The notes beneath the pieces are model-generated. The model did not search any database, was not told the origin of the DNA, and saw only the letters and a program-made list of their open reading frames with translations. From Deltaproteobacteria bacterium (GTDB taxonomy: Bacteria > Myxococcota_A > UBA9042), in the NCBI GenBank assembly GCA_016875335.1, contig VGRO01000010.1:1-61402 (forward strand): a stretch of DNA of 61,402 nt. The letters are read 5' to 3'. The position numbers and the translations under genes were made by a program. Positions 1 through 61,402 of this stretch are shown piece by piece (position 1 is the first letter of the stretch; every line of letters begins with the position of its first letter).

Positions 1-1792
1 CGCACTGCAGCGCCCGGCCAAACGCGGCCTGCGCGTCGCTGAACTGCCGCGCGCCCGCCAGCGTCGCGCCGAGCGAACACCAGGCCTCGGCCTGCAGATC
101 AGGCCGGCCCACCTGGCTGGCCGCTTCCGCCGCGCGCACGGCGACGAGCGCCGCCTCGTCGATGCGCCCGCGTGCCGAGAAAACCTTCGCCGCGACCAGG
201 TGCGTCCGCGCCCGCGCCTCGACGTCGCCGGCCGTCTCCGCCAACTGCGCGGCTTCGTGCAAGGCTGCCTCGACCTCGGTGGCGTCCTGGGATGCCTCCG
301 CGAGACCCCACGCCAGGCGGGCCGCGGCCCGTGCCCGCAAGCGCAGCAGCGGCTGTTCCGCGGCCAACGCGACGGCTTGGCGCGCCATCGCCAGGGCCCC
401 GTCGCTGTGGCCGAGCCGACCCTGAACCTCGGCGGCGGCATCGAGCCCGGCCAACTGGTCCGCCACGCTCCCTGCCTGGCTGGCCAACGCCACGCAGCGC
501 GCGGCGAGCGCCGGTGTGGCCGCGTCGCCCGCCAGTCGCAACTGCGCCATGTGGGCGACCAAGGCCAGATCGGGCCGACCTGCCGCATCGGCGCGCGCGT
601 GAATCTGGCGCACCACCCGACCCGCGTCGGGACCCGCCCCGCCCAGCCGCAGCACGTCGGCCAACAGCGCCAGCGCACGCACTTCCCCTGCCGCGTCGGC
701 CGCACGGCGCCGTTCGTCCACGGCGCGGTACAGCGCAGGCTCTGCCGCGGCGGCCTGGCCTCCGGCGATTGCGACGACGGCAAACGCTTCGAGGACGGCG
801 GCAGCGACGGCCGGTTGGCCCGCCAGGTGCGCCGGCACTTCCGCTGGCACCAGAGTCGCAGCCTCTGCCAACCGCTCGTCGTCGACCAGGGCCAGGGCCA
901 GCTCGCAGGTGCACAGCGAACCGAGCGCAGCCGAACCCGCCCGCTCCGCGGCCCGGCACGCCAGCCGCAGGGCGCTCACCGCGGCCGCGGGGTCGCCCGC
1001 TTTGCGCGCCAACACGGCGTCGATGCGCAGGCAGTGCGCATAGATGGGCAGGTCGAGTGCCGCCCCAGCGGCCTGCGCTGCGGCCGACAGCAGCAGCCGG
1101 GCCTCTGGCCAGCGGTGCGCCACGATCGCCTGCCGCGCCCGCACCAGCGCCAGCGACGCTCGCACGGCATCGGCCTGGGCGCGCCACGCCGACAGCGCCT
1201 CGTCGTCGCCCAGCTCGGGCACGAGCGCAACCCGTGACTCCGCGGCTTCCAACTGCGCCTCGATCACCGCAGCGTCCCCGCCAGCGTCGGTCATCGCCAG
1301 GGCGAGCAGCGAACGGCCGGCGAGCGGCCCCGCGCCCGCAGCATCGGCGAGGCTGCGCGCCAAGGCCCAGTGCGACCGCGCCGTGGCGCCGTCCGCGGCC
1401 GCCCAGGCGATGTCTCCCGACACCAGCGCGGCCGCCGCGCACCCCGCCGCGTCGCCAGCGCCCGCATGCACGTCGGCTGCCGCCCGTGCCCACTGTCCCG
1501 CGCGGTCGAGGTCGGCGCGGTCCAGGGCGAGATCCGCAAACTCCAGGGCGATCCATCCGGCGCGCACCCCAGCGGCCGCAGCCTCAAGCCAGGCGTGGTC
1601 CAGCAGGCGCGCCGCGTCTTCGATCCGCCCCTGGCGCCGTAGCGCTCTTGCAGCGGCCACAATGGCGATTTCTTCGTCCTGTGTTTGCTGCACCACGGCC
1701 TCGTCCGGCGTGGCCGCAATGGTGCTCGCTTTTGACCTTTCGGGCAATGGTCGCCGGCCCAGCCAATCGCCAGGGCCGCGAAAACGCGGCAC
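1..1792 (-). CDS. TPR-like alpha-helical repeat protein, C-terminus cut by window edge
   Basis: The minus-strand frame stays open from the window edge for about 597 codons and reads as Ala/Leu/Glu-rich antiparallel helices. The segment nearest the edge (complement of about 5-100) is a good tetratricopeptide unit of the form A-W-x2-L-G-x4-A-x6-A-x3-F-x-R-A-L, and similar helix pairs fill the rest. Such arrays are protein-interaction scaffolds, often the tail of a kinase or AAA-type regulator in Myxococcota, but no catalytic domain is seen here. The GTG at 1792 is the furthest plausible start; a TTG at 1747 is an alternative. It is divergent from the acyltransferase at 1859, so the 66-base gap probably holds both promoters. 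Several long open frames on the other strand here are codon-bias shadows. Function not assignable. Confidence 0.72.
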   Translation of the reverse strand, partial: MPRFRGPGDWLGRRPLPERSKASTIAATPDEAVVQQTQDEEIAIVAAARALRRQGRIEDAARLLDHAWLEAAAAGVRAGWIALEFADLALDRADLDRAGQWARAAADVHAGAGDAAGCAAAALVSGDIAWAAADGATARSHWALARSLADAAGAGPLAGRSLLALAMTDAGGDAAVIEAQLEAAESRVALVPELGDDEALSAWRAQADAVRASLALVRARQAIVAHRWPEARLLLSAAAQAAGAALDLPIYAHCLRIDAVLARKAGDPAAAVSALRLACRAAERAGSAALGSLCTCELALALVDDERLAEAATLVPAEVPAHLAGQPAVAAAVLEAFAVVAIAGGQAAAAEPALYRAVDERRRAADAAGEVRALALLADVLRLGGAGPDAGRVVRQIHARADAAGRPDLALVAHMAQLRLAGDAATPALAARCVALASQAGSVADQLAGLDAAAEVQGRLGHSDGALAMARQAVALAAEQPLLRLRARAAARLAWGLAEASQDATEVEAALHEAAQLAETAGDVEARARTHLVAAKVFSARGRIDEAALVAVRAAEAASQVGRPDLQAEAWCSLGATLAGARQFSDAQAAFGRALQC

Positions 1793-1858
1793 ATCGCCGC
1801 CAAGCTGTTGCCACGCTCGGCCCGGCCGCACTACGATCATCGGCCCAGGAAGGACCCG

Positions 1859-2848
1859 ATGATCGATCTCGACCGCCTCAACCGCCTGCGCCTGCACCGC
1901 CGCCCGTTTGGTCAAATCGCGTACGCCAACCTCGTACTGTCGTGGGACTACCAGTTTCCGCGCAAGACCGAGATCGTGCTCGAAGGCCTGGACCACCTGC
2001 CGCGCGACCGCAGCGTGTTCCTGGCCATGAACCACACCGACCGCTACAACTACTGGCCAGCCCAATACGCAATGTACCGCCGCGGCTACCCGTTCACGGC
2101 GACCTGGGTCAAGGGCAAGTACTACGACCATCGCGGCACGGCGGCCTTCCTCGACTCGACCAACAACATCCCCTTGCCGTCGCGCGGCTATGTGCTCGTC
2201 ACCGATTTCCGCCAGCGCTACGGTCGCAAGCCGGCCGAGGGCGAATACCGGTTCCTGCGCGACCTGTGCGACGGCCTGGCTGATGCGGCAGCGGCGGACG
2301 TCGGCGCTCAGTCCGACCAGGTGCGCAACTGGATTGCCGCGTGCGGGGGCGACGCAGCCGGGTTCGTCCAGTGGTTCGAGGCGCGCTTCGCGCCGCTGCT
2401 CGATCACGTGATCCGCCTGAACCGTCAGGCGATTTGCGAACTTGGCCTGAACGTCCTGGTCTTTCCGCAGGGCACGCGCAGCATCCGTCTGGCGCGCGGC
2501 CACACTGGCCTCGTGCAGGTCGCGCACCACCTGGGCGCCGCCATCGTGCCGGTGGGCTGCAACGGCAGCGACAAGGCCTACCCGGGCGGATCGCCGTTCT
2601 CCAAAGGCGGCCGCATCGTCTATCGGTTCGGCAAGCCGCTCGAGCCCAATGGCCCTGAACTCGGGCCGCACCGTGTCACTGAGGCCTATTCGCCGCTGTC
2701 ACGGGCCGCTGGCGAGGCCCATGGCGTCCAGTTCCGCGCGGCGACGGACGTGGTCATGGCCCACATCAACGCGCTGCTCGACCCTGAGTACCAGGCGGCG
2801 GCCGACCAGCGGAGCGACGGTGTGCGCGGCTTGGACCGCTTCTTGTAG
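1859..2848 (+). CDS. PlsC-like lysophospholipid acyltransferase family protein with altered motifs
   Basis: The 329-residue protein has the layout of the glycerol-3-phosphate/1-acylglycerol-3-phosphate acyltransferase superfamily, which acylates lysophospholipids at the inner membrane. Motif I lies at about residues 58-64 (N-H-T-D-R-Y-N), motif III at 202-208 (F-P-Q-G-T-R-S) and motif IV near 229-233 (I-V-P-V-G). The usual H-x4-D is H-x4-N here and the usual E-G-T-R is Q-G-T-R, so both conserved acidic positions are amides. An unusually long insert (about residues 110-195) separates motifs I and III. The ATG at 1859 is chosen because an AGGAAGGA Shine-Dalgarno sits just before it; an upstream in-frame ATG at 1808 lacks one. 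The fold assignment is good. Catalysis is uncertain. Confidence 0.75.
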   Translation: MIDLDRLNRLRLHRRPFGQIAYANLVLSWDYQFPRKTEIVLEGLDHLPRDRSVFLAMNHTDRYNYWPAQYAMYRRGYPFTATWVKGKYYDHRGTAAFLDSTNNIPLPSRGYVLVTDFRQRYGRKPAEGEYRFLRDLCDGLADAAAADVGAQSDQVRNWIAACGGDAAGFVQWFEARFAPLLDHVIRLNRQAICELGLNVLVFPQGTRSIRLARGHTGLVQVAHHLGAAIVPVGCNGSDKAYPGGSPFSKGGRIVYRFGKPLEPNGPELGPHRVTEAYSPLSRAAGEAHGVQFRAATDVVMAHINALLDPEYQAAADQRSDGVRGLDRFL

Positions 2849-2886
2849 CTTGCTTTGGGCTGACCCGGGACTGTCTCGCCGGACTG

Positions 2887-3462
2887 TCAATCCGCCAAGC
2901 CCTGGGCACCGAACCACGGCTTGAGTTGCGGACCACAGTTGGCCAGGCCCTCGAACTGGTAGATGCCCGAGTCGGCATGCACCGTGGCGCGGTTCGGCGA
3001 GAAATCCACGCGCTGCACCGTGCTGGGTGCAATCTCGAAGCGAAAGCGCCCCATCTCGATGGCGCCCAACGATTGCAAGGTCGACGACCCGTCTTCGCCC
3101 AGACCGCCGGCCTTGGTGACCACCCGCGAGGTCGCCTCGAACACGACCACGCCGTCGGCGCACGACAGCTTGCCAAAAGGAGGCATGGCGCCGTGGACCG
3201 CTGAATTGTAGGTACAGCTGACCTTGTCGAGCTCGGCCGGCGCCGAGGCCTCTTGCACCGGCGGCACAGTGATGGGCTTGGCGGGGGCGGCGGGCGCGGC
3301 CGCGACTGGACTGGCCGCAGGCCCCGGGCTCACCGGCGGGCGCGCCGAGGCAGGTGCGGGATCGGGAGGCTGGGCGGCGGGCGCCTTCTTGCGCATCGCC
3401 ACCAGGCCGACCGCGACTGCGATCGCCAGAGCGACGGCCACTGCTGCGACAATCGGATCCAT
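2887..3462 (-). CDS. Membrane-anchored protein with Pro/Ala-rich linker, unknown function
   Basis: A 191-residue protein. Residues 4-21 form one hydrophobic segment followed by R-K-K, so the N-terminus is probably a signal anchor with the rest in the periplasm. Residues about 25-75 are a Pro/Ala-rich linker. The remaining ~115 residues are a small soluble domain with three cysteines, including an L-S-C-A-D-G segment. I do not recognise the domain. The ATG at 3462 is chosen over an upstream ATG at 3609 because it has a GGAGG six bases upstream and starts right at the anchor. It is divergent from the giant cysteine-rich lipoprotein gene at 3639, with a 176-base shared upstream region. Confidence 0.7.
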   Translation of the reverse strand: MDPIVAAVAVALAIAVAVGLVAMRKKAPAAQPPDPAPASARPPVSPGPAASPVAAAPAAPAKPITVPPVQEASAPAELDKVSCTYNSAVHGAMPPFGKLSCADGVVVFEATSRVVTKAGGLGEDGSSTLQSLGAIEMGRFRFEIAPSTVQRVDFSPNRATVHADSGIYQFEGLANCGPQLKPWFGAQGLAD

Positions 3463-3638
3463 GGGTTGCCTCCGCCCCGCGGGCCGGCGCGGCGCGGCAT
3501 GGTAAATCGTTTTTCCGGCGGTGGGAAGACGCATGGCGGCGACGGCCTTCGCGCGCCCGAACCGCACCCGTGGCTTTTCGCAAAGCCGCTGCGCGTGCGC
3601 GCCGGCCATGCTAGGATGCGGCGCGGAGGCAACCCGTC

Positions 3639-6600
3639 ATGCGTATCCCATCTCTGGCAATCCTGGCTGCCCTTGCCGCGTCGGTCGCGCTGGCCGGTGG
3701 GTGCGGCGACGACGCGACCGTCGCCGCGGCGGGCACAAACGCCAATTCCAGCGGCACAGCCGACACCACCGCGGGCCGCGTCGACGCCACCAAGGACGAT
3801 GCCAAGGCGCCCGGCGATGGGGCAGCCGACGCCAGCGCGCTGCCCGACCTGACTGCCGCGACCGATCTCGCCGATTCAACCGACGGCGGGCCGCCCGACA
3901 CCGAGCCAGGTGAATTCGCTGCTCCGGCCGACGCCCCAGACGGCGAACCTGGCGACGGCGGCGCGGCATGCAGCAACGACAGCGACTGCGCGCTCGCCCC
4001 CGGTTCGTGCAACGTCGGCGTCTGCGTTGCCGGCGCATGTGCGGTCGTGCCTGCCCCGGACGGCGCCCCGTGCACCGTCGACAAGCCGTGCGTCGAGAAC
4101 GCGACCTGCGCGGCAGGCCAGTGCAGCGGTTCGGCCAAGGTGTGCGACGACGGCGACCTGTGCACCACCGACTCTTGCGACCCCAACTCCAGCGCGTGCG
4201 TGTTCGCGCCCGATCCGGGGTGTGGCAAGCCCGGCTGCAAGGCCGACGCAGAGTGCGACGACAAGAACACCTGCACCACCGACACCTGCGCCGTCGCCAC
4301 CGGCGTGTGCACCAGCGACCCACAGGCCGACGGCGGTCCCTGCGACGACGCCAACCTGTGCACCGGCAACGAACTGTGCAAGGCCGGGGTCTGCGTCGGC
4401 GTCATCGTGCCCTGCGACGACGGCGATCCGTGCACCACCGACGCGTGCGACGCCAAGACCGGCGCGTGCTCGGCCACGCCGACCGCGGAGGGCGAAGGCT
4501 GCAACGACGGCAACGGCTGCACCACGGCCGAGACCTGCAAGGCCGGCAAGTGCGCCGGGCAGGCCACGGTGTGCAACGACGGCGACCCGTGCACCGCGGA
4601 CGCCTGCGACGCCAAGACCGGCCAGTGCACGGCCACCGACATCGCCGGTTGCGGAGGCAAGTGCAAGACGGCGGCCGACTGCGACGACAAGAACCCCTGC
4701 ACCAAGGACAACTGCGCCGCGGGGTTCTGCACGCCCGTGCCCGACGACGCGGCCAGTTGCAGCGACGGCAACCCGTGCACGGTCAACGATGCGTGCAAGT
4801 CCGGCGGTTGCTTCGGCGCAGCGACGGTTTGCGACGACAAGAACCCGTGCACGACCGACACCTGCCAGGCGGCCACCGGCAATTGCGCGAGCCAGCCGGC
4901 CGATGGCAAGCCGTGCGACGACGGCGATGCATGCACCGACAAGGACGCGTGCATTTCGGCGGGTTGCGTCGGCGGACCCGCCCTTTGCGACGACGGCAAT
5001 CCTTGCACGGCCGACGCCTGCGACAAGGCCGCCGGCAAGTGCGCGTCGGTACCGCAAGACGGCGGGGCCTGCGACGACAAGAACCCCTGCACCGACAAGG
5101 ACGTGTGCGGCAAGGGCATGTGCGCCGGTGCCGCCAAGGCGTGCGACGACAAGGACTCCTGCACCGCCGACGCCTGCGACCTGCAGAGCGGTACGTGCAC
5201 CGCCGAGCCCATCGCCGGCTGTGGCGGCAATTGCAAGCAGGCCGCCCAATGCGACGACAAGAACCCGTGTACGACCGACACCTGCGCGGCGGGCAAGTGC
5301 GCGGCGTCGCCCAAGGACGGGCCCTGTGACGACGGCAACGCGTGCAGCGTGGCCGACGCATGCGCCAAGGGGCAGTGCGCGGCGGGCCAGGCCAAAGTCT
5401 GCGACGACGCCAAACCCTGTACGGTGGACACCTGCGACAAGGCGACCGGGGTGTGCGCTGCCGCCTTTTCCGCCGATGGCGCGCCGTGTGAGGACGGCAA
5501 CCTGTGTACCCTCGCAGATCAGTGCAAGGCCGGGGCCTGCGTGGCCGGCAAGGCCGCGGTGTGCACCGACAACAACCCGTGCACCGCCGATGCCTGCGAC
5601 ACGGCCACCGGAAAGTGCAAAGCGACACCTGTTGCCGATGCGACGCCGTGCACCGACGGCAACGCCTGCACGACCCAGGACGCGTGTGCGTCTGGCAGTT
5701 GCCAGGGCGCGCCGATGACGTGCAGCGACTCCGACCCGTGTACGATCGACGCGTGCTTGGCGGGCAAGTGCGCCTTTGCGGCCATCCCCAACTGCGGCGA
5801 CAAGTGCAAGACCGACGGCGAGTGCAATGACAAGAATCCTTGCACGACGGACAGTTGTGTGCAGGGCCTGTGCCAGCAGAAACCCCAGGCCGGCGGCCCG
5901 TGTAGCGACGGCAACCCATGCACCACCGGCGACGCGTGCGCAGTCGAGGCGCAGGCCGGCGTCTGCAAAGGGAAACCGGCCGTGTGCGACGACAAGAACC
6001 CGTGCACCGCCGACACCTGCGACAAGGCCAGCGGCAACTGCACTGCGGCACCCGTGGCCACCAACACACCGTGTGACGACGGCAACCCGTGCACCGGCAG
6101 CGACGCCTGCAAGCAGGGCCTCTGTGCGGGCGTGGTCGCCGTGACCTGCAACGACAACGACGTGTGCACCAGCGACGCCTGCGACAAGGCCACGGGCAAT
6201 TGCCTGCACGCGCCGATCCCGGGTTGCGGCGGCCAGTGCAAGGCCGATGCCGATTGTGACGACAAGAACCCGTGCACGGCCAATCTGTGCCAGGCGGGCA
6301 AGTGCGCGGCAAGCAACATCGGCGGGCCGTGCGACGACGCCAACCCGTGCACCTCGGGCGAGTCGTGCAGCGCCGGCAAATGCGCGGGCGGCAAAGTCAT
6401 CCCTTGCGACGACAAGAACCCGTGCACGGCCGACGCGTGCGACCCCAAGACCGGCAAGTGCGCGTCCACGGCCGTCAAGGACGGAGCGGTGTGCAGCGAC
6501 GGCAACGGTTGCACCCTCAACGACACGTGCAAGGCGGCCCAGTGCACGGGTTCGGCCGCATCGTGCGCCGACAACGATCCCTGCACCGTTGACGTGTGCG

Positions 6601-8081
6601 TTCCTGCGACCGGCAAGTGCGGCTTCAACCCGATTCCCAAATGCGGCAAGAACTGCGCAAGCGACGCAGATTGTGGCGGCAAGGACATCTGCTTTTCCGC
6701 GGCGTGCGTGCAGGGCCAGTGCGCCAACAAGCCGCTGACCGGAACGCCGTGCAATGACGGCAACCCTTGCACCGGCACCGACCTGTGCACTCAAGGGTTG
6801 TGCACCGGCAAGGCGGTGATCTGCGACGACGGCAACCCCTGCACCGTCGACGCCTGCAACAAGGACACGGGCAAGTGCACCAGCAACAGCGGTCAGAGCG
6901 GCACGGCCTGCAACGACAACAACGCCTGCACCACGGCCGATGCTTGCAAGGGCGGCCAATGCATGGGCCTGGCCAAGAACTGCAACGACAACAACCCGTG
7001 CACGCTCGACAAGTGCGACGCCGCCACCGGCCAGTGTAGCAACGCCGCGATCTCCGGCTGCGGCGCGACCTGCAAGGTGGCCGCCGATTGCAAGGATGGC
7101 AACGCGTGCACGGTGGACACCTGCGCCGCTGGCAAGTGCCAATTCGCCGCAGTCGGCGTCGCGCCGTGCGACGACGGCAACCTGTGTACGGCCGGCGACG
7201 TCTGCAAGGCCGGCGTGTGCACGGCGGGGACGCTGGCAGTGTGCGACGACAAGAACCCGTGCACCGCCGACGCATGTGACGCCAAGACTGGCAAATGCGC
7301 CACAGGCCCGGCAGGCGATGGCACCAAGTGCGACGACGGCAACCTGTGCACCTCCGGCGATGTGTGCAAGGCTGGAGTGTGCGCGCAGGGTGCCCAGGCC
7401 ACATGCAACGACAACGATGCGTGCACCATGGATGCCTGCGTGCCGCTGAGCGGCAAGTGCGCGTTCGTGTCGATTCCCGGGTGCGCGGGCACGTGCAAGT
7501 CCGCAACCGACTGCAAGGCCACGGGCGTCCAGTGCGCGGCCCCTGCCTGCGTCGCCGGCAAGTGCACAGTCGCTGCGACCCCGGGAAAGGCGTGCGACGA
7601 CAAGAACGCGTGTACGAGCAACGACGTGTGCGCGCCGGCCTGCGTCGGTACTTTGATTTCGTGCGACGACGTGGACCCGTGCACGGTGGATTCGTGCTTG
7701 CCGGCCACCGGTTGCGTCCACCAGAAGCTTGCCAATTGCGGCGGCGGCTGCAAGGTCAACGGCGACTGCGACGACAAGAACACCTGCACGTTCGACACGT
7801 GCAACACCTTCACCGGCAACTGCATCTACACCAAGGTCGCGGGGTGCGTGCCCAATCCGCAGTGCAAGCTGCAGACCGAGTGCGACGACGGCGACGTGTG
7901 TACGGCCGACTACTGCGACTTGCAGAAGGGCCAGTGCGCCCACACCAAGATCCCAGGGTGCGTGCAGACCCCCAAATGCAAGACGGCGGCCGATTGCGAC
8001 GACAAAGACAAGTGCACGCAGGACTTGTGCAACACGTTTGTGGGCACCTGTACCCACGTTTCACTGCCGGGGTGCAAGTAG
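3639..8081 (+). CDS. Giant cysteine-rich repeat lipoprotein (about 45 repeat units)
   Basis: A 1480-residue predicted lipoprotein. An N-terminal signal ends in a lipobox (L-A-G-G-C, acylated Cys near 22), followed by an Asp/Ala/Gly-rich spacer to about residue 105. The rest is an almost uninterrupted array of about 45 short units of the form C-x-D-x-N-P-C-T-x-D-x-C, in which paired Cys and Asp/Asn are nearly invariant. The pattern suggests disulfide-bonded, possibly Ca-binding, modules exposed on the outer membrane. Families like this are common in Myxococcota and have no firm function. It ends in a Cys-Lys with no C-terminal sorting signal. GGAGG precedes the ATG. Two shorter relatives occur at 18212-20467 and 47943-49670. 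The large open frame on the opposite strand is a mirror of the repeat and is not a gene. Confidence 0.9.
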   Translation: MRIPSLAILAALAASVALAGGCGDDATVAAAGTNANSSGTADTTAGRVDATKDDAKAPGDGAADASALPDLTAATDLADSTDGGPPDTEPGEFAAPADAPDGEPGDGGAACSNDSDCALAPGSCNVGVCVAGACAVVPAPDGAPCTVDKPCVENATCAAGQCSGSAKVCDDGDLCTTDSCDPNSSACVFAPDPGCGKPGCKADAECDDKNTCTTDTCAVATGVCTSDPQADGGPCDDANLCTGNELCKAGVCVGVIVPCDDGDPCTTDACDAKTGACSATPTAEGEGCNDGNGCTTAETCKAGKCAGQATVCNDGDPCTADACDAKTGQCTATDIAGCGGKCKTAADCDDKNPCTKDNCAAGFCTPVPDDAASCSDGNPCTVNDACKSGGCFGAATVCDDKNPCTTDTCQAATGNCASQPADGKPCDDGDACTDKDACISAGCVGGPALCDDGNPCTADACDKAAGKCASVPQDGGACDDKNPCTDKDVCGKGMCAGAAKACDDKDSCTADACDLQSGTCTAEPIAGCGGNCKQAAQCDDKNPCTTDTCAAGKCAASPKDGPCDDGNACSVADACAKGQCAAGQAKVCDDAKPCTVDTCDKATGVCAAAFSADGAPCEDGNLCTLADQCKAGACVAGKAAVCTDNNPCTADACDTATGKCKATPVADATPCTDGNACTTQDACASGSCQGAPMTCSDSDPCTIDACLAGKCAFAAIPNCGDKCKTDGECNDKNPCTTDSCVQGLCQQKPQAGGPCSDGNPCTTGDACAVEAQAGVCKGKPAVCDDKNPCTADTCDKASGNCTAAPVATNTPCDDGNPCTGSDACKQGLCAGVVAVTCNDNDVCTSDACDKATGNCLHAPIPGCGGQCKADADCDDKNPCTANLCQAGKCAASNIGGPCDDANPCTSGESCSAGKCAGGKVIPCDDKNPCTADACDPKTGKCASTAVKDGAVCSDGNGCTLNDTCKAAQCTGSAASCADNDPCTVDVCVPATGKCGFNPIPKCGKNCASDADCGGKDICFSAACVQGQCANKPLTGTPCNDGNPCTGTDLCTQGLCTGKAVICDDGNPCTVDACNKDTGKCTSNSGQSGTACNDNNACTTADACKGGQCMGLAKNCNDNNPCTLDKCDAATGQCSNAAISGCGATCKVAADCKDGNACTVDTCAAGKCQFAAVGVAPCDDGNLCTAGDVCKAGVCTAGTLAVCDDKNPCTADACDAKTGKCATGPAGDGTKCDDGNLCTSGDVCKAGVCAQGAQATCNDNDACTMDACVPLSGKCAFVSIPGCAGTCKSATDCKATGVQCAAPACVAGKCTVAATPGKACDDKNACTSNDVCAPACVGTLISCDDVDPCTVDSCLPATGCVHQKLANCGGGCKVNGDCDDKNTCTFDTCNTFTGNCIYTKVAGCVPNPQCKLQTECDDGDVCTADYCDLQKGQCAHTKIPGCVQTPKCKTAADCDDKDKCTQDLCNTFVGTCTHVSLPGCK

Positions 8082-8265
8082 TGGCCAGTTCGCCCGGGTC
8101 GTGTCAGGTTCGGCTTTTCCCGGAGTCCGGCCACGGGCTCCAGCAGGAACTGCCCGAGTTGGTTCACGCGGACCTCGTGGTTTTCGTCGGCAACTGAGCC
8201 ATCGGCGGCGCGTTGGCGCCCTGGCAGCCCGGTGATACAGTAGCCGCCCTCGACCAGGCGACCGC

Positions 8266-9639
8266 GTGCGCAACGAATTCCCGCAACCGTTTGGCCCCTA
8301 CGAACTCTTGCGCCGGCTCGGTCGCGGCGGCATGGCCGAGGTGTACCTGGCCAAGGCGCCGACCACCCATGGCGACAGCCGGCTGGTCGCCCTCAAGCGC
8401 ATGCACGCGCAGTTGACCGAGGACCAGAGCGCCGTGGACATGCTGGTCCAGGAGGCGCGGCTGGCGATGCGCTTCGACGACCCCCATATCGCGCAGACCT
8501 TCGAGTTGGGCTGCCACGACGGCACCTACTTTTTCATCATGGAATACGTCGACGGCGTCGACCTCGGCACGCTGGCGTCGACCTGCGAGAACCGCGGCTC
8601 GTGCATGCCCCCGCACTTGGTTGCCCACGTCTGCTCGGGCATCGCTCGCGGCCTGTCGTATGCCCACGAGCTTTGCGACGACAGTGGCACGCGCCTGGGC
8701 ATCGTGCACCGCGACGTGAGCCCCCAGAACGTGCTGATCAGCCGGCTGGGGGAGGTCAAGATCATCGACTTCGGCGTGGCCAAGGTCGCCGCGCGCATCC
8801 AGCAGACCATGGCCGGGATCATCAAGGGCAAATACGCCTACATGAGCCCTGAACAGGCGAGCGCCGAGCCCGTCGACCCGCGCAGCGACGTCTTCAGCCT
8901 GGGCGTGTGCATGTGGGAACTGGTGACCGGCAAGCCGCTCTTCCGTGCGCTCGGCAGCAACTCGCCGTTTGCGGTGCTGCGGGCCGTGCGCGAGGACCCG
9001 ATCGCCAAGGCCCACAACATTGCCCAGGGCCTCTCCACCGACTTGTCGGCGATCATCCACAAGGCGCTCGAGCGCGACAAGACCAAGCGTTTCCAGAGCA
9101 TGGCCGCGCTGGCCGACGAGCTCGACGATTGGATGCGCAGGACCGCGCCGGGCTACGACGCGCGCCGCCTTGCCGACGACGTGCGCAAGATCGTGCTGGC
9201 CGCGCCGCCCGGATCGGTGCCGCAGAACGCCATCGCCACGCCGCCGCTCGCCAAAATGGCGCTGGACGAATACCAGCCGTCGCAGTTGTCGGTTGTGGCG
9301 CAGAGCCCGATCGAAGCCAGCCGGGTCGCGCAACGGCGACCGCACCCCGCGCAGACTGCGCCGGAAACCTATGCCGCTGGCAGTGCGCGCCAACCGTCGA
9401 TGATGTACCCGCGGGCCTACCTGTTGCCCGAGCAGCGCGCCGAATTGGAGATGGCTGCGCAGTCCACCGACCCCGAGCCGGTGTCGTCGGCCGCGCTCGC
9501 GTGGGCTCCGCCGGTGGCGCCCCCCTGGTGGCCGTCGCGCCGGGTGGTCAAGCAGTTCCTGTGGGTGGGCGCGGTCGCGCTGGTGTTCGCCCTGGGTTGG
9601 AGCACGATTGCGACCCTGGTGCGCATGGGCACCCTGTGA
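8266..9639 (+). CDS. Membrane-anchored serine/threonine protein kinase (Hanks type)
   Basis: A 457-residue kinase with all key elements: glycine loop L-G-R-G-G-M-A-E-V-Y (residues 18-27), ATP-binding Lys44 in V-A-L-K, catalytic loop H-R-D-V-S-P-Q-N (148-155, Asp150), D-F-G (168-170) and an activation segment ending Y-M-S-P-E-Q. A linker of about 150 residues leads to a single transmembrane segment near the C-terminus (about 433-452), so the kinase domain is cytoplasmic and tail-anchored with almost nothing outside. No PASTA or TPR sensor is present. Kinases of this subfamily regulate development and metabolism in Myxococcota; the substrate here is unknown. The start is GTG at 8266. The 184 bases upstream show no clear promoter. 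It converges with the KOW-tailed gene, leaving only six bases between the stops. Confidence 0.92.
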   Translation: MRNEFPQPFGPYELLRRLGRGGMAEVYLAKAPTTHGDSRLVALKRMHAQLTEDQSAVDMLVQEARLAMRFDDPHIAQTFELGCHDGTYFFIMEYVDGVDLGTLASTCENRGSCMPPHLVAHVCSGIARGLSYAHELCDDSGTRLGIVHRDVSPQNVLISRLGEVKIIDFGVAKVAARIQQTMAGIIKGKYAYMSPEQASAEPVDPRSDVFSLGVCMWELVTGKPLFRALGSNSPFAVLRAVREDPIAKAHNIAQGLSTDLSAIIHKALERDKTKRFQSMAALADELDDWMRRTAPGYDARRLADDVRKIVLAAPPGSVPQNAIATPPLAKMALDEYQPSQLSVVAQSPIEASRVAQRRPHPAQTAPETYAAGSARQPSMMYPRAYLLPEQRAELEMAAQSTDPEPVSSAALAWAPPVAPPWWPSRRVVKQFLWVGAVALVFALGWSTIATLVRMGTL

Positions 9640-9645
9640 AACGGG

Positions 9646-10821
9646 TCACGCCGGCGCAACCTGAAAGGCAGGCAGTTCGAATTCCAGCTTGCCGACCCGC
9701 ACCTTGACCGTTCGGCCGAGGTTGGCGACTACCTCGCCTTCCTTGCCCGCCAGCAATCCGGCCGTCAGCACGACCCTTGCGCCAGGCGGCGGGCCCTGTG
9801 GCGTTGGCGGCGGCCTGGGTGGATCGCGCGGAGGGGGCCGGAGATCGCGCGCCGTTGGCGTCCGGGGTTCGTCGCCGCGTCGCTCGCCGGGCGAAAACCC
9901 GCGAGGGGGCGACCGGTCGTCGAAACGACCTCGCACCGCAGGCTGCCAACGCTCGTCGCGCCGGCCGGGCCCTTCGCGGTCGCCGTGGCCGTGCGGGCGC
10001 AGCGGCGGTTGGGGCGCTGGCGGCGGCTGCAAGAACGGCACGATCCGTTCCAGCATGTTCGGGCGCGGTTCGCTGGGCACCTTGCGCGGTGATGCGGGCG
10101 CCTGCGGCCGGTAGGGTTGCCAGGGTCGCGCGGGTGCTTGGACACGTGCCGGCAGTGGCGCAGCGGCGGGCGGGGCTGCGTCCTGGTTCGCTGGCGAATT
10201 GCCCCGGTCGGGCAGGCCGCTGGCGGTCAGCAGCGCGCGCAGCGCAGGTAGCGCCTGGCTCAGCCACGTCCCCAGGTCGCCGATGGGATCGGGCCACGCC
10301 AACGCCGCGTCCACCGACCACCGCCGCGCGACCACCACGCCGGTTGCGTCGTTCGCCGGCAAGGACCAGCCCAGCAGTTGGGCCCATTCCGCCCAGTCAG
10401 CGAGCGCGTCACGCGCACAGCGCACGTCGAACGCGGCAGACTCCGGGGCTCCCAACTCGACGATCACGCCTTCGCCGTCAGCCCGGACCGCCAGATGGGC
10501 ATGGAAGCGCTCTGGGTTGGCCGCCGACACCGTCGACAAGGCTGCTTCGATGTGGTCGCGATCGGCGCTCGGTCGCGTCAAGAGCGCCGCGGCGTGGTCC
10601 ACGGTGTGGTCGTTGAAGAAATGCGGCTCGGCCTTGGTCGACCACAGGTCGAGTCCGGTGCGATCCAGCCCCTGCCGCTCGATCGCCGACTCGAGCAACG
10701 AGCGCAGCCGTTCGCGCACGCGAGCGCGCTCGGGCGTGAAGCGGTTCGAAGCGCGCTTGGCAGGCGCCCATGCCGCAAAATCATCGGCCGTCCAGGACTC
10801 GAAGCGCTCGAAAAGGGCCAT
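9646..10821 (-). CDS. Hypothetical protein with C-terminal KOW-like domain
   Basis: A 391-residue protein. The first ~190 residues form a globular domain I do not recognise. A Pro/Arg/Asp-rich low-complexity stretch follows (about 195-345). The last ~45 residues have the pattern G-x-R-V-x-L-x-A-G-x-L-A-G-K-E-G-E-V, the KOW fold found in ribosomal proteins and NusG, which binds RNA or protein. The gene follows ilvE on the same strand with 21 bases between, so the two are probably one transcript, although no functional link is obvious. No strong Shine-Dalgarno precedes the ATG, which fits coupling to ilvE translation. Frame choice is supported by smooth composition and the C-terminal domain. 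Confidence 0.72.
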   Translation of the reverse strand: MALFERFESWTADDFAAWAPAKRASNRFTPERARVRERLRSLLESAIERQGLDRTGLDLWSTKAEPHFFNDHTVDHAAALLTRPSADRDHIEAALSTVSAANPERFHAHLAVRADGEGVIVELGAPESAAFDVRCARDALADWAEWAQLLGWSLPANDATGVVVARRWSVDAALAWPDPIGDLGTWLSQALPALRALLTASGLPDRGNSPANQDAAPPAAAPLPARVQAPARPWQPYRPQAPASPRKVPSEPRPNMLERIVPFLQPPPAPQPPLRPHGHGDREGPGRRDERWQPAVRGRFDDRSPPRGFSPGERRGDEPRTPTARDLRPPPRDPPRPPPTPQGPPPGARVVLTAGLLAGKEGEVVANLGRTVKVRVGKLEFELPAFQVAPA

Positions 10822-10842
10822 CGCGGGTTCCGCTCGCGCCGC

Positions 10843-11802
10843 CTACGCCGCCACGTCGAAGGGCGTCAGCCAGTGCGCGTATTCCGGGTTGCGGCCCTGC
10901 ACGACCTCGAAAAAGGCCGCCTGCAATTGGGTCGTCCGTTGGCCGCGACTGCCGATGCCGATCTTGCGGCCGTCGACCTCGCGCACGGGCGTCACCTCCG
11001 CGGCGGTGCCGGTCAGGAACACCTCGTCCGCGCAGTACAACTCGTCGCGCGCAAACAGGCGTTCTTCGGTGCGTATGCCCAGGTCGCGCGCCATGTGCAG
11101 GATCGTCGCCCGGGTGATGCCGCCCAGGATGTTCATGCCGAGCGGAGGGGTGATGAGCGTGCCGCTCTGCACCATGAAGATGTTCTCGCCCGAGGCTTCG
11201 GTCACGTAGCCCTGCTCGTTGAGCAGGATCGCCTCGTCGGCGCCGCACGCCAGGGCCTCGCGCTTGGCCAAGATCGAGTTGACGTAGTGGCCCGTGATCT
11301 TGGCCTTGGACATCACCGTGGCGTGACCCGGACGCTGGAACGCCGAGATCTTGGCGCGGATGCCGTTGCGCAACCCCTCTTCGCCCAGGTACGCGCCCCA
11401 CTTCCAGGCAGCGATGAGTACGTGAATCGGGTTGCCGGCCGCCCCGATGCCCATGGCGCCGTCGGCGATGTAGATGACCGGGCGCAGGTAGCCAGCGGCC
11501 AGCTTGTTGGCCTGCAGAGCCTCGACGCAGCCGGCCGCAATGTCGTCCACCCCGTACTGCAAGCCCAGGTCGAGCGTGGCGATGTGGGCACTGTCGATCA
11601 GCCGTTTGGCGTGGTCGCGCAGGCGAAACACGGCGCCGCGCCCAGGGGCGATCTGATAGGCGCGGATGCCCTCGAAAGCGGCCAGGCCATAGTGGAACGA
11701 GTGCGTCAGGTGCGGAAGCCGGGCGCCGTCCGCGTCGACGATCCGGCCGTTGAGCCACACCCGAATGTCAGGTGAACTGCCTGGAATGACTGGTGTTGCC
11801 AC
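10843..11802 (-). CDS. ilvE: Branched-chain amino acid aminotransferase
   Basis: This PLP fold-type IV enzyme catalyses the last step of leucine, isoleucine and valine synthesis (and the first of degradation) by exchanging the amino group between 2-oxoglutarate/glutamate and branched 2-oxo acids. The 319 residues match the family length. Visible signatures are H-Y-G-L-A-A-F-E-G-I-R near residue 37, the PLP lysine in A-K-I-T-G-H-Y-V-N-S (Lys168) followed by L-A-K-R-E-A, and the E-A-S-G-E-N-I-F cofactor-binding segment. The start is GTG at 11802, with GGAGA upstream. A 21-base gap separates it from the downstream KOW-tailed gene. Confidence 0.95.
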   Translation of the reverse strand: MATPVIPGSSPDIRVWLNGRIVDADGARLPHLTHSFHYGLAAFEGIRAYQIAPGRGAVFRLRDHAKRLIDSAHIATLDLGLQYGVDDIAAGCVEALQANKLAAGYLRPVIYIADGAMGIGAAGNPIHVLIAAWKWGAYLGEEGLRNGIRAKISAFQRPGHATVMSKAKITGHYVNSILAKREALACGADEAILLNEQGYVTEASGENIFMVQSGTLITPPLGMNILGGITRATILHMARDLGIRTEERLFARDELYCADEVFLTGTAAEVTPVREVDGRKIGIGSRGQRTTQLQAAFFEVVQGRNPEYAHWLTPFDVAA

Positions 11803-11920
11803 GTTCGTCTCCGGGTGCCCGCCGGCACGGCCGGCAGTCTAGCGCGGCCGCAGTTTGCTTGTCACGGTCGGCCGCGGCACCCTTGGTGGCTTGGCGCACG
11901 TGCAGCGCCCGCTGTGGACC

Positions 11921-12487
11921 ATGGCCGTACCGCACACCGCGCAACACACCCGCCCACCGGAGCTGGGCTTTGCTGCGTTGGTGGGCCAGTGGCCGGACGT
12001 GGCGTTGGCGGCGCTCGACCGCATGCGCGATCCCGACGAGATCCAGGAATGGCTGAACGCGATCATGCAGCCCGATTGGCAGCAACTGCGCAGTCCGCTG
12101 TCCGTCTTGCGCGACCGGCGCTGCAACCCCATCGATGCCGGGCTCTTCGGCGCCGCCGCATTGCGACGTCTGGGGCACAGGCCGCGGGTGCTGCCCGTTC
12201 GGCGAGGCGGCGACGTGTGGCTGGCCGCGGTGTATCGGCGGTCCGGGTACCTGGGTGCGTTGGGCTGGCACCCCGATCCGCGGTTGCGCTTCAGACGCGT
12301 CGCGCCCGCTCGACTTTCGGCGCTGGGTCGCAGTCTTTCCGTGGACGCCGTGCAGGCGCATTGGCCTTCGCGTGCCGTTGATCTGCGGCGCTACGACGGT
12401 CTGGACTGGATGACGGAGGACGCTGCAGCCGCCGCGGTGGCCGAAAAGGCGCTGGCGGCGCTCGCCGACGCGGCTGCGGAGCTATAG
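11921..12487 (+). CDS. Hypothetical protein, weak transglutaminase-like features
   Basis: About 188 residues from the ATG at 11921. In-frame GTG (11900) and TTG (11855) are alternatives; none has a convincing Shine-Dalgarno, so the start is unsure. Around residue 70 a Cys precedes a helix (R-C-N-P-I-D-A-G-L-F-G-A-A-A-L-R-R-L-G) followed by strand-like segments. This resembles the Cys-helix-strand entry of small transglutaminase-like proteins, but a clear His/Asp pair is not visible, so the call is only a suggestion. It is divergent from ilvE and its stop overlaps the stop of the convergent DsbA-like gene within the shared palindrome CTATAG. No membrane segment. Confidence 0.55.
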   Translation: MAVPHTAQHTRPPELGFAALVGQWPDVALAALDRMRDPDEIQEWLNAIMQPDWQQLRSPLSVLRDRRCNPIDAGLFGAAALRRLGHRPRVLPVRRGGDVWLAAVYRRSGYLGALGWHPDPRLRFRRVAPARLSALGRSLSVDAVQAHWPSRAVDLRRYDGLDWMTEDAAAAAVAEKALAALADAAAEL

Positions 12488-13918
12488 GCCGAAGTAGGTG
12501 CGCGCCACCGCTTCGAGCCCCTCGGGCGGATAGCCGCGCGGACCCTGATACTTCATGCCGTTGACGTACACCGACGGCGTGCCCGACACCCCGGCGCGCT
12601 GGCCCTCGCCGACGTCGCGGCCGATGACGCTTTTGCCCGATCCGCTCTCCAACGCCTTCTTGAAGCGCGCCATGTCCAGGCCCGCCTGTTCGGCGTACTT
12701 GACCAGGTTGTCCTGATCCAGCGCGTTCTGGTTGTTGAACAGCACGTCGTGGTAGGCCCAGAACTTGTCCTGCCCTTGTTCGAGCGCCGCCATCGACGCT
12801 TCGGCCGCCGCCTGGGCCTTGTCGTGGATGTCGAGCGGCATATGCTTGTAGACGATCGCCACGTCGTTGGGGAACTTCTTTTGGAATTCCTTGAGGCTCG
12901 GCCCAACCTTGGCGCAGAAGGGGCACTGGAAGTCCTCGAACACCGCCACCTGGATCTTGGCGGTGGGCTTGCCCAGGATCGGGCTGCCCGCGGTGTCGAA
13001 GGTCTGCTTGGGGCCGGCCATCTGCTCGAAATTCTTGCCAGATTTTACGATCTCCTGGTAGAGTTCGACGCCCTCAAAAGAAGTTCCCCAACGCTTGCCC
13101 ATCGATTTGGCTTGCTCCTCAGATTTCTTGAGTTGCTCCTCGATGATGGGCTTGAGCCGGTCGTAGGTCTTGGGCGCGGCCAGGCGCACGCCGTTGACCA
13201 TGATGTTCGGGTAGGTGTTGGCGGCGATCTCGCTGGCGAGCAGGCTGTCGCGCAGCACCTGCATGCGCCACTTGCCCGATTCGACTTCCTTTTTGACCTT
13301 GTCCCACTGGACGCCGGACTCCTTGGCGGCCGACTCGATCGAACTGGGTGAGATCGAGGCGTTCTTGATGAGCTTGTCGAAAAGGGGCCAGAACTTGCCC
13401 TGCGCATTGGCGGCCGCAGCCACTTCGCTGGCGTAGATCGAATCTGGATGCGGCATCGGCACGACCTTGTGCTTCCAACGGATCTGCACTTTGTCGCCGA
13501 ACTCCTTGACGATGCTGTCGAGCGCCGGGGCAAAGTCCACCGTCTCCTGGTTGCCGAAGGCGCCAAAGATCACCACCTTGACGTTGACCGAATCGGGGCC
13601 CTTTTTTGCATCGTCGTCATGGATGACCGCGCGCCAGATCTGGTTCGGATCGGCCGGCGCGCTCGGTGCGGGGCTTGGGCTCGGGCTGGGCGCGGAACTC
13701 GGCGCCGGGCTTGGGCTCGGGCTCGGCGCCGGGCTGGGGGCCGGACTCGGGCTCGCGACGGCCGCAGGCACCGGACTCGCCGCAGCGAGTTGGGCAGGCG
13801 CGGCGGCGGCCGGCATCGCCGGACCGGTCGCGGCCGACGGCTTGTGCGACGCGCGGCCGATGACGTAGCCGCCGACGAACACCAGGATGAGGATCAAGAA
13901 CACTTGCTCGCGCTTCAT
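12482..13918 (-). CDS. Two-domain DsbA-like thioredoxin-fold protein, one active site lost
   Basis: A 478-residue secreted or anchored protein. Residues 6-19 are a hydrophobic anchor and 45-90 a Pro/Ser/Ala linker. Two successive DsbA/thioredoxin folds follow. The second carries an intact C-P-F-C site (332-335) and a cis-Pro region near S-G-T-P-S-V-Y-V-N-G, typical of periplasmic thiol oxidases or isomerases. The first aligns in secondary structure but has N-Q-E-T where C-x-x-C should be (123-126), so it is redox-inactive and may bind substrate or dimerise. The ATG at 13918 starts right at the anchor; an upstream ATG at 13993 would bury it. The catalytic domain predicts disulfide exchange in the envelope, which suits a cell exporting cysteine-rich lipoproteins, though that link is inference. 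Confidence 0.88.
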   Translation of the reverse strand: MKREQVFLILILVFVGGYVIGRASHKPSAATGPAMPAAAAPAQLAAASPVPAAVASPSPAPSPAPSPSPSPAPSSAPSPSPSPAPSAPADPNQIWRAVIHDDDAKKGPDSVNVKVVIFGAFGNQETVDFAPALDSIVKEFGDKVQIRWKHKVVPMPHPDSIYASEVAAAANAQGKFWPLFDKLIKNASISPSSIESAAKESGVQWDKVKKEVESGKWRMQVLRDSLLASEIAANTYPNIMVNGVRLAAPKTYDRLKPIIEEQLKKSEEQAKSMGKRWGTSFEGVELYQEIVKSGKNFEQMAGPKQTFDTAGSPILGKPTAKIQVAVFEDFQCPFCAKVGPSLKEFQKKFPNDVAIVYKHMPLDIHDKAQAAAEASMAALEQGQDKFWAYHDVLFNNQNALDQDNLVKYAEQAGLDMARFKKALESGSGKSVIGRDVGEGQRAGVSGTPSVYVNGMKYQGPRGYPPEGLEAVARTYFGL

Positions 13919-14072
13919 GGGCAAAACGTGGCTCCGCGCGCCCTCCGGGCGCCAAAGGACGGGGCAGTTTAGGATGGAGCTTCGTGCGCGCAAGATCGCG
14001 CTGGGGCGGCTCGCGCTGTGCGGCGTTTGCTATGCAACCACTTGAAAATAAGTTGGAACGCGCGAAAATCGC

Positions 14073-14807
14073 CTATTGGCCGACTTGCAGGCGCTTGGCG
14101 AACTTTTCGTCGTGGCCGACTTCGCGGATGCGCGCCTGGGCGCCAGCGATGTCGTAGGGCACGCGCACATGCTGCATCGCCTTGGTTTCAGCGTCGAAAA
14201 TCACAAAGCATGCCTGGGGGTTGCGGTCACGCGGCTGGCCGACCGACCCGACGTTGACGAGATACTTGGACCCTTCGTGGAACTGGTAGTGGCCCGTGAC
14301 CTCCTTGACCTTCTTGCCGGTGTATTCGTAGGCGGTGGTCAAGTGCGAGTGGCCGATGAAGTTGTGGGTGAAAAACCCCTCCTTCATGCGGGTCAAGGCC
14401 TCGGCCTCCTCGCCGCGCACCACGTAGAAGAACCCGGACGGCATGATCGGCGCAGCGTGGTAGAAACCGACGTCGAGGTCGGGCCGCTGGTGGGTGTAGG
14501 GCAGCGAGTACAGCCAGCGGAAGTTCTCGTCGCTCAGTTCCTGGCGCGACCAGTACAGCACGCGCCGCGCCGAGTCGTAGTAGTAGTCGGCGTCCATCAC
14601 GCCCACGGTGGCCGCGTCGTGGTTGCCCATCAACACCACGTTGCACCATTCGCGCAACAATTCGCAGCATTCGTTGGGGTTGCCGCCGTATCCGACCACG
14701 TCGCCCAGGCAGACGACCTCGTCGACGTCCTCGCGTTCGCAGCGTTCCAGCACCTTGATGAGCGCCTGGATGTTGGCGTGGATGTCACTGATGATGGCGA
14801 TGCGCAT
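14073..14807 (-). CDS. Calcineurin-like metallophosphoesterase (YfcE/Icc type)
   Basis: A 244-residue dinuclear-metal phosphoesterase. All metal ligands of the family are visible: D-I-H near residues 8-10, G-D-V-V-G-Y-G (35-41), G-N-H-D (61-64), His117 in F-Y-H-A-A-P and G-H-S-H (152-155). The V-N-V-G-S-V-G-Q-P-R-D segment is typical of small phosphodiesterases such as YfcE. The natural substrate cannot be read from sequence; cyclic nucleotides or phosphodiesters are possible. The start is the ATG at 14807, with an AGGAGG Shine-Dalgarno, rather than 14885. It is divergent from the bcp gene, with 149 bases between. Confidence 0.9.
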   Translation of the reverse strand: MRIAIISDIHANIQALIKVLERCEREDVDEVVCLGDVVGYGGNPNECCELLREWCNVVLMGNHDAATVGVMDADYYYDSARRVLYWSRQELSDENFRWLYSLPYTHQRPDLDVGFYHAAPIMPSGFFYVVRGEEAEALTRMKEGFFTHNFIGHSHLTTAYEYTGKKVKEVTGHYQFHEGSKYLVNVGSVGQPRDRNPQACFVIFDAETKAMQHVRVPYDIAGAQARIREVGHDEKFAKRLQVGQ

Positions 14808-14956
14808 CGGGGCCTCCTCGGGCAACCCTACGGCACAATCGGGGCTTGGGCAAGCGGGCTTGCGCAACCCGGCGACCTTGCCCATGCTTGCGCCCGCGCC
14901 GCCGCGCGCCGGATCGCCGTATTGCCGCGCAGTGCCGCGCCGCTTCCTGGAGCCAG

Positions 14957-15427
14957 ATGCCTGCCGTCGGTCTACCCGCCCCCGATTTCACCCTGCCCGC
15001 CGACGACGGCACCCTTGTCACGTTGAGCGCGCTGCGCGGCCGGCCCGTCGTTGTGTACTTCTACCCGCGCGACGACACGCCCGGATGCACGGTCGAGGCG
15101 TGCGATTTCCGCGACCGCAACGACGCCTGGGCCCGGCAGCTCGGCGCGATCGTGCTGGGCATCTCCGCAGACGGCGCCCCAGCGCACCAGCGGTTCCGCA
15201 AGAAATACGGGCTGAATTTTCCGCTCTTGACCGATGCGACCAAGGACGTCATGCGCGCCTACGGCGCCTTTGGCCGCAAGGTCATGTACGGCAAGGAGAT
15301 CGAGGGCATCCTGCGCTCGACATTCCTGGTGGACAGCGCCGGAATCCTGGTGCGCGCCTGGCCCAAGGTTGCGGTCAAGGGCCACGCCGACGAGGTCCTC
15401 GCCGCGCTGCGCCAACTGCCGCGCTGA
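14957..15427 (+). CDS. bcp: Thioredoxin-dependent thiol peroxidase (BCP/PrxQ peroxiredoxin)
   Basis: A 156-residue cytoplasmic peroxiredoxin that reduces hydroperoxides using thioredoxin. The peroxidatic cysteine lies in P-G-C-T-V-E-A-C-D-F-R-D (Cys44), and the resolving cysteine five residues later (Cys49) is the atypical 2-Cys arrangement of the BCP/PrxQ class. The D-F-T-L-P start and the Y-F-Y-P-R-D strand are also typical, and length matches. The ATG at 14957 has GGAG upstream; the same frame is open further upstream without a ribosome site. A 20-base gap links it to the following hypothetical gene, so the two are probably cotranscribed. Confidence 0.94.
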   Translation: MPAVGLPAPDFTLPADDGTLVTLSALRGRPVVVYFYPRDDTPGCTVEACDFRDRNDAWARQLGAIVLGISADGAPAHQRFRKKYGLNFPLLTDATKDVMRAYGAFGRKVMYGKEIEGILRSTFLVDSAGILVRAWPKVAVKGHADEVLAALRQLPR

Positions 15428-15447
15428 AGCGCACCCCAAGGAATTTC

Positions 15448-16473
15448 ATGTCCAGCGAACCGCGCGACGATTCCACCCACAAGCAGCCGGCACCGCAGCA
15501 GCCCAGTTGGGACGGCGGCGAGCCGGTATTGCGCGACCTCGGTGATGATCAACTGCTGGGCGCGCTGCGGCAGATCGGCATCGACACCGACCGCGAGCGC
15601 TTTGGCGCGCTGGCGGCGGCCGCAGCGCTGCAGTCCGACATCGAGGACCAATGGATAGAACAGTGCACCAGCACCGAGGAGGGCCAACGGGTGCTCGCGT
15701 GGATGGCTGTGCGCGAACTATGGGAGCGCTGGCAACTTCCCGGCTGGCCCAAGGATCGCCTGGCGCGGATGCTGCTGTACCTCATCGACGCCGATTTCTC
15801 GGTGCAGTGGGCCGACGCGCACCATGCGCCGACGATCGCGCAGGTGCTCGATGCCCTGCAGGCCTACCTGGCCGCCAGCGCGGACCCGCGCGCCGCCATG
15901 GACGAACTGGCCGCCATGGGCGAGATCCCGGCCGCGGCCTGGCCGCCCAAGGTCTTGGAAGCCATGGCAGAATGGGCGGAGATCGGCAACGCCGCCATGG
16001 CCGCCCGGGGCGGAGCGCTGCTGGCCCAGGCGCTCGGCCACGGCCACGCGCTGGCGTTCCTCGCCGCGGCCCTGCTGTCGGCGCGCCTGCTCGACCGCGC
16101 CCAGGCCGCTGCCCTCGAGGTGCCGATGGAGGCGCCGCTCGACGCGGGCTTTGCGGAACTGTGCGCCTACCTGTGTCTCGCGGCCAACGACAACCTGCTC
16201 TCCGATCACTGGTTGCAGCGCCACGACAAGCTCACCCCGGCGCGCAAAAGCGAGATGACCTTTGCCATCGAAGCGGTGCGCGACCATCTGGCGGCCTGGC
16301 GGCAGGGCGGCTGCCAGCCCGGCGAGGCAGTGCCCGACAAGGTGCGCGGCGCTGCGCGTCAGGCGGCCAGTTGGACCACGTTCTACGTCATGATGGCCTT
16401 TGCAGGCACCGGAACGCCGGGCGGCGTCAGGGCTGGCAGCGACGAGTCCAAGAAGGGGCTCTCGGACTACTGA
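15448..16473 (+). CDS. Hypothetical helical protein downstream of bcp
   Basis: A 341-residue, mostly alpha-helical protein rich in Ala, Leu, Trp and acidic residues, without signal peptide or membrane segment. The N-terminal ~30 residues are Pro/Gln-rich and probably disordered. I recognise no domain. The ATG at 15448 has an AAGGA six bases upstream, and the gene starts 20 bases after bcp, suggesting a two-gene operon. Base composition matches neighbours. It converges with tcdA, leaving about 50 bases. Confidence 0.75.
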   Translation: MSSEPRDDSTHKQPAPQQPSWDGGEPVLRDLGDDQLLGALRQIGIDTDRERFGALAAAAALQSDIEDQWIEQCTSTEEGQRVLAWMAVRELWERWQLPGWPKDRLARMLLYLIDADFSVQWADAHHAPTIAQVLDALQAYLAASADPRAAMDELAAMGEIPAAAWPPKVLEAMAEWAEIGNAAMAARGGALLAQALGHGHALAFLAAALLSARLLDRAQAAALEVPMEAPLDAGFAELCAYLCLAANDNLLSDHWLQRHDKLTPARKSEMTFAIEAVRDHLAAWRQGGCQPGEAVPDKVRGAARQAASWTTFYVMMAFAGTGTPGGVRAGSDESKKGLSDY

Positions 16474-16524
16474 TCGCACCGTTCAGCGTCGCGCTGCGCC
16501 TTTGCAAGCAGCGATCCGATCAGC

Positions 16525-17439
16525 TCATGGCCGGGGCCTTTCGGCCAGCGTCGGCGCGGCGAGGTCGCCGACGATCGCGCGGACGACCACCCCGGCCAAG
16601 GTCATGCCGAACACGCTGGTCACGAACACCGCCGACCCCTCGACCAGATTGCGGTGGTCGCACTGGTGCACCTCGGCCTCGTTGGGCGGGCAGATGCACT
16701 GGAAGCCGTGCTCCGCGTCCCAGTCCGGGGCGATGGGTTTGCGGCGCGACTCGAGCGAATAGACCACCGGCACCCCGGACCCCGCCGCACGGCTATCCGC
16801 TCCGCCGGAAGGCCAACCGTAGTGTTTGCGCAGCGCCTTGCGCACGGCGCGCGCCAGCGGGTCGGTGTGGGTCTGGTACAGGTCGGCCACGCGCACCAAC
16901 GTCGGGTCGAGCTTGCCTGCCGCACCCATCGACGACACCACCGGAAAGCCGAACGAGCGACAGCGGTCGATCAAGTGCAGTTTCGCGGTGACGTTGTCGA
17001 TGGCGTCGACCACGAAATCCGGTGCCGGCGTCGCCGGTAGCAAGCGGTCGGCGGTGTCGGCTCCGTAGAAAGCGTTTTCGACCCGCACCGCGCACTGCGG
17101 GTTGATCGCCACCAGACGTTCCGCCAAGGCCTGTGCCTTGGGCTTGCCGACGTTGGTTGCCAGGGCCTGGATCTGGCGGTTCAGGTTGGTGGCGCACACC
17201 ACGTCGTAGTCGACCAGCGTCAACCGACCTACGCCCGATCGCGCCAGCCCCTCCGCCGCATAGCCGCCCACCCCTCCCACGCCAAAGACGATGACGTGGG
17301 CGTCTTCGAGTCGGCGGAAGCCTGGCACGCTGACCAGGCGCACCAACCGGTCGAAGCGCCGTTGCGCCGGCCGCGCCTTGGCGAGCTTGCGGGCGGTCGG
17401 CGGCTGCGGCGGCAGGTTGGCGGTCGCTGTGGCATCCAT
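16525..17439 (-). CDS. tcdA: tRNA threonylcarbamoyladenosine dehydratase (ThiF/E1-like)
   Basis: A 304-residue ThiF-superfamily enzyme that uses ATP to cyclise t6A37 to ct6A in ANN-decoding tRNAs. Residues 52-60 carry the nucleotide-binding G-V-G-G-V-G-G-Y loop, followed by E-G-L-A-R-S-G-V-G and D-Y-D-V-V-C-A-T-N-L-N-R-Q, the adenylation motif that separates TcdA from MoeB and ThiF. V-V-D-A-I-D-N-V and S-S-M-G-A-A-G-K-L-D-P are also characteristic. It starts 2 bases after the tatD stop on the same strand, so the two are cotranscribed; their pairing is often seen in Proteobacteria. Start ATG at 17439. Confidence 0.93.
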   Translation of the reverse strand: MDATATANLPPQPPTARKLAKARPAQRRFDRLVRLVSVPGFRRLEDAHVIVFGVGGVGGYAAEGLARSGVGRLTLVDYDVVCATNLNRQIQALATNVGKPKAQALAERLVAINPQCAVRVENAFYGADTADRLLPATPAPDFVVDAIDNVTAKLHLIDRCRSFGFPVVSSMGAAGKLDPTLVRVADLYQTHTDPLARAVRKALRKHYGWPSGGADSRAAGSGVPVVYSLESRRKPIAPDWDAEHGFQCICPPNEAEVHQCDHRNLVEGSAVFVTSVFGMTLAGVVVRAIVGDLAAPTLAERPRP

Positions 17440-17441
17440 GA

Positions 17442-18221
17442 TCACCGAAGTCCAAATAGAGTCATGAAGTTCACGTTGCTGCGCGCCAGCAGCGCCGCGC
17501 CCGATTCGCCGCGCGCCGCCGCCAGTTCCTCGGCCATCCGCCGCACTGCATCCAGGGCTGCCGGATAGTCCAGGTCGCGGAACGGCCAGTCGCTCTCGAC
17601 CAACAGCCGCTCGGGGGCAATCGCCCGGACCACCCTGGCGCGACGGTCGGCATCGAAGCGCGGTTCCAGCGCCAACGAGAGGTGCAGGCCGAGCGCCTGG
17701 TAGGCCTCCGCCGCATCGGCGGAACCGGAAAACCGATGCACCACACCCTGCCAGGGTCCGCCCGCGGCCCGCAGCGCGTCCAGCGCATGGCCGTGCCAGC
17801 CGACGACATGCAGCACTACGGCGCGCCCGGTCCGCCGCGCCAGGTCCAGCGCCACGGCCATCCAGTGCAGTTGGTCGCTGGCCGCCATCTGATCCTTGCG
17901 GGTCTTGTCCAGGCCGAGTTCGCCGATGGCCACCACACGATGGCCGTGCCGATCGAGCTCGTCCACGACGCATTGCCAGCCTTGTGCGCGTTCCGCCGGA
18001 CCCCGTTGAGCCAACCACCACGGGTGCAGACCTACTGCGCGCCACACATTGGGCAGCGCGTCGCACACCTGCCTGCACGCGGCGAACCGCTCCGGCCCGT
18101 ACCCCGCGCTCAGCGTGCCCAACCAACCCGGCGCGGCGGCCAGGTCGGCGGCAAGCCGCGCGGGCGGCCAGTCGGGGTCGTCGAGGTGGGCATGGCTGTC
18201 GAACAGCGCGGCTACTTGCAC
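17442..18221 (-). CDS. tatD: TatD-family metal-dependent hydrolase
   Basis: A 259-residue TIM-barrel metallohydrolase of the TatD deoxyribonuclease family. Visible ligands are the D-S-H-A-H-L-D-D start (residues 8-15), G-L-H-P-W-W, I-G-E-L-G-L-D-K with the metal-binding Glu, the V-L-H-V-V-G-W-H segment, and the late E-S-D-W-P-F. The family removes or repairs 3'-DNA ends; the exact substrate here is unknown. The GTG start at 18221 overlaps the end of the upstream cysteine-rich lipoprotein gene by 10 bases, indicating a lipoprotein-tatD-tcdA transcription unit with translational coupling. Confidence 0.9.
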   Translation of the reverse strand: MQVAALFDSHAHLDDPDWPPARLAADLAAAPGWLGTLSAGYGPERFAACRQVCDALPNVWRAVGLHPWWLAQRGPAERAQGWQCVVDELDRHGHRVVAIGELGLDKTRKDQMAASDQLHWMAVALDLARRTGRAVVLHVVGWHGHALDALRAAGGPWQGVVHRFSGSADAAEAYQALGLHLSLALEPRFDADRRARVVRAIAPERLLVESDWPFRDLDYPAALDAVRRMAEELAAARGESGAALLARSNVNFMTLFGLR

Positions 18222-20467
18222 CCGCAGATCGCCTTGTCCTTGCAGCAGTCGCCGATGGATTCACAAAAGGCATCGCACCAGCACCCACCCGTGCCTGGTG
18301 CGCCACACTTGCCCTTGCACGAACTCGTCGCCACTGCGCCGCAGGTCTGCACCGGACCACAGCCGACGCTGTCAAAGTCGGCACAGCAGTCGCCGAGGCC
18401 CTTGCACGCGGTGTCGCAATAGCACGAACTCGTGCTTTTCGTACCGCAGTGCCCCATGCAGGTGCCGGCGGGCGAGCCCTTGCAGCTGGCCGACGTGCCG
18501 TCCGCCGCGGCGACGCAATTCTGAGTCGAGCTGCACGTTTGCGTCGTCGTCCACGCACCCCACTTGATGTCGGCGGTCGCCGCCGAGCACACGTTCTTGC
18601 CGGTGCAGGTTGGGCTGCCCGTCCGCTTCTGCACGGCCTTGGCGTTGCACTGCCACTGGGTCTTGGCGGTGCCGCACGGCGTGCCCTTGTCCTTGGGATA
18701 CTTCTTGACGGTGTCGCAACATTCGCCGGAACTGCACCCACAGGTGGTCACGTAGTCCTTGCAGCAGTCTCCGGCGGCCGTGCAGATGGCATCGCAGTAG
18801 CACGCGCCCGTTGCACTCTGGCCGCCGCACGAGTTGGCGCACGAACCGGCCGGCTGCGTGGACTCGCAGGTCGGCTTTTGGCCACTGCCGGCGGCCTTGC
18901 AGATGGTGTTGGCAGGGCAGGTCTGCACGTTCTGCCACGGCCCATAGAGCAGGTAAGCCGTCTGGGTCGAGCAGCCTGTCGGGCTCTTTCCGTCGCAACC
19001 AGGTGAGATCTCGCGGGTCTGGATGGCCTGGCCGGTGCATTGGTATTCCACCGACAGCGCACCGCCGCCACATGCGGCCTTTTCAGGCTTGACGGTGTTG
19101 GTCGCCGCGTCGCAGCAGGTGCCGCTGTTGCAGCAACCGGGCACCGATTTGGGCAGGCACACTCCCAGGTTGGCATCGCACACGTTCGCCGCGCACGGGT
19201 CGCCGCTGGGCGCGCAATCCGCGTTGCTCAGGCAGCACCCTTTCTTGGGCGTGCCGCTGCATACGCTGCCGGCCTTGCAGGTGTCGTTGTAGGTGCAGGG
19301 GTTGCTGTCGTTGCACGCGCTGCCGATGGCCGTGGTCCATGCGCTGGACGACTGCGCCGAATTGCACACCTGGCATGCGTTGGCCGGGTTTGCCGTGCCC
19401 TCGGTCAGGCAACTGCCGTCGACGAGGCACCACCCGGCTTTGGTCGACGGTTTGCACTGTCCGGTTGCGGCGTCGCAGGTCGCGGTCTGGCACGGATTGG
19501 GGTCGACGCACGGCGCATTGGTATAGGCGCACACGCCGGTCGCCACGTCGCAACTGTCGTTGGTGCACGCATTGCCGTCGTTGCATTCGGCATCGGCGGT
19601 GCAGCACCCCGCTTTCTTGTCGAAGCCGCAGGTGTGGGTCGCCGGGTCGCAGACGGGCTTGTCGCACACGCCCGCCGCCGGGCATTCGGTGTCGTTGGCA
19701 CAGCAGTTGGGCGCAGTCGTCCATCCGTCGGCCGACTGGGCCGGGTTGCACGACTTGCACACGCTCGATTGGCTGGCCTGGCCCGCGGCCACACAGCTTC
19801 CTGAGATCAGGCAGAAGTTGTCGGAAACCACACTGACGCACTTGCCATTCGCCTTGTTGCAATTGTCGGTCGTGCAGTCCTTGCCGTCGTCGCAATCCTT
19901 GGCCTTGCCCATGCACACGCCAGTCTTGCAGGCATCCGCGGTGGTGCATGCATTGCCGTCGCTGCAGAGCTTGCCGTCGGCGACCGGGGCGACGATGCAG
20001 CAGCCGCCCATGCATTGTCCTGCGGCGCAATTGGTCTGCGGGCAGTCGCCGTCCTGGACGCAGAACTTGTCTTTCTCGCAATTGGGGGCTGGCGTGCTGT
20101 CCTGGCCAGCCTGTGGCGGCCCGGCGTCTTTGCCGTCGGCTTCGGCGTATCCAACGGTGCCCGGATCATGCGCGCTAGCGCCGTCGGTGTCAGCGGTGCG
20201 CAGGGCCTGCCCCGTTTCGGCCTGGGCTGCCGCGTCGATCGTACCTCCGCCGGCCTCGGCCTTGGCATCTTTGGGTGCCCCTGCACCGCCATCGACGCTG
20301 AAGCGCGGCAAAGCGCCGCCGTCGACGCTCGAAACCGAAGGCGAGGTCGTGGATTCTCCGCCGCCCGGCCCCAGGCAGCCCACCAGCGCAAGGGTCAGCC
20401 CGCCGGCCACCGCAAGGCGACGCACGCCAACAACAGTGGCGAATTTCAATTTCACGTGTACTTTCAT
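18212..20467 (-). CDS. Cysteine-rich lipoprotein with three somatomedin-B-like modules
   Basis: A 751-residue predicted lipoprotein. The signal ends in L-V-G-C (Cys31), then an Asp/Gly/Ala-rich spacer to about 120. The middle carries C-x-D-G-N-x-C-T type units like the protein at 3639, plus another unit type (C-L-V-D-G-S-C ... A-C-x-x-C-x6-W). The C-terminal third holds three modules spaced C-x3-C-x7/8-C-x-C-D-x2-C-x4-D-C-C-x-D-x4-C at about 542-578, 669-703 and 716-751, the eight-cysteine order of eukaryotic somatomedin-B domains. Each is preceded by a Gly/Cys stretch. Function is unknown; protein-protein or matrix binding at the cell surface is inferred. The ATG at 20467 is the only start next to the signal peptide. 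Confidence 0.88.
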
Positions 20468-20565
20468 GGCGTTGGAACTGATTCGCGCTTGGGCGCGGGC
20501 CGATAGTGTAGCACTTCGCCGACCAACTGCTCTGCGGCATTGCGCGCCTAGGGTCGCCCGGCCCC

Positions 20566-20594
20566 TTGACATCACCGACCGCCTTACCCATGCT
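20566..20594 (+). promoter_or_regulatory. Candidate sigma-70 promoter for metK
   Basis: A perfect TTGACA (20566-20571) is followed after 17 bases by CATGCT, a weak -10. It lies about 45 bases before the metK ATG. The -35 is convincing, the -10 is not. I see no SAM riboswitch fold in the 169 bases upstream of metK. Confidence 0.3.
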
Positions 20595-20636
20595 CCGCCC
20601 CCCCCCGAGCGACACCCCCGGGGTCCACGACGAGCA

Positions 20637-21800
20637 ATGCGCGACTTCACCTTTACCAGCGAATCCGTCACCGCAGGCCATCCCGACAAGATTTGCGACC
20701 AGATTTCCGATGCCGTCCTCGACGCCGTGCTGGCTGCCGACCCCAAGGGCCGCGTGGCGTGCGAAACCTTGGCAACGACCGGGCTGGTCGTCGTTGCGGG
20801 CGAGATCACGACCAACGCCGCCATCGACTACCGCAAAATCGCGCGCGAAACCATCAAGCGCATCGGCTACGACGATCCCAAGGACCGCTTCGAGGCCGAG
20901 TCCTGCGGCGTGATGCTGTCCCTGGGCCAGCAGTCGCTCGACATCTCGGTCGGCGTCACCGAGGGCGAGGGTCTGCACAAGGAGCAGGGCGCGGGCGACC
21001 AAGGCCTGATGTTCGGCTTTGCGTGCGACCAGACCGAAGAACTGATGCCGATGCCGATTACGCTGGCGCACAAGCTCACCCGCCGCTTGGAGCACCTGCT
21101 GCGGTCCGGCGAGGCGCCTTGGTTGCGGCCCGACGGCAAGTCGCAGGTGTCGGTGCGCTATGCCGATGGCAAGCCGGTCGCCGTCGACGCCGTGGTGGTC
21201 AGCACCATGCATCGCGCGGAGATCAACTACGCTGATCTGGTGGCCGAGGTCCGCAGGCTGGTCGTTGAACCCGTGATTCCGGCGCACCTTCTGCACGACA
21301 AAACCCACTACCACATCAACCCCACCGGTATTTTCATCATCGGCGGCCCCCACGGTGACTGCGGCCTGACCGGTCGCAAGATCATCGTCGACACCTACGG
21401 GGGCTGGGGTCGCCACGGCGGCGGTGCGTTCTCTGGCAAAGATCCGAGCAAGGTCGATCGATCGGCCGCGTACTTCGCTCGCTACGTCGCCAAGAACATC
21501 GTCGCCGCGGGCCTCGCCAGTGAATGCGAGGTGCAGGTCAGCTACGCGATCGGCGTCGCCAAGCCGACCAGCGTCAAGGTGGACTGCTACGGCAGCGAGA
21601 ACATCGACCCGCACAAGATCGAGAAGGCGGCGCTCGAGGTGTTCGATTTCCGGCCCCAGGCCATCATCGCCCACCTCGACCTGTTGCGGCCGATCTATTC
21701 CGCCACCGCATCCGGGGGGCACTTTGGCCGCGACCAAGCCGAGTTCACCTGGGAGCGCACGGACGCGACAGCCGCGTTGCGCTCAGCGTGTGGAATCTAG
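20637..21800 (+). CDS. metK: S-adenosylmethionine synthetase
   Basis: A 387-residue enzyme that makes S-adenosylmethionine from methionine and ATP, supplying the several methyltransferases in this window. Key signatures are G-H-P-D-K-I-C-D-Q at residues 14-22, the [10 protein letters not shown] loop, the flexible [16 protein letters not shown] segment and the phosphate-binding [16 protein letters not shown]. All catalytic Lys, Asp and His residues in these motifs are present and the length is normal. The ATG at 20637 fits the family start ([11 protein letters not shown]). It is divergent from the cysteine-rich lipoprotein gene; no strong Shine-Dalgarno is present. Confidence 0.97.
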
Positions 21801-21841
21801 AACCCTGCGCTGCACCTTCAACCGGTGCGACCGCATTCGCA

Positions 21842-21870
21842 TTGACACAACAGGCCAGCGCAACTAAAAT
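21842..21870 (+). promoter_or_regulatory. Strong sigma-70 promoter of the rplM-rpsI operon
   Basis: TTGACA (21842-21847), a 17-base spacer, then TAAAAT (21865-21870): a consensus -35 and a 5-of-6 -10. Transcription would start near 21877, giving a leader of about 104 bases before rplM. High strength suits ribosomal protein genes. Confidence 0.75.
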
Positions 21871-21980
21871 TTCGCCCCCCGCCGGACCGAATCAGGCGCT
21901 GCGCCTTCGGTAACCCCGCGAAACTGAAATCTTTGTGAGCCGCGCGTCGAGCACCGCCAGCGGCACCCAGCAAGGTAGTC

Positions 21981-22421
21981 ATGTCGCTGACCAAGCAAAC
22001 CGCCAGCCTGCAGAAAGATCAGGTCGTCCACCAGTGGTACGTCGTCGACCTCGACGGCGCCGTGCTGGGTCGCGCCGCCGTACGGATGGCCAACATGCTG
22101 CGCGGCAAGGACCGGCCGAGCTTCACGCCCAATGCCGACTGCGGCGACTACGTGGTGGTCATCAACGCGGCCAAGGCGACGCTGACCGGCAAGAAGATGG
22201 AAGCCAAGATGTACCACCGTCACACCGGGTTCCCGGGTGGCATCAAGAGCGAGCCCGCGCGCATCTACCTCAGCCGCAAGTCCGAGCGGGCCGTGCGGTT
22301 GGCAGTGTGGGGCATGCTGCCCAAGGGCGCACTCGGCCGCCGCCTTATCACCAAGCTCAAGGTCTACGCCGGGCCCAACCACCCGCACGCCGCCCAGAAC
22401 CCGATCGCGCTGCCGGTGTAG
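21981..22421 (+). CDS. rplM: 50S ribosomal protein L13
   Basis: A 146-residue component of the large ribosomal subunit, early-assembling on 23S rRNA. The signatures W-Y-V-V-D-L-D-G-A-V-L-G-R, the G-D-Y-V-V-V-I-N-A region, Y-H-R-H-T-G-F-P-G-G, and G-M-L-P-K-G-A-L-G-R near residue 112 identify it, and the length is typical. It leads the conserved rplM-rpsI pair behind the promoter at 21842. GGTAG precedes the ATG. Confidence 0.98.
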   Translation: MSLTKQTASLQKDQVVHQWYVVDLDGAVLGRAAVRMANMLRGKDRPSFTPNADCGDYVVVINAAKATLTGKKMEAKMYHRHTGFPGGIKSEPARIYLSRKSERAVRLAVWGMLPKGALGRRLITKLKVYAGPNHPHAAQNPIALPV

Positions 22422-22454
22422 TTTCCTTCTTTTGCCCTTCCACGCAGGTCCCGT

Positions 22455-22877
22455 ATGGCAACCAAACGCGTCACTGATTCCCAAGTTCCGGCCAAGCGCT
22501 GGTACGCCACCGGCCGTCGCAAAGAGGCGACTGCGCGCGTGTACCTGTCGCAGGGCAGCGGCAAGATCACCGTCAACGGTCGCGAGATCGCTGAATACCT
22601 GCGCCGGCCGACGCTGGAGATGCTGGTCAACGAGCCGTTCACGGTCATTGAGCAGGCCGGCGGCTTCGACGTCGCCGTCAATGTGGCGGGCGGCGGCTTG
22701 GCAGGACAGGCCGGCGCCATCCGCCACGGCATCGCGCGCGCGCTTACGACCTTCCAGGCCGAGCTGCGCGCACCGCTGAAGGCCGCGGGGTTGCTCACCC
22801 GCGATCCGCGCGCCAAGGAGCGCAAGAAGTACGGTCGGGTCGCCGCGCGCGCCCGGTTCCAGTTCTCCAAGCGCTAG
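22455..22877 (+). CDS. rpsI: 30S ribosomal protein S9
   Basis: A 140-residue small-subunit protein whose C-terminal tail reaches the P-site tRNA. The start [39 protein letters not shown] and the invariant tail [17 protein letters not shown] are all present. It begins 33 bases after rplM and shares its promoter. No clear rho-independent terminator follows before the tRNA gene. Confidence 0.98.
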
Positions 22878-22974
22878 CACAGGCTGTCGCGGGGCTGCAC
22901 GGTGTTGGTGCCGCTGCGCCCGCGCCAAACGCACCGCCCGCTGGCCGCCTCAGGCCCGCGGGTGGCGCAGCGGT

Positions 22975-23048
22975 CGCTGGGTAGCTCAGGTGGTTAGAGC
23001 GAGCGACTCATAATCGCTAGGTCGAGGGTTCAAGTCCCTCCCCAGCGA
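22975..23048 (+). tRNA. tRNA with anticodon CAU (elongator Met or Ile2)
   Basis: The full cloverleaf folds: acceptor CGCTGGG (22975-22981) pairs with CCCAGCG (23041-23047), discriminator A at 23048; D stem GCTC/GAGC; anticodon stem AGCGA/TCGCT with loop CTCATAA, anticodon CAT at 23009-23011; T stem GAGGG/CCCTC with loop TTCAAGT. An exact CCA is not encoded. The anticodon arm is close to that of E. coli tRNA-Ile2, where C34 becomes lysidine to read AUA, but the acceptor stem differs, so Met elongator versus Ile2 is not settled. It lies about 100 bases after rpsI. Its 3' half overlaps the antisense lamin-tail gene. Confidence 0.9.
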
Positions 23049-23842
23049 CCCACGGCAGGGCCGGAATTGCACAGATTCCGGCCCTTGGCGTTTTTGCGCC
23101 GCGGACGCCCAGGCGGTGTGGTGCTGCGATCGCACGCCGACTCCAGTGCCGTGGCGACCAGGGCATCGCACGGCCACACGACCGCGCCCGGCGAACCGCG
23201 CTCGGCGCCGTGGACCGGGTCCGTGGCGAGGCGCCATGCGGCGGGCAGCGACCCATCGATGCGCGGATCGCGGCGCTCCCAGGCTGCCCCGGGGCGCGAT
23301 CGCCGGCGCGGGACCACCCACTGGGCGACGTCGATCTGCTGGCCGCGCCACCACAATTCCACGCGCCCCGCCGTGTTCGGCAGGCGCAGGCCCTTGAGGG
23401 CCAGGTCCGGGTGACGGCCGTGGCCGCGGGCGAGCGCAACCTCGCCCCGTCGCAGCCAGGGCAGGTGTGGGCGCTCCGGGGACACGCGCCGCCCGGTCGG
23501 CAGCACGACCACGATCTCCGCCAACCGGACCGAACGCTTGGACAGGTTGACCAGTTCCAGGTACTCACCCGCCCCCTCGTCGAGCAGCAGCGGATCGAAA
23601 AGCACCTCGCTGATGCGCAACAGGGGGGGCGGCTCGGCGTGCGCGACCTCGGTCGTCGCCCGCGGCAATTCGACAGATACGTTCTCGGGTGTCGTTCGAC
23701 CGCCATCCTGCGCGCGCGGTGCCGGCGCAGGTCGGTCGCGCAACTGCGCGGTGTCGCGGGCGCAGGCCTGGCAGCCGGTCGCGGTCAGTGCCAGCGCGAG
23801 CAGCGCGCTGCGGCAGGAAGTGCAACGGTGGACAAGGTTCAC
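23030..23842 (-). CDS. Lamin-tail-domain (LTD) lipoprotein
   Basis: A 270-residue predicted lipoprotein. The signal peptide ends in a lipobox L-T-A-T-G-C near residue 24. Residues about 77-185 form a lamin-tail fold: L-L-R-I-S-E-V-L-F-D-P opening, G-E-Y-L-E-L-V-N-L-S-K-R-S-V-R-L core and a closing V-E-L-W-W-R-G strand. LTD modules occur on secreted bacterial proteins and probably bind DNA, glycans or proteins outside the cell. The GTG at 23842 has GGAGG upstream. The last six codons and the stop run antisense into the CAU tRNA gene (23030-23048), so the C-terminal tail may be unimportant or the gene may be a poor fit at that end. Confidence 0.75.
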   Translation of the reverse strand: MNLVHRCTSCRSALLALALTATGCQACARDTAQLRDRPAPAPRAQDGGRTTPENVSVELPRATTEVAHAEPPPLLRISEVLFDPLLLDEGAGEYLELVNLSKRSVRLAEIVVVLPTGRRVSPERPHLPWLRRGEVALARGHGRHPDLALKGLRLPNTAGRVELWWRGQQIDVAQWVVPRRRSRPGAAWERRDPRIDGSLPAAWRLATDPVHGAERGSPGAVVWPCDALVATALESACDRSTTPPGRPRRKNAKGRNLCNSGPAVGRWGGT

Positions 23843-24309
23843 GGGGACCTCCGGGCGCAATCGGCGCCGCAGACCGGGCCCTGCATGAACCGTGCCAACC
23901 TCCATTGCTGCGCAACGTACGCAAAATACGAAGGTGTTTGCCCGCGTGCGGCCGCGCCCGCGGTCTCGACGGGCGCCGAAAGCGAGACAAAGGTGAGACA
24001 AAAGTGAGACTTCCCTGGTCCTCGACGGCCGTTGTGCGGGCGCCGGTCGGGACCAGGCGTCCACAGTGATCGCGCGAAAATTCAACCGATTGGCGTTGCA
24101 GCGCCCCTTGCCGGTCGCCTTGACCGATCGCGGCGATGCGCCTATCATCGGCCGCCCGTTGCGCGTGCCGAGCGTGGGCGCCGCGCCGGATGGCCGCGAT
24201 CGCCCAGCGCGTCGGCCACAGACCCACCGGCACGCGCCGGTGCCGCCAACGAACACGCAGGCAATTGCAGGCCGATCGGCGCCAGCGCCCGGTCCACGAA
24301 GAGGTCGAC
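23843..24309. other. 467-base intergenic region between divergent genes
   Basis: No gene seen. It contains three GAGAC(AAA) units spaced 11 bases apart at 23984-24010 and the promoter for the PEGA gene at 24120-24148. An open frame continues upstream from the PEGA gene but has no ribosome site. Confidence 0.6.
24120..24148 (+). promoter_or_regulatory. Sigma-70 promoter for the PEGA-domain protein gene
   Basis: TTGACC (24120-24125), a 17-base spacer and TATCAT (24143-24148), each 5 of 6 to consensus. The predicted start near 24155 gives a leader of about 155 bases before the ATG at 24310. Confidence 0.6.
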
Positions 24310-25893
24310 ATGAGGCGCAGCACCGCAAACTGGGCGCTTGGGACATGGGTGGCAGCGGCCATCGTGCACGGCGTCGCGCCGCCTGCCGCCCGGGCCGCCG
24401 AGGGGGGCGATGTCGAGCGCACGCTGGCCATCGTCGAATTGCGCGGCGGCGAGGTGGCCGACCCGCTGACCAGCAAGTACATGGCCGAGATCATCAGCGC
24501 TTTTCGCGAGAAGAAACCGGGCGACCTCATCCTGGTCGACGGCAAGACCACCGCCGACAAAGTGCGCAAGGACCGCGACCAAGTGCCGTCGGCGATCAGC
24601 GACGCAACGCGGGCCGCGCTCGCCGAGGCGCGCAAGAAAGGCACGGACCTGCTCGACAACGCAGATTTCCCGGGCGCCATCAAAGCGTTGGGCGCGGCCG
24701 AGGCCAGGTATCGCGCAGCCACGGGCGCGCCAGGCGCCGACGACAAGCTGCGCAACGATTACCTCGATGTGCTGGCACAACTGGCCACGGCCCACGTCGC
24801 GGCGGGTGACAAGGGTGCGGCGGCCGAAGTTTTTCGCACCATCATCACCACCTTCGGGCTCAAGGCCAATGTGACCGACGACAACTACCGGCCCGACGTC
24901 GTCGAGCTGTTCAAAGCCGAAGTCAAGAAGGTGGAGAAGATGCCAAAGGGCAGCGTCGAAGTTGCCAGCTCCCCGCCGGGCGCGCGCATCATCCTGGGCG
25001 GCAACGACCGCGGCGCTACACCGTCCACCATCGCCGATCTGATCCCGGGCGTGTACGCACTGCGCCTGCAGTTGGGCAAAGAGAGTTCGATGCTGCACCG
25101 CGTCAAGATCGAGGGCGGCGCGGTGGCCAAGGTCAGTTTCGACATTGCCTACGAATCGCACCTGGCATTGGAGGAAGACCACGTCGGCCTGATGTACGCG
25201 GACCTCAAGGGCGCCGAGGCGCGCATCCAGGCGGACGCGGTCAGCGTCGGCAAGGACGTCGAGGCCAACATGGTGTGCGCAGTCGGTGTGGTCGATGGCA
25301 AGCTGGTGTCGTTCCTGGTCGATGTCAGCAACAACCGCATCGTGCGCTATGCCAACGACGTCAAGGTGCCCAAGGTCGGCATCAGCAAACGGGCGGTCAA
25401 CAAGGTCCTGGTCACCATCCTTGGCGAGAAGGCGGACAAAAACGTGGTCGAGGGTCCTCCGGCCGGCGCCAGGAGCGTTTGGTACAACAGCAAGCCGGGG
25501 TTGGTTGCGGCGGGCGTCGCGGTCGTCGGATTGGGCGTGGGCATCGCGATGTCGCGCTACCTGAACAAAGGCAACTTCACGTTTTGCAAGGACGTCGAAA
25601 ACGTCACTTGCACCCCGGAGGAAATCGCGAACAAGAAGGTATCGCCCGCAAACGAGGCGAAGTTCAAGGAGTTTGACAGCAGCATCACGACAAAGGGCGT
25701 CCTTTCCGGCGTAGGCCTCGGACTGGGTGTGCTCGGCGCCGCCGCCGCCGGCTACTTCTTCTACGCCGAAACCCAAAAGCCCGCCGAGGCCGCCGCCGTG
25801 CTGTACCGCGGCATGCCTTCGCCGCCGGCCCACGCTCAGGTCGTGCTGCCGCCGCGCCTCGACGCCGGTCCGGTGCGGTTTGTCGCCCAGTAG
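24310..25893 (+). CDS. PEGA-domain envelope protein
   Basis: A 527-residue exported protein with a cleavable signal peptide ending A-A-R-A-A near residue 30. Residues about 75-190 are helical with a TPR-like element. A PEGA motif follows (G-S-V-E-V-A-S-S-P-P-G-A-R-I, about residues 216-229), a small beta-sandwich used in surface and cell-wall-associated proteins. Two hydrophobic helices near 400-415 and 460-485 flank a short region with two cysteines, so the C-terminal part is probably membrane-embedded with a final tail. Comparable proteins are frequent in Myxococcota, with no defined function. The ATG at 24310 is chosen as the only start adjacent to the signal sequence; a GAGG lies upstream. 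Confidence 0.85.
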   Translation: MRRSTANWALGTWVAAAIVHGVAPPAARAAEGGDVERTLAIVELRGGEVADPLTSKYMAEIISAFREKKPGDLILVDGKTTADKVRKDRDQVPSAISDATRAALAEARKKGTDLLDNADFPGAIKALGAAEARYRAATGAPGADDKLRNDYLDVLAQLATAHVAAGDKGAAAEVFRTIITTFGLKANVTDDNYRPDVVELFKAEVKKVEKMPKGSVEVASSPPGARIILGGNDRGATPSTIADLIPGVYALRLQLGKESSMLHRVKIEGGAVAKVSFDIAYESHLALEEDHVGLMYADLKGAEARIQADAVSVGKDVEANMVCAVGVVDGKLVSFLVDVSNNRIVRYANDVKVPKVGISKRAVNKVLVTILGEKADKNVVEGPPAGARSVWYNSKPGLVAAGVAVVGLGVGIAMSRYLNKGNFTFCKDVENVTCTPEEIANKKVSPANEAKFKEFDSSITTKGVLSGVGLGLGVLGAAAAGYFFYAETQKPAEAAAVLYRGMPSPPAHAQVVLPPRLDAGPVRFVAQ

Positions 25894-25905
25894 TTCGCTG
25901 CGCCC

Positions 25906-26706
25906 GTGACCACCGGCAGCGACCTCGACCCGCGGCCCGACGAAACCCTCGACGTCCTTTTCGGCGAACGCATCGCGCTGTTGCAAGCGCGGCGCGGGTA
26001 CCGCACCTCTGTCGATGCGCTGGTCCTGGCCTGGGCCGGCGCGACGGTAGCGCCTGCCTGCGCCGAATTGCGCGGACTGGACCTGGGATGTGGGGTCGGC
26101 CTGGTCGGCTTGCTCGCGGCCGCGGCGCTGCCGGGCAGCCACTGGTCGTTGGTCGACGTGCAACCGCAGCAGGTCGAGCGCGCCGAGCGCAATCTGCGTC
26201 GCAACCGGGTCGCGGACCGCTGTGTCGCCTATTGCGCCGACATTGCCACGGCGCCGCCGCTTGGCCCTTTCGACCTGGTGTTGTGCAACCCGCCCTTTCG
26301 GCCGTTGGCCCGCCACGCGCCGAGCGCCAACCGCGAGCGGCAGTTGTCGAATTGTGAGAGCTCGGCGACCTTGGAGCGGTTCGTTGCCGTCGCGCTGGCA
26401 GCGCTCGCCCCGGGCGGGCACGCGGTTTTCGTGTACCCGTGGGCGTCGCGTTCGCGCCTGCTGGCGGCCATGGCCGGGGCAGGGGCACAGGTGGCCGCGT
26501 GCGCGGTGCATCACCATCCGCAGGCGCCGCCCGTGCGCCTGGTTGCGGTCGCCACCCGTGACCTGGATGTCACGCTCGCTGGGTGCCTGCCTGAGCACCT
26601 CGCGTTGCACCCGGCCGACCAGCCGGACTCGGTCCACGGCCTTGAAATCTGTCAGTTTCTTGATCGCATGGCGGCGCGCGGTGCTGCGCGGCAGCCAAAG
26701 CCATGA
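25906..26706 (+). CDS. TrmN6-like SAM-dependent methyltransferase
   Basis: A 266-residue methyltransferase of the YfiC/TrmN6 type, which N6-methylates adenine 37 of tRNA1(Val). The family opening F-G-E-R-I-A-L-L-Q-A-R-R-G-Y-R-T-S-V-D-A-L-V-L is followed by the SAM-binding D-L-G-C-G-V-G-L-V-G and the catalytic N-P-P-F motif near residue 128. The N-P-P-F supports a nucleic-acid adenine or protein glutamine target, and the N-terminal block fits TrmN6 best. The GTG start is 12 bases after the PEGA gene stop. Confidence 0.82.
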   Translation: MTTGSDLDPRPDETLDVLFGERIALLQARRGYRTSVDALVLAWAGATVAPACAELRGLDLGCGVGLVGLLAAAALPGSHWSLVDVQPQQVERAERNLRRNRVADRCVAYCADIATAPPLGPFDLVLCNPPFRPLARHAPSANRERQLSNCESSATLERFVAVALAALAPGGHAVFVYPWASRSRLLAAMAGAGAQVAACAVHHHPQAPPVRLVAVATRDLDVTLAGCLPEHLALHPADQPDSVHGLEICQFLDRMAARGAARQPKP

Positions 26707-26909
26707 CACCGCCGTCGCCCAAGCTGGCCACGCACACGGGCAAATTTGCGGACCTACGGACGCGGTGCTAGCTTGACCATGCGAGGGCCCGCAGTTGTGC
26801 GGTGCCCGCGCGGCGCCCACGGCGGGCGCGGTGAACTTGGCGCCCTGGTCGCGCGTCCAATGGTGCACGGACCTGCGGCTGTCAGGCGACGGGTCAACCG
26901 GAGGGCAAG

Positions 26910-27095
26910 ATGTTGGATGCCTTTGTCATCGACCAGATCCGCAAGCGTGAAGACGAGCGCCGCCAGCAGCGGATCCAACCGCACGCGGAACCCCCGGGGC
27001 GCTTCCCGCTCGAGCGTCCGCCGCATGTCGATCGCGACGTGACCGGCCACAGAGAAGACGACGAGTTCGACGGCCGCGTCGTGTTCGACATGTAG
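26910..27095 (+). CDS. Small conserved-looking protein, 61 residues
   Basis: A 61-residue highly charged protein: an N-terminal helix (L-D-A-F-V-I-D-Q-I-R-K-R-E-D-E-R-R) followed by a Pro/Arg-rich region and an acidic end. A strong GGAGGGCAAG Shine-Dalgarno directly precedes the ATG, which is the main reason for calling it. Small proteins with a similar helix-plus-proline layout occur in many deltaproteobacteria, but I do not know a function. It stands alone between the methyltransferase gene and the convergent clpP-like gene. Confidence 0.62.
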   Translation: MLDAFVIDQIRKREDERRQQRIQPHAEPPGRFPLERPPHVDRDVTGHREDDEFDGRVVFDM

Positions 27096-27159
27096 CCGTC
27101 GCTGCGTTCGCGGCGCCGTCCGTCGATGTTGCCGATTCGACGTGCGCCCTTTGGGATGG

Positions 27160-27834
27160 TCAGTCGTCCAGTTCCGCCCGCTGCGTCACCACCTTGGCAA
27201 TCAGCCCATACGATTGCGCCTCCTGCGCAGTCATCCAGTAGTCGCGCTGCGAATCGCGCTCTATGCGCTCGAGCGCCTGGCCGGTCTGCTCCGAGAGCAG
27301 ACGGTTGAGCTTGGCGCGCGTCTTGAGGATTTCGTTGGCGGTGATTTCGAGATCGCTGGTTGGCCCGTACACGTTGCCGGCAATCAAGGGTTGGTGGATG
27401 AGGAACTCGGCGTTGGGCAGCGCCAGCCGATCGGCCTTGTCCACCGCCAGCAGCAGGATAGTGCCCATCGAGGCCGTGAGCCCGGCGCAGACGATACGCA
27501 CCCGCGGCCGGACAAAGCGGATCATGTCGTAAATGGCAAAGCCAGAGGTGATCGAACCGCCCGGCGTGTTCATGAAGATGGTGATGGGCTTTTCGGCGTC
27601 ATCGGCTTCGAGCGCCAGCAATTCGTGGATGACCCGCGACGCCGTCTTGTCGTCGACACCGCTCGAAATCACGACGGTCCGCGACTTGAGCAGGCGTTCG
27701 AACAGGTCCGGCCGCGCGCCGGCCTTGGGGTCCGCTTTGGCTGGGCGCGGTTCGTCGGATTCGTCGTCGTCCTCGTCGTCCTCGTCCGCGCGCACACGAC
27801 TCGGCGCGATCCACTGCTTGTCCATGGCGTTCAT
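27160..27834 (-). CDS. clpP: ClpP-family serine protease
   Basis: A 224-residue protease subunit that would form a double-heptamer chamber fed by Clp/Hsp100 ATPases. The triad is visible: Ser122 in A-S-M-G, His147 in F-L-I-H-Q-P and Asp198 in E-R-D-S-Q-R-D-Y-W. The N-P-G-G-S turn appears as N-T-P-G-G-S. The N-terminus is unusual: residues 15-40 are very acidic (D-E-D-D-E-D-D-D-E) and precede the family core. No clpX or tig gene is adjacent, so this may be a second ClpP paralogue. The start ATG at 27834 has GGAGAG upstream. Confidence 0.9.
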   Translation of the reverse strand: MNAMDKQWIAPSRVRADEDDEDDDESDEPRPAKADPKAGARPDLFERLLKSRTVVISSGVDDKTASRVIHELLALEADDAEKPITIFMNTPGGSITSGFAIYDMIRFVRPRVRIVCAGLTASMGTILLLAVDKADRLALPNAEFLIHQPLIAGNVYGPTSDLEITANEILKTRAKLNRLLSEQTGQALERIERDSQRDYWMTAQEAQSYGLIAKVVTQRAELDD

Positions 27835-27902
27835 CGGGTTCTCTCCAGATGGGTGAAAGCGTCGGCTGGCTTGCGCCCGACGTGTGGCCGCTGGCGCCGC
27901 AG

Positions 27903-29048
27903 CTACCAAGCGGATTGGATGGCGGCGATGACGCGGTCCTGCGCCGCCTCGGTCAGGCCCGGCGCGATGGGCAGCGCGAGCACTTCGCGACACGCCAACT
28001 CCGCCTCGGGCAGGGTGGCCGGCGGGTGGGCCGCCGCCAAGGCGCCCTGTTGGTGCAGCGCGCTCGGGTAGTAGATCTGGGTTTGTACCCCCGCACCTTG
28101 CAAGGCATTGCGCAGGGTCGCGCGGTCGCCGGTGCGCACGACGTACTGATTCCAACTGTGTCCTGGCGCGTCGGCGGGCAGGCGCAGCAGGTCGGGTCGC
28201 AGGCGGGCAACCTGGCCGAGCGCGGCGTGGTAGCGTGCGGCGTTGCGGCGGCGCTCGGCCACCCACGGGTCCAGGTGGGGCAACAACACCCCGAGCATCG
28301 CGGCCTGCAAGGCATCGAGGCGGAAATTGCCGCCCAAGTGCTCGAACTGATAGCGCATCGCTTGGCCGTGCTGACGCTTTTCGCGCACGCAGGCAGCGAG
28401 CGCATCGTCGGCCGTCACAACCGCTCCGCCGTCGCCCAGGGCTCCCAGGTTCTTGGCCGGGAAGAAAGAAAAGCAGCCAGCCAGGCCCGCGGAACCCACC
28501 GCCGCCCCGTGCTTGAAGGTCGCGCCGATCGCCTGCGCACAGTCTTCGAGTAGGACTGCGCCGTGGTCCCGACACAAGCCCTTGACCTGCGAGAGTTCCA
28601 GTGGCTCGCCGAAAAGGTGGACCACCAGCACGGCGCGCGTCCGCGGGGTCCAGGCGGCCTCGAATTGGTCCACGCCCGGATGCAGCTTTCCTGGTGCGAG
28701 GTCGGCGAACACCGGGCGCAGACCGGCGCGCAGGATCGAGGTCGCGGTCGAGATAAACGAAAACGGCGTAGTCAGCACCTCGTCGCCGGGCGCCAGCGGC
28801 GCCACACCTCCGGCCGTGCGCTGCAATCCCAACAGCGTCGCGAGCAGTGCGTCCGTGCCACTGGACACCCCGACGGCGTGTGGCATCCCGAGGTAGCGGG
28901 CCAGCCGACCCTCGAAGGTCTGCACCTCGGGGCCGAGCACGAACGTGCCATGGCGCAGACAGCGGTCAAAGGCGGCGTGCAGATCGTCGCGCAGCGGCTC
29001 CAGCAGGCGCGCCATGTCGAAGAAAGGAACCGTCTGCGGTGCGGTCAC
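27903..29048 (-). CDS. DegT/DnrJ/EryC1-family sugar aminotransferase (WbpE-like)
   Basis: A 381-residue PLP-dependent aminotransferase that adds an amino group to a nucleotide-linked keto-sugar. The pattern V-P-F-F-D opening, V-G-V-S-S-G-T-D-A-L near 59-68, E-D-C-A-Q-A-I-G, and the PLP lysine in F-F-P-A-K-N-L-G-A-L-G-D-G-G (Lys199) are typical. Its GTG start overlaps the stop of the fused WbpB-WbpD gene by four bases (GTGA), with GGAGGTG upstream. Together they resemble the UDP-2,3-diacetamido-sugar route: oxidation at C3, transamination, then N-acetylation. The product is probably an O-antigen or exopolysaccharide sugar. The earlier dehydrogenase (WbpA) is not in the window. Confidence 0.9.
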   Translation of the reverse strand: MTAPQTVPFFDMARLLEPLRDDLHAAFDRCLRHGTFVLGPEVQTFEGRLARYLGMPHAVGVSSGTDALLATLLGLQRTAGGVAPLAPGDEVLTTPFSFISTATSILRAGLRPVFADLAPGKLHPGVDQFEAAWTPRTRAVLVVHLFGEPLELSQVKGLCRDHGAVLLEDCAQAIGATFKHGAAVGSAGLAGCFSFFPAKNLGALGDGGAVVTADDALAACVREKRQHGQAMRYQFEHLGGNFRLDALQAAMLGVLLPHLDPWVAERRRNAARYHAALGQVARLRPDLLRLPADAPGHSWNQYVVRTGDRATLRNALQGAGVQTQIYYPSALHQQGALAAAHPPATLPEAELACREVLALPIAPGLTEAAQDRVIAAIQSAW

Positions 29049-30643
29049 GGCCCCACCTCCGTCAGCGATTGGCCGGTGAGCCGCCACTGCAGGCTGCAGC
29101 GGCCACAGCGGGCCCGCGCCTCTGCGGCAGTCGGCGGCAGGTCCAGGGTTTCACCGCACGCACAGGCCCAGCCGCGCACCCGGGCCGGGTTGCCGACGAC
29201 CAGCGCGTGGTCCGGCACGTCACGGGTGACGACCGCGCCGGCCCCGACGAACGCGTGGGCGCCTATGCGATGGCCGCACACGATGGTCGCGTTGGCGCCG
29301 AGGGTAGCGCCGCGGCCGACGTGGGTGGGCGCGTATTCGGCCTTGCGCGAAACAGCGGCGCGCGGATGTGCGACGTTGGTGAAGACGCAACTCGGGCCGC
29401 AAAAGACGTCGTCCTCCAACTGAACGCCGTCGTAGATCGACACATTGTTCTGCACGCGCACCCGGTTGCCGAGGACGGCGCCCTTTTGCACAAACACGTT
29501 TTGGCCGAGCGCGCAGTCCGCGCCGACGCGGGCGCCGTCCATGACGTGCACGAAATGCCAGACTTTGGTTCCGGCGCCGATTTCGGCGGCATCGCCGACC
29601 ACGGCCGAGGGGTGCACCTGGACGCCGCGGCTGTACCAGTCCACTGGCATCGTGGCCTGCAGGTCGATCGGCACGCCGCTATGCTGCAGCGACGACTCGG
29701 CTGCACTGAGCACGGTCAGCACCCGCACCGACTCCGCGCCATCGGCAACGATCGGTTCGTCGGGATGGGCGACCGCGTGCAGGAACGCCCGCATTTCGCG
29801 CTCGAGCGGTTCGTCCTGGACCAGCGCGACGGGTTCGGCCTCGGCCTTGACGGGCTGCGGGATGCCCGCCTTCCATTGCACCCCGTGGCGATACAGCACC
29901 AGCTTGTGGCTCCACGGCTGCTGGTCGTCGAACACGGCCATCGCGTCGCTGCCGACCACCACCAGCCGCTGTTCCTTGAACGGATGCAACCACGACACGT
30001 ACACGTGTGCGCACAATCCGCTCTCCCACTGCAGGTGGGTCACGGTCGAGTCGGCGATGCGCGCATGCAGCACGCAGGACCCGACCGCCGACACGCGCGC
30101 TGGCAACGCGCCCACCAGCCGCAGCAGCACGGCGATGTCGTGGGGGGCAAACGACCACAGAGCGTTCTCCTCGCGGCGAAAACGTCCGAGGTTCAAGCGG
30201 TTGCTGTAGATGTATTGCAGCCGCCCCAGGGCGCCCGCCCGCACCAGACGGTCCAGTTCGATGACCGCTGGGTGGTGGTGCAGCAAGTGGCCGACCATCA
30301 GCAACGCGCCGCGCGATCGCGCCAACTGGTCCAGCCGCCGGCAGGCCGCGGCGTCGAGCGCCAGCGGTTTTTCGACGAAACAAGCTTGACCGCGCTGCAG
30401 GAACTGCGTGGCGAGGCGCTCGTGGTCGGCCGCCGGCGCCGCGATCGCGACCGCACAGTCGGTGGGCACGTCGGCCGCATCGGCGACCACGGTCACGCCG
30501 GGGTAGTCGCGCTGGGCCAGCGCGCGGCAGTGCGGGTCCGGGTCGCACACCGTGCGCAGGGCGCCCAGCCGATGCAGGTTGCGCGCGATGTTGCGCCCCC
30601 ACGGCCCGAATCCGATCAGCGCGACGTTCTCAGTAGTATTCAC
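29045..30643 (-). CDS. Fused sugar oxidoreductase and N-acetyltransferase (WbpB-WbpD type)
   Basis: A 532-residue fusion. Residues 1-330 are a Gfo/Idh/MocA NAD(P)-dependent oxidoreductase: Rossmann G-F-G-P-W-G near 11-16 and E-K-P at 91-93. Residues about 336-495 are a left-handed beta-helix acyltransferase with repeated hexapeptides (V-G-D-A-A-E-I-G, V-G-A-D-C-A-L-G and others) and the N-V-A-H-P-R region. A C-terminal C-x-C ... C-x-x-C zinc-ribbon-like tail follows, known from WbpD homologues. In the separate enzymes WbpB oxidises C3 of a UDP-acetamido sugar and WbpD acetylates the new amine, so this gene covers steps 1 and 3 around the DegT aminotransferase. The GTG start at 30643 follows an AGGAA. 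Confidence 0.88.
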   Translation of the reverse strand: MNTTENVALIGFGPWGRNIARNLHRLGALRTVCDPDPHCRALAQRDYPGVTVVADAADVPTDCAVAIAAPAADHERLATQFLQRGQACFVEKPLALDAAACRRLDQLARSRGALLMVGHLLHHHPAVIELDRLVRAGALGRLQYIYSNRLNLGRFRREENALWSFAPHDIAVLLRLVGALPARVSAVGSCVLHARIADSTVTHLQWESGLCAHVYVSWLHPFKEQRLVVVGSDAMAVFDDQQPWSHKLVLYRHGVQWKAGIPQPVKAEAEPVALVQDEPLEREMRAFLHAVAHPDEPIVADGAESVRVLTVLSAAESSLQHSGVPIDLQATMPVDWYSRGVQVHPSAVVGDAAEIGAGTKVWHFVHVMDGARVGADCALGQNVFVQKGAVLGNRVRVQNNVSIYDGVQLEDDVFCGPSCVFTNVAHPRAAVSRKAEYAPTHVGRGATLGANATIVCGHRIGAHAFVGAGAVVTRDVPDHALVVGNPARVRGWACACGETLDLPPTAAEARARCGRCSLQWRLTGQSLTEVGP

Positions 30644-30832
30644 GAGTTCCTCGCCGCACACCGAAGGCGATCGCCCAGGCCGACGCGCGGGCGCGGCTGT
30701 GTAGCACGACTGGCCGTTTTGTGGAACCGAAGTGCGACCGCCCTGTGCGCCACGCATCGTCGGCTTGCCGAACCCCTGCGAGCGGTTGCACAATCGACCG
30801 GCCCGCCGTCGCGGGATGCAGACCGCGCGCTG

Positions 30833-31021
30833 ATGCCGAAAACGGGACCACAATGGGCGGGCGCCGTACTGGCCTTGGCGTCGGGCTGGCCGATGTGGGA
30901 GGCGATGACCGCCGTCGCGCGCAAGGACTACCTCGCCGGCCTGTTGCTGGTCTGCCTGACCTGGGTGATCGCGCGCAGCGGTCTCGACCTGGCCACGTCG
31001 TCTGGAGGGCGCGAACTGTGA
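30833..31021 (+). CDS. Small inner-membrane protein, 62 residues
   Basis: A 62-residue protein with two hydrophobic segments (about 10-20 and 31-45), probably spanning the inner membrane. The ATG at 30833 has no strong Shine-Dalgarno. The gene is supported mainly by its 4-base GTGA overlap with the parvulin lipoprotein gene at 31018, an arrangement used throughout this window. No known domain. The 189 bases between it and the divergent sugar gene show nothing definite. Confidence 0.5.
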   Translation: MPKTGPQWAGAVLALASGWPMWEAMTAVARKDYLAGLLLVCLTWVIARSGLDLATSSGGREL

Positions 31022-32103
31022 ACTGGGCGAAATCGCTTGCCGCGGTGTGCGCGTGCCTGGGCGCAGGCTGCGGCAGTGATGCGCCTTCGCCGTCGGCCAA
31101 GGCGGTCGCGGCGAAAACCAAACCAAGCCAACCCGCACTGCCGGTTGGTCCCGTGGCTGCCGCGCCCTGGGCGAGCGAGGCGTGCACCGGCGCCTCCCCG
31201 CCGCAGGGATCCGTCGCGTGCGTCAACGGCGTCGCCGTGCGCTCAGACCGGGTGACGCTTGCCTGGCAGACCAACCCGCACTGGACCCGCGATCAAGCGG
31301 TCGCGGCGGTGGTGCAAGAGGAGATCCTGGCGCAAGCAGCGGCAGCCGCCGGGGGGTGGCATGCCGCAGCGACGGCGGACGCGCACCGGCAGGCGGCGGC
31401 GCGAACGCTGCTCGACCGCGCGATGGCCAGGGTCACGCCAGCGACCTTGGCCGACGCCGACATCGCCACCGCCTACAAGAACCCGGCGATCCGCGTGCAC
31501 TACGACCATGCCGACGCGTACTTTGCCATCGACGCCCAGGTGTTGTGCTGCTCGGGCAGTCCCCAGCAGTGCCTGGCGCGAGAGGAAGTGCGGCTGTGCA
31601 TCGACAAGGCCGAGCCCGTCGTGCGCGATCTGCACGCCGCGCTCGTCGAGGACCCGCCGCAAAGCGGCTCGCACATGTGGGCCAGGGTCAAGGTGCTGGC
31701 CGGGCGCTTTCCCGACGCTGCTGCGGCCGAAGTGCAGTTCTTCTACGACAAGCACAAGCCGCACGCCGAGCAGAAGGGCTACGACGTCATGGTCCAAGAG
31801 TACGCCGAAGCGGTGACTGGGCTGCGGCCAGGCCAGTTGTCGGCGCCGATTCGAACGGCCTTTGGTTGGCACATCGCGTACTTGGACAAGGTCGACCCCG
31901 CGCGGCGCAGCACGTGGCGCGACACGGCGGTGCGTGCCGAAATCGCGGCGCACATCGTCGACCCCGTTCGCGAGCGCGAGGCGCAGCGGCTGGTGTTCGA
32001 ATTCATGCGCCAGCGCGGCGCGACCTTGTTTTTCGAGCGCATCGACGATTTGACCGGGCTCAAGGCGACCCACGGGGCGGGCAGCGCGGCCGACGAGTTG
32101 TGA
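31018..32103 (+). CDS. Parvulin-type (PpiC) peptidyl-prolyl isomerase lipoprotein
   Basis: A 361-residue predicted lipoprotein with signal V-N-W-A-K-S-L-A-A-V and lipobox G-A-G-C (Cys17). Residues about 85-140 are a helical chaperone arm like SurA/PrsA. The parvulin core is near 225-300, with G-L-R-P-G-Q-L-S-A-P-I-R-T-A-F-G-W-H-I-A-Y-L, the family's C-terminal half. PrsA/SurA-like lipoproteins assist folding of exported proteins. Two cysteines (C-C-S-G) near 178 are unusual. The GTG at 31018 has a GGAGG upstream and overlaps the preceding small membrane protein. It precedes the glutamate dehydrogenase gene by 177 bases. Confidence 0.85.
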   Translation: MNWAKSLAAVCACLGAGCGSDAPSPSAKAVAAKTKPSQPALPVGPVAAAPWASEACTGASPPQGSVACVNGVAVRSDRVTLAWQTNPHWTRDQAVAAVVQEEILAQAAAAAGGWHAAATADAHRQAAARTLLDRAMARVTPATLADADIATAYKNPAIRVHYDHADAYFAIDAQVLCCSGSPQQCLAREEVRLCIDKAEPVVRDLHAALVEDPPQSGSHMWARVKVLAGRFPDAAAAEVQFFYDKHKPHAEQKGYDVMVQEYAEAVTGLRPGQLSAPIRTAFGWHIAYLDKVDPARRSTWRDTAVRAEIAAHIVDPVREREAQRLVFEFMRQRGATLFFERIDDLTGLKATHGAGSAADEL

Positions 32104-32152
32104 CGCACTGCGGCGCAGGCAAATGCGCGACAGCGTCATGACGCGCTGCGTA

Positions 32153-32181
32153 TTGCCGGGCCGCCGGTCGGGGTGTATACG
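32153..32181 (+). promoter_or_regulatory. Candidate promoter of the glutamate dehydrogenase operon
   Basis: TTGCCG (32153-32158), a 17-base spacer and TATACG (32176-32181). It is about 100 bases before the gdh start. The -10 is moderately good and the -35 weak. Confidence 0.45.
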
Positions 32182-32280
32182 GCGCCCCCGCGCCGCCCAT
32201 CCCTGTCGCGGGCGGGGCGCATCCGGTGCGCGCGCACTCGGCTCGTGCCGCGCAAACGTTTCCCAACACAAGGAAAATCG

Positions 32281-35200
32281 ATGACGACGCCTGCCCAGAA
32301 CTCAAGTGGCAAACAGCGCGCGCTGCGCACCTCCGGCTCGTTTCCGCTGCCGACCAGCCGCGCCGTCGACCGCAGCGACCGCCGGCAGCGGTTCGTGCAG
32401 GCCGTGCGCGAATCGCCGCTTTTCGACAGCCCCGAACTGCGGGAGCAGGCGGAATTCATGGCGTATGCCGTGCGCCTGCGCGCCGACGGCGAGTTCATTG
32501 CCCGCCACCCGGTCGAGGCGTTCGCCCACCACGTCCACAACGGCCTGCAACGTGTGGCGATCCGCAAGCCGGACGAGATCCTGGTCGGTTGCTCGCGGCC
32601 CCAGAAAGTCAAGCACGGCTATGACCTGCCGATGGTGGTCCTGGAGACCTGCATGGCCGACCAGCCGTTCATCATCGACACGATCAAACTGGTGCTCAAG
32701 CGGCTCGACGTCCCGGTGCTCGGAACCCTCAACATGATCCTGCCGGTCGAGCGCAGCGCCGACCACAAGCTGGTGGACCTGACGCCGGACAACCCGCAGG
32801 CGCGGCCTGAGTCGTTCAGTTGCCACATGCTGTCGCCGAGCGCAGTGGGCAACCGCGGTCCCGAGATCAGGCAGGCCATTGCCGCGGCCCTGGAGCGCGC
32901 CCAGCGCATCGCCAACGACTTTCGCATGACCAAGCGCCTGGTGCGCGACATGCTCGCGACGCTGCAGTTTTGTGCCGACGGCGCGCGGATCGGCACGCCC
33001 GATTTCGCCGAAGAAGTCGCGTTCGGCAACTGGCTCATCGACGAGAACTTCATTTTCATGGGTGCCTACGGCTTCGACGCCCAGGGTCGGCCGACGGGAC
33101 GCCTCGGCCTGGGCCGCTACGACAAGGCGGACCACGCTGGCTGTGAGACAGACCCGGCGACGGCGTTTTCGACCACGGCGCCGCTGGTGTCCATCCACCA
33201 GAGCCGCATCCATAGCCCGATCCACCGCGACGCCCCGCTGGTCGAGGTGCGGATGCGGCTGTTCGACGGCGAAGGCAACCCGGACGGCGGCGTCGTGTTC
33301 CAGGGCCTTTTCACCTACAAGGCCGATACCGGCCGGGCCAGCCAGGTGCCATTCCTGCGCGGCAAGCTCGGTCGGATGGTGGCCGCCGAGGATCTGGTGC
33401 CGGCGTCGCACCGCATGAAGCTCTTCCTCAGTTTCTTCGACCGCCTGCCGATGGCGTTCTCGATGACCGCGTCCGAGCAGAGTCTGTGCGCCGTCATCAA
33501 CGAGGCCATCGACGTCGATTTCGGCGGACCGCCGCGGGTGTGGTACCGCTGCGAGTCGGCCAGCAGCGCGGCGCAGGTGTTCGCCATCGTGCCGGCGAAC
33601 CGCTACAGCGACGCCATCCGCAACCAATTGCGCGACCACCTCAGGAGCGCCTTCGGCGCCGACGAGGCGCTGATCAAGCTGCTGCACGGCAAGACCGATG
33701 CGCTGATCGTGGACCTGCTGCTGTTTGCCAAGACACCCCTGCAAACGCCGGACCCTGACGCGCTGTCGGACGCGCTGTCGGCGCTGGTCACGCCGATGCT
33801 CGAGAACTTGCGCGAGGCGCTGCGCACGACCGGCAGCGGTGAGCAGGAGATTGACACGCTGTGCTTGCAATTCGGCAGCTCGCTCGGCGACCTCGATGCC
33901 GACTGGACCGACCCCAAGCACCTGCTCAAAGACCTGCGGTCCTTGGCAGCGGTGGCGGCTGGCGGGCCGACCGAGATCCGGCTGCGCTGCGACGTGCGCG
34001 ATGCGGCCCAGAAGGTCATCCGCCTGCTGGTGTACACCCCCGTCGACATCGCGCTGACCGACATCCTGCCGATCCTCGACAACTTCGGGGTGCGCGTGCT
34101 CGGCGAACGCACCGACCCGGTCACCGACACCGAGGGTCGCACCGTCTACTTCGAGACCTACAAGATCGCCAGCGACGCCAACAACGGGCCCCAACTGTTG
34201 GAGCACGCCGACGCCTTCATCGCCGGGCTGCACGCCGTCATGGATGGCCGCGTCAACAGCACGTCGCTCAATCGCCTGCTGCTCGCGGCCAAGCTCAACT
34301 GGCGGCAATTGCAGGTGATGCGCGCATACCTCGCCTACGCGCGGCAGCTCGGCGTCACGTTTGCCAGCACGCTCGTGCAACAGGTGTTGCACAACCAACC
34401 GGGGCTGGTCACGACCCTGATGGAGCTCTTCGACGCGCGCTTCAATCCGCTGGTCGACGGCAAGGCGCGCGCTGCCAACGACCCGGTGCGCACGGCAGTG
34501 GCGGCGGCGCTCGACAGCAAGTTCCGCGACCAGTTGCGCACGGTGCAAGACGCGGTCGAAGACAAGGTGCTGCGGATGTTCCGCAACTTCGTCCTGGCGA
34601 CGTTGCGCACCAACTTCTTCCAGCTCCCCGACGAAGCGCGCGGCATGGCCTTCAAGTTCCGCTGCAAAGACGTGGAGTTGATGCAGGAGCCGCGGCCGAT
34701 GTTCGAGATCTGGGTGTACGATCCGCGCGTCGAGGGCATCCACCTGCGCGGCGGCAAGGTGGCGCGCGGCGGTCTGCGCTGGTCGGACCGCCTGGACGAC
34801 TTTCGTACCGAGATTCTGGGCTTGATGCAGACCCAGATGGTCAAGAACACGCTCATCGTGCCGGTCGGCAGCAAGGGCGGGTTCGTGCTCAAGAAGCCAG
34901 AACGCGACGACGCCGCGCGCCGCCGTCAGGCCGACGAGCTGTACAAGGTGTTCATCCACGGCCTGCTCGACCTGACCGACAACCTGGTCAAGGGCAAAGC
35001 GATCCACCCCGACGACGTGGTCGTGTACGACGAGGCCGACCCCTATCTCGTGGTCGCTGCCGACAAGGGCACGGCGCACCTCTCGGACACCGCCAACGGC
35101 ATTGCCCAGGGCCGCGGCTTCTGGCTGGGCGACGCCTTCGCATCGGGCGGCAGCAAGGGCTACGACCACAAGCTCTACGGCATCACCGCCAAGGGCGGCT

Positions 35201-37146
35201 GGGTCTGCGTGCAGCGCCACTTTCGCGAGATGGGCATCGACACCCAAAAAGACGTGTTCACCGCCAACGGCATCGGCGACATGAGCGGCGACGTCTTCGG
35301 CAACGGCGCGCTGCTGACCCAGACCGTCAAGTTCCTGGCCGTGTTCGACCACCGCCACATCTTCTTGGACCCGGACCCCGACCCGTTGGTCAGTTGGACC
35401 GAGCGCAAGCGCCTTTTCGACACGCCGCGCAGCAACTGGGTCATGTACGACGCCGCCAAGATCAGCGCGGGTGGTGGCGTCTATCCGCGCACGGCCAAGT
35501 CCATTGCCCTGTCGGCGCAGGCGCAAGCGATGCTCGGCGTGCAACAGGCCGAGATGAGCGGCGACGAACTGATGCACGCCATCTTGCAGATGCCCGTGGA
35601 CTTGTTCTGGAACGGCGGCATCGGCACCTTCGTCAAGTCGAGCCACGAGAGCCATGCCGACGCAGGCGACAAGGCCAACGACAACATTCGCGTCGACGCC
35701 ACGCAGTTGCGCTGCAAAGTCGTGGGCGAGGGCGGCAACCTGGGCTTTACCCAGGCGGCACGTGTCGAGGCGGCCCTGGGCGGCGTGCGGCTGAACACGG
35801 ACGCCGTCGACAACAGCGCCGGTGTGGACCTGAGCGACCATGAGGTCAACCTCAAGATCGCCTTCGCGCCGCTCTTGCAGGATGGCCGCATCGACTTCGC
35901 GCGCCGCGACCCGGTGCTTTTCGAGATCGACGAACGGGTCTGCGAACTGGTCATCCACAACAACGACCAGCAATCGCAGGGTTTGAGCGTCCAGCAACTC
36001 AAGAGCCCGGCGCGCATGCGCCAGTGGGGCGACGCCATTCGCTTCTTGGTCGCGGCCAACAAGATCGATCAGGTCGTGCAAATGCTGCCGAGCAAGGCCG
36101 TCATCGCCGAACGCCGCAAGCACGGTCAAGGGCTGACGCGGCCGGAGTTGGCGCGCATCACCGCGTTCGCCAAGATGTGGATCTTCAACGAGTTGTCGGC
36201 GGACCGCGGTTCGACCGAGCCGGTGGCCAAGCGCTATCTGGAATACTACTTCCCGCCCGCCGTGCGCGACCGCTACCCAGAGGCGGTGGACGGACACATG
36301 CTTCGCCATGAGATCGTAGCGACGCTGTGGACCAACGCGATCGTCGATTTCGCCGGAGCGGCGCTCCTGCCTCGCCTGGCGATGGAATACGGCCGCACGG
36401 TGACAGAACTGTGCCAGACCTACACGTTTGCCTGCGACGTGCTGGGTCTGGACGCGCTGCGGCGGCAGGTGGCGGCACTGAACTACCAGGTGCCCGCGAC
36501 CGTGCAATACGAGGCGCTGGTCGAGATCGAAGACGCGGCTGCCGCGGCGACCGAGTGGCTGCTCGCCAACCTGCCCGGCGAAACGCTGCGCCCCTACCTG
36601 GCGCGCGGCGACGCACTGGCGGCCTGGGCGGGCGACACCGTGGCCCAGTACCAAAACCTTGTACAGCGCGGGCGTCAGGACCAGGTGGCCCGGGCCAAGG
36701 CGTGGATCGGCCAGGGCATGCCCGAGACGTTGGCACACGACCTGACCACCGTGGCGTTGCGGCCGCGCCTGTTCGCGGTGTGGCAGGTCGGCCAGGCGGC
36801 AAAACTCGCGGCGTTGCCGGCGGCGGCCGTGACCTTTGCCACCGCCGAAGTCACCGGCCTGGACGCCCTGCTGGGGCAGATCTCGACCGCAAGTCCCCAA
36901 ACGCGTTGGGAATCGGCGGCGCTGTCCAGCCTGGGCGGCGGTCTGGCCGACACGCTGGCCCGGCTTGCCGTTCGCGTGGCGCAAAACCCCAAGGCGCAAA
37001 GCGGTCGCGACGCTGTCCGCAAGATCCTGGTCGACGAGCTCAAGCTCGGCAGCCTGTGGGAACTTGCCGAGCAGATCGCCGCGGAGGGCGTGCAGATTCC
37101 GGCTCTGGTCGTGCTGAGCGAGCGGTTGAGGGCGCGGCTGCGTTGA
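32281..37146 (+). CDS. gdhB: Large NAD-dependent glutamate dehydrogenase (GDH-180 class)
   Basis: A 1621-residue enzyme of the large NAD-specific GDH family, which converts glutamate to 2-oxoglutarate and ammonium for catabolism; the family forms very large homo-oligomers. The N-terminal ~650 residues include ACT-like regulatory segments. The catalytic core is at about 810-1230, with R-G-G-L-R-W-S-D-R, the lysine segment M-V-K-N-T-L-I-V-P-V-G-S-K-G-G-F-V-L, and the Rossmann part G-N-G-A-L-L and V-G-E-G-G-N-L-G-F-T. Length fits the class. AAGGA precedes the ATG at 32281. The gene ends in a TTGA overlap with the next gene. The long antisense frame here is a GC artefact. Confidence 0.95.
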   Translation: MTTPAQNSSGKQRALRTSGSFPLPTSRAVDRSDRRQRFVQAVRESPLFDSPELREQAEFMAYAVRLRADGEFIARHPVEAFAHHVHNGLQRVAIRKPDEILVGCSRPQKVKHGYDLPMVVLETCMADQPFIIDTIKLVLKRLDVPVLGTLNMILPVERSADHKLVDLTPDNPQARPESFSCHMLSPSAVGNRGPEIRQAIAAALERAQRIANDFRMTKRLVRDMLATLQFCADGARIGTPDFAEEVAFGNWLIDENFIFMGAYGFDAQGRPTGRLGLGRYDKADHAGCETDPATAFSTTAPLVSIHQSRIHSPIHRDAPLVEVRMRLFDGEGNPDGGVVFQGLFTYKADTGRASQVPFLRGKLGRMVAAEDLVPASHRMKLFLSFFDRLPMAFSMTASEQSLCAVINEAIDVDFGGPPRVWYRCESASSAAQVFAIVPANRYSDAIRNQLRDHLRSAFGADEALIKLLHGKTDALIVDLLLFAKTPLQTPDPDALSDALSALVTPMLENLREALRTTGSGEQEIDTLCLQFGSSLGDLDADWTDPKHLLKDLRSLAAVAAGGPTEIRLRCDVRDAAQKVIRLLVYTPVDIALTDILPILDNFGVRVLGERTDPVTDTEGRTVYFETYKIASDANNGPQLLEHADAFIAGLHAVMDGRVNSTSLNRLLLAAKLNWRQLQVMRAYLAYARQLGVTFASTLVQQVLHNQPGLVTTLMELFDARFNPLVDGKARAANDPVRTAVAAALDSKFRDQLRTVQDAVEDKVLRMFRNFVLATLRTNFFQLPDEARGMAFKFRCKDVELMQEPRPMFEIWVYDPRVEGIHLRGGKVARGGLRWSDRLDDFRTEILGLMQTQMVKNTLIVPVGSKGGFVLKKPERDDAARRRQADELYKVFIHGLLDLTDNLVKGKAIHPDDVVVYDEADPYLVVAADKGTAHLSDTANGIAQGRGFWLGDAFASGGSKGYDHKLYGITAKGGWVCVQRHFREMGIDTQKDVFTANGIGDMSGDVFGNGALLTQTVKFLAVFDHRHIFLDPDPDPLVSWTERKRLFDTPRSNWVMYDAAKISAGGGVYPRTAKSIALSAQAQAMLGVQQAEMSGDELMHAILQMPVDLFWNGGIGTFVKSSHESHADAGDKANDNIRVDATQLRCKVVGEGGNLGFTQAARVEAALGGVRLNTDAVDNSAGVDLSDHEVNLKIAFAPLLQDGRIDFARRDPVLFEIDERVCELVIHNNDQQSQGLSVQQLKSPARMRQWGDAIRFLVAANKIDQVVQMLPSKAVIAERRKHGQGLTRPELARITAFAKMWIFNELSADRGSTEPVAKRYLEYYFPPAVRDRYPEAVDGHMLRHEIVATLWTNAIVDFAGAALLPRLAMEYGRTVTELCQTYTFACDVLGLDALRRQVAALNYQVPATVQYEALVEIEDAAAAATEWLLANLPGETLRPYLARGDALAAWAGDTVAQYQNLVQRGRQDQVARAKAWIGQGMPETLAHDLTTVALRPRLFAVWQVGQAAKLAALPAAAVTFATAEVTGLDALLGQISTASPQTRWESAALSSLGGGLADTLARLAVRVAQNPKAQSGRDAVRKILVDELKLGSLWELAEQIAAEGVQIPALVVLSERLRARLR

Positions 37147-38030
37147 TCGGCGACACCGGCCTCGTTGCGGCGCTCAGCGCCTTTGCCGCTAGCGACGTCG
37201 GCCGGGCGTCCGCGCTGGCCGACCAAGCTGCAGCCGTGCATCCAGAGCCGTTGGCGATCGCGGCGGCCGCGCACCTGCGCCAGGTTGTCGCGCGCGGTTC
37301 GGTCGATGTCTATGCAAGCCCGGATGGTTTTGCCGCGTTCATCCGCGCCGGGGGCAACGTGCCGCTCTACCGCGAGACGTCGGCGGCCTATGCCGAGGCC
37401 CTGCGCCAGCACCGCGCCCTGCCGGCCCTGGACCTGGGCACGGGCGACGGCCGCGCCCTGCTGCCAGCGCTGGAACAGGTGTCAGCGCGCGTGGTAGCGG
37501 TCGAACCGAGCGCCGCCCTGGCCGGCGAACTGCGCGCCAGGGCGGATGCGCGCACCCTCGCTGTGGAAGTCCTTGAGGCGACGGCCCAGGCGATCACCCG
37601 CGACCCGGCCCTGCGGTCGGCGCGTTTTGGCTTGTGCGCCTCCACGTTTGCGTTGCAGTCGCTGCCGCGCGCCGATCGCATGCAGGTCTTGGGCTGGCTG
37701 CGCGACCACTGCCGCACGCTGGCGATCGCCGAGTTCGACGCCCCCGACCTGTCGCCGCCCTACGCGGACGACACCCTGCGCGACCTGGTCGCGCGCTACC
37801 GCCGGGGCGTGGCCGAGTACGCCGCCTGCCCGGAACCGGCGGTTTCCGGTTTCTTGATGCCCGTGCTTTTCGGCTATTTTGCCGCCGGCCGGTCGCGCAC
37901 CGTTTGGGAGCAGCCGGTCGGCGCGTGGATTTCTGACCTGCGCGCCGCGGGCTTCCTGCGGGTCCGATCGCGGCCGCTTTTTCCCTACTGGTGGGCAGAG
38001 GCACATTGGATCACGGCGGACGCCCCTTGA
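37143..38030 (+). CDS. SAM-dependent methyltransferase
   Basis: A 295-residue class I methyltransferase. SAM-binding motif L-D-L-G-T-G-D-G-R is near residue 98 and V-V-A-V-E-P-S-A follows. The ~90 N-terminal residues are helical, perhaps a lid. The substrate is unknown. The TTG at 37143 overlaps the glutamate dehydrogenase stop (TTGA), and the gene ends in another TTGA overlap with the patatin-like gene, so three genes are translationally coupled. No Shine-Dalgarno of its own is obvious. Confidence 0.78.
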   Translation: MIGDTGLVAALSAFAASDVGRASALADQAAAVHPEPLAIAAAAHLRQVVARGSVDVYASPDGFAAFIRAGGNVPLYRETSAAYAEALRQHRALPALDLGTGDGRALLPALEQVSARVVAVEPSAALAGELRARADARTLAVEVLEATAQAITRDPALRSARFGLCASTFALQSLPRADRMQVLGWLRDHCRTLAIAEFDAPDLSPPYADDTLRDLVARYRRGVAEYAACPEPAVSGFLMPVLFGYFAAGRSRTVWEQPVGAWISDLRAAGFLRVRSRPLFPYWWAEAHWITADAP

Positions 38031-38896
38031 ACCGTGCCTGCGCGCTGTTGCTGGCCCTCGCCGTGGCGGTTGGGTGCAGCGCGACCGGGACGCACGGCCG
38101 CGCCCCAGTACCGACGCGCACCTGCGCCGTGCTTTCGGTCGGCGAGTTCTACGGCATCGCCCACGCCGGCGTCCTGCGGCAGTTGCAGCGGCAAGGCGTG
38201 CGCATCGACTGCGTCGTCGGCAACAGCATGGGTTCGGTGGTCGGGGCGCTCTACGCGGCCGACCCCAAGGCCGATCCGGTCGAGCGGATGCGCGGATTGT
38301 TGCAAGCCTATGTCGTCGAAAGCGAGCGAGAATTCTCCAAGGACAAGCTCAAGTACCTGGCCGCGGAAGCCGTCAAGAGACTGACCGACGGCGGCCTCGA
38401 CCTCGGGGCCTTTCGCCGGCTGTCGCACGCCCGCTTCGTGCGCGTGCTCGACGCGGCCCTCGGGCACCGCGCCATCGAGCAGTTGGCCTTGCCCTACGCA
38501 ACCTTCCACCAACGCAAAGACGGCGGTGGCTTGCGGCTGGTCACGGTGGTGGCCGGAAACGCCGCCGACGCCATCGGCGCGAGCGCCGCCAACCCGCTCA
38601 TTTTCGAGGACATCGACCTCAAGGTCGCCGCGCGCATCGACCCAGGCGCCGACCGCCTGAGCGCCCTGCCGGTCAGCGACGCCTGCCGCTTGTTTCCGGG
38701 GGCGCGGCTGATCGCCGTCAACGTGACCGGCGAACCGATGGCGCTGGCCGCAGGCGTCGCGTGCCCGGTCCAGCACATTGTGGTCGCGCGGCGGCCGGTC
38801 ATCGACCGCGAGGAGGCCGCGCAAGGTGGCGCCGAGTTCGACCGGCTGGTGGCCGAGGGTGAGGCGGCAGCGGCCTCGGCGGCCCTGCGCCGGTAG
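38027..38896 (+). CDS. Patatin-like phospholipase lipoprotein
   Basis: A 289-residue predicted lipoprotein: lipobox V-A-V-G-C (Cys17). The patatin nucleophile elbow G-N-S-M-G is at 65-69 (Ser67). The catalytic Asp is probably in I-D-P-G (Asp205), where typical patatins have D-G-G. The oxyanion loop, normally G-G-G-x-R-G, reads V-G-E-F-Y-G (38-43), before the conserved H-A-G-V-L. So the Ser-Asp dyad is present but the oxyanion hole is atypical. The family hydrolyses phospholipids. Anchored outside the inner membrane, it may act in lipid turnover. TTG start coupled to the methyltransferase stop. Confidence 0.78.
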   Translation: MNRACALLLALAVAVGCSATGTHGRAPVPTRTCAVLSVGEFYGIAHAGVLRQLQRQGVRIDCVVGNSMGSVVGALYAADPKADPVERMRGLLQAYVVESEREFSKDKLKYLAAEAVKRLTDGGLDLGAFRRLSHARFVRVLDAALGHRAIEQLALPYATFHQRKDGGGLRLVTVVAGNAADAIGASAANPLIFEDIDLKVAARIDPGADRLSALPVSDACRLFPGARLIAVNVTGEPMALAAGVACPVQHIVVARRPVIDREEAAQGGAEFDRLVAEGEAAAASAALRR

Positions 38897-38927
38897 GCTG
38901 TTGTCGCCCATCTGGCTTCGGTGCAGG

Positions 38928-39851
38928 TCAACGCGCCGTCGGACTCGGATCGCTGCCATGGTCGGTTGCGCACCTGCCGCGCGCCGCTGCCAGCCACCCT
39001 TGCATCGCCTCGGCCGCACGGTTGCCCGGCTGCGGCACCGCACCCATGTGGCCGACATCGAGGACCTGTGCGGCGTGCCGCGGCCCGGCGGCAGCCACCC
39101 GCTCCGCCATGCGGCGGTGCTGCTCGACCAGCCCCGGCGTGTCGTCGCCCGCGCCCAGCACCACCGTCGTCGGCGACTCTGGCAGCAGCAAGCGGTCCAC
39201 TGCCCACGCCCGCCGCGCGTCGCCGTCGTGGCCATAGAAACCCTCGATTTTCTCGCGGTCGCTGCCGGTGACGTGGGCCAGCAGGGCATCGGGATCGTAC
39301 AGGCCCGCCAGGTGCGCCACACCCGCCACCGCGGTCGCATCGCCGCCCACGGCTTTCAGCCGCGCTCCGTCGTAGCCCAGCAGGCCGGCGACAAGGGCGC
39401 CGCCCGAGTGGCCGATGAGCACGACACAGCGCGGGTTGCCGCCCAGCTCCAGGGCATGCGCTTGCAGCCACGCCACCGCTCGCGCCACGTCGCCGAGCCC
39501 TTCGGCCATGCCCGCTTCGGGGGGTTGTCGGTAGCCGACCACCGCGGCCACGTAGCCCTGGCGCGCCAGGAACTCGCCCGTGCGTCCAAAGTAGCCGGTG
39601 ACCCACTGCACCATGCGGCGGTCGAGTTCCTTCCAGGCGCCGCCGTGCACGAATACCGCGATCGGCCGGAAGCGGGCAGCGTCGTCGGGCAGGTACAGGT
39701 CGAGTTGTTGCTTCTTGTGGCGGGTGCCGGCGTAGGCGACGTCTTCGCGCAGTTGCAGGCCGGCCAGGTTGGGCGAGGCGCACGCGGCGCACGCGAGCAC
39801 GGCCATCCATGCAAGCAAGGGCCGACCGGATGCGGGGCGCGCGGGCGTCAT
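38928..39851 (-). CDS. Alpha/beta-hydrolase esterase lipoprotein
   Basis: A 307-residue predicted lipoprotein with lipobox around V-L-A-C-A-A-C (Cys21 or Cys24). It is a carboxylesterase/lipase-type alpha/beta hydrolase: oxyanion H-G-G-A-W at 69-73, nucleophile G-H-S-G-G (Ser149), probable Asp in G-A-G-D-D-T-P and His in V-G-H-M-G-A. Q-L-D-L-Y-L-P is the family entry strand. It is the last gene of the minus-strand run starting at the phosphomannomutase gene, 44 bases after its neighbour. Convergent with the patatin gene. Confidence 0.85.
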   Translation of the reverse strand: MTPARPASGRPLLAWMAVLACAACASPNLAGLQLREDVAYAGTRHKKQQLDLYLPDDAARFRPIAVFVHGGAWKELDRRMVQWVTGYFGRTGEFLARQGYVAAVVGYRQPPEAGMAEGLGDVARAVAWLQAHALELGGNPRCVVLIGHSGGALVAGLLGYDGARLKAVGGDATAVAGVAHLAGLYDPDALLAHVTGSDREKIEGFYGHDGDARRAWAVDRLLLPESPTTVVLGAGDDTPGLVEQHRRMAERVAAAGPRHAAQVLDVGHMGAVPQPGNRAAEAMQGWLAAARGRCATDHGSDPSPTAR

Positions 39852-39895
39852 GGCGGCACGGTGCGCCAACTGCGCGGGGGCGTCAAGAAACCCGG

Positions 39896-40963
39896 CTACG
39901 TGCCCACCGCCGCGCCACCGCCTTGGCCGGGACACCGCACCTTGCGCACGTCGTCGGTCCGCACCAGCCGCACGACGTCGGCGGTCCGCTCCAGGCGCAC
40001 CCAGGTGACCCAACAGCCGGCCGCCCACGCCGGTTCGGTCGCGCGCAGCAGCACGGCAGCTTCGCGCAATTCGCGGCTGACCTTGCCGGTCGCGTCGCGC
40101 AAGGGCAGCCATCCGGCGTCGACGGCGCGCACCGCCAGCAAAAGGCCGTGCAGTGCCGATGCGGGCCGGCGCGCGCGAGGCCAGTGATGCGCCACAATGC
40201 GCGTCAATGCCGGTTCCTCCAGGCCAGCCGGCAGCCCAAGGCGCGCCAGGCCGCGCTCCACCTCGCGTTCCAACTGGGAGCGGGCCTCCAACGCCGGGCG
40301 CAGCATCTCGTCGCGCGGCAAGATGGCGCCCACGGCCTGGGCCGCGGCCAGGTGCGGCGGCGCCAGGTGGTCCCACAGCCGTTCCGCTGCGCGCAGGTGC
40401 AGCCACTCGTGCCAATTGACGCGGCCGTGCTGGACGTAGCGCTCCGGGATTTCGCGCACCCAGCGCGGCGTGGTCAAGAAAGGCCGGGCCGCCGCCACCA
40501 CCTGGCGCTGCACGATGGGCACCGCGCGCCGCACCACGTCACAAAACTGGCGCACCCGACCGGCCCACTCAGGCGGGACCTTGGGGTGCAGCGGCTTGCT
40601 TGCGAGTGCGTGCAGCCGCAGTTCGCACGCTTCGAGCACCGGTTGCAGGGTCGGCAGGCGGGGCCAGGCGGCAATGGTCTCGGCGACAGGATTGGCGCGC
40701 CCGTCGCCCGCCGCGTCCCACCGCTGCAAAAGACCGACAAGCGGGGCATGCGCCCGGGCCAGCGCCTCGAATTCCCCGCCAAGCGCCAGTTGCCCCTGAT
40801 GGACGCGCTCGTCGGCAGCGCGCCGTTCGCGTTCGGCTGCGTGGGCCACGGCCTGCTCCTTGGCGCGTTCGGCGGCCAGCAGCGCTGCGGCGTCCGGCAG
40901 CGCATGCGGCTTGGCGCACGCGACAAGGCCGGCGCACGCCAGCCACAGCGGCGACCACCTCAA
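39896..40963 (-). CDS. Predicted helical lipoprotein, unknown function
   Basis: A 355-residue predicted lipoprotein: signal with lipobox G-L-V-A-C (Cys17), then Ala/Arg/Glu-rich helical segments. A H-E-W-L-H segment lies near residue 185; it superficially resembles a zinc-binding H-E-x-x-H but has only three residues between the histidines, so no metalloprotease is claimed. The TTG at 40963 overlaps the GH99-like stop (TTGA). I recognise no family. Possible role with the neighbouring envelope enzymes is only inferred from operon position. Confidence 0.65.
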   Translation of the reverse strand: MRWSPLWLACAGLVACAKPHALPDAAALLAAERAKEQAVAHAAERERRAADERVHQGQLALGGEFEALARAHAPLVGLLQRWDAAGDGRANPVAETIAAWPRLPTLQPVLEACELRLHALASKPLHPKVPPEWAGRVRQFCDVVRRAVPIVQRQVVAAARPFLTTPRWVREIPERYVQHGRVNWHEWLHLRAAERLWDHLAPPHLAAAQAVGAILPRDEMLRPALEARSQLEREVERGLARLGLPAGLEEPALTRIVAHHWPRARRPASALHGLLLAVRAVDAGWLPLRDATGKVSRELREAAVLLRATEPAWAAGCWVTWVRLERTADVVRLVRTDDVRKVRCPGQGGGAAVGT

Positions 40964-42294
40964 GGCGAGCGGCCCTTGAAGGCGTCGGCCCAGCCGCGCA
41001 TCCGCCGCAGCCACAGGTCACCTTCGGGTTCGGTGGGCTCGATCTCGCTGCCTTCGTGCAATTCGTTGAAACTGGTCAGGACCACCCAGTCGGCCGCTTG
41101 GGCGATCTGCCAGTGGTCGCGCAACATGTCGCCGTCGCGGCGCGCGTGGAAGGTGCCGGGAAAGCGGATGTTGCTGTCGTCGTAGCCGGGCATCACCGTG
41201 GCCACGACCAGCTTGTCGCGCAGCCGCGCGTGCTGCCGGCCCAGGCGCAGTTCATCGGCGTAGCTCGCCGGCGAGACAAAGCTGACATAGCTGTGCAGGC
41301 CGCCCAGCACGTCGAGCCATTGCGGCTGCATCCGGTCGCCGATCGCCAACACCGGCAGTCCATCGAGCGCCTTGCGGTAGCCGTCGGCGTCCACCTTGTC
41401 GAAGATGCGGGTGTACAGGAACACCACCCGCAGGCCGTGCACGGTCAGCCACGCCGGGTGGCGCATGTCGTTGCCCACCAGCCACTCGAGCTGCTTGCGC
41501 AAATCCTGATGGTTGTCTGCGGCTTCCAGGTAGGCCGACACGCTCAGCCCGTCGTGTTCAGCGGCGTCGAGCAGTGCCCTGAGGATGGCGTCCTGCCGGG
41601 CGTCGCGCTGCCACACCGACATGACCAAGGTGTCGATACCCGCTTGCTTGGCCCAGGTGGTGTGCATGTGCAAGGTGCCGCCGTCGAGCGAATCGTACAG
41701 GCCCAACTTCGGCGGCAGGTTGACGCCCTTGTGGGGGGCGGCGGGATCCCAGTGTTGCCATTTCTTGGCCGGACCGTGCGGCGTGCCCCACCACCCGTAG
41801 TAGAACGCCAGCACCCGCCGGCCCCAGTCCTTGCGCGGCAGCGGCCTGCCAAAATCGCGCAGCGTGAGGTCCAGGATCCGCAGGTTGCCGACCAGCGGCA
41901 GCTTGCCCGACGAGCGGTCCTGGGCCAGCCTGCCGCCCGCCGAGGTCACCTGAACCGCGGTGCCGCCCGCGTCGCCGCGCGTGACGTGGACCTGCAGCGG
42001 GTCGCCGGTCGGCAGCGCCGCGAAATCGACCGTCAGGCGCACCCGACTCAGGTCGCGCACCGGCTTGCGCACCACGATGGCGCTGCCCTGCAGAATCGGC
42101 GTCGCCACCTCGGCGGGACCGGCGACCTGCAAGGCGTGGCCGACGGCGTGGACGAGGGCGCCGCGTACCTCGACGCGGGTCCAGTCGGCCGTGGTGTCGA
42201 CCATCACCCGCAGCGGCAGCACTGCCTGCTGGCCCAGCACCGGCGCAGCGACGAGCGCGGCGGCTGCGGCTGCACAAATGACCAGCGACCTCAT
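40960..42294 (-). CDS. GH99-like (WbsX/endomannosidase superfamily) secreted protein
   Basis: A 444-residue protein with a signal peptide (cleavage near V-L-G-Q-Q). After an N-terminal beta domain (about 20-160), the rest is a TIM-barrel like GH71/GH99 and WbsX proteins: L-A-F-Y-Y-G-W-W-G-T-P near 165-175, H-W-D-P near 185, G-L-Y-D-S-L-D, A-K-Q-A-G-I-D, then a late S-F-N-E-L-H-E-G-S-E-I-E-P with the acidic pair expected at the active site. GH99 enzymes cut internal alpha-mannosidic bonds. Cell-wall or exopolysaccharide trimming is inferred, and a mannose-phosphate enzyme gene opens the same run. Stop overlaps the next start. Confidence 0.75.
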   Translation of the reverse strand: MRSLVICAAAAAALVAAPVLGQQAVLPLRVMVDTTADWTRVEVRGALVHAVGHALQVAGPAEVATPILQGSAIVVRKPVRDLSRVRLTVDFAALPTGDPLQVHVTRGDAGGTAVQVTSAGGRLAQDRSSGKLPLVGNLRILDLTLRDFGRPLPRKDWGRRVLAFYYGWWGTPHGPAKKWQHWDPAAPHKGVNLPPKLGLYDSLDGGTLHMHTTWAKQAGIDTLVMSVWQRDARQDAILRALLDAAEHDGLSVSAYLEAADNHQDLRKQLEWLVGNDMRHPAWLTVHGLRVVFLYTRIFDKVDADGYRKALDGLPVLAIGDRMQPQWLDVLGGLHSYVSFVSPASYADELRLGRQHARLRDKLVVATVMPGYDDSNIRFPGTFHARRDGDMLRDHWQIAQAADWVVLTSFNELHEGSEIEPTEPEGDLWLRRMRGWADAFKGRSP

Positions 42295-42335
42295 CGACTG
42301 CGCACGACGGTGGGGCCGATGCGGCCCTGGTTCGG

Positions 42336-44315
42336 TCAATTGCCCACGTTCAGGCGCAAGGTGCCGCTGTTGCCGGCGTCGTCCCAGGTGGTGATGAGGA
42401 TGACGTGCACGCCTTTGTCGACGGCGGCGCCCAGGTCCACGTCCCAGGCCTCCTGCATACCATCGAAGACGCCGTCCTTGGCGCTGGCGAGCAGCGTGGG
42501 TTCGCCGTCCAGCGACACCTCGACCTTGACGATGCGCGACACGGCGTCGCGGGCGCTGCCCGACAGCACGCGGCCCTTGAGTTCGGCCTGCAACTCGGGC
42601 TTGCCGCGGTCGACCAAGAAGGCCTTGGACAGGCGGGCGGTGGCCCGGCCGTCGCGCGGTCCGTTGGCCGGGGCGTCGCTGACTTCGATGCGCACCTCGT
42701 ACCAGCCATCGGGCATGTCCGACGGGCTCAACTCCATCGACTTCTTGTCGTAGAACCGGTCGTGCAGCTTGATCCAGGGCTTGCTGCCGCGCGGCCGATA
42801 GGTCACGACAAAGCCCAGGGCGTCGCCGTCCGGGTCGTCGGCGGCCCAACTGACCGCAACGGTGCCTTTTTGCTTGTTGGGCACGGCGTCGATCTTGGTC
42901 ACCATCGGCGCGCGGTTGACCACCTGGCGGGTGGCGCGCATCTCGACCAGTCGGGCTCCTGATCCAAACTTGACGCGGACTTGCAGGTAGTTGGCCGGCG
43001 GGCTGGCGATCTGGCCGCTGCGGGTCGCCGTCCACGGGCTCCAGGTGTCGGTCGGCGGATCGGAGAATCCGCTGCGGGTTTCGATGGTCAGGTCGCCCTC
43101 GCCCACCAGGTCGATGCGGCCCCATTGGGCGATGCCGGTCTCGCCGAGCACCTCGGTCGTGTACGCCGGGACGCTGTCGCCCTGACCGACCAGATACACA
43201 GCCGCGCTTTTGCCGGTCAGCAAGGTCTGGGCGCCGGTCGGTCCCACCTCGATACCCAGGATCTCCTCTTCCTTGACGTCGAACAGGCTCTGCACGTCGC
43301 CGAAGTCGTCGCCCACCACCACCCGGCCGCCGCGCGCCGCGCCCGCCACGACCTTGTTGCCGACCACCCCGAGGTCGCTCAACATCCCTTCGGGCGACAC
43401 GTACATGCGCGCCACGATGCCGTCGTCACTGCGCTTCCAGATCGCGCCTTTGCCCTTGGCCGCGCCCTCCTTGCCAGTCTTGCCGGCGGCCGGAGTCTTG
43501 GCCGGCGGGCTGGTGCCGGGCCGTTCGGCGGTGGGCTTGAGGTTGGCGAGCGGGGCAGCAGTCTGGCCGCCATTGACCGCCGCGTACCAGGCCTTGCCCG
43601 AGCGGGCGAGCGCGCGCACTTCGGCGCCGGGGAACGACGCCAGGGCCCGCACCTGCTTCTCGCCCTCGATGCGCAAGAGCAGCGCCTGGTCCGCGGTGCC
43701 GGCATACAACGCGTCACCGCCGTCGGCCAGGACCAGCACGTGATCTGCGCCGATTTCCGCGTAGAGTTTCGAGGCCTTGGTGCCGGTGTCCACCGCGAAG
43801 ACCTTGCCCCCCGGGCCGGTGCCGGCGAAAAGCGATCCGCCGCGCTTGGCCAGGGACCACACGTGGTTGGCGTCCACCTTGGCGATCTGGGTCACCTTGC
43901 CGTCCGCCGCGACCTGCACGATCTGGCCGCTGCCGACCAGCCCCGCGTACACTCCCCCAGCGCCGTCGGGCAACAGCGACGCCACCATGGGCGCCTCGAC
44001 TTTGGCGACCTCGCGCACCTTGCCGCCCTCGAGCACGAACACCTTGCCGTGCAGGCCGGTTCCCAACCACAACCGTGCGCCATCGCGGGCCTTGCAGTGG
44101 ATGAAGTCGGCGTCGACTTCGATGCGCTGCAGCGGCGGCGCGACCGACAGCCCGAGCGTCGGGTGCAGCGCCAGCCCGTCGAGGTCGCCGCGGCGAAAAT
44201 CGTTGTCGTCTGCCCACGTCCAGACCGCCGGCTGGCTGGCCCGGGCGGGCAGGGCGGCACACAAGCTCAGGGTCAGGACGGCGGCGGGGGCCCAACGGCC
44301 CAGGGTGCGAAACAT
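42336..44315 (-). CDS. Secreted beta-propeller protein with Ig/FN3-like C-terminal domains
   Basis: A 659-residue exported protein (signal peptide to A-R-A-S near 27). Residues about 70-400 are repeated four-stranded blades (L-W-L-G-T-G-L-H-G-K, S-L-F-A-G-T-G-P-G-G-K, A-L-Y-A-G-T-A-D-Q), so a beta-propeller, with a Pro/Lys/Gly-rich insert near 255-285. The C-terminal part has two beta-sandwich modules, including S-W-A-A-D-D-P-D-G-D-A, typical of FN3/cadherin-like domains. No catalytic motif. Secreted, it may be a protein-protein platform for the S55 peptidase encoded 22 bases upstream. A GAGG precedes the ATG at 44315. Confidence 0.8.
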   Translation of the reverse strand: MFRTLGRWAPAAVLTLSLCAALPARASQPAVWTWADDNDFRRGDLDGLALHPTLGLSVAPPLQRIEVDADFIHCKARDGARLWLGTGLHGKVFVLEGGKVREVAKVEAPMVASLLPDGAGGVYAGLVGSGQIVQVAADGKVTQIAKVDANHVWSLAKRGGSLFAGTGPGGKVFAVDTGTKASKLYAEIGADHVLVLADGGDALYAGTADQALLLRIEGEKQVRALASFPGAEVRALARSGKAWYAAVNGGQTAAPLANLKPTAERPGTSPPAKTPAAGKTGKEGAAKGKGAIWKRSDDGIVARMYVSPEGMLSDLGVVGNKVVAGAARGGRVVVGDDFGDVQSLFDVKEEEILGIEVGPTGAQTLLTGKSAAVYLVGQGDSVPAYTTEVLGETGIAQWGRIDLVGEGDLTIETRSGFSDPPTDTWSPWTATRSGQIASPPANYLQVRVKFGSGARLVEMRATRQVVNRAPMVTKIDAVPNKQKGTVAVSWAADDPDGDALGFVVTYRPRGSKPWIKLHDRFYDKKSMELSPSDMPDGWYEVRIEVSDAPANGPRDGRATARLSKAFLVDRGKPELQAELKGRVLSGSARDAVSRIVKVEVSLDGEPTLLASAKDGVFDGMQEAWDVDLGAAVDKGVHVILITTWDDAGNSGTLRLNVGN

Positions 44316-44337
44316 GGCGACCTCGAAAACAGCGCAA

Positions 44338-46164
44338 TCAGGGCTTGACCCGCAACTTGAGGGAGGCGGAACCGTTGATGACCCAAGGGGTATCCTGGGC
44401 CGTCCGCAACGTGTCCTTGCCGGTGCGCACCATCACCTGGTGGCCCTGCAACTCATCGCGCACGCCCATGGGCAGACCCGTCAACCGCGACCCGCGCAGC
44501 ATCAGCGTCGGCTCGGGCATGGCGACGACGGCGGCGAGGCGGCTGCGTGACGGTTGGGCCCGCAAGAACTTGAGCAGATCTTCGACATGGGCCGGCTCGG
44601 GGAACTCCGGGCCCATGGCCTTCTCGCTGCCGATCTGCACCGTGACCTGCGAGCCCGCGAGGTAGGCCGGCAGGGCCGGCAACGTCAGGGTTAGGGTGTG
44701 GAGCGGCGGTTCGACGTTCGGGATCATCAGTCCGACCTTGATCGGGATCGGCTGACCGGCCTCGACTTCTTCAGCGGCGCTGCGCACGAACTCCAGGAAC
44801 GCGAGGTTGCGCGACTCGCTGACCACGATTTCCGCTGTGACCGCGCCGACGCGCAAGCGCTCGAACCCGTTGAAGGTGATGGCCTTGGCATAGTTGCCGA
44901 CCACGGCGCCAATCTCGCCCACGCCCTGCATGCCCGAAAGGCCGCTGAACACGTCGCGGGTCTCGACGACGCCGCGGCCATCGACGTGCAGCGCCAGCTT
45001 GAGGTCCACGCCGACGCTTTCGGCCACCGGGGCCGCAACCCGCGCGGCGTTGCCCACGATCATCGAGGCCACCAGCGGGAAGAACCCGGGTTGGTCCGTG
45101 GCCTCGACGTGCCACACGTCGGTGGTCTTGAGTTCCTTGTGGCGGACCGTGACCGTGAACGGCACCATCTGCGCGTGGATGCCGACGCGGCCGGCCACCG
45201 CGGGCTGGCGATCCAGGTCGAGGATGCCGATGTCGTCGAGCGCGTTGCCCATCTTGAACGAGCTGGCCACGCTCGACAGGATCCATTGGATGTCGGCGTT
45301 GCCGACCGGCAGGTGCACCTGGCCCAGCCCCTTGAACGGGTGACCGAAGGCGATGAATTGGTCGCCGCGCACCCAGGTGATGGTGCCGATGCCCGAAATC
45401 GACATGTCGCCGCGCGCCAACGCCAGGGAGATCGCCGACCCCGGCTCGTAGGCTGGACTGGCCTTGCGGGCGCCCCGGTCGCGCGCAGCCGGCGCCGCGC
45501 CACTGGTGGCCAGGTGCACGTGGTCGAACCCCATCTCGCCGAGTTCGTGCTTGAGCGCGGCAAACGCGTCTGGGTGGAAGCCGCTGGCAACCAGCGGGAT
45601 ACCGACCGGGCGCATTTCGGTGCCATCTGGCGTGCGGATCGACGGGCCGAACGCGCTCGCCCCCTTCTTGGGCGCCGAGAACTTCTGGTTGACGGGCGGC
45701 GGCAACAGCTTGCGGTCGAATTCGGGCAGCATGTCGGCGATCGGCGTCACGCCAGCGACAGGATCCTTGTTGAAGCCAAAGCCGTAGCTGAGCGCCCCGA
45801 TGAGCAGGTCGCCCTTGGCGGGGTCGTGCACGAAGATCGGGCTGCCCGACATGCCGGCGACGATGCCGGAGTGTTCGATGTTCAGGCCGGCGCAGCGCAC
45901 CAGGATGATGTCCTGCCTCGGCAGCGCGTGGTGCAGGACGCCGATGACCTCGATGTCGAAGCGATCGATCTTGGTGCCGCGCACGACCGTCAGTCCATGG
46001 CCCTTCATGCCGGCCTTGAGGTCGCGCGAGTCCAGGGTCGGCGGCGGGTTCTTGACCGGCGTTTGCGCCACGGCCTGTCCTAGGGCCAAGCACATCGATA
46101 CGGCCACGCCGGCCAGGACGCGGCCGATGCGCGGCAACACCTTGAAATGCAACGATCGGCCCAC
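44338..46164 (-). CDS. SpoIVB-family S55 serine peptidase-like protein
   Basis: A 608-residue exported protein (signal peptide to A-V-A-Q near 34). The S55 domain is at about 45-340: G-M-K-G-H-G-L-T-V-V-R-G-T-K-I-D-R-F-D, then the nucleophile loop G-M-S-G-S-P (Ser106) and F-I-A-F-G-H-P-F. In Bacillus SpoIVB this domain cleaves a regulatory partner across the envelope; in Myxococcota its role is unknown. The C-terminal half is beta-rich and resembles a tandem of S55-associated domains. It sits between phosphomannomutase and the propeller gene and starts at GTG 46164 with a GGGAG upstream. Confidence 0.85.
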   Translation of the reverse strand: MGRSLHFKVLPRIGRVLAGVAVSMCLALGQAVAQTPVKNPPPTLDSRDLKAGMKGHGLTVVRGTKIDRFDIEVIGVLHHALPRQDIILVRCAGLNIEHSGIVAGMSGSPIFVHDPAKGDLLIGALSYGFGFNKDPVAGVTPIADMLPEFDRKLLPPPVNQKFSAPKKGASAFGPSIRTPDGTEMRPVGIPLVASGFHPDAFAALKHELGEMGFDHVHLATSGAAPAARDRGARKASPAYEPGSAISLALARGDMSISGIGTITWVRGDQFIAFGHPFKGLGQVHLPVGNADIQWILSSVASSFKMGNALDDIGILDLDRQPAVAGRVGIHAQMVPFTVTVRHKELKTTDVWHVEATDQPGFFPLVASMIVGNAARVAAPVAESVGVDLKLALHVDGRGVVETRDVFSGLSGMQGVGEIGAVVGNYAKAITFNGFERLRVGAVTAEIVVSESRNLAFLEFVRSAAEEVEAGQPIPIKVGLMIPNVEPPLHTLTLTLPALPAYLAGSQVTVQIGSEKAMGPEFPEPAHVEDLLKFLRAQPSRSRLAAVVAMPEPTLMLRGSRLTGLPMGVRDELQGHQVMVRTGKDTLRTAQDTPWVINGSASLKLRVKP

Positions 46165-46265
46165 GATCTACTCCCCGCCGCGGCGCGGCGCAGGGCCCGA
46201 TGGTGCCCCATGCGGCCCGCGAAGTCACCGCAACCCCAAAGCGGCGACGGCGATTCCTGGTGCGG

Positions 46266-47648
46266 TCAGTGTGCGCCCGCCTGCACCGGTCCGCCCAGCG
46301 CAGCCTCGACGGCGCGGGTCAGCTCGGCCTGGATGCGGTCGCGGCCGCCGGCGCTTTGGGCCTCGCAGCGCATGACCAGCACGGGGCCGGTGTTGCTGGC
46401 GCGCACAAGCCCCCAGCCGTCGGGAAAAATCACCCGCACGCCGTCGATGTCAATGACTTCGTGGGATTTCTTGTAGGCTGCGGCCACCTGCGCCACCACC
46501 CCGAACTTGGCGTCGTCGGGGCACTGCAAGCGGATCTCGGGCGTGGCGAAGGTCTGGGGCACGTCGGCCAGCAACTCGGACATCGGCCGCGGGTCGTTGG
46601 ACAAGATCTCGAGCAGCCGGCAGGTCGTGTAGGTCGCGTCGTCGAAACCGAAGTACCTGTGCTTGTAGAAGATGTGACCGCTCATCTCGCCAGCGAGCTG
46701 GGCCCCTTCGGTTTTCATCCGGTCCTTGATCAGGCTATGACCGACCCGGCTGAGCACCGGCCGGCCGCCGTGGCGAACGATGTCGTCGAAAAGCGTCTGG
46801 CTGCACTTGACCTCGCCGACGATGGCCGCGCCGGGCACGTCGCGCAAGATGGCGCGCGCCAGCAAGATGAGCAGCTTGTCGCCCCACAGGATTCCGCCCT
46901 TTTCGTCGAGGACGCCGATGCGGTCGCCGTCGCCGTCGTAGGCGATGCCGACGTCGCAACGGTGGTCGGCCACTGCCTGTCGCAGGTCGGCGAGGTTGGC
47001 CTCGACGGTCGGGTCGGGGTGGTGGTTGGGAAAGGTGCCGTCTGGATCCGTGAAAAGACCAATGACTTCACAGCCCAGGCGCTCGACCAATCCCGGCGAC
47101 ACCGGCCCGGTCGGCCCGTTGCCGCAATCGATGGCGACCTTGAGCTTGCGCGGGCCGAGCGCGATGTTGCCAGCGATCCAATCGGTGTAGGGGCCGGCAA
47201 TCTCGGCGAAGGCGACTGTGCCAGTGCCACCGTTTCCTGCCCAATCGCGGCCGTCGATGCGCCTGCGCAGGCCCTGGATCTCGTCGCCGTGCAAGCTGCA
47301 CTTGTTCAGCGTGATCTTGAAGCCGTTGTCCTGCGGCGGGTTGTGGCTGCCGGTCACCATCACGCCGCCGCCCACGTCGAAGGTGAACGCCGCGAAGTAC
47401 TGCATGGGCGTCGCGCAGACGCCGATGTCGATGACGTCGATGCCGGTTTCGGTGAGGCCTTGGATCAGCGCGTCGCGCAACCGCGGGCTGGAAAGCCGTG
47501 CGTCGCGGCCGACCGCAAGTACCGGCTTGAGGCCGCGGGCCCACACTTCGGCGCCGATCGCCCGGCCGATGTCGGTGGCGACCTGGCTGGCAAGGTCGCG
47601 GTCGGCGACGCCGCGGATGTCGTAGGCCCTGAAAATGTTGGGATTCAC
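46266..47648 (-). CDS. manB: Phosphomannomutase/phosphoglucomutase
   Basis: A 460-residue alpha-D-phosphohexomutase of the ManB/AlgC type, interconverting hexose 6-phosphate and 1-phosphate for nucleotide-sugar synthesis. The active-site serine loop T-G-S-H-N-P-P, the Mg loop D-G-D-G-D-R, the sugar-binding G-E-M-S-G-H and the phosphate-binding R-x-S-N-T-G-P are all intact. Length is normal. The GTG at 47648 fits the N-P-N-I-F-R-A-Y-D-I-R-G start of the family. It supplies mannose- or glucose-1-phosphate to polysaccharide synthesis, consistent with the GH99-like and acetamido-sugar genes. Confidence 0.95.
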   Translation of the reverse strand: MNPNIFRAYDIRGVADRDLASQVATDIGRAIGAEVWARGLKPVLAVGRDARLSSPRLRDALIQGLTETGIDVIDIGVCATPMQYFAAFTFDVGGGVMVTGSHNPPQDNGFKITLNKCSLHGDEIQGLRRRIDGRDWAGNGGTGTVAFAEIAGPYTDWIAGNIALGPRKLKVAIDCGNGPTGPVSPGLVERLGCEVIGLFTDPDGTFPNHHPDPTVEANLADLRQAVADHRCDVGIAYDGDGDRIGVLDEKGGILWGDKLLILLARAILRDVPGAAIVGEVKCSQTLFDDIVRHGGRPVLSRVGHSLIKDRMKTEGAQLAGEMSGHIFYKHRYFGFDDATYTTCRLLEILSNDPRPMSELLADVPQTFATPEIRLQCPDDAKFGVVAQVAAAYKKSHEVIDIDGVRVIFPDGWGLVRASNTGPVLVMRCEAQSAGGRDRIQAELTRAVEAALGGPVQAGAH

Positions 47649-47759
47649 GCCGCACCGTCCGCCGCCGGGGCGGGCCGGCGCGGGGGCGATGCTAGGCAGA
47701 ATGGGGCGGGCCGGCAAGGGTGTGGGCCAGGCGGCACGGCCGATGAGCCGCCCGCCATC

Positions 47760-47945
47760 TTGGAGGGTGTCTATGTTTGATTGCCGTCGCGAGCGGAATC
47801 AGGCGCCCGTCAGGCGAGGCGGAGGTTGTCAGGCGACTGAGGCGTAGCCCCAAGCTACGCCGCAGGGAGCCTGGCGACCGACAACAAAGCATGGCGGGAT
47901 GCATGGTTACGCGTAGCAGGCGTTTCAAACGTAAACACCCTCTTA
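47760..47945. mobile_element. MITE-like element, copy 1 (180-bp core)
   Basis: Core 47763-47942 begins GAGGGTGT and ends ACACCCTC; 15 of 18 core-terminal bases pair between the ends. TTG precedes and TTA follows (TAA and CAA on the other strand), a near-matching 3-base duplication. The centre has an 8-bp stem GGCGTAGC/GCTACGCC with a nested GTTGTC/GACAAC. No reading frame of note. The end at 47943 supplies the TAA stop of the cysteine-rich lipoprotein gene. Confidence 0.6.
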
Positions 47946-49670
47946 CTTGCACGAAAACGACGTCTCGGTGCTCTTGACGCACATGAGTCCGTCCGAACAC
48001 TTCTTGGCCACGGTCTTGGCGCCGTCGGCCAGCGTGGTCGACGAGCACTTGACGGCGCTCGTGCCCGTGCAGCCCGCGACCTGGGCGATCTTGTAGCCGG
48101 TGTCGCCCTCGCAGACGTATTTGTAGTTCGACGCCATGGTCGAGCAGGCCGTGCCCGCCGGCAGGAAAGTACTGCTGGCTTTGTCGCAGCACACGCCGTC
48201 GGTGCAGCAGTCGGGCTTGTCCTTGAGCACGCACGCCCCGGTCGCCAGGTTGCACGCCGCCACCTTGCAGCCGCCGGGCACGGCCCCCGGGTCGTTCGCG
48301 CAGTCGGCGTCGGCGTCGCAGCACCCTGGTTTCTTGGGCCCCGTGCACACGCCAGCGTCGTCGCACTTTGGCGTGGTGGCGCACGGACCCAGGGCAAGGC
48401 AGGTGGTGCCGGCCGGCTTCAAGGTCCACGCGCCAGGCTTGGTCACGTCGCAGACCTTGCAGCCGCCCGACCCGTTGGCCGCCTTGCCGTTGGCGACGCA
48501 CTGGCCGTCAATGGCGCAGTAGCCCGTCTTGGCGGTCCAACCACTCTTGTTCTTGGCGACGTCGCACACCTGGCAGGCATCGGCCGGGTTGGCGGCTTTG
48601 TCGGCGATGCACTGCCCGTCGATGGCGCAAAAGCCGGCCTTGCCGGACCATGCGGCGGCGTTCGCAACCGGATCGCACACTTGGCAGGCACTTTGCGGAT
48701 TGGCGTCGCCGGCCTTGTAGCATTTGTTGTCGATGAGGCAGTTGCCCGACTTGACCGTCCACGAGGTCGTGGACTTGGTGGCGTCGCACACCGCGCACGC
48801 CGCAGCCGGGTTGGCTTCGCCAGAGCCCAGGCACAGGCCGTCGATGGCGCACTTGCCGGGGGCCGCGGTCCAAGCGTCCTGCTTTTTGGCCGGGTCGCAA
48901 GTCGCGCACGCGCCGAGTGCCGGATCTTGGTCCCCAGCCTTGTAGCACTTGCCGTCGAGCAGGCAGTTCTTGGTGTTGATCTTGTTGGTGCACTTGCCGG
49001 CCTCGCAGAAATCGAGCGTGCAATCGATGCCGTCGTTGCAGTCCTTGGGCTGCTTGGTGCAGGTGCCGCTGATGCACTTGGCCTCGTTGCAGGCGTCGCC
49101 GGCCGGGCACTCGCTGTCGGCCTTGCAGCACGACTTGAGCGGTTGCTGGAAGCAGTAGCCGTTGGCCTTGTTGCACGAGTCGCTGGTGCAGTCGTTGCCG
49201 TCGTCGCAGTCGCCGTCCTTGCTGCACTTGCACAGCTCTTGGAACCCGGCGCAGCAGTTGCCCTCGCTCAGGCACAGCACCGAGCAGTGGCACGGGTTGT
49301 CCTCCATGTAGATGCCGCAGTGGCCCTCGCAGGTGGTGACCGCAGGTTTGGTTTCCGGGACCGCGTCTGCACCCGTCGCACCGCCGACGTCGCTATCGCT
49401 CGGTGCAACACCTTCGCCGTCACCGCCGTCAGGGACAGCGCCCGGGTCGTCGCCGCCGAGGTCCAGCGGCTTGAGCTCCGGTTGGCGGCTGGAGGTGTCC
49501 GGTACGGACCGGCCGCCGCCATCTTGCTCGAACCGCGAACCGGTGTCAGGCTCGCCCGCCCCGGCCTCGGGCAGGGCCACGTCGTCGGCCGGCGCCTCCC
49601 CCTCGCAGCCCGCCGCTGCGGCCGCCACCACCGCCACCGCCATCCATGCCCATCGCTTCACCAATGCCAC
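47943..49670 (-). CDS. Cysteine-rich lipoprotein with one somatomedin-B-like module
   Basis: A 575-residue predicted lipoprotein: lipobox A-A-A-A-G-C (Cys22), Asp/Gly-rich spacer to about 112, then an eight-cysteine SMB-like module (114-149, with G-N-C-C where the others have G-D-C-C). C-x-D-G-N-D-C-T type units follow, then at least five copies of a ~37-residue unit G-x-C-x-I-D-G-x-C ... N-P-x-x-A-C-x-V-C-D-x5-W. It ends in further Cys modules and Lys. The start GTG at 49670 has a GGAGG. Its stop TAA forms the junction with the MITE-like element. Similar to 18212-20467 in domain set. Function unknown, probably surface-exposed. Confidence 0.87.
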   Translation of the reverse strand: MALVKRWAWMAVAVVAAAAAGCEGEAPADDVALPEAGAGEPDTGSRFEQDGGGRSVPDTSSRQPELKPLDLGGDDPGAVPDGGDGEGVAPSDSDVGGATGADAVPETKPAVTTCEGHCGIYMEDNPCHCSVLCLSEGNCCAGFQELCKCSKDGDCDDGNDCTSDSCNKANGYCFQQPLKSCCKADSECPAGDACNEAKCISGTCTKQPKDCNDGIDCTLDFCEAGKCTNKINTKNCLLDGKCYKAGDQDPALGACATCDPAKKQDAWTAAPGKCAIDGLCLGSGEANPAAACAVCDATKSTTSWTVKSGNCLIDNKCYKAGDANPQSACQVCDPVANAAAWSGKAGFCAIDGQCIADKAANPADACQVCDVAKNKSGWTAKTGYCAIDGQCVANGKAANGSGGCKVCDVTKPGAWTLKPAGTTCLALGPCATTPKCDDAGVCTGPKKPGCCDADADCANDPGAVPGGCKVAACNLATGACVLKDKPDCCTDGVCCDKASSTFLPAGTACSTMASNYKYVCEGDTGYKIAQVAGCTGTSAVKCSSTTLADGAKTVAKKCSDGLMCVKSTETSFSCK

Positions 49671-49834
49671 GTGTGCCTCCGGGCCGCGCTTGTGCGATCG
49701 GGCCGAAGCGCCAATTGTAGCCGTTTGCGGTCCAAGGCGCACGGTTTTGGGCGCTCCCTGCGCGCTGGCGCCGCCCATGCTGCGGCAGCCACGCCCCGGT
49801 TGCATTCGACGCCGCCCGCGCGCATCCTGCCGAC

Positions 49835-51313
49835 ATGACGCACCTTCGCCTCGACCTCGACCGCGTGGCCCTCAAGCTCCGCCGCACCCGCATCGTCGCC
49901 ACCGTCGGCCCGGCCAGCCTGCAACCGGGGGTGCTCGCCAAACTCGCCGAGCACGTCGACGTCTATCGCCTCAACTTCTCCCACGGCAGCCACGACCAGC
50001 ACGGTGCCGCGATTGCCGCCATCCGTTCGGCCGCGGCCGAGGCCCACCGCGAGATCGCCATCCTGGCCGACCTGTGCGGGCCCAAGATCCGCGTCGGCCG
50101 CTTCGAGGGCGGCGGCATCGAACTGGAATCAGGCGCCCAGCAGACCGTCACGGTCCGACCCGAACTCGGCCGGCCGGGTCTCATCCCTTCGGAGTACAAG
50201 GGGCTCATCGGCGACGCCCGGGTGGGCGCGCGCATCCTGCTCGACGACGGCAAGCTGGAGATGCGCATCCTGGCGGTTGCCGCCGACGAACTGACCTGCG
50301 AGGTGGTCCACGGCGGGCGCTTGACCGATCGCAAGGGCATGAACCTGCCCGATTTGCAGGTATCGGCGCCGGCCGTGACCGAAAAGGACATCGCCGATGC
50401 CCGGTTCGCCGTGCGCGCTGGCGTCGATTGGCTGGCGCTCAGCTTCGTGCGCGACGGTGACGACGTGCGCGGACTGCGCCAGTTGCTGGCGGCCGAGGGC
50501 TTCCAGGTGCCGATCGTCGCCAAGATCGAGCGGCCCGAGGCGCTGACGCACATCGGCGACATCCTGGCGGCGGCCGACGCGCTGATGGTGGCCCGCGGCG
50601 ACCTGGGCGTCGAGGTGCCGGCCGAAGAAGTGCCGCTCATCCAACAGGAACTGATTCGACTGGGCATCGCCGCGAATACGCCCGTCATCGTCGCCACCCA
50701 GATGCTGGAGTCGATGATCACCCACCCGCGGCCGACCCGCGCCGAGGTGACCGACGTCAGCGCTGCCGCACGCGCCGGGGCCGACGCGGTGATGCTGTCT
50801 GGCGAGACCGCCTCGGGCCAGTACCCGGTCGCGGCCGTCCAGACCATGGACCGCGTGTTGCGCATGGTCGAGGGCCACCAGTGGCGGTACAACCAGTTCG
50901 GGCGGCTGGTCGGCGACGGCCCGGCCATCCTCGACGTGTCGCGACCCGACGACGTGTTGAGCGAAGCGCTGTCGCGGGCCGTGGCGCAACTGTCGCGCGA
51001 CCTCAAGGTCCGGGCCATCGTGGTGCCGACCGATACCGGGCGCACCGCGCAGATGGTGTCGGCCGAACGGCCCGCCGCGCCGATCCTGGCTTTGTGCGCC
51101 GAACCGAACTTGGCGCGCCGGCTCAAATTGCACTGGGGCGTGCTGCCGGAGGTGGTCGGTCCGATCGGCGACCGTGCCAGCGTGCCGGCGGTGGCCGTCG
51201 CCCACGCAACGCGGATGGGCTACGCGGGCCCGGGCGACTATCTGTTACTGGTCTGGAACCCGACCGCGGCGGGTCGCCTGCTTGCGCCGACGGTGACGAT
51301 CTTGCGGGCGTAA
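49835..51313 (+). CDS. pyk: Pyruvate kinase
   Basis: A 492-residue glycolytic enzyme that makes ATP and pyruvate from phosphoenolpyruvate and ADP. Recognisable are R-R-T-R-I-V-A-T-V-G-P-A-S, the R-L-N-F-S-H-G catalytic Arg/Asn region, L-C-G-P-K-I-R, the active-site K-I-E-R-P-E-A and metal-binding M-V-A-R-G-D-L-G-V-E, the A-T-Q-M-L-E-S-M-I loop, and a C-terminal allosteric domain. Its stop is the TAA at 51311-51313, immediately followed by the second MITE-like element. It is divergent from the cysteine-rich lipoprotein gene with 164 bases between. Confidence 0.96.
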   Translation: MTHLRLDLDRVALKLRRTRIVATVGPASLQPGVLAKLAEHVDVYRLNFSHGSHDQHGAAIAAIRSAAAEAHREIAILADLCGPKIRVGRFEGGGIELESGAQQTVTVRPELGRPGLIPSEYKGLIGDARVGARILLDDGKLEMRILAVAADELTCEVVHGGRLTDRKGMNLPDLQVSAPAVTEKDIADARFAVRAGVDWLALSFVRDGDDVRGLRQLLAAEGFQVPIVAKIERPEALTHIGDILAAADALMVARGDLGVEVPAEEVPLIQQELIRLGIAANTPVIVATQMLESMITHPRPTRAEVTDVSAAARAGADAVMLSGETASGQYPVAAVQTMDRVLRMVEGHQWRYNQFGRLVGDGPAILDVSRPDDVLSEALSRAVAQLSRDLKVRAIVVPTDTGRTAQMVSAERPAAPILALCAEPNLARRLKLHWGVLPEVVGPIGDRASVPAVAVAHATRMGYAGPGDYLLLVWNPTAAGRLLAPTVTILRA

Positions 51314-51495
51314 GAGGGTGTAGCCAAATCTCGTCTGTTGCGAGGTCGAAGAGCATGCCGGCAGATCGCGAGCGCGCCCGCAGCGACCGACCGAGGCGCA
51401 CTCGCAGTGCGCCGACCGAGGAAGCGAGGACGTAAGCCGCGAGATGCCCAGGATCTTCGGCCGTTGCGGGACGGGGTTTTGGCTACACCCTCTAA
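51311..51495. mobile_element. MITE-like element, copy 2 (179-bp core)
   Basis: Core 51314-51492 runs from GAGGGTGTAGCCAAA to TTTGGCTACACCCTC, a perfect 15-bp terminal inverted repeat. Direct TAA flanks at 51311-51313 and 51493-51495 look like a 3-base target duplication, as in some IS5-family groups. The centre holds GGCGCACT/AGTGCGCC (51395-51413). Size, ends and central stem match copy 1 although the interior differs. The left TAA is the pyk stop codon; the right end lies between convergent pyk and HAD genes. Confidence 0.68.
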
Positions 51496-51502
51496 ATGGC
51501 GC

Positions 51503-52129
51503 CTACAGCGCGACGGCCAACCCGATCGACCGCAGCTTGTTGCGCGCCGCGGCCACATCGCCCGCGAAAAGCACGGCATCCATGCCCAGCGACCGCGCCG
51601 CTTCGACGTTCTCCGGGCGGTCGTCGAAGAACACGCAGTCACCGGGATCGACCTCGGCCGTGGCGAAAAAGCGCTCGTAGTACACCCGGTCCGGCTTGTT
51701 GGCGCCGATTTCGTACGACAGGTGCCAGCCGGAAAAGTCGTCCAGCACCGGCATCTTGGCGTGGATGTACGCAAAATGCATGGGATCAGTGTTCGACAGC
51801 AGCCACACCGCCGCTCCGCTGGTAACCGCCGCTTGGGCCACCGACTCCATTTCCGGCCACGGGTCAAAGATCGCGCACCACGCGCCGGCCACCACGCCGC
51901 GGTCGAGGTGACCTACGCCGAACTGGCCGGCCAACCGGTCCAAGAACGCATCTGCGCCGAGCGCGCCACACGAAAGCGCCAAGCCGTGTTCGTCAAAAAA
52001 CGGCGGCGTCTGGCCGCGAACTGCGCGGTAGTCGCGGTTGCCCAGGCGGCACAATTCGCGCACGCAGCGGTCGAACCGCAGCTTGACCAGGACGTTGCCG
52101 AGATCGAAACAGACGACCGGGTTGGTCAC
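51503..52129 (-). CDS. HAD-superfamily hydrolase (YihX-like)
   Basis: A 208-residue phosphatase of the haloacid dehalogenase superfamily: motif I as D-L-G-N-V near residue 8 (V-C-F-D-L-G-N-V-L-V), motif II L-L-S-N-T-D, motif III lysine around A-N-K-P-D, and F-F-D-D-R-P-E-N-V for motif IV. The second motif I Asp is replaced by Gly-Asn, as in YihX-type and epoxide-hydrolase-like members. It probably acts on a small phosphate ester. The GTG at 52129 overlaps the preceding lipoprotein stop (GTGA). Confidence 0.85.
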   Translation of the reverse strand: MTNPVVCFDLGNVLVKLRFDRCVRELCRLGNRDYRAVRGQTPPFFDEHGLALSCGALGADAFLDRLAGQFGVGHLDRGVVAGAWCAIFDPWPEMESVAQAAVTSGAAVWLLSNTDPMHFAYIHAKMPVLDDFSGWHLSYEIGANKPDRVYYERFFATAEVDPGDCVFFDDRPENVEAARSLGMDAVLFAGDVAAARNKLRSIGLAVAL

Positions 52130-52755
52130 GGCAGGGCTTCGACGGCCTTCCAGAAGCTCGGATCGCCAACGATTTTCTCGCCCAGGCACGCCATGGTTTT
52201 GGCCATCCAGTCGTCGCCGCCGCTCGATTCGCAGGCGTACAGGTGGACCCAGCCTTGCATGGTCACTTCGATGACGCCCTGGCCGGTGATGCCTTCGCCG
52301 CCGGTCGAGGTCTTGAGTTCCGTCAGGCGCAGAGTCGCCACGCGGGTCCGGCCGAACTTGGGGCCGCCCTCGGGCGGGCGCCACCCGTAGACCACGTCGC
52401 CGTTGACGATGTCGTGGTTGAAGATCTCTTGGCCAAATTCCTGGAAGCGCTCGTCGTACAGGCCCAACTTGGCGATGACGCGGTTGATCTGCCGGGCCAG
52501 CTCCGCTGTCCACTGCGATACCAGGACCTTGGTGCCGCCCAGGCCGGCCGAGACCTCGATGGTGTCGGGCTGATGCGTCGGGTCGGCGTAGAACGCCACG
52601 CGGTAGGCGCGCGACGCGTCGGCCATCGCGCCCTGGTTGGCCATGTTGACGGTGTCGATGCCGCGCACCGCCTGGGGGGCGAGCGTCGAAGCGCATGCCG
52701 CGACCGACGAGGCCAGGCACCACAGGGCAGCGAGGTAGGCGAAACGGTCCATCAC
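52126..52755 (-). CDS. Hypothetical lipoprotein
   Basis: A 209-residue predicted lipoprotein with lipobox S-V-A-A-C (Cys21). The mature part is a small mixed domain with V-L-V-S-Q-W, R-V-I-A-K-L-G and W-V-H-L-Y-A-C-E-S segments; no known family seen. The start GTG at 52755 (ATG at 52752 is equally possible) overlaps the stop of the esterase gene, and its own stop overlaps the HAD gene: a three-gene coupled run. Confidence 0.72.
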   Translation of the reverse strand: MMDRFAYLAALWCLASSVAACASTLAPQAVRGIDTVNMANQGAMADASRAYRVAFYADPTHQPDTIEVSAGLGGTKVLVSQWTAELARQINRVIAKLGLYDERFQEFGQEIFNHDIVNGDVVYGWRPPEGGPKFGRTRVATLRLTELKTSTGGEGITGQGVIEVTMQGWVHLYACESSGGDDWMAKTMACLGEKIVGDPSFWKAVEALP

Positions 52756-53813
52756 GGCACGATCTTGCAGCCTGCGGGTGCCTTCGAGGGCAGACCGGCG
52801 GACAGCGGGCTCTGGCCCGCGGGGTCGTGGCTGTGGGCCAGAAGGAACTGCGCGGCGAACTGCGCAATGTCCGGCGTCACGGTATGGCCCTGGCTGTGCT
52901 GGCAGTGCACCACGAAATGGCCGGCGCTGCGCAGGTGCTTGTTGAGCGTCTCGGTCGAGGCCTGGAAGTCCACCAAGCCCTGGCCGAACTGGTCATTGGG
53001 GCCGCCCGACGAGTCCAGCACCGGCACCGGCAGCGCCGGCTTGGACCACGGGTTGAAGTCGTTGACGCCGCCGGACAGGATGGCTGCGGCCGCCAGTTGG
53101 GCACTGCGGTGCATGACCAGCCACGTGCTCCACAGCGCGCCGGCCGAAAAGCCCATGGTGTAGACGCGTTTGCGGTCGATGCCGTGCTGCGCGTCGAGGC
53201 AGGCGAGCGCGCCGTCGAAAATCCCGGCGTCCAGGTGCGCATCGGCCACGAAGTGCCACCCCGTCATCATGCTGCAACAGCCCTTGGCGCTGGCGGTGTT
53301 GCAGCACACATCGGGCGTGACGACCACGACGTTCAAGGCCTTGGCCAACTGCTTGGCGCCGAAGGCGGTGTTGAAGTTCTTGGCGCTGTCGCCAAGCCCG
53401 TGCCAGAGGAAAAGGACGCCCGCGCCCTTTGGGTCTTCGGGGAGCGTCACCAGCAAGCCTCGGCCAAAGCCGCCGACCTGCAACTCCACGGGTCCGCTAG
53501 AGAAATCCGGGCAGGTCCAGGCATACGGCGTGGGTGCGGCCGGCAGGCCGGCCACGTCGGCGGAGGCCGCGTCGGCCGTCGGCGTTTCGACGCCGGACGC
53601 ACCGTCCGCGGCGGTCGCACTGTCCCCGGCTGTCGCACTGTCCCCGGCTGTCGCACCATCGCTGGGTCCGGCGGCCGCGTCCGCAGTCGTCTCGGCGGTC
53701 GCGCCGTCGGCCGCAGGGGTTGCCGGTGCGGTCGAACCACAGGCCGAGATCGCGAGCCATGCCAACGCGACCGCAACGCCCGGATTCGACTGGATTTCGC
53801 GGCGGATCGTCAC
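52752..53813 (-). CDS. Secreted PHB-depolymerase/feruloyl-esterase-like hydrolase
   Basis: A 353-residue exported alpha/beta hydrolase. After an anchor/lipobox-like segment (L-A-I-S-A-C near 22) there is an Asp/Ala/Thr-rich spacer to about 95. The catalytic domain has L-W-H-G-L-G-D-S, the nucleophile G-F-S-A-G (about 209-213) and G-G-V-N-D, with a His in Q-G-H-T-V. The layout resembles LpqC/PHB depolymerase-like esterases. Its N-terminal cysteines C-C-N and G-C-C-S-M are unusual. GTG start at 53813. Substrate unknown. Confidence 0.75.
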   Translation of the reverse strand: MTIRREIQSNPGVAVALAWLAISACGSTAPATPAADGATAETTADAAAGPSDGATAGDSATAGDSATAADGASGVETPTADAASADVAGLPAAPTPYAWTCPDFSSGPVELQVGGFGRGLLVTLPEDPKGAGVLFLWHGLGDSAKNFNTAFGAKQLAKALNVVVVTPDVCCNTASAKGCCSMMTGWHFVADAHLDAGIFDGALACLDAQHGIDRKRVYTMGFSAGALWSTWLVMHRSAQLAAAAILSGGVNDFNPWSKPALPVPVLDSSGGPNDQFGQGLVDFQASTETLNKHLRSAGHFVVHCQHSQGHTVTPDIAQFAAQFLLAHSHDPAGQSPLSAGLPSKAPAGCKIVP

Positions 53814-53967
53814 GGTCGGTTCCCGGCTGCCCGGTCGGCGGGTCGCAAGCGTAGTCAAGGTGGCGGGGTTGCGCAAGATAATGCCACCCCGACCGCTTGC
53901 CTTTCACAGGCGCGACGCTCGCGGTCGGCAATGCTCCAGGCCCGGGGGCGAGTCGCCGCGGCGGGCG

Positions 53968-54429
53968 CTACCACACCAACCACGGCCGCGCAACGCCCGC
54001 CCGCATCGGCCACGGGATGCCGGCCAGCAGCAGGATCACCGCCAGCCCGTATCCGATGGCGACCGCCTTGTGGGCCTGGGCCCCGTCCGCCGCACGCTTG
54101 GCCCTGGCATAGCCGATGTGCACGGCGACCACTGCCAGCAGCATCATCGCGGCGTGCTCCACGGCAAAGAAGCGCAGCACCGGTTCCTTCATGGCGGCGC
54201 CCATGTCGGCGCGCGCGGCCTGCACGAGCGGGCTCCTGAGCCACAGCGCGCCGCCGACCAACAGCTGCAGGTCCATGGCGATCAAGCCGACCAAGGCCGT
54301 GATCTTGTGGATCGGTCGCCACTCGGGCAGCGAGCGCAGGGCCAGCGCGCACAACAGCGCCGCTGCGGCCACGTCGCCGAGCGCCACCCAGCGCAACAGC
54401 GAGTGCAGGGGAAGCAGGAAATCTTGCAT
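53968..54429 (-). CDS. Four-helix integral membrane protein
   Basis: A 153-residue protein with four hydrophobic helices at roughly 10-32, 45-65, 85-107 and 125-145. H12 in L-H-S-L-L-R-W, H39 and the helix-3 pair E-H-A-A resemble the cytochrome-b-like families, and several bacterial membrane proteins share the L-H-S-L-L-R-W start, but no heme site is proven. ATG at 54429; upstream ribosome site weak. Divergent from the GNAT gene. Confidence 0.7.
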   Translation of the reverse strand: MQDFLLPLHSLLRWVALGDVAAAALLCALALRSLPEWRPIHKITALVGLIAMDLQLLVGGALWLRSPLVQAARADMGAAMKEPVLRFFAVEHAAMMLLAVVAVHIGYARAKRAADGAQAHKAVAIGYGLAVILLLAGIPWPMRAGVARPWLVW

Positions 54430-54546
54430 CGGACCCGTGGGCGGCAACCGGCCGCGGCGGCTCGATACCCCGGCGCAGGCTTGCCGTCAACCGCAGACCG
54501 GGCGATCCTCTGGCGCCGCCCGCACCTGGGCGGTCGCGAGCCGGTG

Positions 54547-55563
54547 ATGACGCAGTCAAGGATAGGTGCCGAACTCGTGCTGGCCACGCCGGCACAGCAG
54601 GCGGACCGCTGGGCCCATCACTACGCGCAGTGGGGGACCGGCTACGAGCGATCGCTTTTCCTGCGCCGCGAAGCCGCCTTGGCCGAAAGCGGGTTCGGCC
54701 GCACCCATCTGCGCATGTGGTTGTGGGTCGACGACGCCGGCGAAGTGCTCGCCAGTTGCGAAACCTACGCCGGCACCGCCTGGTACTGCGACGACGTCGG
54801 CCGTACCAGTCTGGAGCCCTTGCAGGCCATCGCCAGCGTGCTGGTCGTGCCCGAACTGCGCGGCCAGGGCCACGCGGCGGCGATGATGGCGGCGCTATCG
54901 GTTGAACTGCGCGCGCTGGGCACCACGGTTTCGACCTTGTTTTCCGACGTCGGGCCGAACCTGTACCGCAAGGCCGGCTATCTGTTGCACCCAGCGCGCA
55001 AGACCGTGATTGCTGTGCCGGGCCACATGGCGGCGCCCACCGGGGTCGTGGAGTTGGGCCTGGGCGACCTGGCCGACGTGCTCGAGCGCGACCGCGAGGA
55101 ACTCGGCGCCTGGGTCGGCGGCTCGACTGCGCCCGCGCTGGCCGAGGTGGTGCAGGTGGACCGCGTCGCGTGGTTCGCCACCCGGGCGCGCTATCGGGCC
55201 TGGGCCCGCGGCACCGAGGCCAGCCCGGTGCTCGGCGTGGCGGTCGGCGACAGTTTCTGTCTGTGGAGCGCCGACGCGGCCGACCCGCTCCTGCACATGT
55301 TGGCGTGGCGGCCGCGCACGCCGCACGACGCCGAGAAGATGGTGCACGCTGCGTTGGCCCATGCCGCCGAACTCGGTCTGCGACAGGTGGAGTTCTGGGA
55401 CGCCGACCGCGATACTGGCCTCGACCCCTGGCGCAGGCCGGCCGTGCAGCCGCCGGGCGTCGGCCAATCGCGCGAAACGGGGCTGCCGATGATGGCGTGG
55501 TTGCAGCAAGGCCGGCCGATGCCGCTGGTGTGGATGGGCATCGAGCGGTACGCGTGGTGTTGA
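54547..55563 (+). CDS. GNAT-family N-acetyltransferase
   Basis: A 338-residue acetyltransferase. The acetyl-CoA site is seen as V-V-P-E-L-R-G-Q-G-H-A near residue 101, followed by Y-R-K-A-G-Y near 140, the usual beta5/alpha4 arrangement. The C-terminal ~190 residues form a second domain resembling that of lysine acetyltransferase-like proteins (LYC1 type), but this is a weak comparison. The acceptor is unknown. ATG at 54547 follows a GTG three bases upstream. Confidence 0.8.
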   Translation: MTQSRIGAELVLATPAQQADRWAHHYAQWGTGYERSLFLRREAALAESGFGRTHLRMWLWVDDAGEVLASCETYAGTAWYCDDVGRTSLEPLQAIASVLVVPELRGQGHAAAMMAALSVELRALGTTVSTLFSDVGPNLYRKAGYLLHPARKTVIAVPGHMAAPTGVVELGLGDLADVLERDREELGAWVGGSTAPALAEVVQVDRVAWFATRARYRAWARGTEASPVLGVAVGDSFCLWSADAADPLLHMLAWRPRTPHDAEKMVHAALAHAAELGLRQVEFWDADRDTGLDPWRRPAVQPPGVGQSRETGLPMMAWLQQGRPMPLVWMGIERYAWC

Positions 55564-55597
55564 CGGGTGGGCCGGTCCACCAGACCGCCACGCCCGG

Positions 55598-57406
55598 CTA
55601 CCTCAGCGTTCCCGCCACCCGCTGCGCCCGCAAAACCGCCGTCCGTTGGCGCTGGGCATCCCACTGCGCCAGCGCCTTGGTGTGCAACTCCAACGCCTGG
55701 TCGCGGTGGGTCCCTTCCAGATCGCGCGCCAGGGCCTGCCCGGCCAGTTCGACCGCGTCGGCCCACTGCGCCTGCTCGTACAAGAGCGCACCCTTGGAGA
55801 GATAGCCGCGCGGATGCTCGGGATTGGCGGCGATGGCCTTGCTGTAGGCGTCGCGCGCGCCTTCGATGTCGCCCTGGGTCCACAAGAGGTCGCCCAACGT
55901 CGCCCAGGCCGGCGCGCAGTACCATGGGTTGATGCGCAGGCACTCCTGCAAGAACATGCGACCGAATTCCGGTTGGCCCAGGTTGCGCAGCGCGACTTCG
56001 CCGACTTCGTGCAGCAGCGACCAGTTGTCGCGCTCGACCTGAAGCGCAGCCCGGTAGGCGTCCAGCGTCCTGGGGTCGCGGTCGCCGAGCAGCGTGCGCG
56101 CGTTGGCAATGGCCGCCTCCAGGCCGTCGAACGCCCGGATGTCGAAGTGCAACTCGAACGCCGCGCGCGTCTGCGGCAGCGCTGCACGGGCCACCAACCG
56201 CGTCTTGATCGACGCCTCGCCTTCGCCGTGCGGTGCCGTCACCGTCGCGCCCGCGCCGCCCTGGTCCACGGGCCTGCCCAGCCAGCGGTCGAGCAGGTAG
56301 TGGTTGATGCCGGTGCCGGTGCTCGGCCCATAGTGCTGGTAGACGTGGTTGGTGTTGGCACGCTCGGCGGTGGCCGGGCCGTAGTCGCGGTACAGCACCA
56401 CGCCGTCGGGGCGCAGGTTGGCGTCCAGCACCTGCTGCAGCGCCCGCACTGCGCCGCCCGAGTGCAGCACCCACACGTCGCCGAGCACGTCGCCCGGCGC
56501 GGGCTCGGGCGGCGGCGCCTGGTCGAGGTCGGTCGCGATGGCATCGGCGCAGCGGGCCACTTCGTCCCCAAGTTCCACTTGCCCCAGGGCCACGTTGCCG
56601 AGCGCCAGTTCGAGGTCGATGAGTGGATACAGCGGCACCAGCGGCGCCTTGGCGCGCAGGTCCTCGGCGGCCGCGAGCTGCGCGATCTTGTCGGCGCTGG
56701 CGGAGGTGTACGCCGGCAGGTCGTCGGGGTGGCGCAGCAGCGTGCGCGCGACCAGCAGGCCCCAGCCGGTCTCGGGCCCCGCCTCGCCTTGGCGGACGAT
56801 GCGCCGCAGGCTGTGGGCCGGCAGAATCGACAGCGCGTAGGTCATCACCACCGCGCGCAGCTTGCCGGTCAGGTCCACGACCTCGCCCGTGTCGATGCGC
56901 TGGGCCGTAGCCGGGGCCGCAATGTCGCACAGCGCCAACACCACGTGGCCGGCGTGACGGTCGAAAATCCCCTTGTCGCGGGCGTCGGCCAACACTTTCG
57001 GCGTGCCGTCGGTGGCCCAAAACGTCAAGCGGTCGTAGTAGTCGCGGCCATACTGCTGGCAGAGCAGCGCAAAACGGTCGAGCAACTGCACGGCGTGCAG
57101 CCCCAGGCCCATCGCCAGCTCTTGGATGTGGATTTCGGCTTCCAGCGCACCGGCACCGTCGAGCTCCAAGCAATGGGCGAAAAGCACTTCCGCGGCGCGG
57201 TAGGCGGCAAGCCCACCCTGGTTGACCAGGTTCGGCACCTCCTGGGTGGTGAACGCCTGGGCGCCGCGCAACTGGTAGGCCATCAGCCCCAACTGCCAGT
57301 CGAGCGACTGCATGAGCGGAGTCCACTCTTGCAGGACCACGGGCGCCGTCGGATCGGCCTCAGTTGCGGCTGGGGAAGTGGTTTCGGGCAGCGGGTCGGC
57401 GGGCAT
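55598..57406 (-). CDS. MidA-like SAM methyltransferase with C-terminal TPRs
   Basis: A 602-residue protein. Residues 92-160 contain E-I-H-I-Q-E-L-A-M-G-L-G and D-Y-Y-D-R-L-T-F-W-A-T-D-G-T, matching the E-L-G-x-G-x-G/Y-D-R-L-x-Y-x-A-x-D-x-S pattern of MidA-family-related methyltransferases; V-V-L-Y-R-D-Y-G near 310 fits the D-Y-G motif. Gly in the first G-x-G is replaced by Ala, so activity is uncertain. TPR units follow near 495-570. GGAG precedes the ATG at 57406. The start lies inside the 3' end of the HipA-N reading frame, so it may be read from the same transcript. Confidence 0.65.
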   Translation of the reverse strand: MPADPLPETTSPAATEADPTAPVVLQEWTPLMQSLDWQLGLMAYQLRGAQAFTTQEVPNLVNQGGLAAYRAAEVLFAHCLELDGAGALEAEIHIQELAMGLGLHAVQLLDRFALLCQQYGRDYYDRLTFWATDGTPKVLADARDKGIFDRHAGHVVLALCDIAAPATAQRIDTGEVVDLTGKLRAVVMTYALSILPAHSLRRIVRQGEAGPETGWGLLVARTLLRHPDDLPAYTSASADKIAQLAAAEDLRAKAPLVPLYPLIDLELALGNVALGQVELGDEVARCADAIATDLDQAPPPEPAPGDVLGDVWVLHSGGAVRALQQVLDANLRPDGVVLYRDYGPATAERANTNHVYQHYGPSTGTGINHYLLDRWLGRPVDQGGAGATVTAPHGEGEASIKTRLVARAALPQTRAAFELHFDIRAFDGLEAAIANARTLLGDRDPRTLDAYRAALQVERDNWSLLHEVGEVALRNLGQPEFGRMFLQECLRINPWYCAPAWATLGDLLWTQGDIEGARDAYSKAIAANPEHPRGYLSKGALLYEQAQWADAVELAGQALARDLEGTHRDQALELHTKALAQWDAQRQRTAVLRAQRVAGTLR

Positions 57407-57689
57407 GGGCGGGCTCCGAGAAGGCCGCGCGATGCTCGCCGGTTTGCGGGTTGGGGGCAAGGGGTTGGGTGGGCGAGGTGCCGCGGCGCGGCCAGGTGCG
57501 GCCAGGGCCAAGCGGCAACTCAGGGTCCAGTTGCAGGCCGCGGCCCACTGCAAACCAGTTCGGTGCGTACTCAAATGCGACCACGGACTGCCCGCGCAGC
57601 CGGTCATGGTGCAGTTCGCCCAGCAGTTGCTGGCCACCCAACGCCGTCCAATCCAAGACGACTTGCACGGTATCGCGGTCTGCACTCAC
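57360..57689 (-). CDS. Orphan HipA N-terminal (HipS-like) domain protein
   Basis: About 109 residues. The first 65 align with the N-terminal domain of HipA: V-L-D-W-T-A-L-G-G-Q-Q-L-L-G-E-L followed by F-E-Y-A-P-N-W-F-A and L-P-L-G-P-G. The kinase part is missing; the last ~45 residues are low-complexity and run 47 bases into the methyltransferase gene. It could be a 3'-truncated hipA or a split HipS-like subunit as in HipBST. GTG at 57689 overlaps the regulator stop as GTGA, the pattern of intact operons here. No HipA kinase (HipT) is seen elsewhere in the window. Confidence 0.6.
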   Translation of the reverse strand: MSADRDTVQVVLDWTALGGQQLLGELHHDRLRGQSVVAFEYAPNWFAVGRGLQLDPELPLGPGRTWPRRGTSPTQPLAPNPQTGEHRAAFSEPAHARRPAARNHFPSRN

Positions 57690-58051
57690 GGCGTGCTCGG
57701 TCGCGGCGCTCGCCGCCTGGCGCGCTTGGGCGTCGTCAGGGCGAGGTCCTGCAAGGTGCGGCCAAGCTGGTCGTCGCGGCCGAGCGACTCCAGGTCGGCG
57801 TCGAGTCCGAGCGCCAACAAGACCCGTGCGTAGATGCCCAAGGCCACCGCCGGATCGCCGCGTTCTACGCGGGTCAGGGTGTTGCGGCTGATGCCGGCGC
57901 GCTCGGCCACCAGTTCGGCGGCGTACAGCCGGCGCAGGCGCGCCAGGTGCAGGTTGTGGCCGAGGTTGGTCAGCGTGCGCTGCAAGCGAAGCGGCAACGG
58001 TGGCGTGGTACGGGGCATCTTGCTGGGCGGCGCGGCGGTGCTGCGCGCCAT
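57686..58051 (-). CDS. XRE-family helix-turn-helix regulator (HipB-like)
   Basis: A 121-residue DNA-binding protein. The HTH is at about 40-75: L-V-A-E-R-A-G-I-S-R-N-T-L-T-R-V-E-R-G, then a dimer-forming helix with L-L-A-L-G-L. Basic ends suggest DNA contact. Pairing with a HipA-like fragment by GTGA overlap makes it HipB-like: it would repress its own operon and neutralise the partner. ATG at 58051 (residue 1), with a second in-frame ATG 11 codons later. Confidence 0.8.
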   Translation of the reverse strand: MARSTAAPPSKMPRTTPPLPLRLQRTLTNLGHNLHLARLRRLYAAELVAERAGISRNTLTRVERGDPAVALGIYARVLLALGLDADLESLGRDDQLGRTLQDLALTTPKRARRRAPRPSTP

Positions 58052-58508
58052 AGATTGTGCGAATTGTCGCGTTGATGGTCAAGATATGGTGCATCCTCGG
58101 CGGGAGCGGGCGGCACGGCACAAGTGGTGCACTCCTTTGGGGCATGCGGCCAGCATGCAGATTTTCTGCGATAGAGTGGACATTGCGACCGCGCGAAGTT
58201 TTCAGCGTCAGCCGGCTGCGCCGGACAGTGGCAGGCGCAGGCCCAGGGCCAGCGGCGGATGTCAGTGTTCGCACGAGGGGTTTGATCCGGTCCTGATCCT
58301 GTGCCAGTTCCTGCCCCTGACCGGCGCCACAATTAGGGACCACCAAAATCGCGAATGCGGCGCCGGCTGACCCTGAGGGGCCGGGCGAGGCAAGAGTTTG
58401 CGTGGGCATGGCGGCACAGCGCATCTAGGGTTCCATGGGCGAATGGCCTCTGGTGCCCGGCACATCGGTTGCGCTGAACCTCCCTGGATCCTTGTTTGCG
58501 CCGATGGT
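58052..58508. other. 457-base gene-free stretch with repeat copy
   Basis: No coding sequence supported. It holds most of the first copy of a ~210-bp dispersed repeat (58181-58391) and 117 further bases with nothing recognised. Confidence 0.5.
58181..58391. repeat. ~210-bp dispersed repeat, copy 1
   Basis: Begins CATTGCGACC and ends CCGGGCGAGGC. It is near-identical to 60794-61003, with a third partial copy at 60440-60540. The right half contains GGCGCC palindromes. No frame is conserved in a way that suggests a protein. Confidence 0.75.
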
Positions 58509-58796
58509 CTACCGCACCGAAGGCGTCGCCACCAGCTCAATGCCAAGCCCGTGCAGCACCTTGACCACGGTCTCGAAGCGCGGCTTGGCCCCGGGCGCAA
58601 GCGCCTTGTAAAGGCTCTCGCGGCCGAGGTTGGCGGTTGCGGCCAGCTGCGCCATGCCGCGCGCGCGGGCGACGTCGTTCAGCGCCGCTAGCAAGACGTC
58701 CGGGTTCGGATCGGCCAGAGCCGCCGAAATGTATTCAGCGATGACCTCGTCGTTGGCGAGGTAGTCGGCCGCCTCAAACTTGGAAAACGTTGTCAT
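58509..58796 (-). CDS. HigA-like antitoxin of a RelE/HigB pair
   Basis: A 95-residue protein of the addiction-module antidote type: an N-terminal segment, then a HTH with G-M-A-Q-L-A-A-T-A-N-L-G-R-E-S-L-Y-K-A-L and K-P-R-F-E-T-V-V-K-V-L-H-G-L-G-I-E-L. It would bind the neighbouring toxin and the operator. ATG at 58796 overlaps the toxin stop as ATGA, so toxin is translated first. Confidence 0.88.
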   Translation of the reverse strand: MTTFSKFEAADYLANDEVIAEYISAALADPNPDVLLAALNDVARARGMAQLAATANLGRESLYKALAPGAKPRFETVVKVLHGLGIELVATPSVR

Positions 58797-59098
58797 GAGT
58801 TGCTCCCGGCCAGGGCTGCGGCCATGGCTTTGGCGCGCGCAATGTCGCGCGGTTGGGTCGACTTGTCCCCGCCGACAAGCAACAACCACACCTCGCTGTC
58901 GCGGCGCGCGTAGTAGACGCGGTAGCCGGGGCCGACGTGGACGCGCATTTCAAACACGCCGTCGCCTACCGCAGCGACGTCGCCGAAATTGCCAAGCTCT
59001 GCGCTGCGAATTCGATGCACGATTCGCGCTTTGCCGATGTTGTCCTTGAGCGCCCTCAGCCATGTATCGAACTCTGCGCTTCTGAGGAACACGGCCAT
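58793..59098 (-). CDS. RelE/HigB-like toxin
   Basis: A 101-residue toxin of the Gp49/HigB-related type, which cleaves mRNA on the ribosome. Diagnostic pieces are F-D-T-W-L-R-A-L-K-D, G-N-F-G-D-V-A-A-V-G-D-G-V, G-P-G-Y-R-V-Y-Y, and L-L-V-G-G-D-K-S-T-Q. ATG at 59098 chosen because it directly follows a palindromic operator; a start at 59170 would place the operator inside the gene. Confidence 0.87.
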   Translation of the reverse strand: MAVFLRSAEFDTWLRALKDNIGKARIVHRIRSAELGNFGDVAAVGDGVFEMRVHVGPGYRVYYARRDSEVWLLLVGGDKSTQPRDIARAKAMAAALAGSNS

Positions 59099-59106
59099 GC
59101 TGACAG

Positions 59107-59124
59107 CGTATCCATTTGGATACG
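59107..59124. promoter_or_regulatory. Palindromic operator before the higBA-like pair
   Basis: CGTATCCATTTGGATACG: perfect 7-base arms around a 4-base centre, 9 bases from the toxin ATG. It lies in a candidate promoter spacer (TTGCCT and TACGCT on the minus strand), fitting autorepression by the antitoxin. Confidence 0.65.
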
Positions 59125-59276
59125 GATAGGCAAGGGCGCCTTCGACCGCGGACGCGATCTCAGCGTTCACGGCCGCGCTGGTGCGCCGTACTCGGTGCTA
59201 CAACCCGCAATGCCCGGCCCGAGGGCAGCGACCTGCGCGACCCAGACTGCGAAACCTCCAACTTGGGGCCGCACCC

Positions 59277-59441
59277 TCACCCCCGCCGCAGCCCCTCCAC
59301 CACCGCCTGCACCCGCTCGGCAAAATCGACCAACGGCAGCCACCGCACGGCCACGCCATCGACCATCGCCTCGCTCTGCGGGCCATCGTGCACCACGAAG
59401 AAGGCCGCCGGTTGATACGCCTGAATGAACGACAGCGCCGA
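59277..59441 (-). pseudogene. C-terminal remnant of an ATPase-like (DUF4143-type) protein
   Basis: Only about 54 codons are open, after a TAG at 59442-59444. They read I-Q-A-Y-Q-P-A-A-F-F-V-V-H-D-G and V-R-W-L-P-L-V-D-F, which resembles the very end of AAA-ATPase/DUF4143 proteins found in mobile-defence contexts. No start or domain upstream, so it is a decayed fragment. Confidence 0.4.
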
Positions 59442-59562
59442 CTACCACAATCCCGGGCGCCCCTGCCGCGCTCTGCCATCGGCCAGACCTTGAATGCGAC
59501 CCCAATAACGACTACCGTTGACAGCAGCGGTCCACGTCGACGGCCGTGCCCGAGAGTTGTCC

Positions 59563-59841
59563 ATGCCGCAACCCATTTTCAGCCAAGACGTTCATCCGAT
59601 CGGCGACCTCAAGGTCCACGGCTCCGCGGTTCTCGACCAGGTCGTGCGCACAGGGCGGCCAGTCTTGATTACCCGCCGTGGCCGAGGAGTCGCCGTCTTG
59701 CTCGATCTGCCGCAGTTCGAACGCATGAACGAGGCAATTGCCTTTGGACAAGCGGTCGACCACGGGGCCGCTCAGGCCAAGCGCGGTGAATTTGCCACCG
59801 ACGCAGAAGTTGAAGCGGTCCTCGCAGCAAGGGCGGCGTGA
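59563..59841 (+). CDS. Phd/YefM-type antitoxin
   Basis: A 92-residue antitoxin: I-G-D-L-K-V-H-G-S-A-V-L-D-Q-V-V-R-T-G-R-P-V-L-I-T-R-R-G-R-G-V-A-V-L-L is the Phd/YefM DNA-binding half, and the C-terminal tail is acidic/helical. ATG at 59563 preferred to 59518. It would repress its operon with the toxin that follows. Confidence 0.88.
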   Translation: MPQPIFSQDVHPIGDLKVHGSAVLDQVVRTGRPVLITRRGRGVAVLLDLPQFERMNEAIAFGQAVDHGAAQAKRGEFATDAEVEAVLAARAA

Positions 59842-60209
59842 CGCCGCCGCCGCCACCGCAGCCGGCGGAATCCCTGCCCATTCGCCTGACGCGAATTGCG
59901 CTGGACGACCTAGCGGCTGCGATCGGCGGCATCGACGACCACCGTGCAAGGCGCACTTTGGCCGAGCGTTTTCGCGCCGCGTTTCGGCGCATGCAGGCCT
60001 GGCCGCACTCGGGGCGCGTGGTACCAGAGCGGGCGTCGCTTGGGTACAAGGAGATCATCGTTGCGCCGTTTCGCGTTGTGTACGCGTTTTCCGAAACCGA
60101 AGTGCAAGTGCTGCGCATCTGGCACGGCCGCCGCGATATGGGGGCCGCGACGTTTGAGCCGGAGTTGGATGGAGGCGAAAACCAAGGAACGCCGTCATCG
60201 TCCACGTAG
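59838..60209 (+). CDS. ParE/RelE-type toxin
   Basis: A 123-residue protein with R-L-T-R-I-A-L-D-D-L near 16-25, P-H-S-G-R-V-V-P-E, Y-K-E-I-I-V-A-P-F-R-V-V-Y-A and L-R-I-W-H-G-R-R-D-M: the ParE/RelE core, acting on gyrase or mRNA. The GTG at 59838 overlaps the antitoxin stop (GTGA). The last ~20 residues are low-complexity. Confidence 0.88.
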   Translation: MTPPPPPQPAESLPIRLTRIALDDLAAAIGGIDDHRARRTLAERFRAAFRRMQAWPHSGRVVPERASLGYKEIIVAPFRVVYAFSETEVQVLRIWHGRRDMGAATFEPELDGGENQGTPSSST

Positions 60210-60439
60210 CCGCCGGTCGGGGCCATCCGATTTGGCGGTCGACCGAGGTGCGACAACGTAGCTGACTCCGCCATACACCCATCCCTACCAATTGCATGGT
60301 GTCAGCATACAAATAGCAGGCGTACTTGTAATTTGAGCCGTCCGCGCCAGCCGGCCGGCACGCATGCCCCCACTCGCTGAGCATGGATCGAAGGTCGCAA
60401 CGCGCAGCACCCGACTGGCCGACGTCACCGCAAATCGAT

Positions 60440-60540
60440 GTCCTGCCCTGACTCTGTGCCAGTCCCTGCCCCTGACCGGCGCCACATTTGGGGACCATCA
60501 CATGTGCGAATTCGGCGCCGGCTGACCCTGGGGACCAGGC
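60440..60540. repeat. Dispersed repeat, partial third copy
   Basis: About 100 bases matching the inner part of the ~210-bp repeat (from GTCCTG to CTGACCCTGG), more diverged than the other two copies. It ends directly before the four-hairpin element. Confidence 0.65.
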
Positions 60541-60542
60541 TA

Positions 60543-60720
60543 GGAGCCTGTCGGACTATCGTCCGACAGGCTCCGTGGTGGTTGCGATCGGGGCAGCGAC
60601 CAAGAACTGCCTGAAGTAAATTCAGGCAGTTTCGGTCGCTGGCAGGCCGCAGCCGCGGCCTGCCTAGGAGCCTGTCGGCCAGAATCTGCCGATACTGGCA
60701 TTTCGGCGACAGGCTCCTAG
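60543..60720. repeat. Run of four perfect hairpins with CTAGGAGCCTGTCGG ends
   Basis: Hairpins: I 60543-60574 (14-bp stem, TATC loop); II 60594-60641 (8 bp plus 11 bp AACTGCCTGAA/TTCAGGCAGTT); III 60641-60664 (10 bp GGCAGGCCGC/GCGGCCTGCC); IV 60664-60720 (14 bp CTAGGAGCCTGTCG/CGACAGGCTCCTAG plus an inner GCCAG/CTGGC). GGAGCCTGTCGG occurs as the arms of I and IV. No coding frame. Confidence 0.7.
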
Positions 60721-60793
60721 CCCAGAGCCTGCGCGGCAATGCGGGCGACGCCACATCGGCGAGCTACGGGCGAAAGGCCACCGCTAGGACGTA

Positions 60794-61003
60794 CATTGCG
60801 GCCGTGCAAAATTCTCAGCATCAGCCGGCTGCGCCGGACAGTGGCAGGCGCAGGCACAGGGCCAGCGCCGGATGTCAGTGTTCGCACGGGGGTTTGATCA
60901 GGTCCTGATCCTGTGCCAGTCCCTGCCCCTGACCGGCGCCACAATTTAGGGACCACCACAATCGCGACTACGGCGCCGGCTGACCCTGGGGGCCGGGCGA
61001 GGC
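60794..61003. repeat. ~210-bp dispersed repeat, copy 2
   Basis: Nearly identical to 58181-58391, differing by scattered substitutions and one or two indels. Same orientation. Confidence 0.75.
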
Positions 61004-61237
61004 GAAATCCCGCATGACACCGGCGGGCCTACGACGGCGGGCACCCGGCCGCGCATCGCCGACGCTGCCGCACATGTCCAGGTGCGGCTGCAAAGTCGGC
61101 GTCGTCCACCCCTACAAGCTGTTGCCAGCGGATAGGACTCGAAGCGGCGCACGCGCCAACGGCGCACTGTCCAATCCCCGGCCTGCGTTGGCGCCTCCAT
61201 GATCCACCGCCAAAAAAAGGTCCTGAATCCTTGGCGA

Positions 61238-61319
61238 TCGAATTAACTCAGGTTTCCCGGGGAAACCGGCGCAAACCTGCACCTTCAGGGTGACAGGTTT
61301 GCGCCGGCGGTTAATTCGA
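61238..61319. repeat. Three-way-junction inverted repeat
   Basis: Outer 10-bp stem TCGAATTAAC/GTTAATTCGA (61238-61247, 61310-61319) encloses hairpin A, GGTTTCC/GGAAACC with loop CGG (61251-61267), and hairpin B, a 12-bp GGCGCAAACCTG/CAGGTTTGCGCC stem (61268-61305) capped by CACC/GGTG. All stems are perfect except one bulged A. Confidence 0.65.
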
Positions 61320-61338
61320 CACGCCGAGTGGGCCTCTC

Positions 61339-61380
61339 AGCCACAGGCAAACAGCCACAGGCTTCAGGCTTCAGCCACAG
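61339..61380. repeat. Short CAGCCACAG direct repeats
   Basis: Three copies of CAGCCACAG (two extended to CAGCCACAGGC) plus a doubled CTTCAGG within about 40 bases, just after the three-way junction. Confidence 0.5.
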
Positions 61381-61402
61381 ACGCAGCGGCAGCGGCAGTC
61401 GC

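Follow-up and report, generated by a model that had tools for sequence, protein, structure and literature searches.

In the window, the whole stretch of 61,402 nucleotides that was analysed, two short palindromic elements enclose a gene for a cysteine-rich protein and a gene for a pyruvate-kinase-like protein (Table 1). Both elements start with GAGGGTGT and finish with ACACCCTC; the complete ends of copy 1 are GAGGGTGTCTATGTTTGA and TCAAACGTAAACACCCTC. The first-pass annotation had described the two as alike in size, ends and a central 8-bp stem and as different in their interiors, and this description holds (180 and 179 bp, the first 8 bp being the same). It was likewise right in taking the TAA stop of the cysteine-rich gene as the edge of copy 1, which touches this codon with its right end. 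On the left, copy 1 is flanked by TTG (47760-47762) and on the right by TTA, so that its target duplication is imperfect. The elements fold from end to end, with RNA energies of -105.4 kcal/mol for copy 1 (z -8.70) and -106 kcal/mol for copy 2 (z -7.65), each compared with 200 shuffles, and the third element that was folded gave a z value of -5.32. The inverted ends of family members match at 16/18 and 15/15 positions. In the relative G005, the orthologue of the pyruvate-kinase-like gene encodes the same ...TVTILRA end followed by a TAG stop, and the element is absent there. To this extent the earlier proposal that insertion preserves the host protein exactly is borne out, as contact with the stop leaves the protein end unchanged.

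Table 1. Positions of the two elements and of the adjoining genes in the window.
Feature	Position	Strand	Remarks
MITE copy 1, subfamily A, full-length imperfect hairpin	47763..47942	+	180 bp
Left terminal inverted repeat, copy 1	47763..47780	+	16/18 positions match right repeat
Right terminal inverted repeat, copy 1	47925..47942	-	
TAA stop of cysteine-rich gene, equal to the TTA target flank of copy 1	47943..47945	-	
Cysteine-rich (likely lipo)protein gene ending at copy 1	47943..49643	-	longer start at 49805 possible
Pyruvate-kinase-like gene	49835..51313	+	name from sequence reading; orthologues found
TAA stop of pyruvate-kinase-like gene, equal to the left target duplication of copy 2	51311..51313	+	
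MITE copy 2, subfamily B, TAA/TAA flanks	51314..51492	+	179 bp
Structured core of copy 2, common to MITE-like elements in other Myxococcota-type genomes	51360..51447	+	98.6 bits
Right TAA target duplication of copy 2	51493..51495	+	

The genome from which the window comes (6,656,893 bases in 479 contigs) was searched for exact GAGGGTGT-N140-170-ACACCCTC pairs, as the first-pass annotation had proposed. This search returned 17 pairs genome-wide on each strand and none in the reversed control, and chance short palindromes were dropped as an explanation on this count. Similarity searches together with a stitched set of 690,884 bases gave 86 copies or fragments, 28 of subfamily A, 44 of subfamily B and 14 of subfamily C, in agreement with the MITE-like family suspected from the two loci. 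These 86 are a partial census: subfamily B was scored on 40 of 111 first-look candidates, and several copies sit at contig ends, so that the assembly under-counts the family. Subfamily A resembles copy 1, subfamily B, with forms of 179 and 200 bp, resembles copy 2, and subfamily C is 176 bp long. Near-identical copies occur within each subfamily. Subfamilies A and C are alike over the core (about 73-77%), the similarity of C to B is weak and comes from a covariance model, and beyond the common first 8 bp the ends of A, B and C diverge. A single interior common to both window copies was unsupported, as a core model built from B-type cores misses copy 1 and detects C weakly.

Complete elements are about 176-202 bp long and multicopy, carry terminal inverted repeats and, judged from their size, lack coding capacity. 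With target duplications and with ends that match an autonomous transposon (for subfamily B that on contig C289, at one end only; for A-like ends an element of the relative G019), the family is one of MITEs. REP and BIME sequences are palindromes of 20-40 nt with a REP-associated tyrosine transposase, and neither the element length nor the TNA duplications of the present family fit them. When five loci were compared with the Rfam models, none of 4227 families matched up to E 1, and a known RNA family was dropped.

Both flanks could be read for 45 near-complete copies. Identical 3-bp flanks were found in 22 of these, 20 of them TNA (6 TCA, 6 TAA, 5 TTA and 3 TGA) and two CAA. Among the others, three have differing TNA on both sides, 13 have one TNA flank and seven have none; a perfect TNA duplication is thus missing in 25 of the 45 copies, copy 1 included. 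The imperfect duplications could be due to a lax target, to later decay or to recombination between copies. Often their two sides are one transition apart, as in C215, C52 and C70 (CTA/TTA), in C203 and C7 (TTA/TCA) and in copy 1 (TTG/TTA). Targeting specific to TAA was dropped, since the flanks are TNA. The reverse complement of TNA is again TNA, and on one strand each of the four forms reads TAA or TGA. Ends of GGGCC[AC]GGAAATGATT or GGGACTGGAAATGATT mark a second MITE-like family, which is also bounded by TNA and often directly adjoins the first; it was seen at L096:1712-1846, in a repeat ending at L096:678 and in the flanks of 11 of the 45 copies.

Genes were predicted with a custom caller based on codon usage, not a published one, which was trained on 461,402 bases (88% coding); three parameter settings agree on the excess at stops. 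Predicted genes in this set end with TGA in 173 cases, TAG in 163 and TAA in 14. The first-pass annotation had placed the insertions at TAA stops. Contact with stops stood, as 18 of the 45 near-complete copies lie directly against a predicted stop; the restriction to TAA stops did not, the target being TNA (TAA, TTA, TCA, TGA and a few CAA) and 27 of the 45 lying elsewhere. Of the 77 copies or fragments in which one junction or both could be read, 22 abut a stop exactly. Empty sites were rebuilt for 36 usable insertions with TNA flanks, nine of the 45 being dropped for short flanks or lack of TNA, and of these three lie inside genes and 33 in noncoding DNA. Fifteen of the 33 noncoding insertions are at a stop, against 4.5 expected from noncoding TNA sites of the same class (P 5e-5) and 5.8 expected when neighbouring bases were matched as well (P 1e-4). 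Twenty of the 33 insertions lie no more than 30 bp from the 3' end of a gene, compared with 240 of 974 background sites. When insertions and background were both limited to 100 bp or less from a 3' end, with bases matched, 15 of 22 insertions were at stops against 10.0 expected (P 0.02). The numbers were 9 of 12 against 4.9 (P 0.014) for perfect duplications within the same distance and 17 of 24 against 10.5 (P 0.005) with a stricter gene caller, and over the two caller settings other than the main one P was 0.005 to 0.018 for the tests limited in this way. For copies with differing flanks the stop-giving flank was chosen, a slight bias toward stops by which the perfect duplications are unaffected. 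In subfamily A, seven of nine noncoding insertions are at stops. Relative to the abutted gene, 11 copies have the same and 12 the opposite orientation, and an orientation bias was dropped.

In related genomes, among them G003 of the same genus and G006 of the same family, a predicted stop adjoins 7 of 34 copies, many of the 34 having one readable junction only (G003 3/19, G005 0/1, G006 3/6, G013 1/2, G028 0/6); at the loci of G003, G006 and G028, stops make up 94 of 1268 noncoding TNA sites. A second count in the relatives, by other criteria, gave 5 of 12 at stops, and three of these five have mirrored TAA/TTA flanks which may belong to the element ends. At L219, L243 and L239, elements edged by mirrored TAA...TTA adjoin genes, and the element end would then supply the stop of the gene. 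The excess at stops is statistically real; TNA specificity and survival near gene 3' ends explain most of it, and the residual at the exact stop is weak. Calling insertion at stops a strategy of the element, as had been suggested at first, asks for more than is needed.

Profile searches of the window's genome gave a single hit for PF13340, on contig C289, and four for PF01609. The C289 transposase carries PF13340 and PF01609 on two overlapping frames, and the NCBIfam model transpos_IS5_3 is split across both, each half scoring below the cut-off. On its right the C289 element ends with GTTTTGGCTACACCCTC followed by TTA, which is the end of subfamily B and of copy 2; its left end is missing, another repeat having truncated it at a TAA. 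Two oppositely oriented copies of the second MITE-like family enclose this transposase. In the relative G019 we found an element of 1267 bp, TTA/GAGGGTGTTTACAT...ATGTAAACACCCTC/TTA, which encodes a 354-aa IS5 transposase; its left end matches the right end of copy 1 at 14 of the first 15 positions, and it is apparently intact, with copy-1-like ends. Transpos_IS5_3 scores above the cut-off for the transposases of this element and of one in the relative G003. The G003 IS5 element has GAGGGTGT-type ends, is 1292 bp long (L320:1182-2473) and adjoins the predicted TGA stop of a gene (2474-3442). A look for an IS5-family element with the ends of the MITEs had been proposed as a check. The C289 transposase with the copy-2 end answers it in the genome itself, and copy-1-like ends came from G019; the assembly yielded no intact autonomous element, and none of the transposases found in it has A-type ends. 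Of the three other contigs with PF01609 (C301, C320 and C350), C301 and C320 contain no GAGGGTGT site and hence no end pair. On C301, degraded A copies lie next to a transposase fragment. The end types distinguished are GAGGGTGT, GGAGGCTG, CCCCAGAG and GGGTCCGT. Within the IS5 family, the IS1031 group is described in PMC12016507 as inserting preferentially into TNA with formation of a 3-bp repeat, two overlapping frames being used by some of its members. With an IS5-type DDE transposase, a TNA target and a 3-bp duplication, the putative helper would belong to this group.

We consider it very probable that both loci are non-autonomous palindromic MITEs which were moved in trans by TNA-inserting, IS1031-like transposases of the IS5 family, with stops regenerated on insertion and survivors retained at gene 3' ends. 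Such transposases would recognise the GAGGGTGT ends, and insertion into TNA would duplicate it. Because TNA is self-complementary and always gives TAA or TGA on one of the strands, an element landing on an in-frame stop of either kind would regenerate that stop and leave the host protein unchanged. Insertions inside genes and many upstream ones would be purged, and since TNA is scarce in this GC-rich genome, the survivors would gather at gene 3' ends, often on the stop. Several observations run counter to this explanation: the assembly gave neither an intact autonomous element nor a transposase with A-type ends, 25 of the 45 near-complete copies lack a perfect TNA duplication, the ends of A, B and C differ past the first 8 bp, so that one transposase for all is at most a possibility, and the signal at stops is weaker in the relatives (7/34 overall and 0/6 in G028).

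In this explanation the excess would stem from selection and not from a choice of target. The rival view is that the elements actively choose stops, with a transposition complex attracted to where translated or transcribed genes end, over and above what TNA and selection bring about. This would account for the over-use of stops that persists within 100 bp of 3' ends, in the perfect duplications and with the stricter caller, for the high share in subfamily A and for the G003 IS5 element, which is likewise found at a predicted stop. However, matching for 3'-proximity and flanking bases reduces the threefold effect to 1.5-fold, G003 with 3/19 and G028 with 0/6 show little of it, and copies of the same family are not fully independent events. 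We regard active choice as rather unlikely.

Insertion by TNA-specific transposases, as we propose it, has partial counterparts among known systems. As far as PMC12016507 describes it, the IS1031 group (e.g. ISLrh) is alike in the TNA target with 3-bp duplication, in the DDE transposase on two overlapping frames (here C289) and in ends that start with GA and are of similar length (17 bp). Unlike ISLrh, the MITEs are gene-less and their ends are GAGGGTGT, not GAACCTG, and the GAGGGTGT-end elements of the relatives have a single frame and 1.27-1.29 kb, compared with 857 bp for ISLrh (PMC12016507). Correia/NEMIS, RUP, CIR and YPAL, in the description of PMC2229807, share a length below about 200 bp, inverted ends, duplications, stable hairpins and the absence of a protein; they are mostly TA-ended and A+T-rich, whereas the present elements are bounded by TNA, G+C-rich and have one core with several ends. 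ISPsp10 of the IS427 group (PMC4133298, as described there) also inserted as an IS5-family element at a target TAA that supplies a stop, but this stop serves its own transposase and the duplication is TA, whereas here it is the stop of the host gene and the target is TNA. QMITE1 and QMITE2 of Coxiella (PMC5896051) are also MITEs, one of the two lies at the 3' end of a gene, and QMITE1 has a conserved core and variable ends; in that description they occur mainly in one species, a TNA rule does not figure, and the ends are variable and not swapped for other defined terminal repeats. Neither landing of TNA elements on stop codons nor this core was found in our literature search, most subscription journals being outside its coverage. 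If the proposed explanation is right, a simple rule follows: for a TNA-specific transposon every TAA or TGA stop, on both strands, is a harmless target, since the duplication restores it. In genomes that are GC-rich and have few TNA sites, the rule could account for elements that seem to be aimed at stops.

With copy 2 as query, matches came from 18 of the 36 genomes searched, a set that includes the genome of the window itself, and several of them were to positions 54-128 of the element only. A core pattern (GACCGAG, a hairpin, CGACCGAG and GAGGANGNAAGCC), with fixed loop motifs and GAGGA-AAGCC arm and with variable stem positions left free, was scanned over the GTDB contig collection and gave 60 stretches from 18 record prefixes. 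All are titled Myxococcales, Myxococcota or Deltaproteobacteria except for two MAGs, one named Proteobacteria and one Klebsiella pneumoniae, the latter probably a mislabel. The same core lies between different ends: GAGGGTGT; GGAGGCTG..CAGCCTCC with TAA/TAA; CCCCAGAGTTCGCCTC with TAA/TTA; GGGTCCGTCCCGGAAC with TGA/TGA; GGGAGGCTGGTCA; and GAGCCTGTTGG. These elements with differing terminal repeats are about 177-182 bp long. Other genomes have shorter core surroundings without clear ends, and an automatic end search gave weak pairs for many of the 60. We aligned 33 cores, copy 2 and rows from the 60 less near-identical cores of the same genome and those cut by contig ends. In this alignment 96.5% of the cells agree with a set of 21 base pairs, compared with 27-40% when slid by 1-3 columns, 12 of the 21 show compensatory changes with both sides altered, and 0 of 500 shuffles reach any of five measures of the pairing. 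G-U cells slightly exceed A-C cells, which is not decisive for a strand preference. Run over 52 genomes of the class, a covariance model detected the core in 13 at E 1e-6, and these 13 belong to two families. Besides copy 2 (score in Table 1), it gave 50-53 bits for the 200-bp B form and 18-22 bits for C copies (E 0.0017-0.02); copy 1 was not reported by the model. The statement on the core hence applies to the subfamily of copy 2, copy 1 being tied in through the chain of similarity from A over C to B only.

These data also bear on the idea that the hairpins are kept for an action at the RNA level at 3' ends, as terminator or REP-like mRNA stabiliser, and that copies at stops are selected for it. 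Hairpins over the whole element, the crowding of insertions within 30 bp of 3' ends and the compensated pairs of the copy 2 core would suit such a role. Compensatory changes in palindromes can, however, arise by templated repair without selection; many copies form clusters with other MITEs or lie elsewhere between genes, Rfam gave no match, and copies occur in both orientations, though a palindrome would work either way. We judge this role improbable. That chance alone accounts for the short ends which the window copies share, or that these are palindromic terminators without relation to each other, as the unlike interiors of A and B and a core model detecting B and missing A might suggest, can hardly be maintained beside the exact end pairs, the near-identical copies inside subfamilies, the TNA flanks and the bridging similarity of A to C and weakly of C to B, and for the families it is excluded, while the A and B interiors may still differ in origin.

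For subfamily B we tentatively put forward, as a possibility short of an even chance, that the core of ~88 nt has been under selection as a structured module, in the form of RNA or single-strand DNA, and spread in Myxococcota as cargo of MITEs. Its ends would have been swapped on several occasions for the ends of other transposases that target TNA, with the fold, the unpaired motifs and the length of ~180 bp kept, and landing on stops would let it accumulate in 3' untranslated regions without cost to proteins. A core conserved in its fold between several kinds of ends would represent an unusual mode of mobile-element evolution, and it is a candidate RNA or protein-binding motif in 3' regions of Myxococcota. 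Two copies of CGACCGAG face each other in the core as a symmetric internal loop (alignment A1, columns 31-38 and 57-64), across which tandem G-A and C-C mismatches could form pairs. Four relatives belonging to a single genus (L165, L167, L168 and L179) have the core at what seems to be an orthologous position next to a tRNA-like sequence; its stem shows compensatory changes, TNA-bounded ends are absent, and it is possibly an immobile copy that has been kept.
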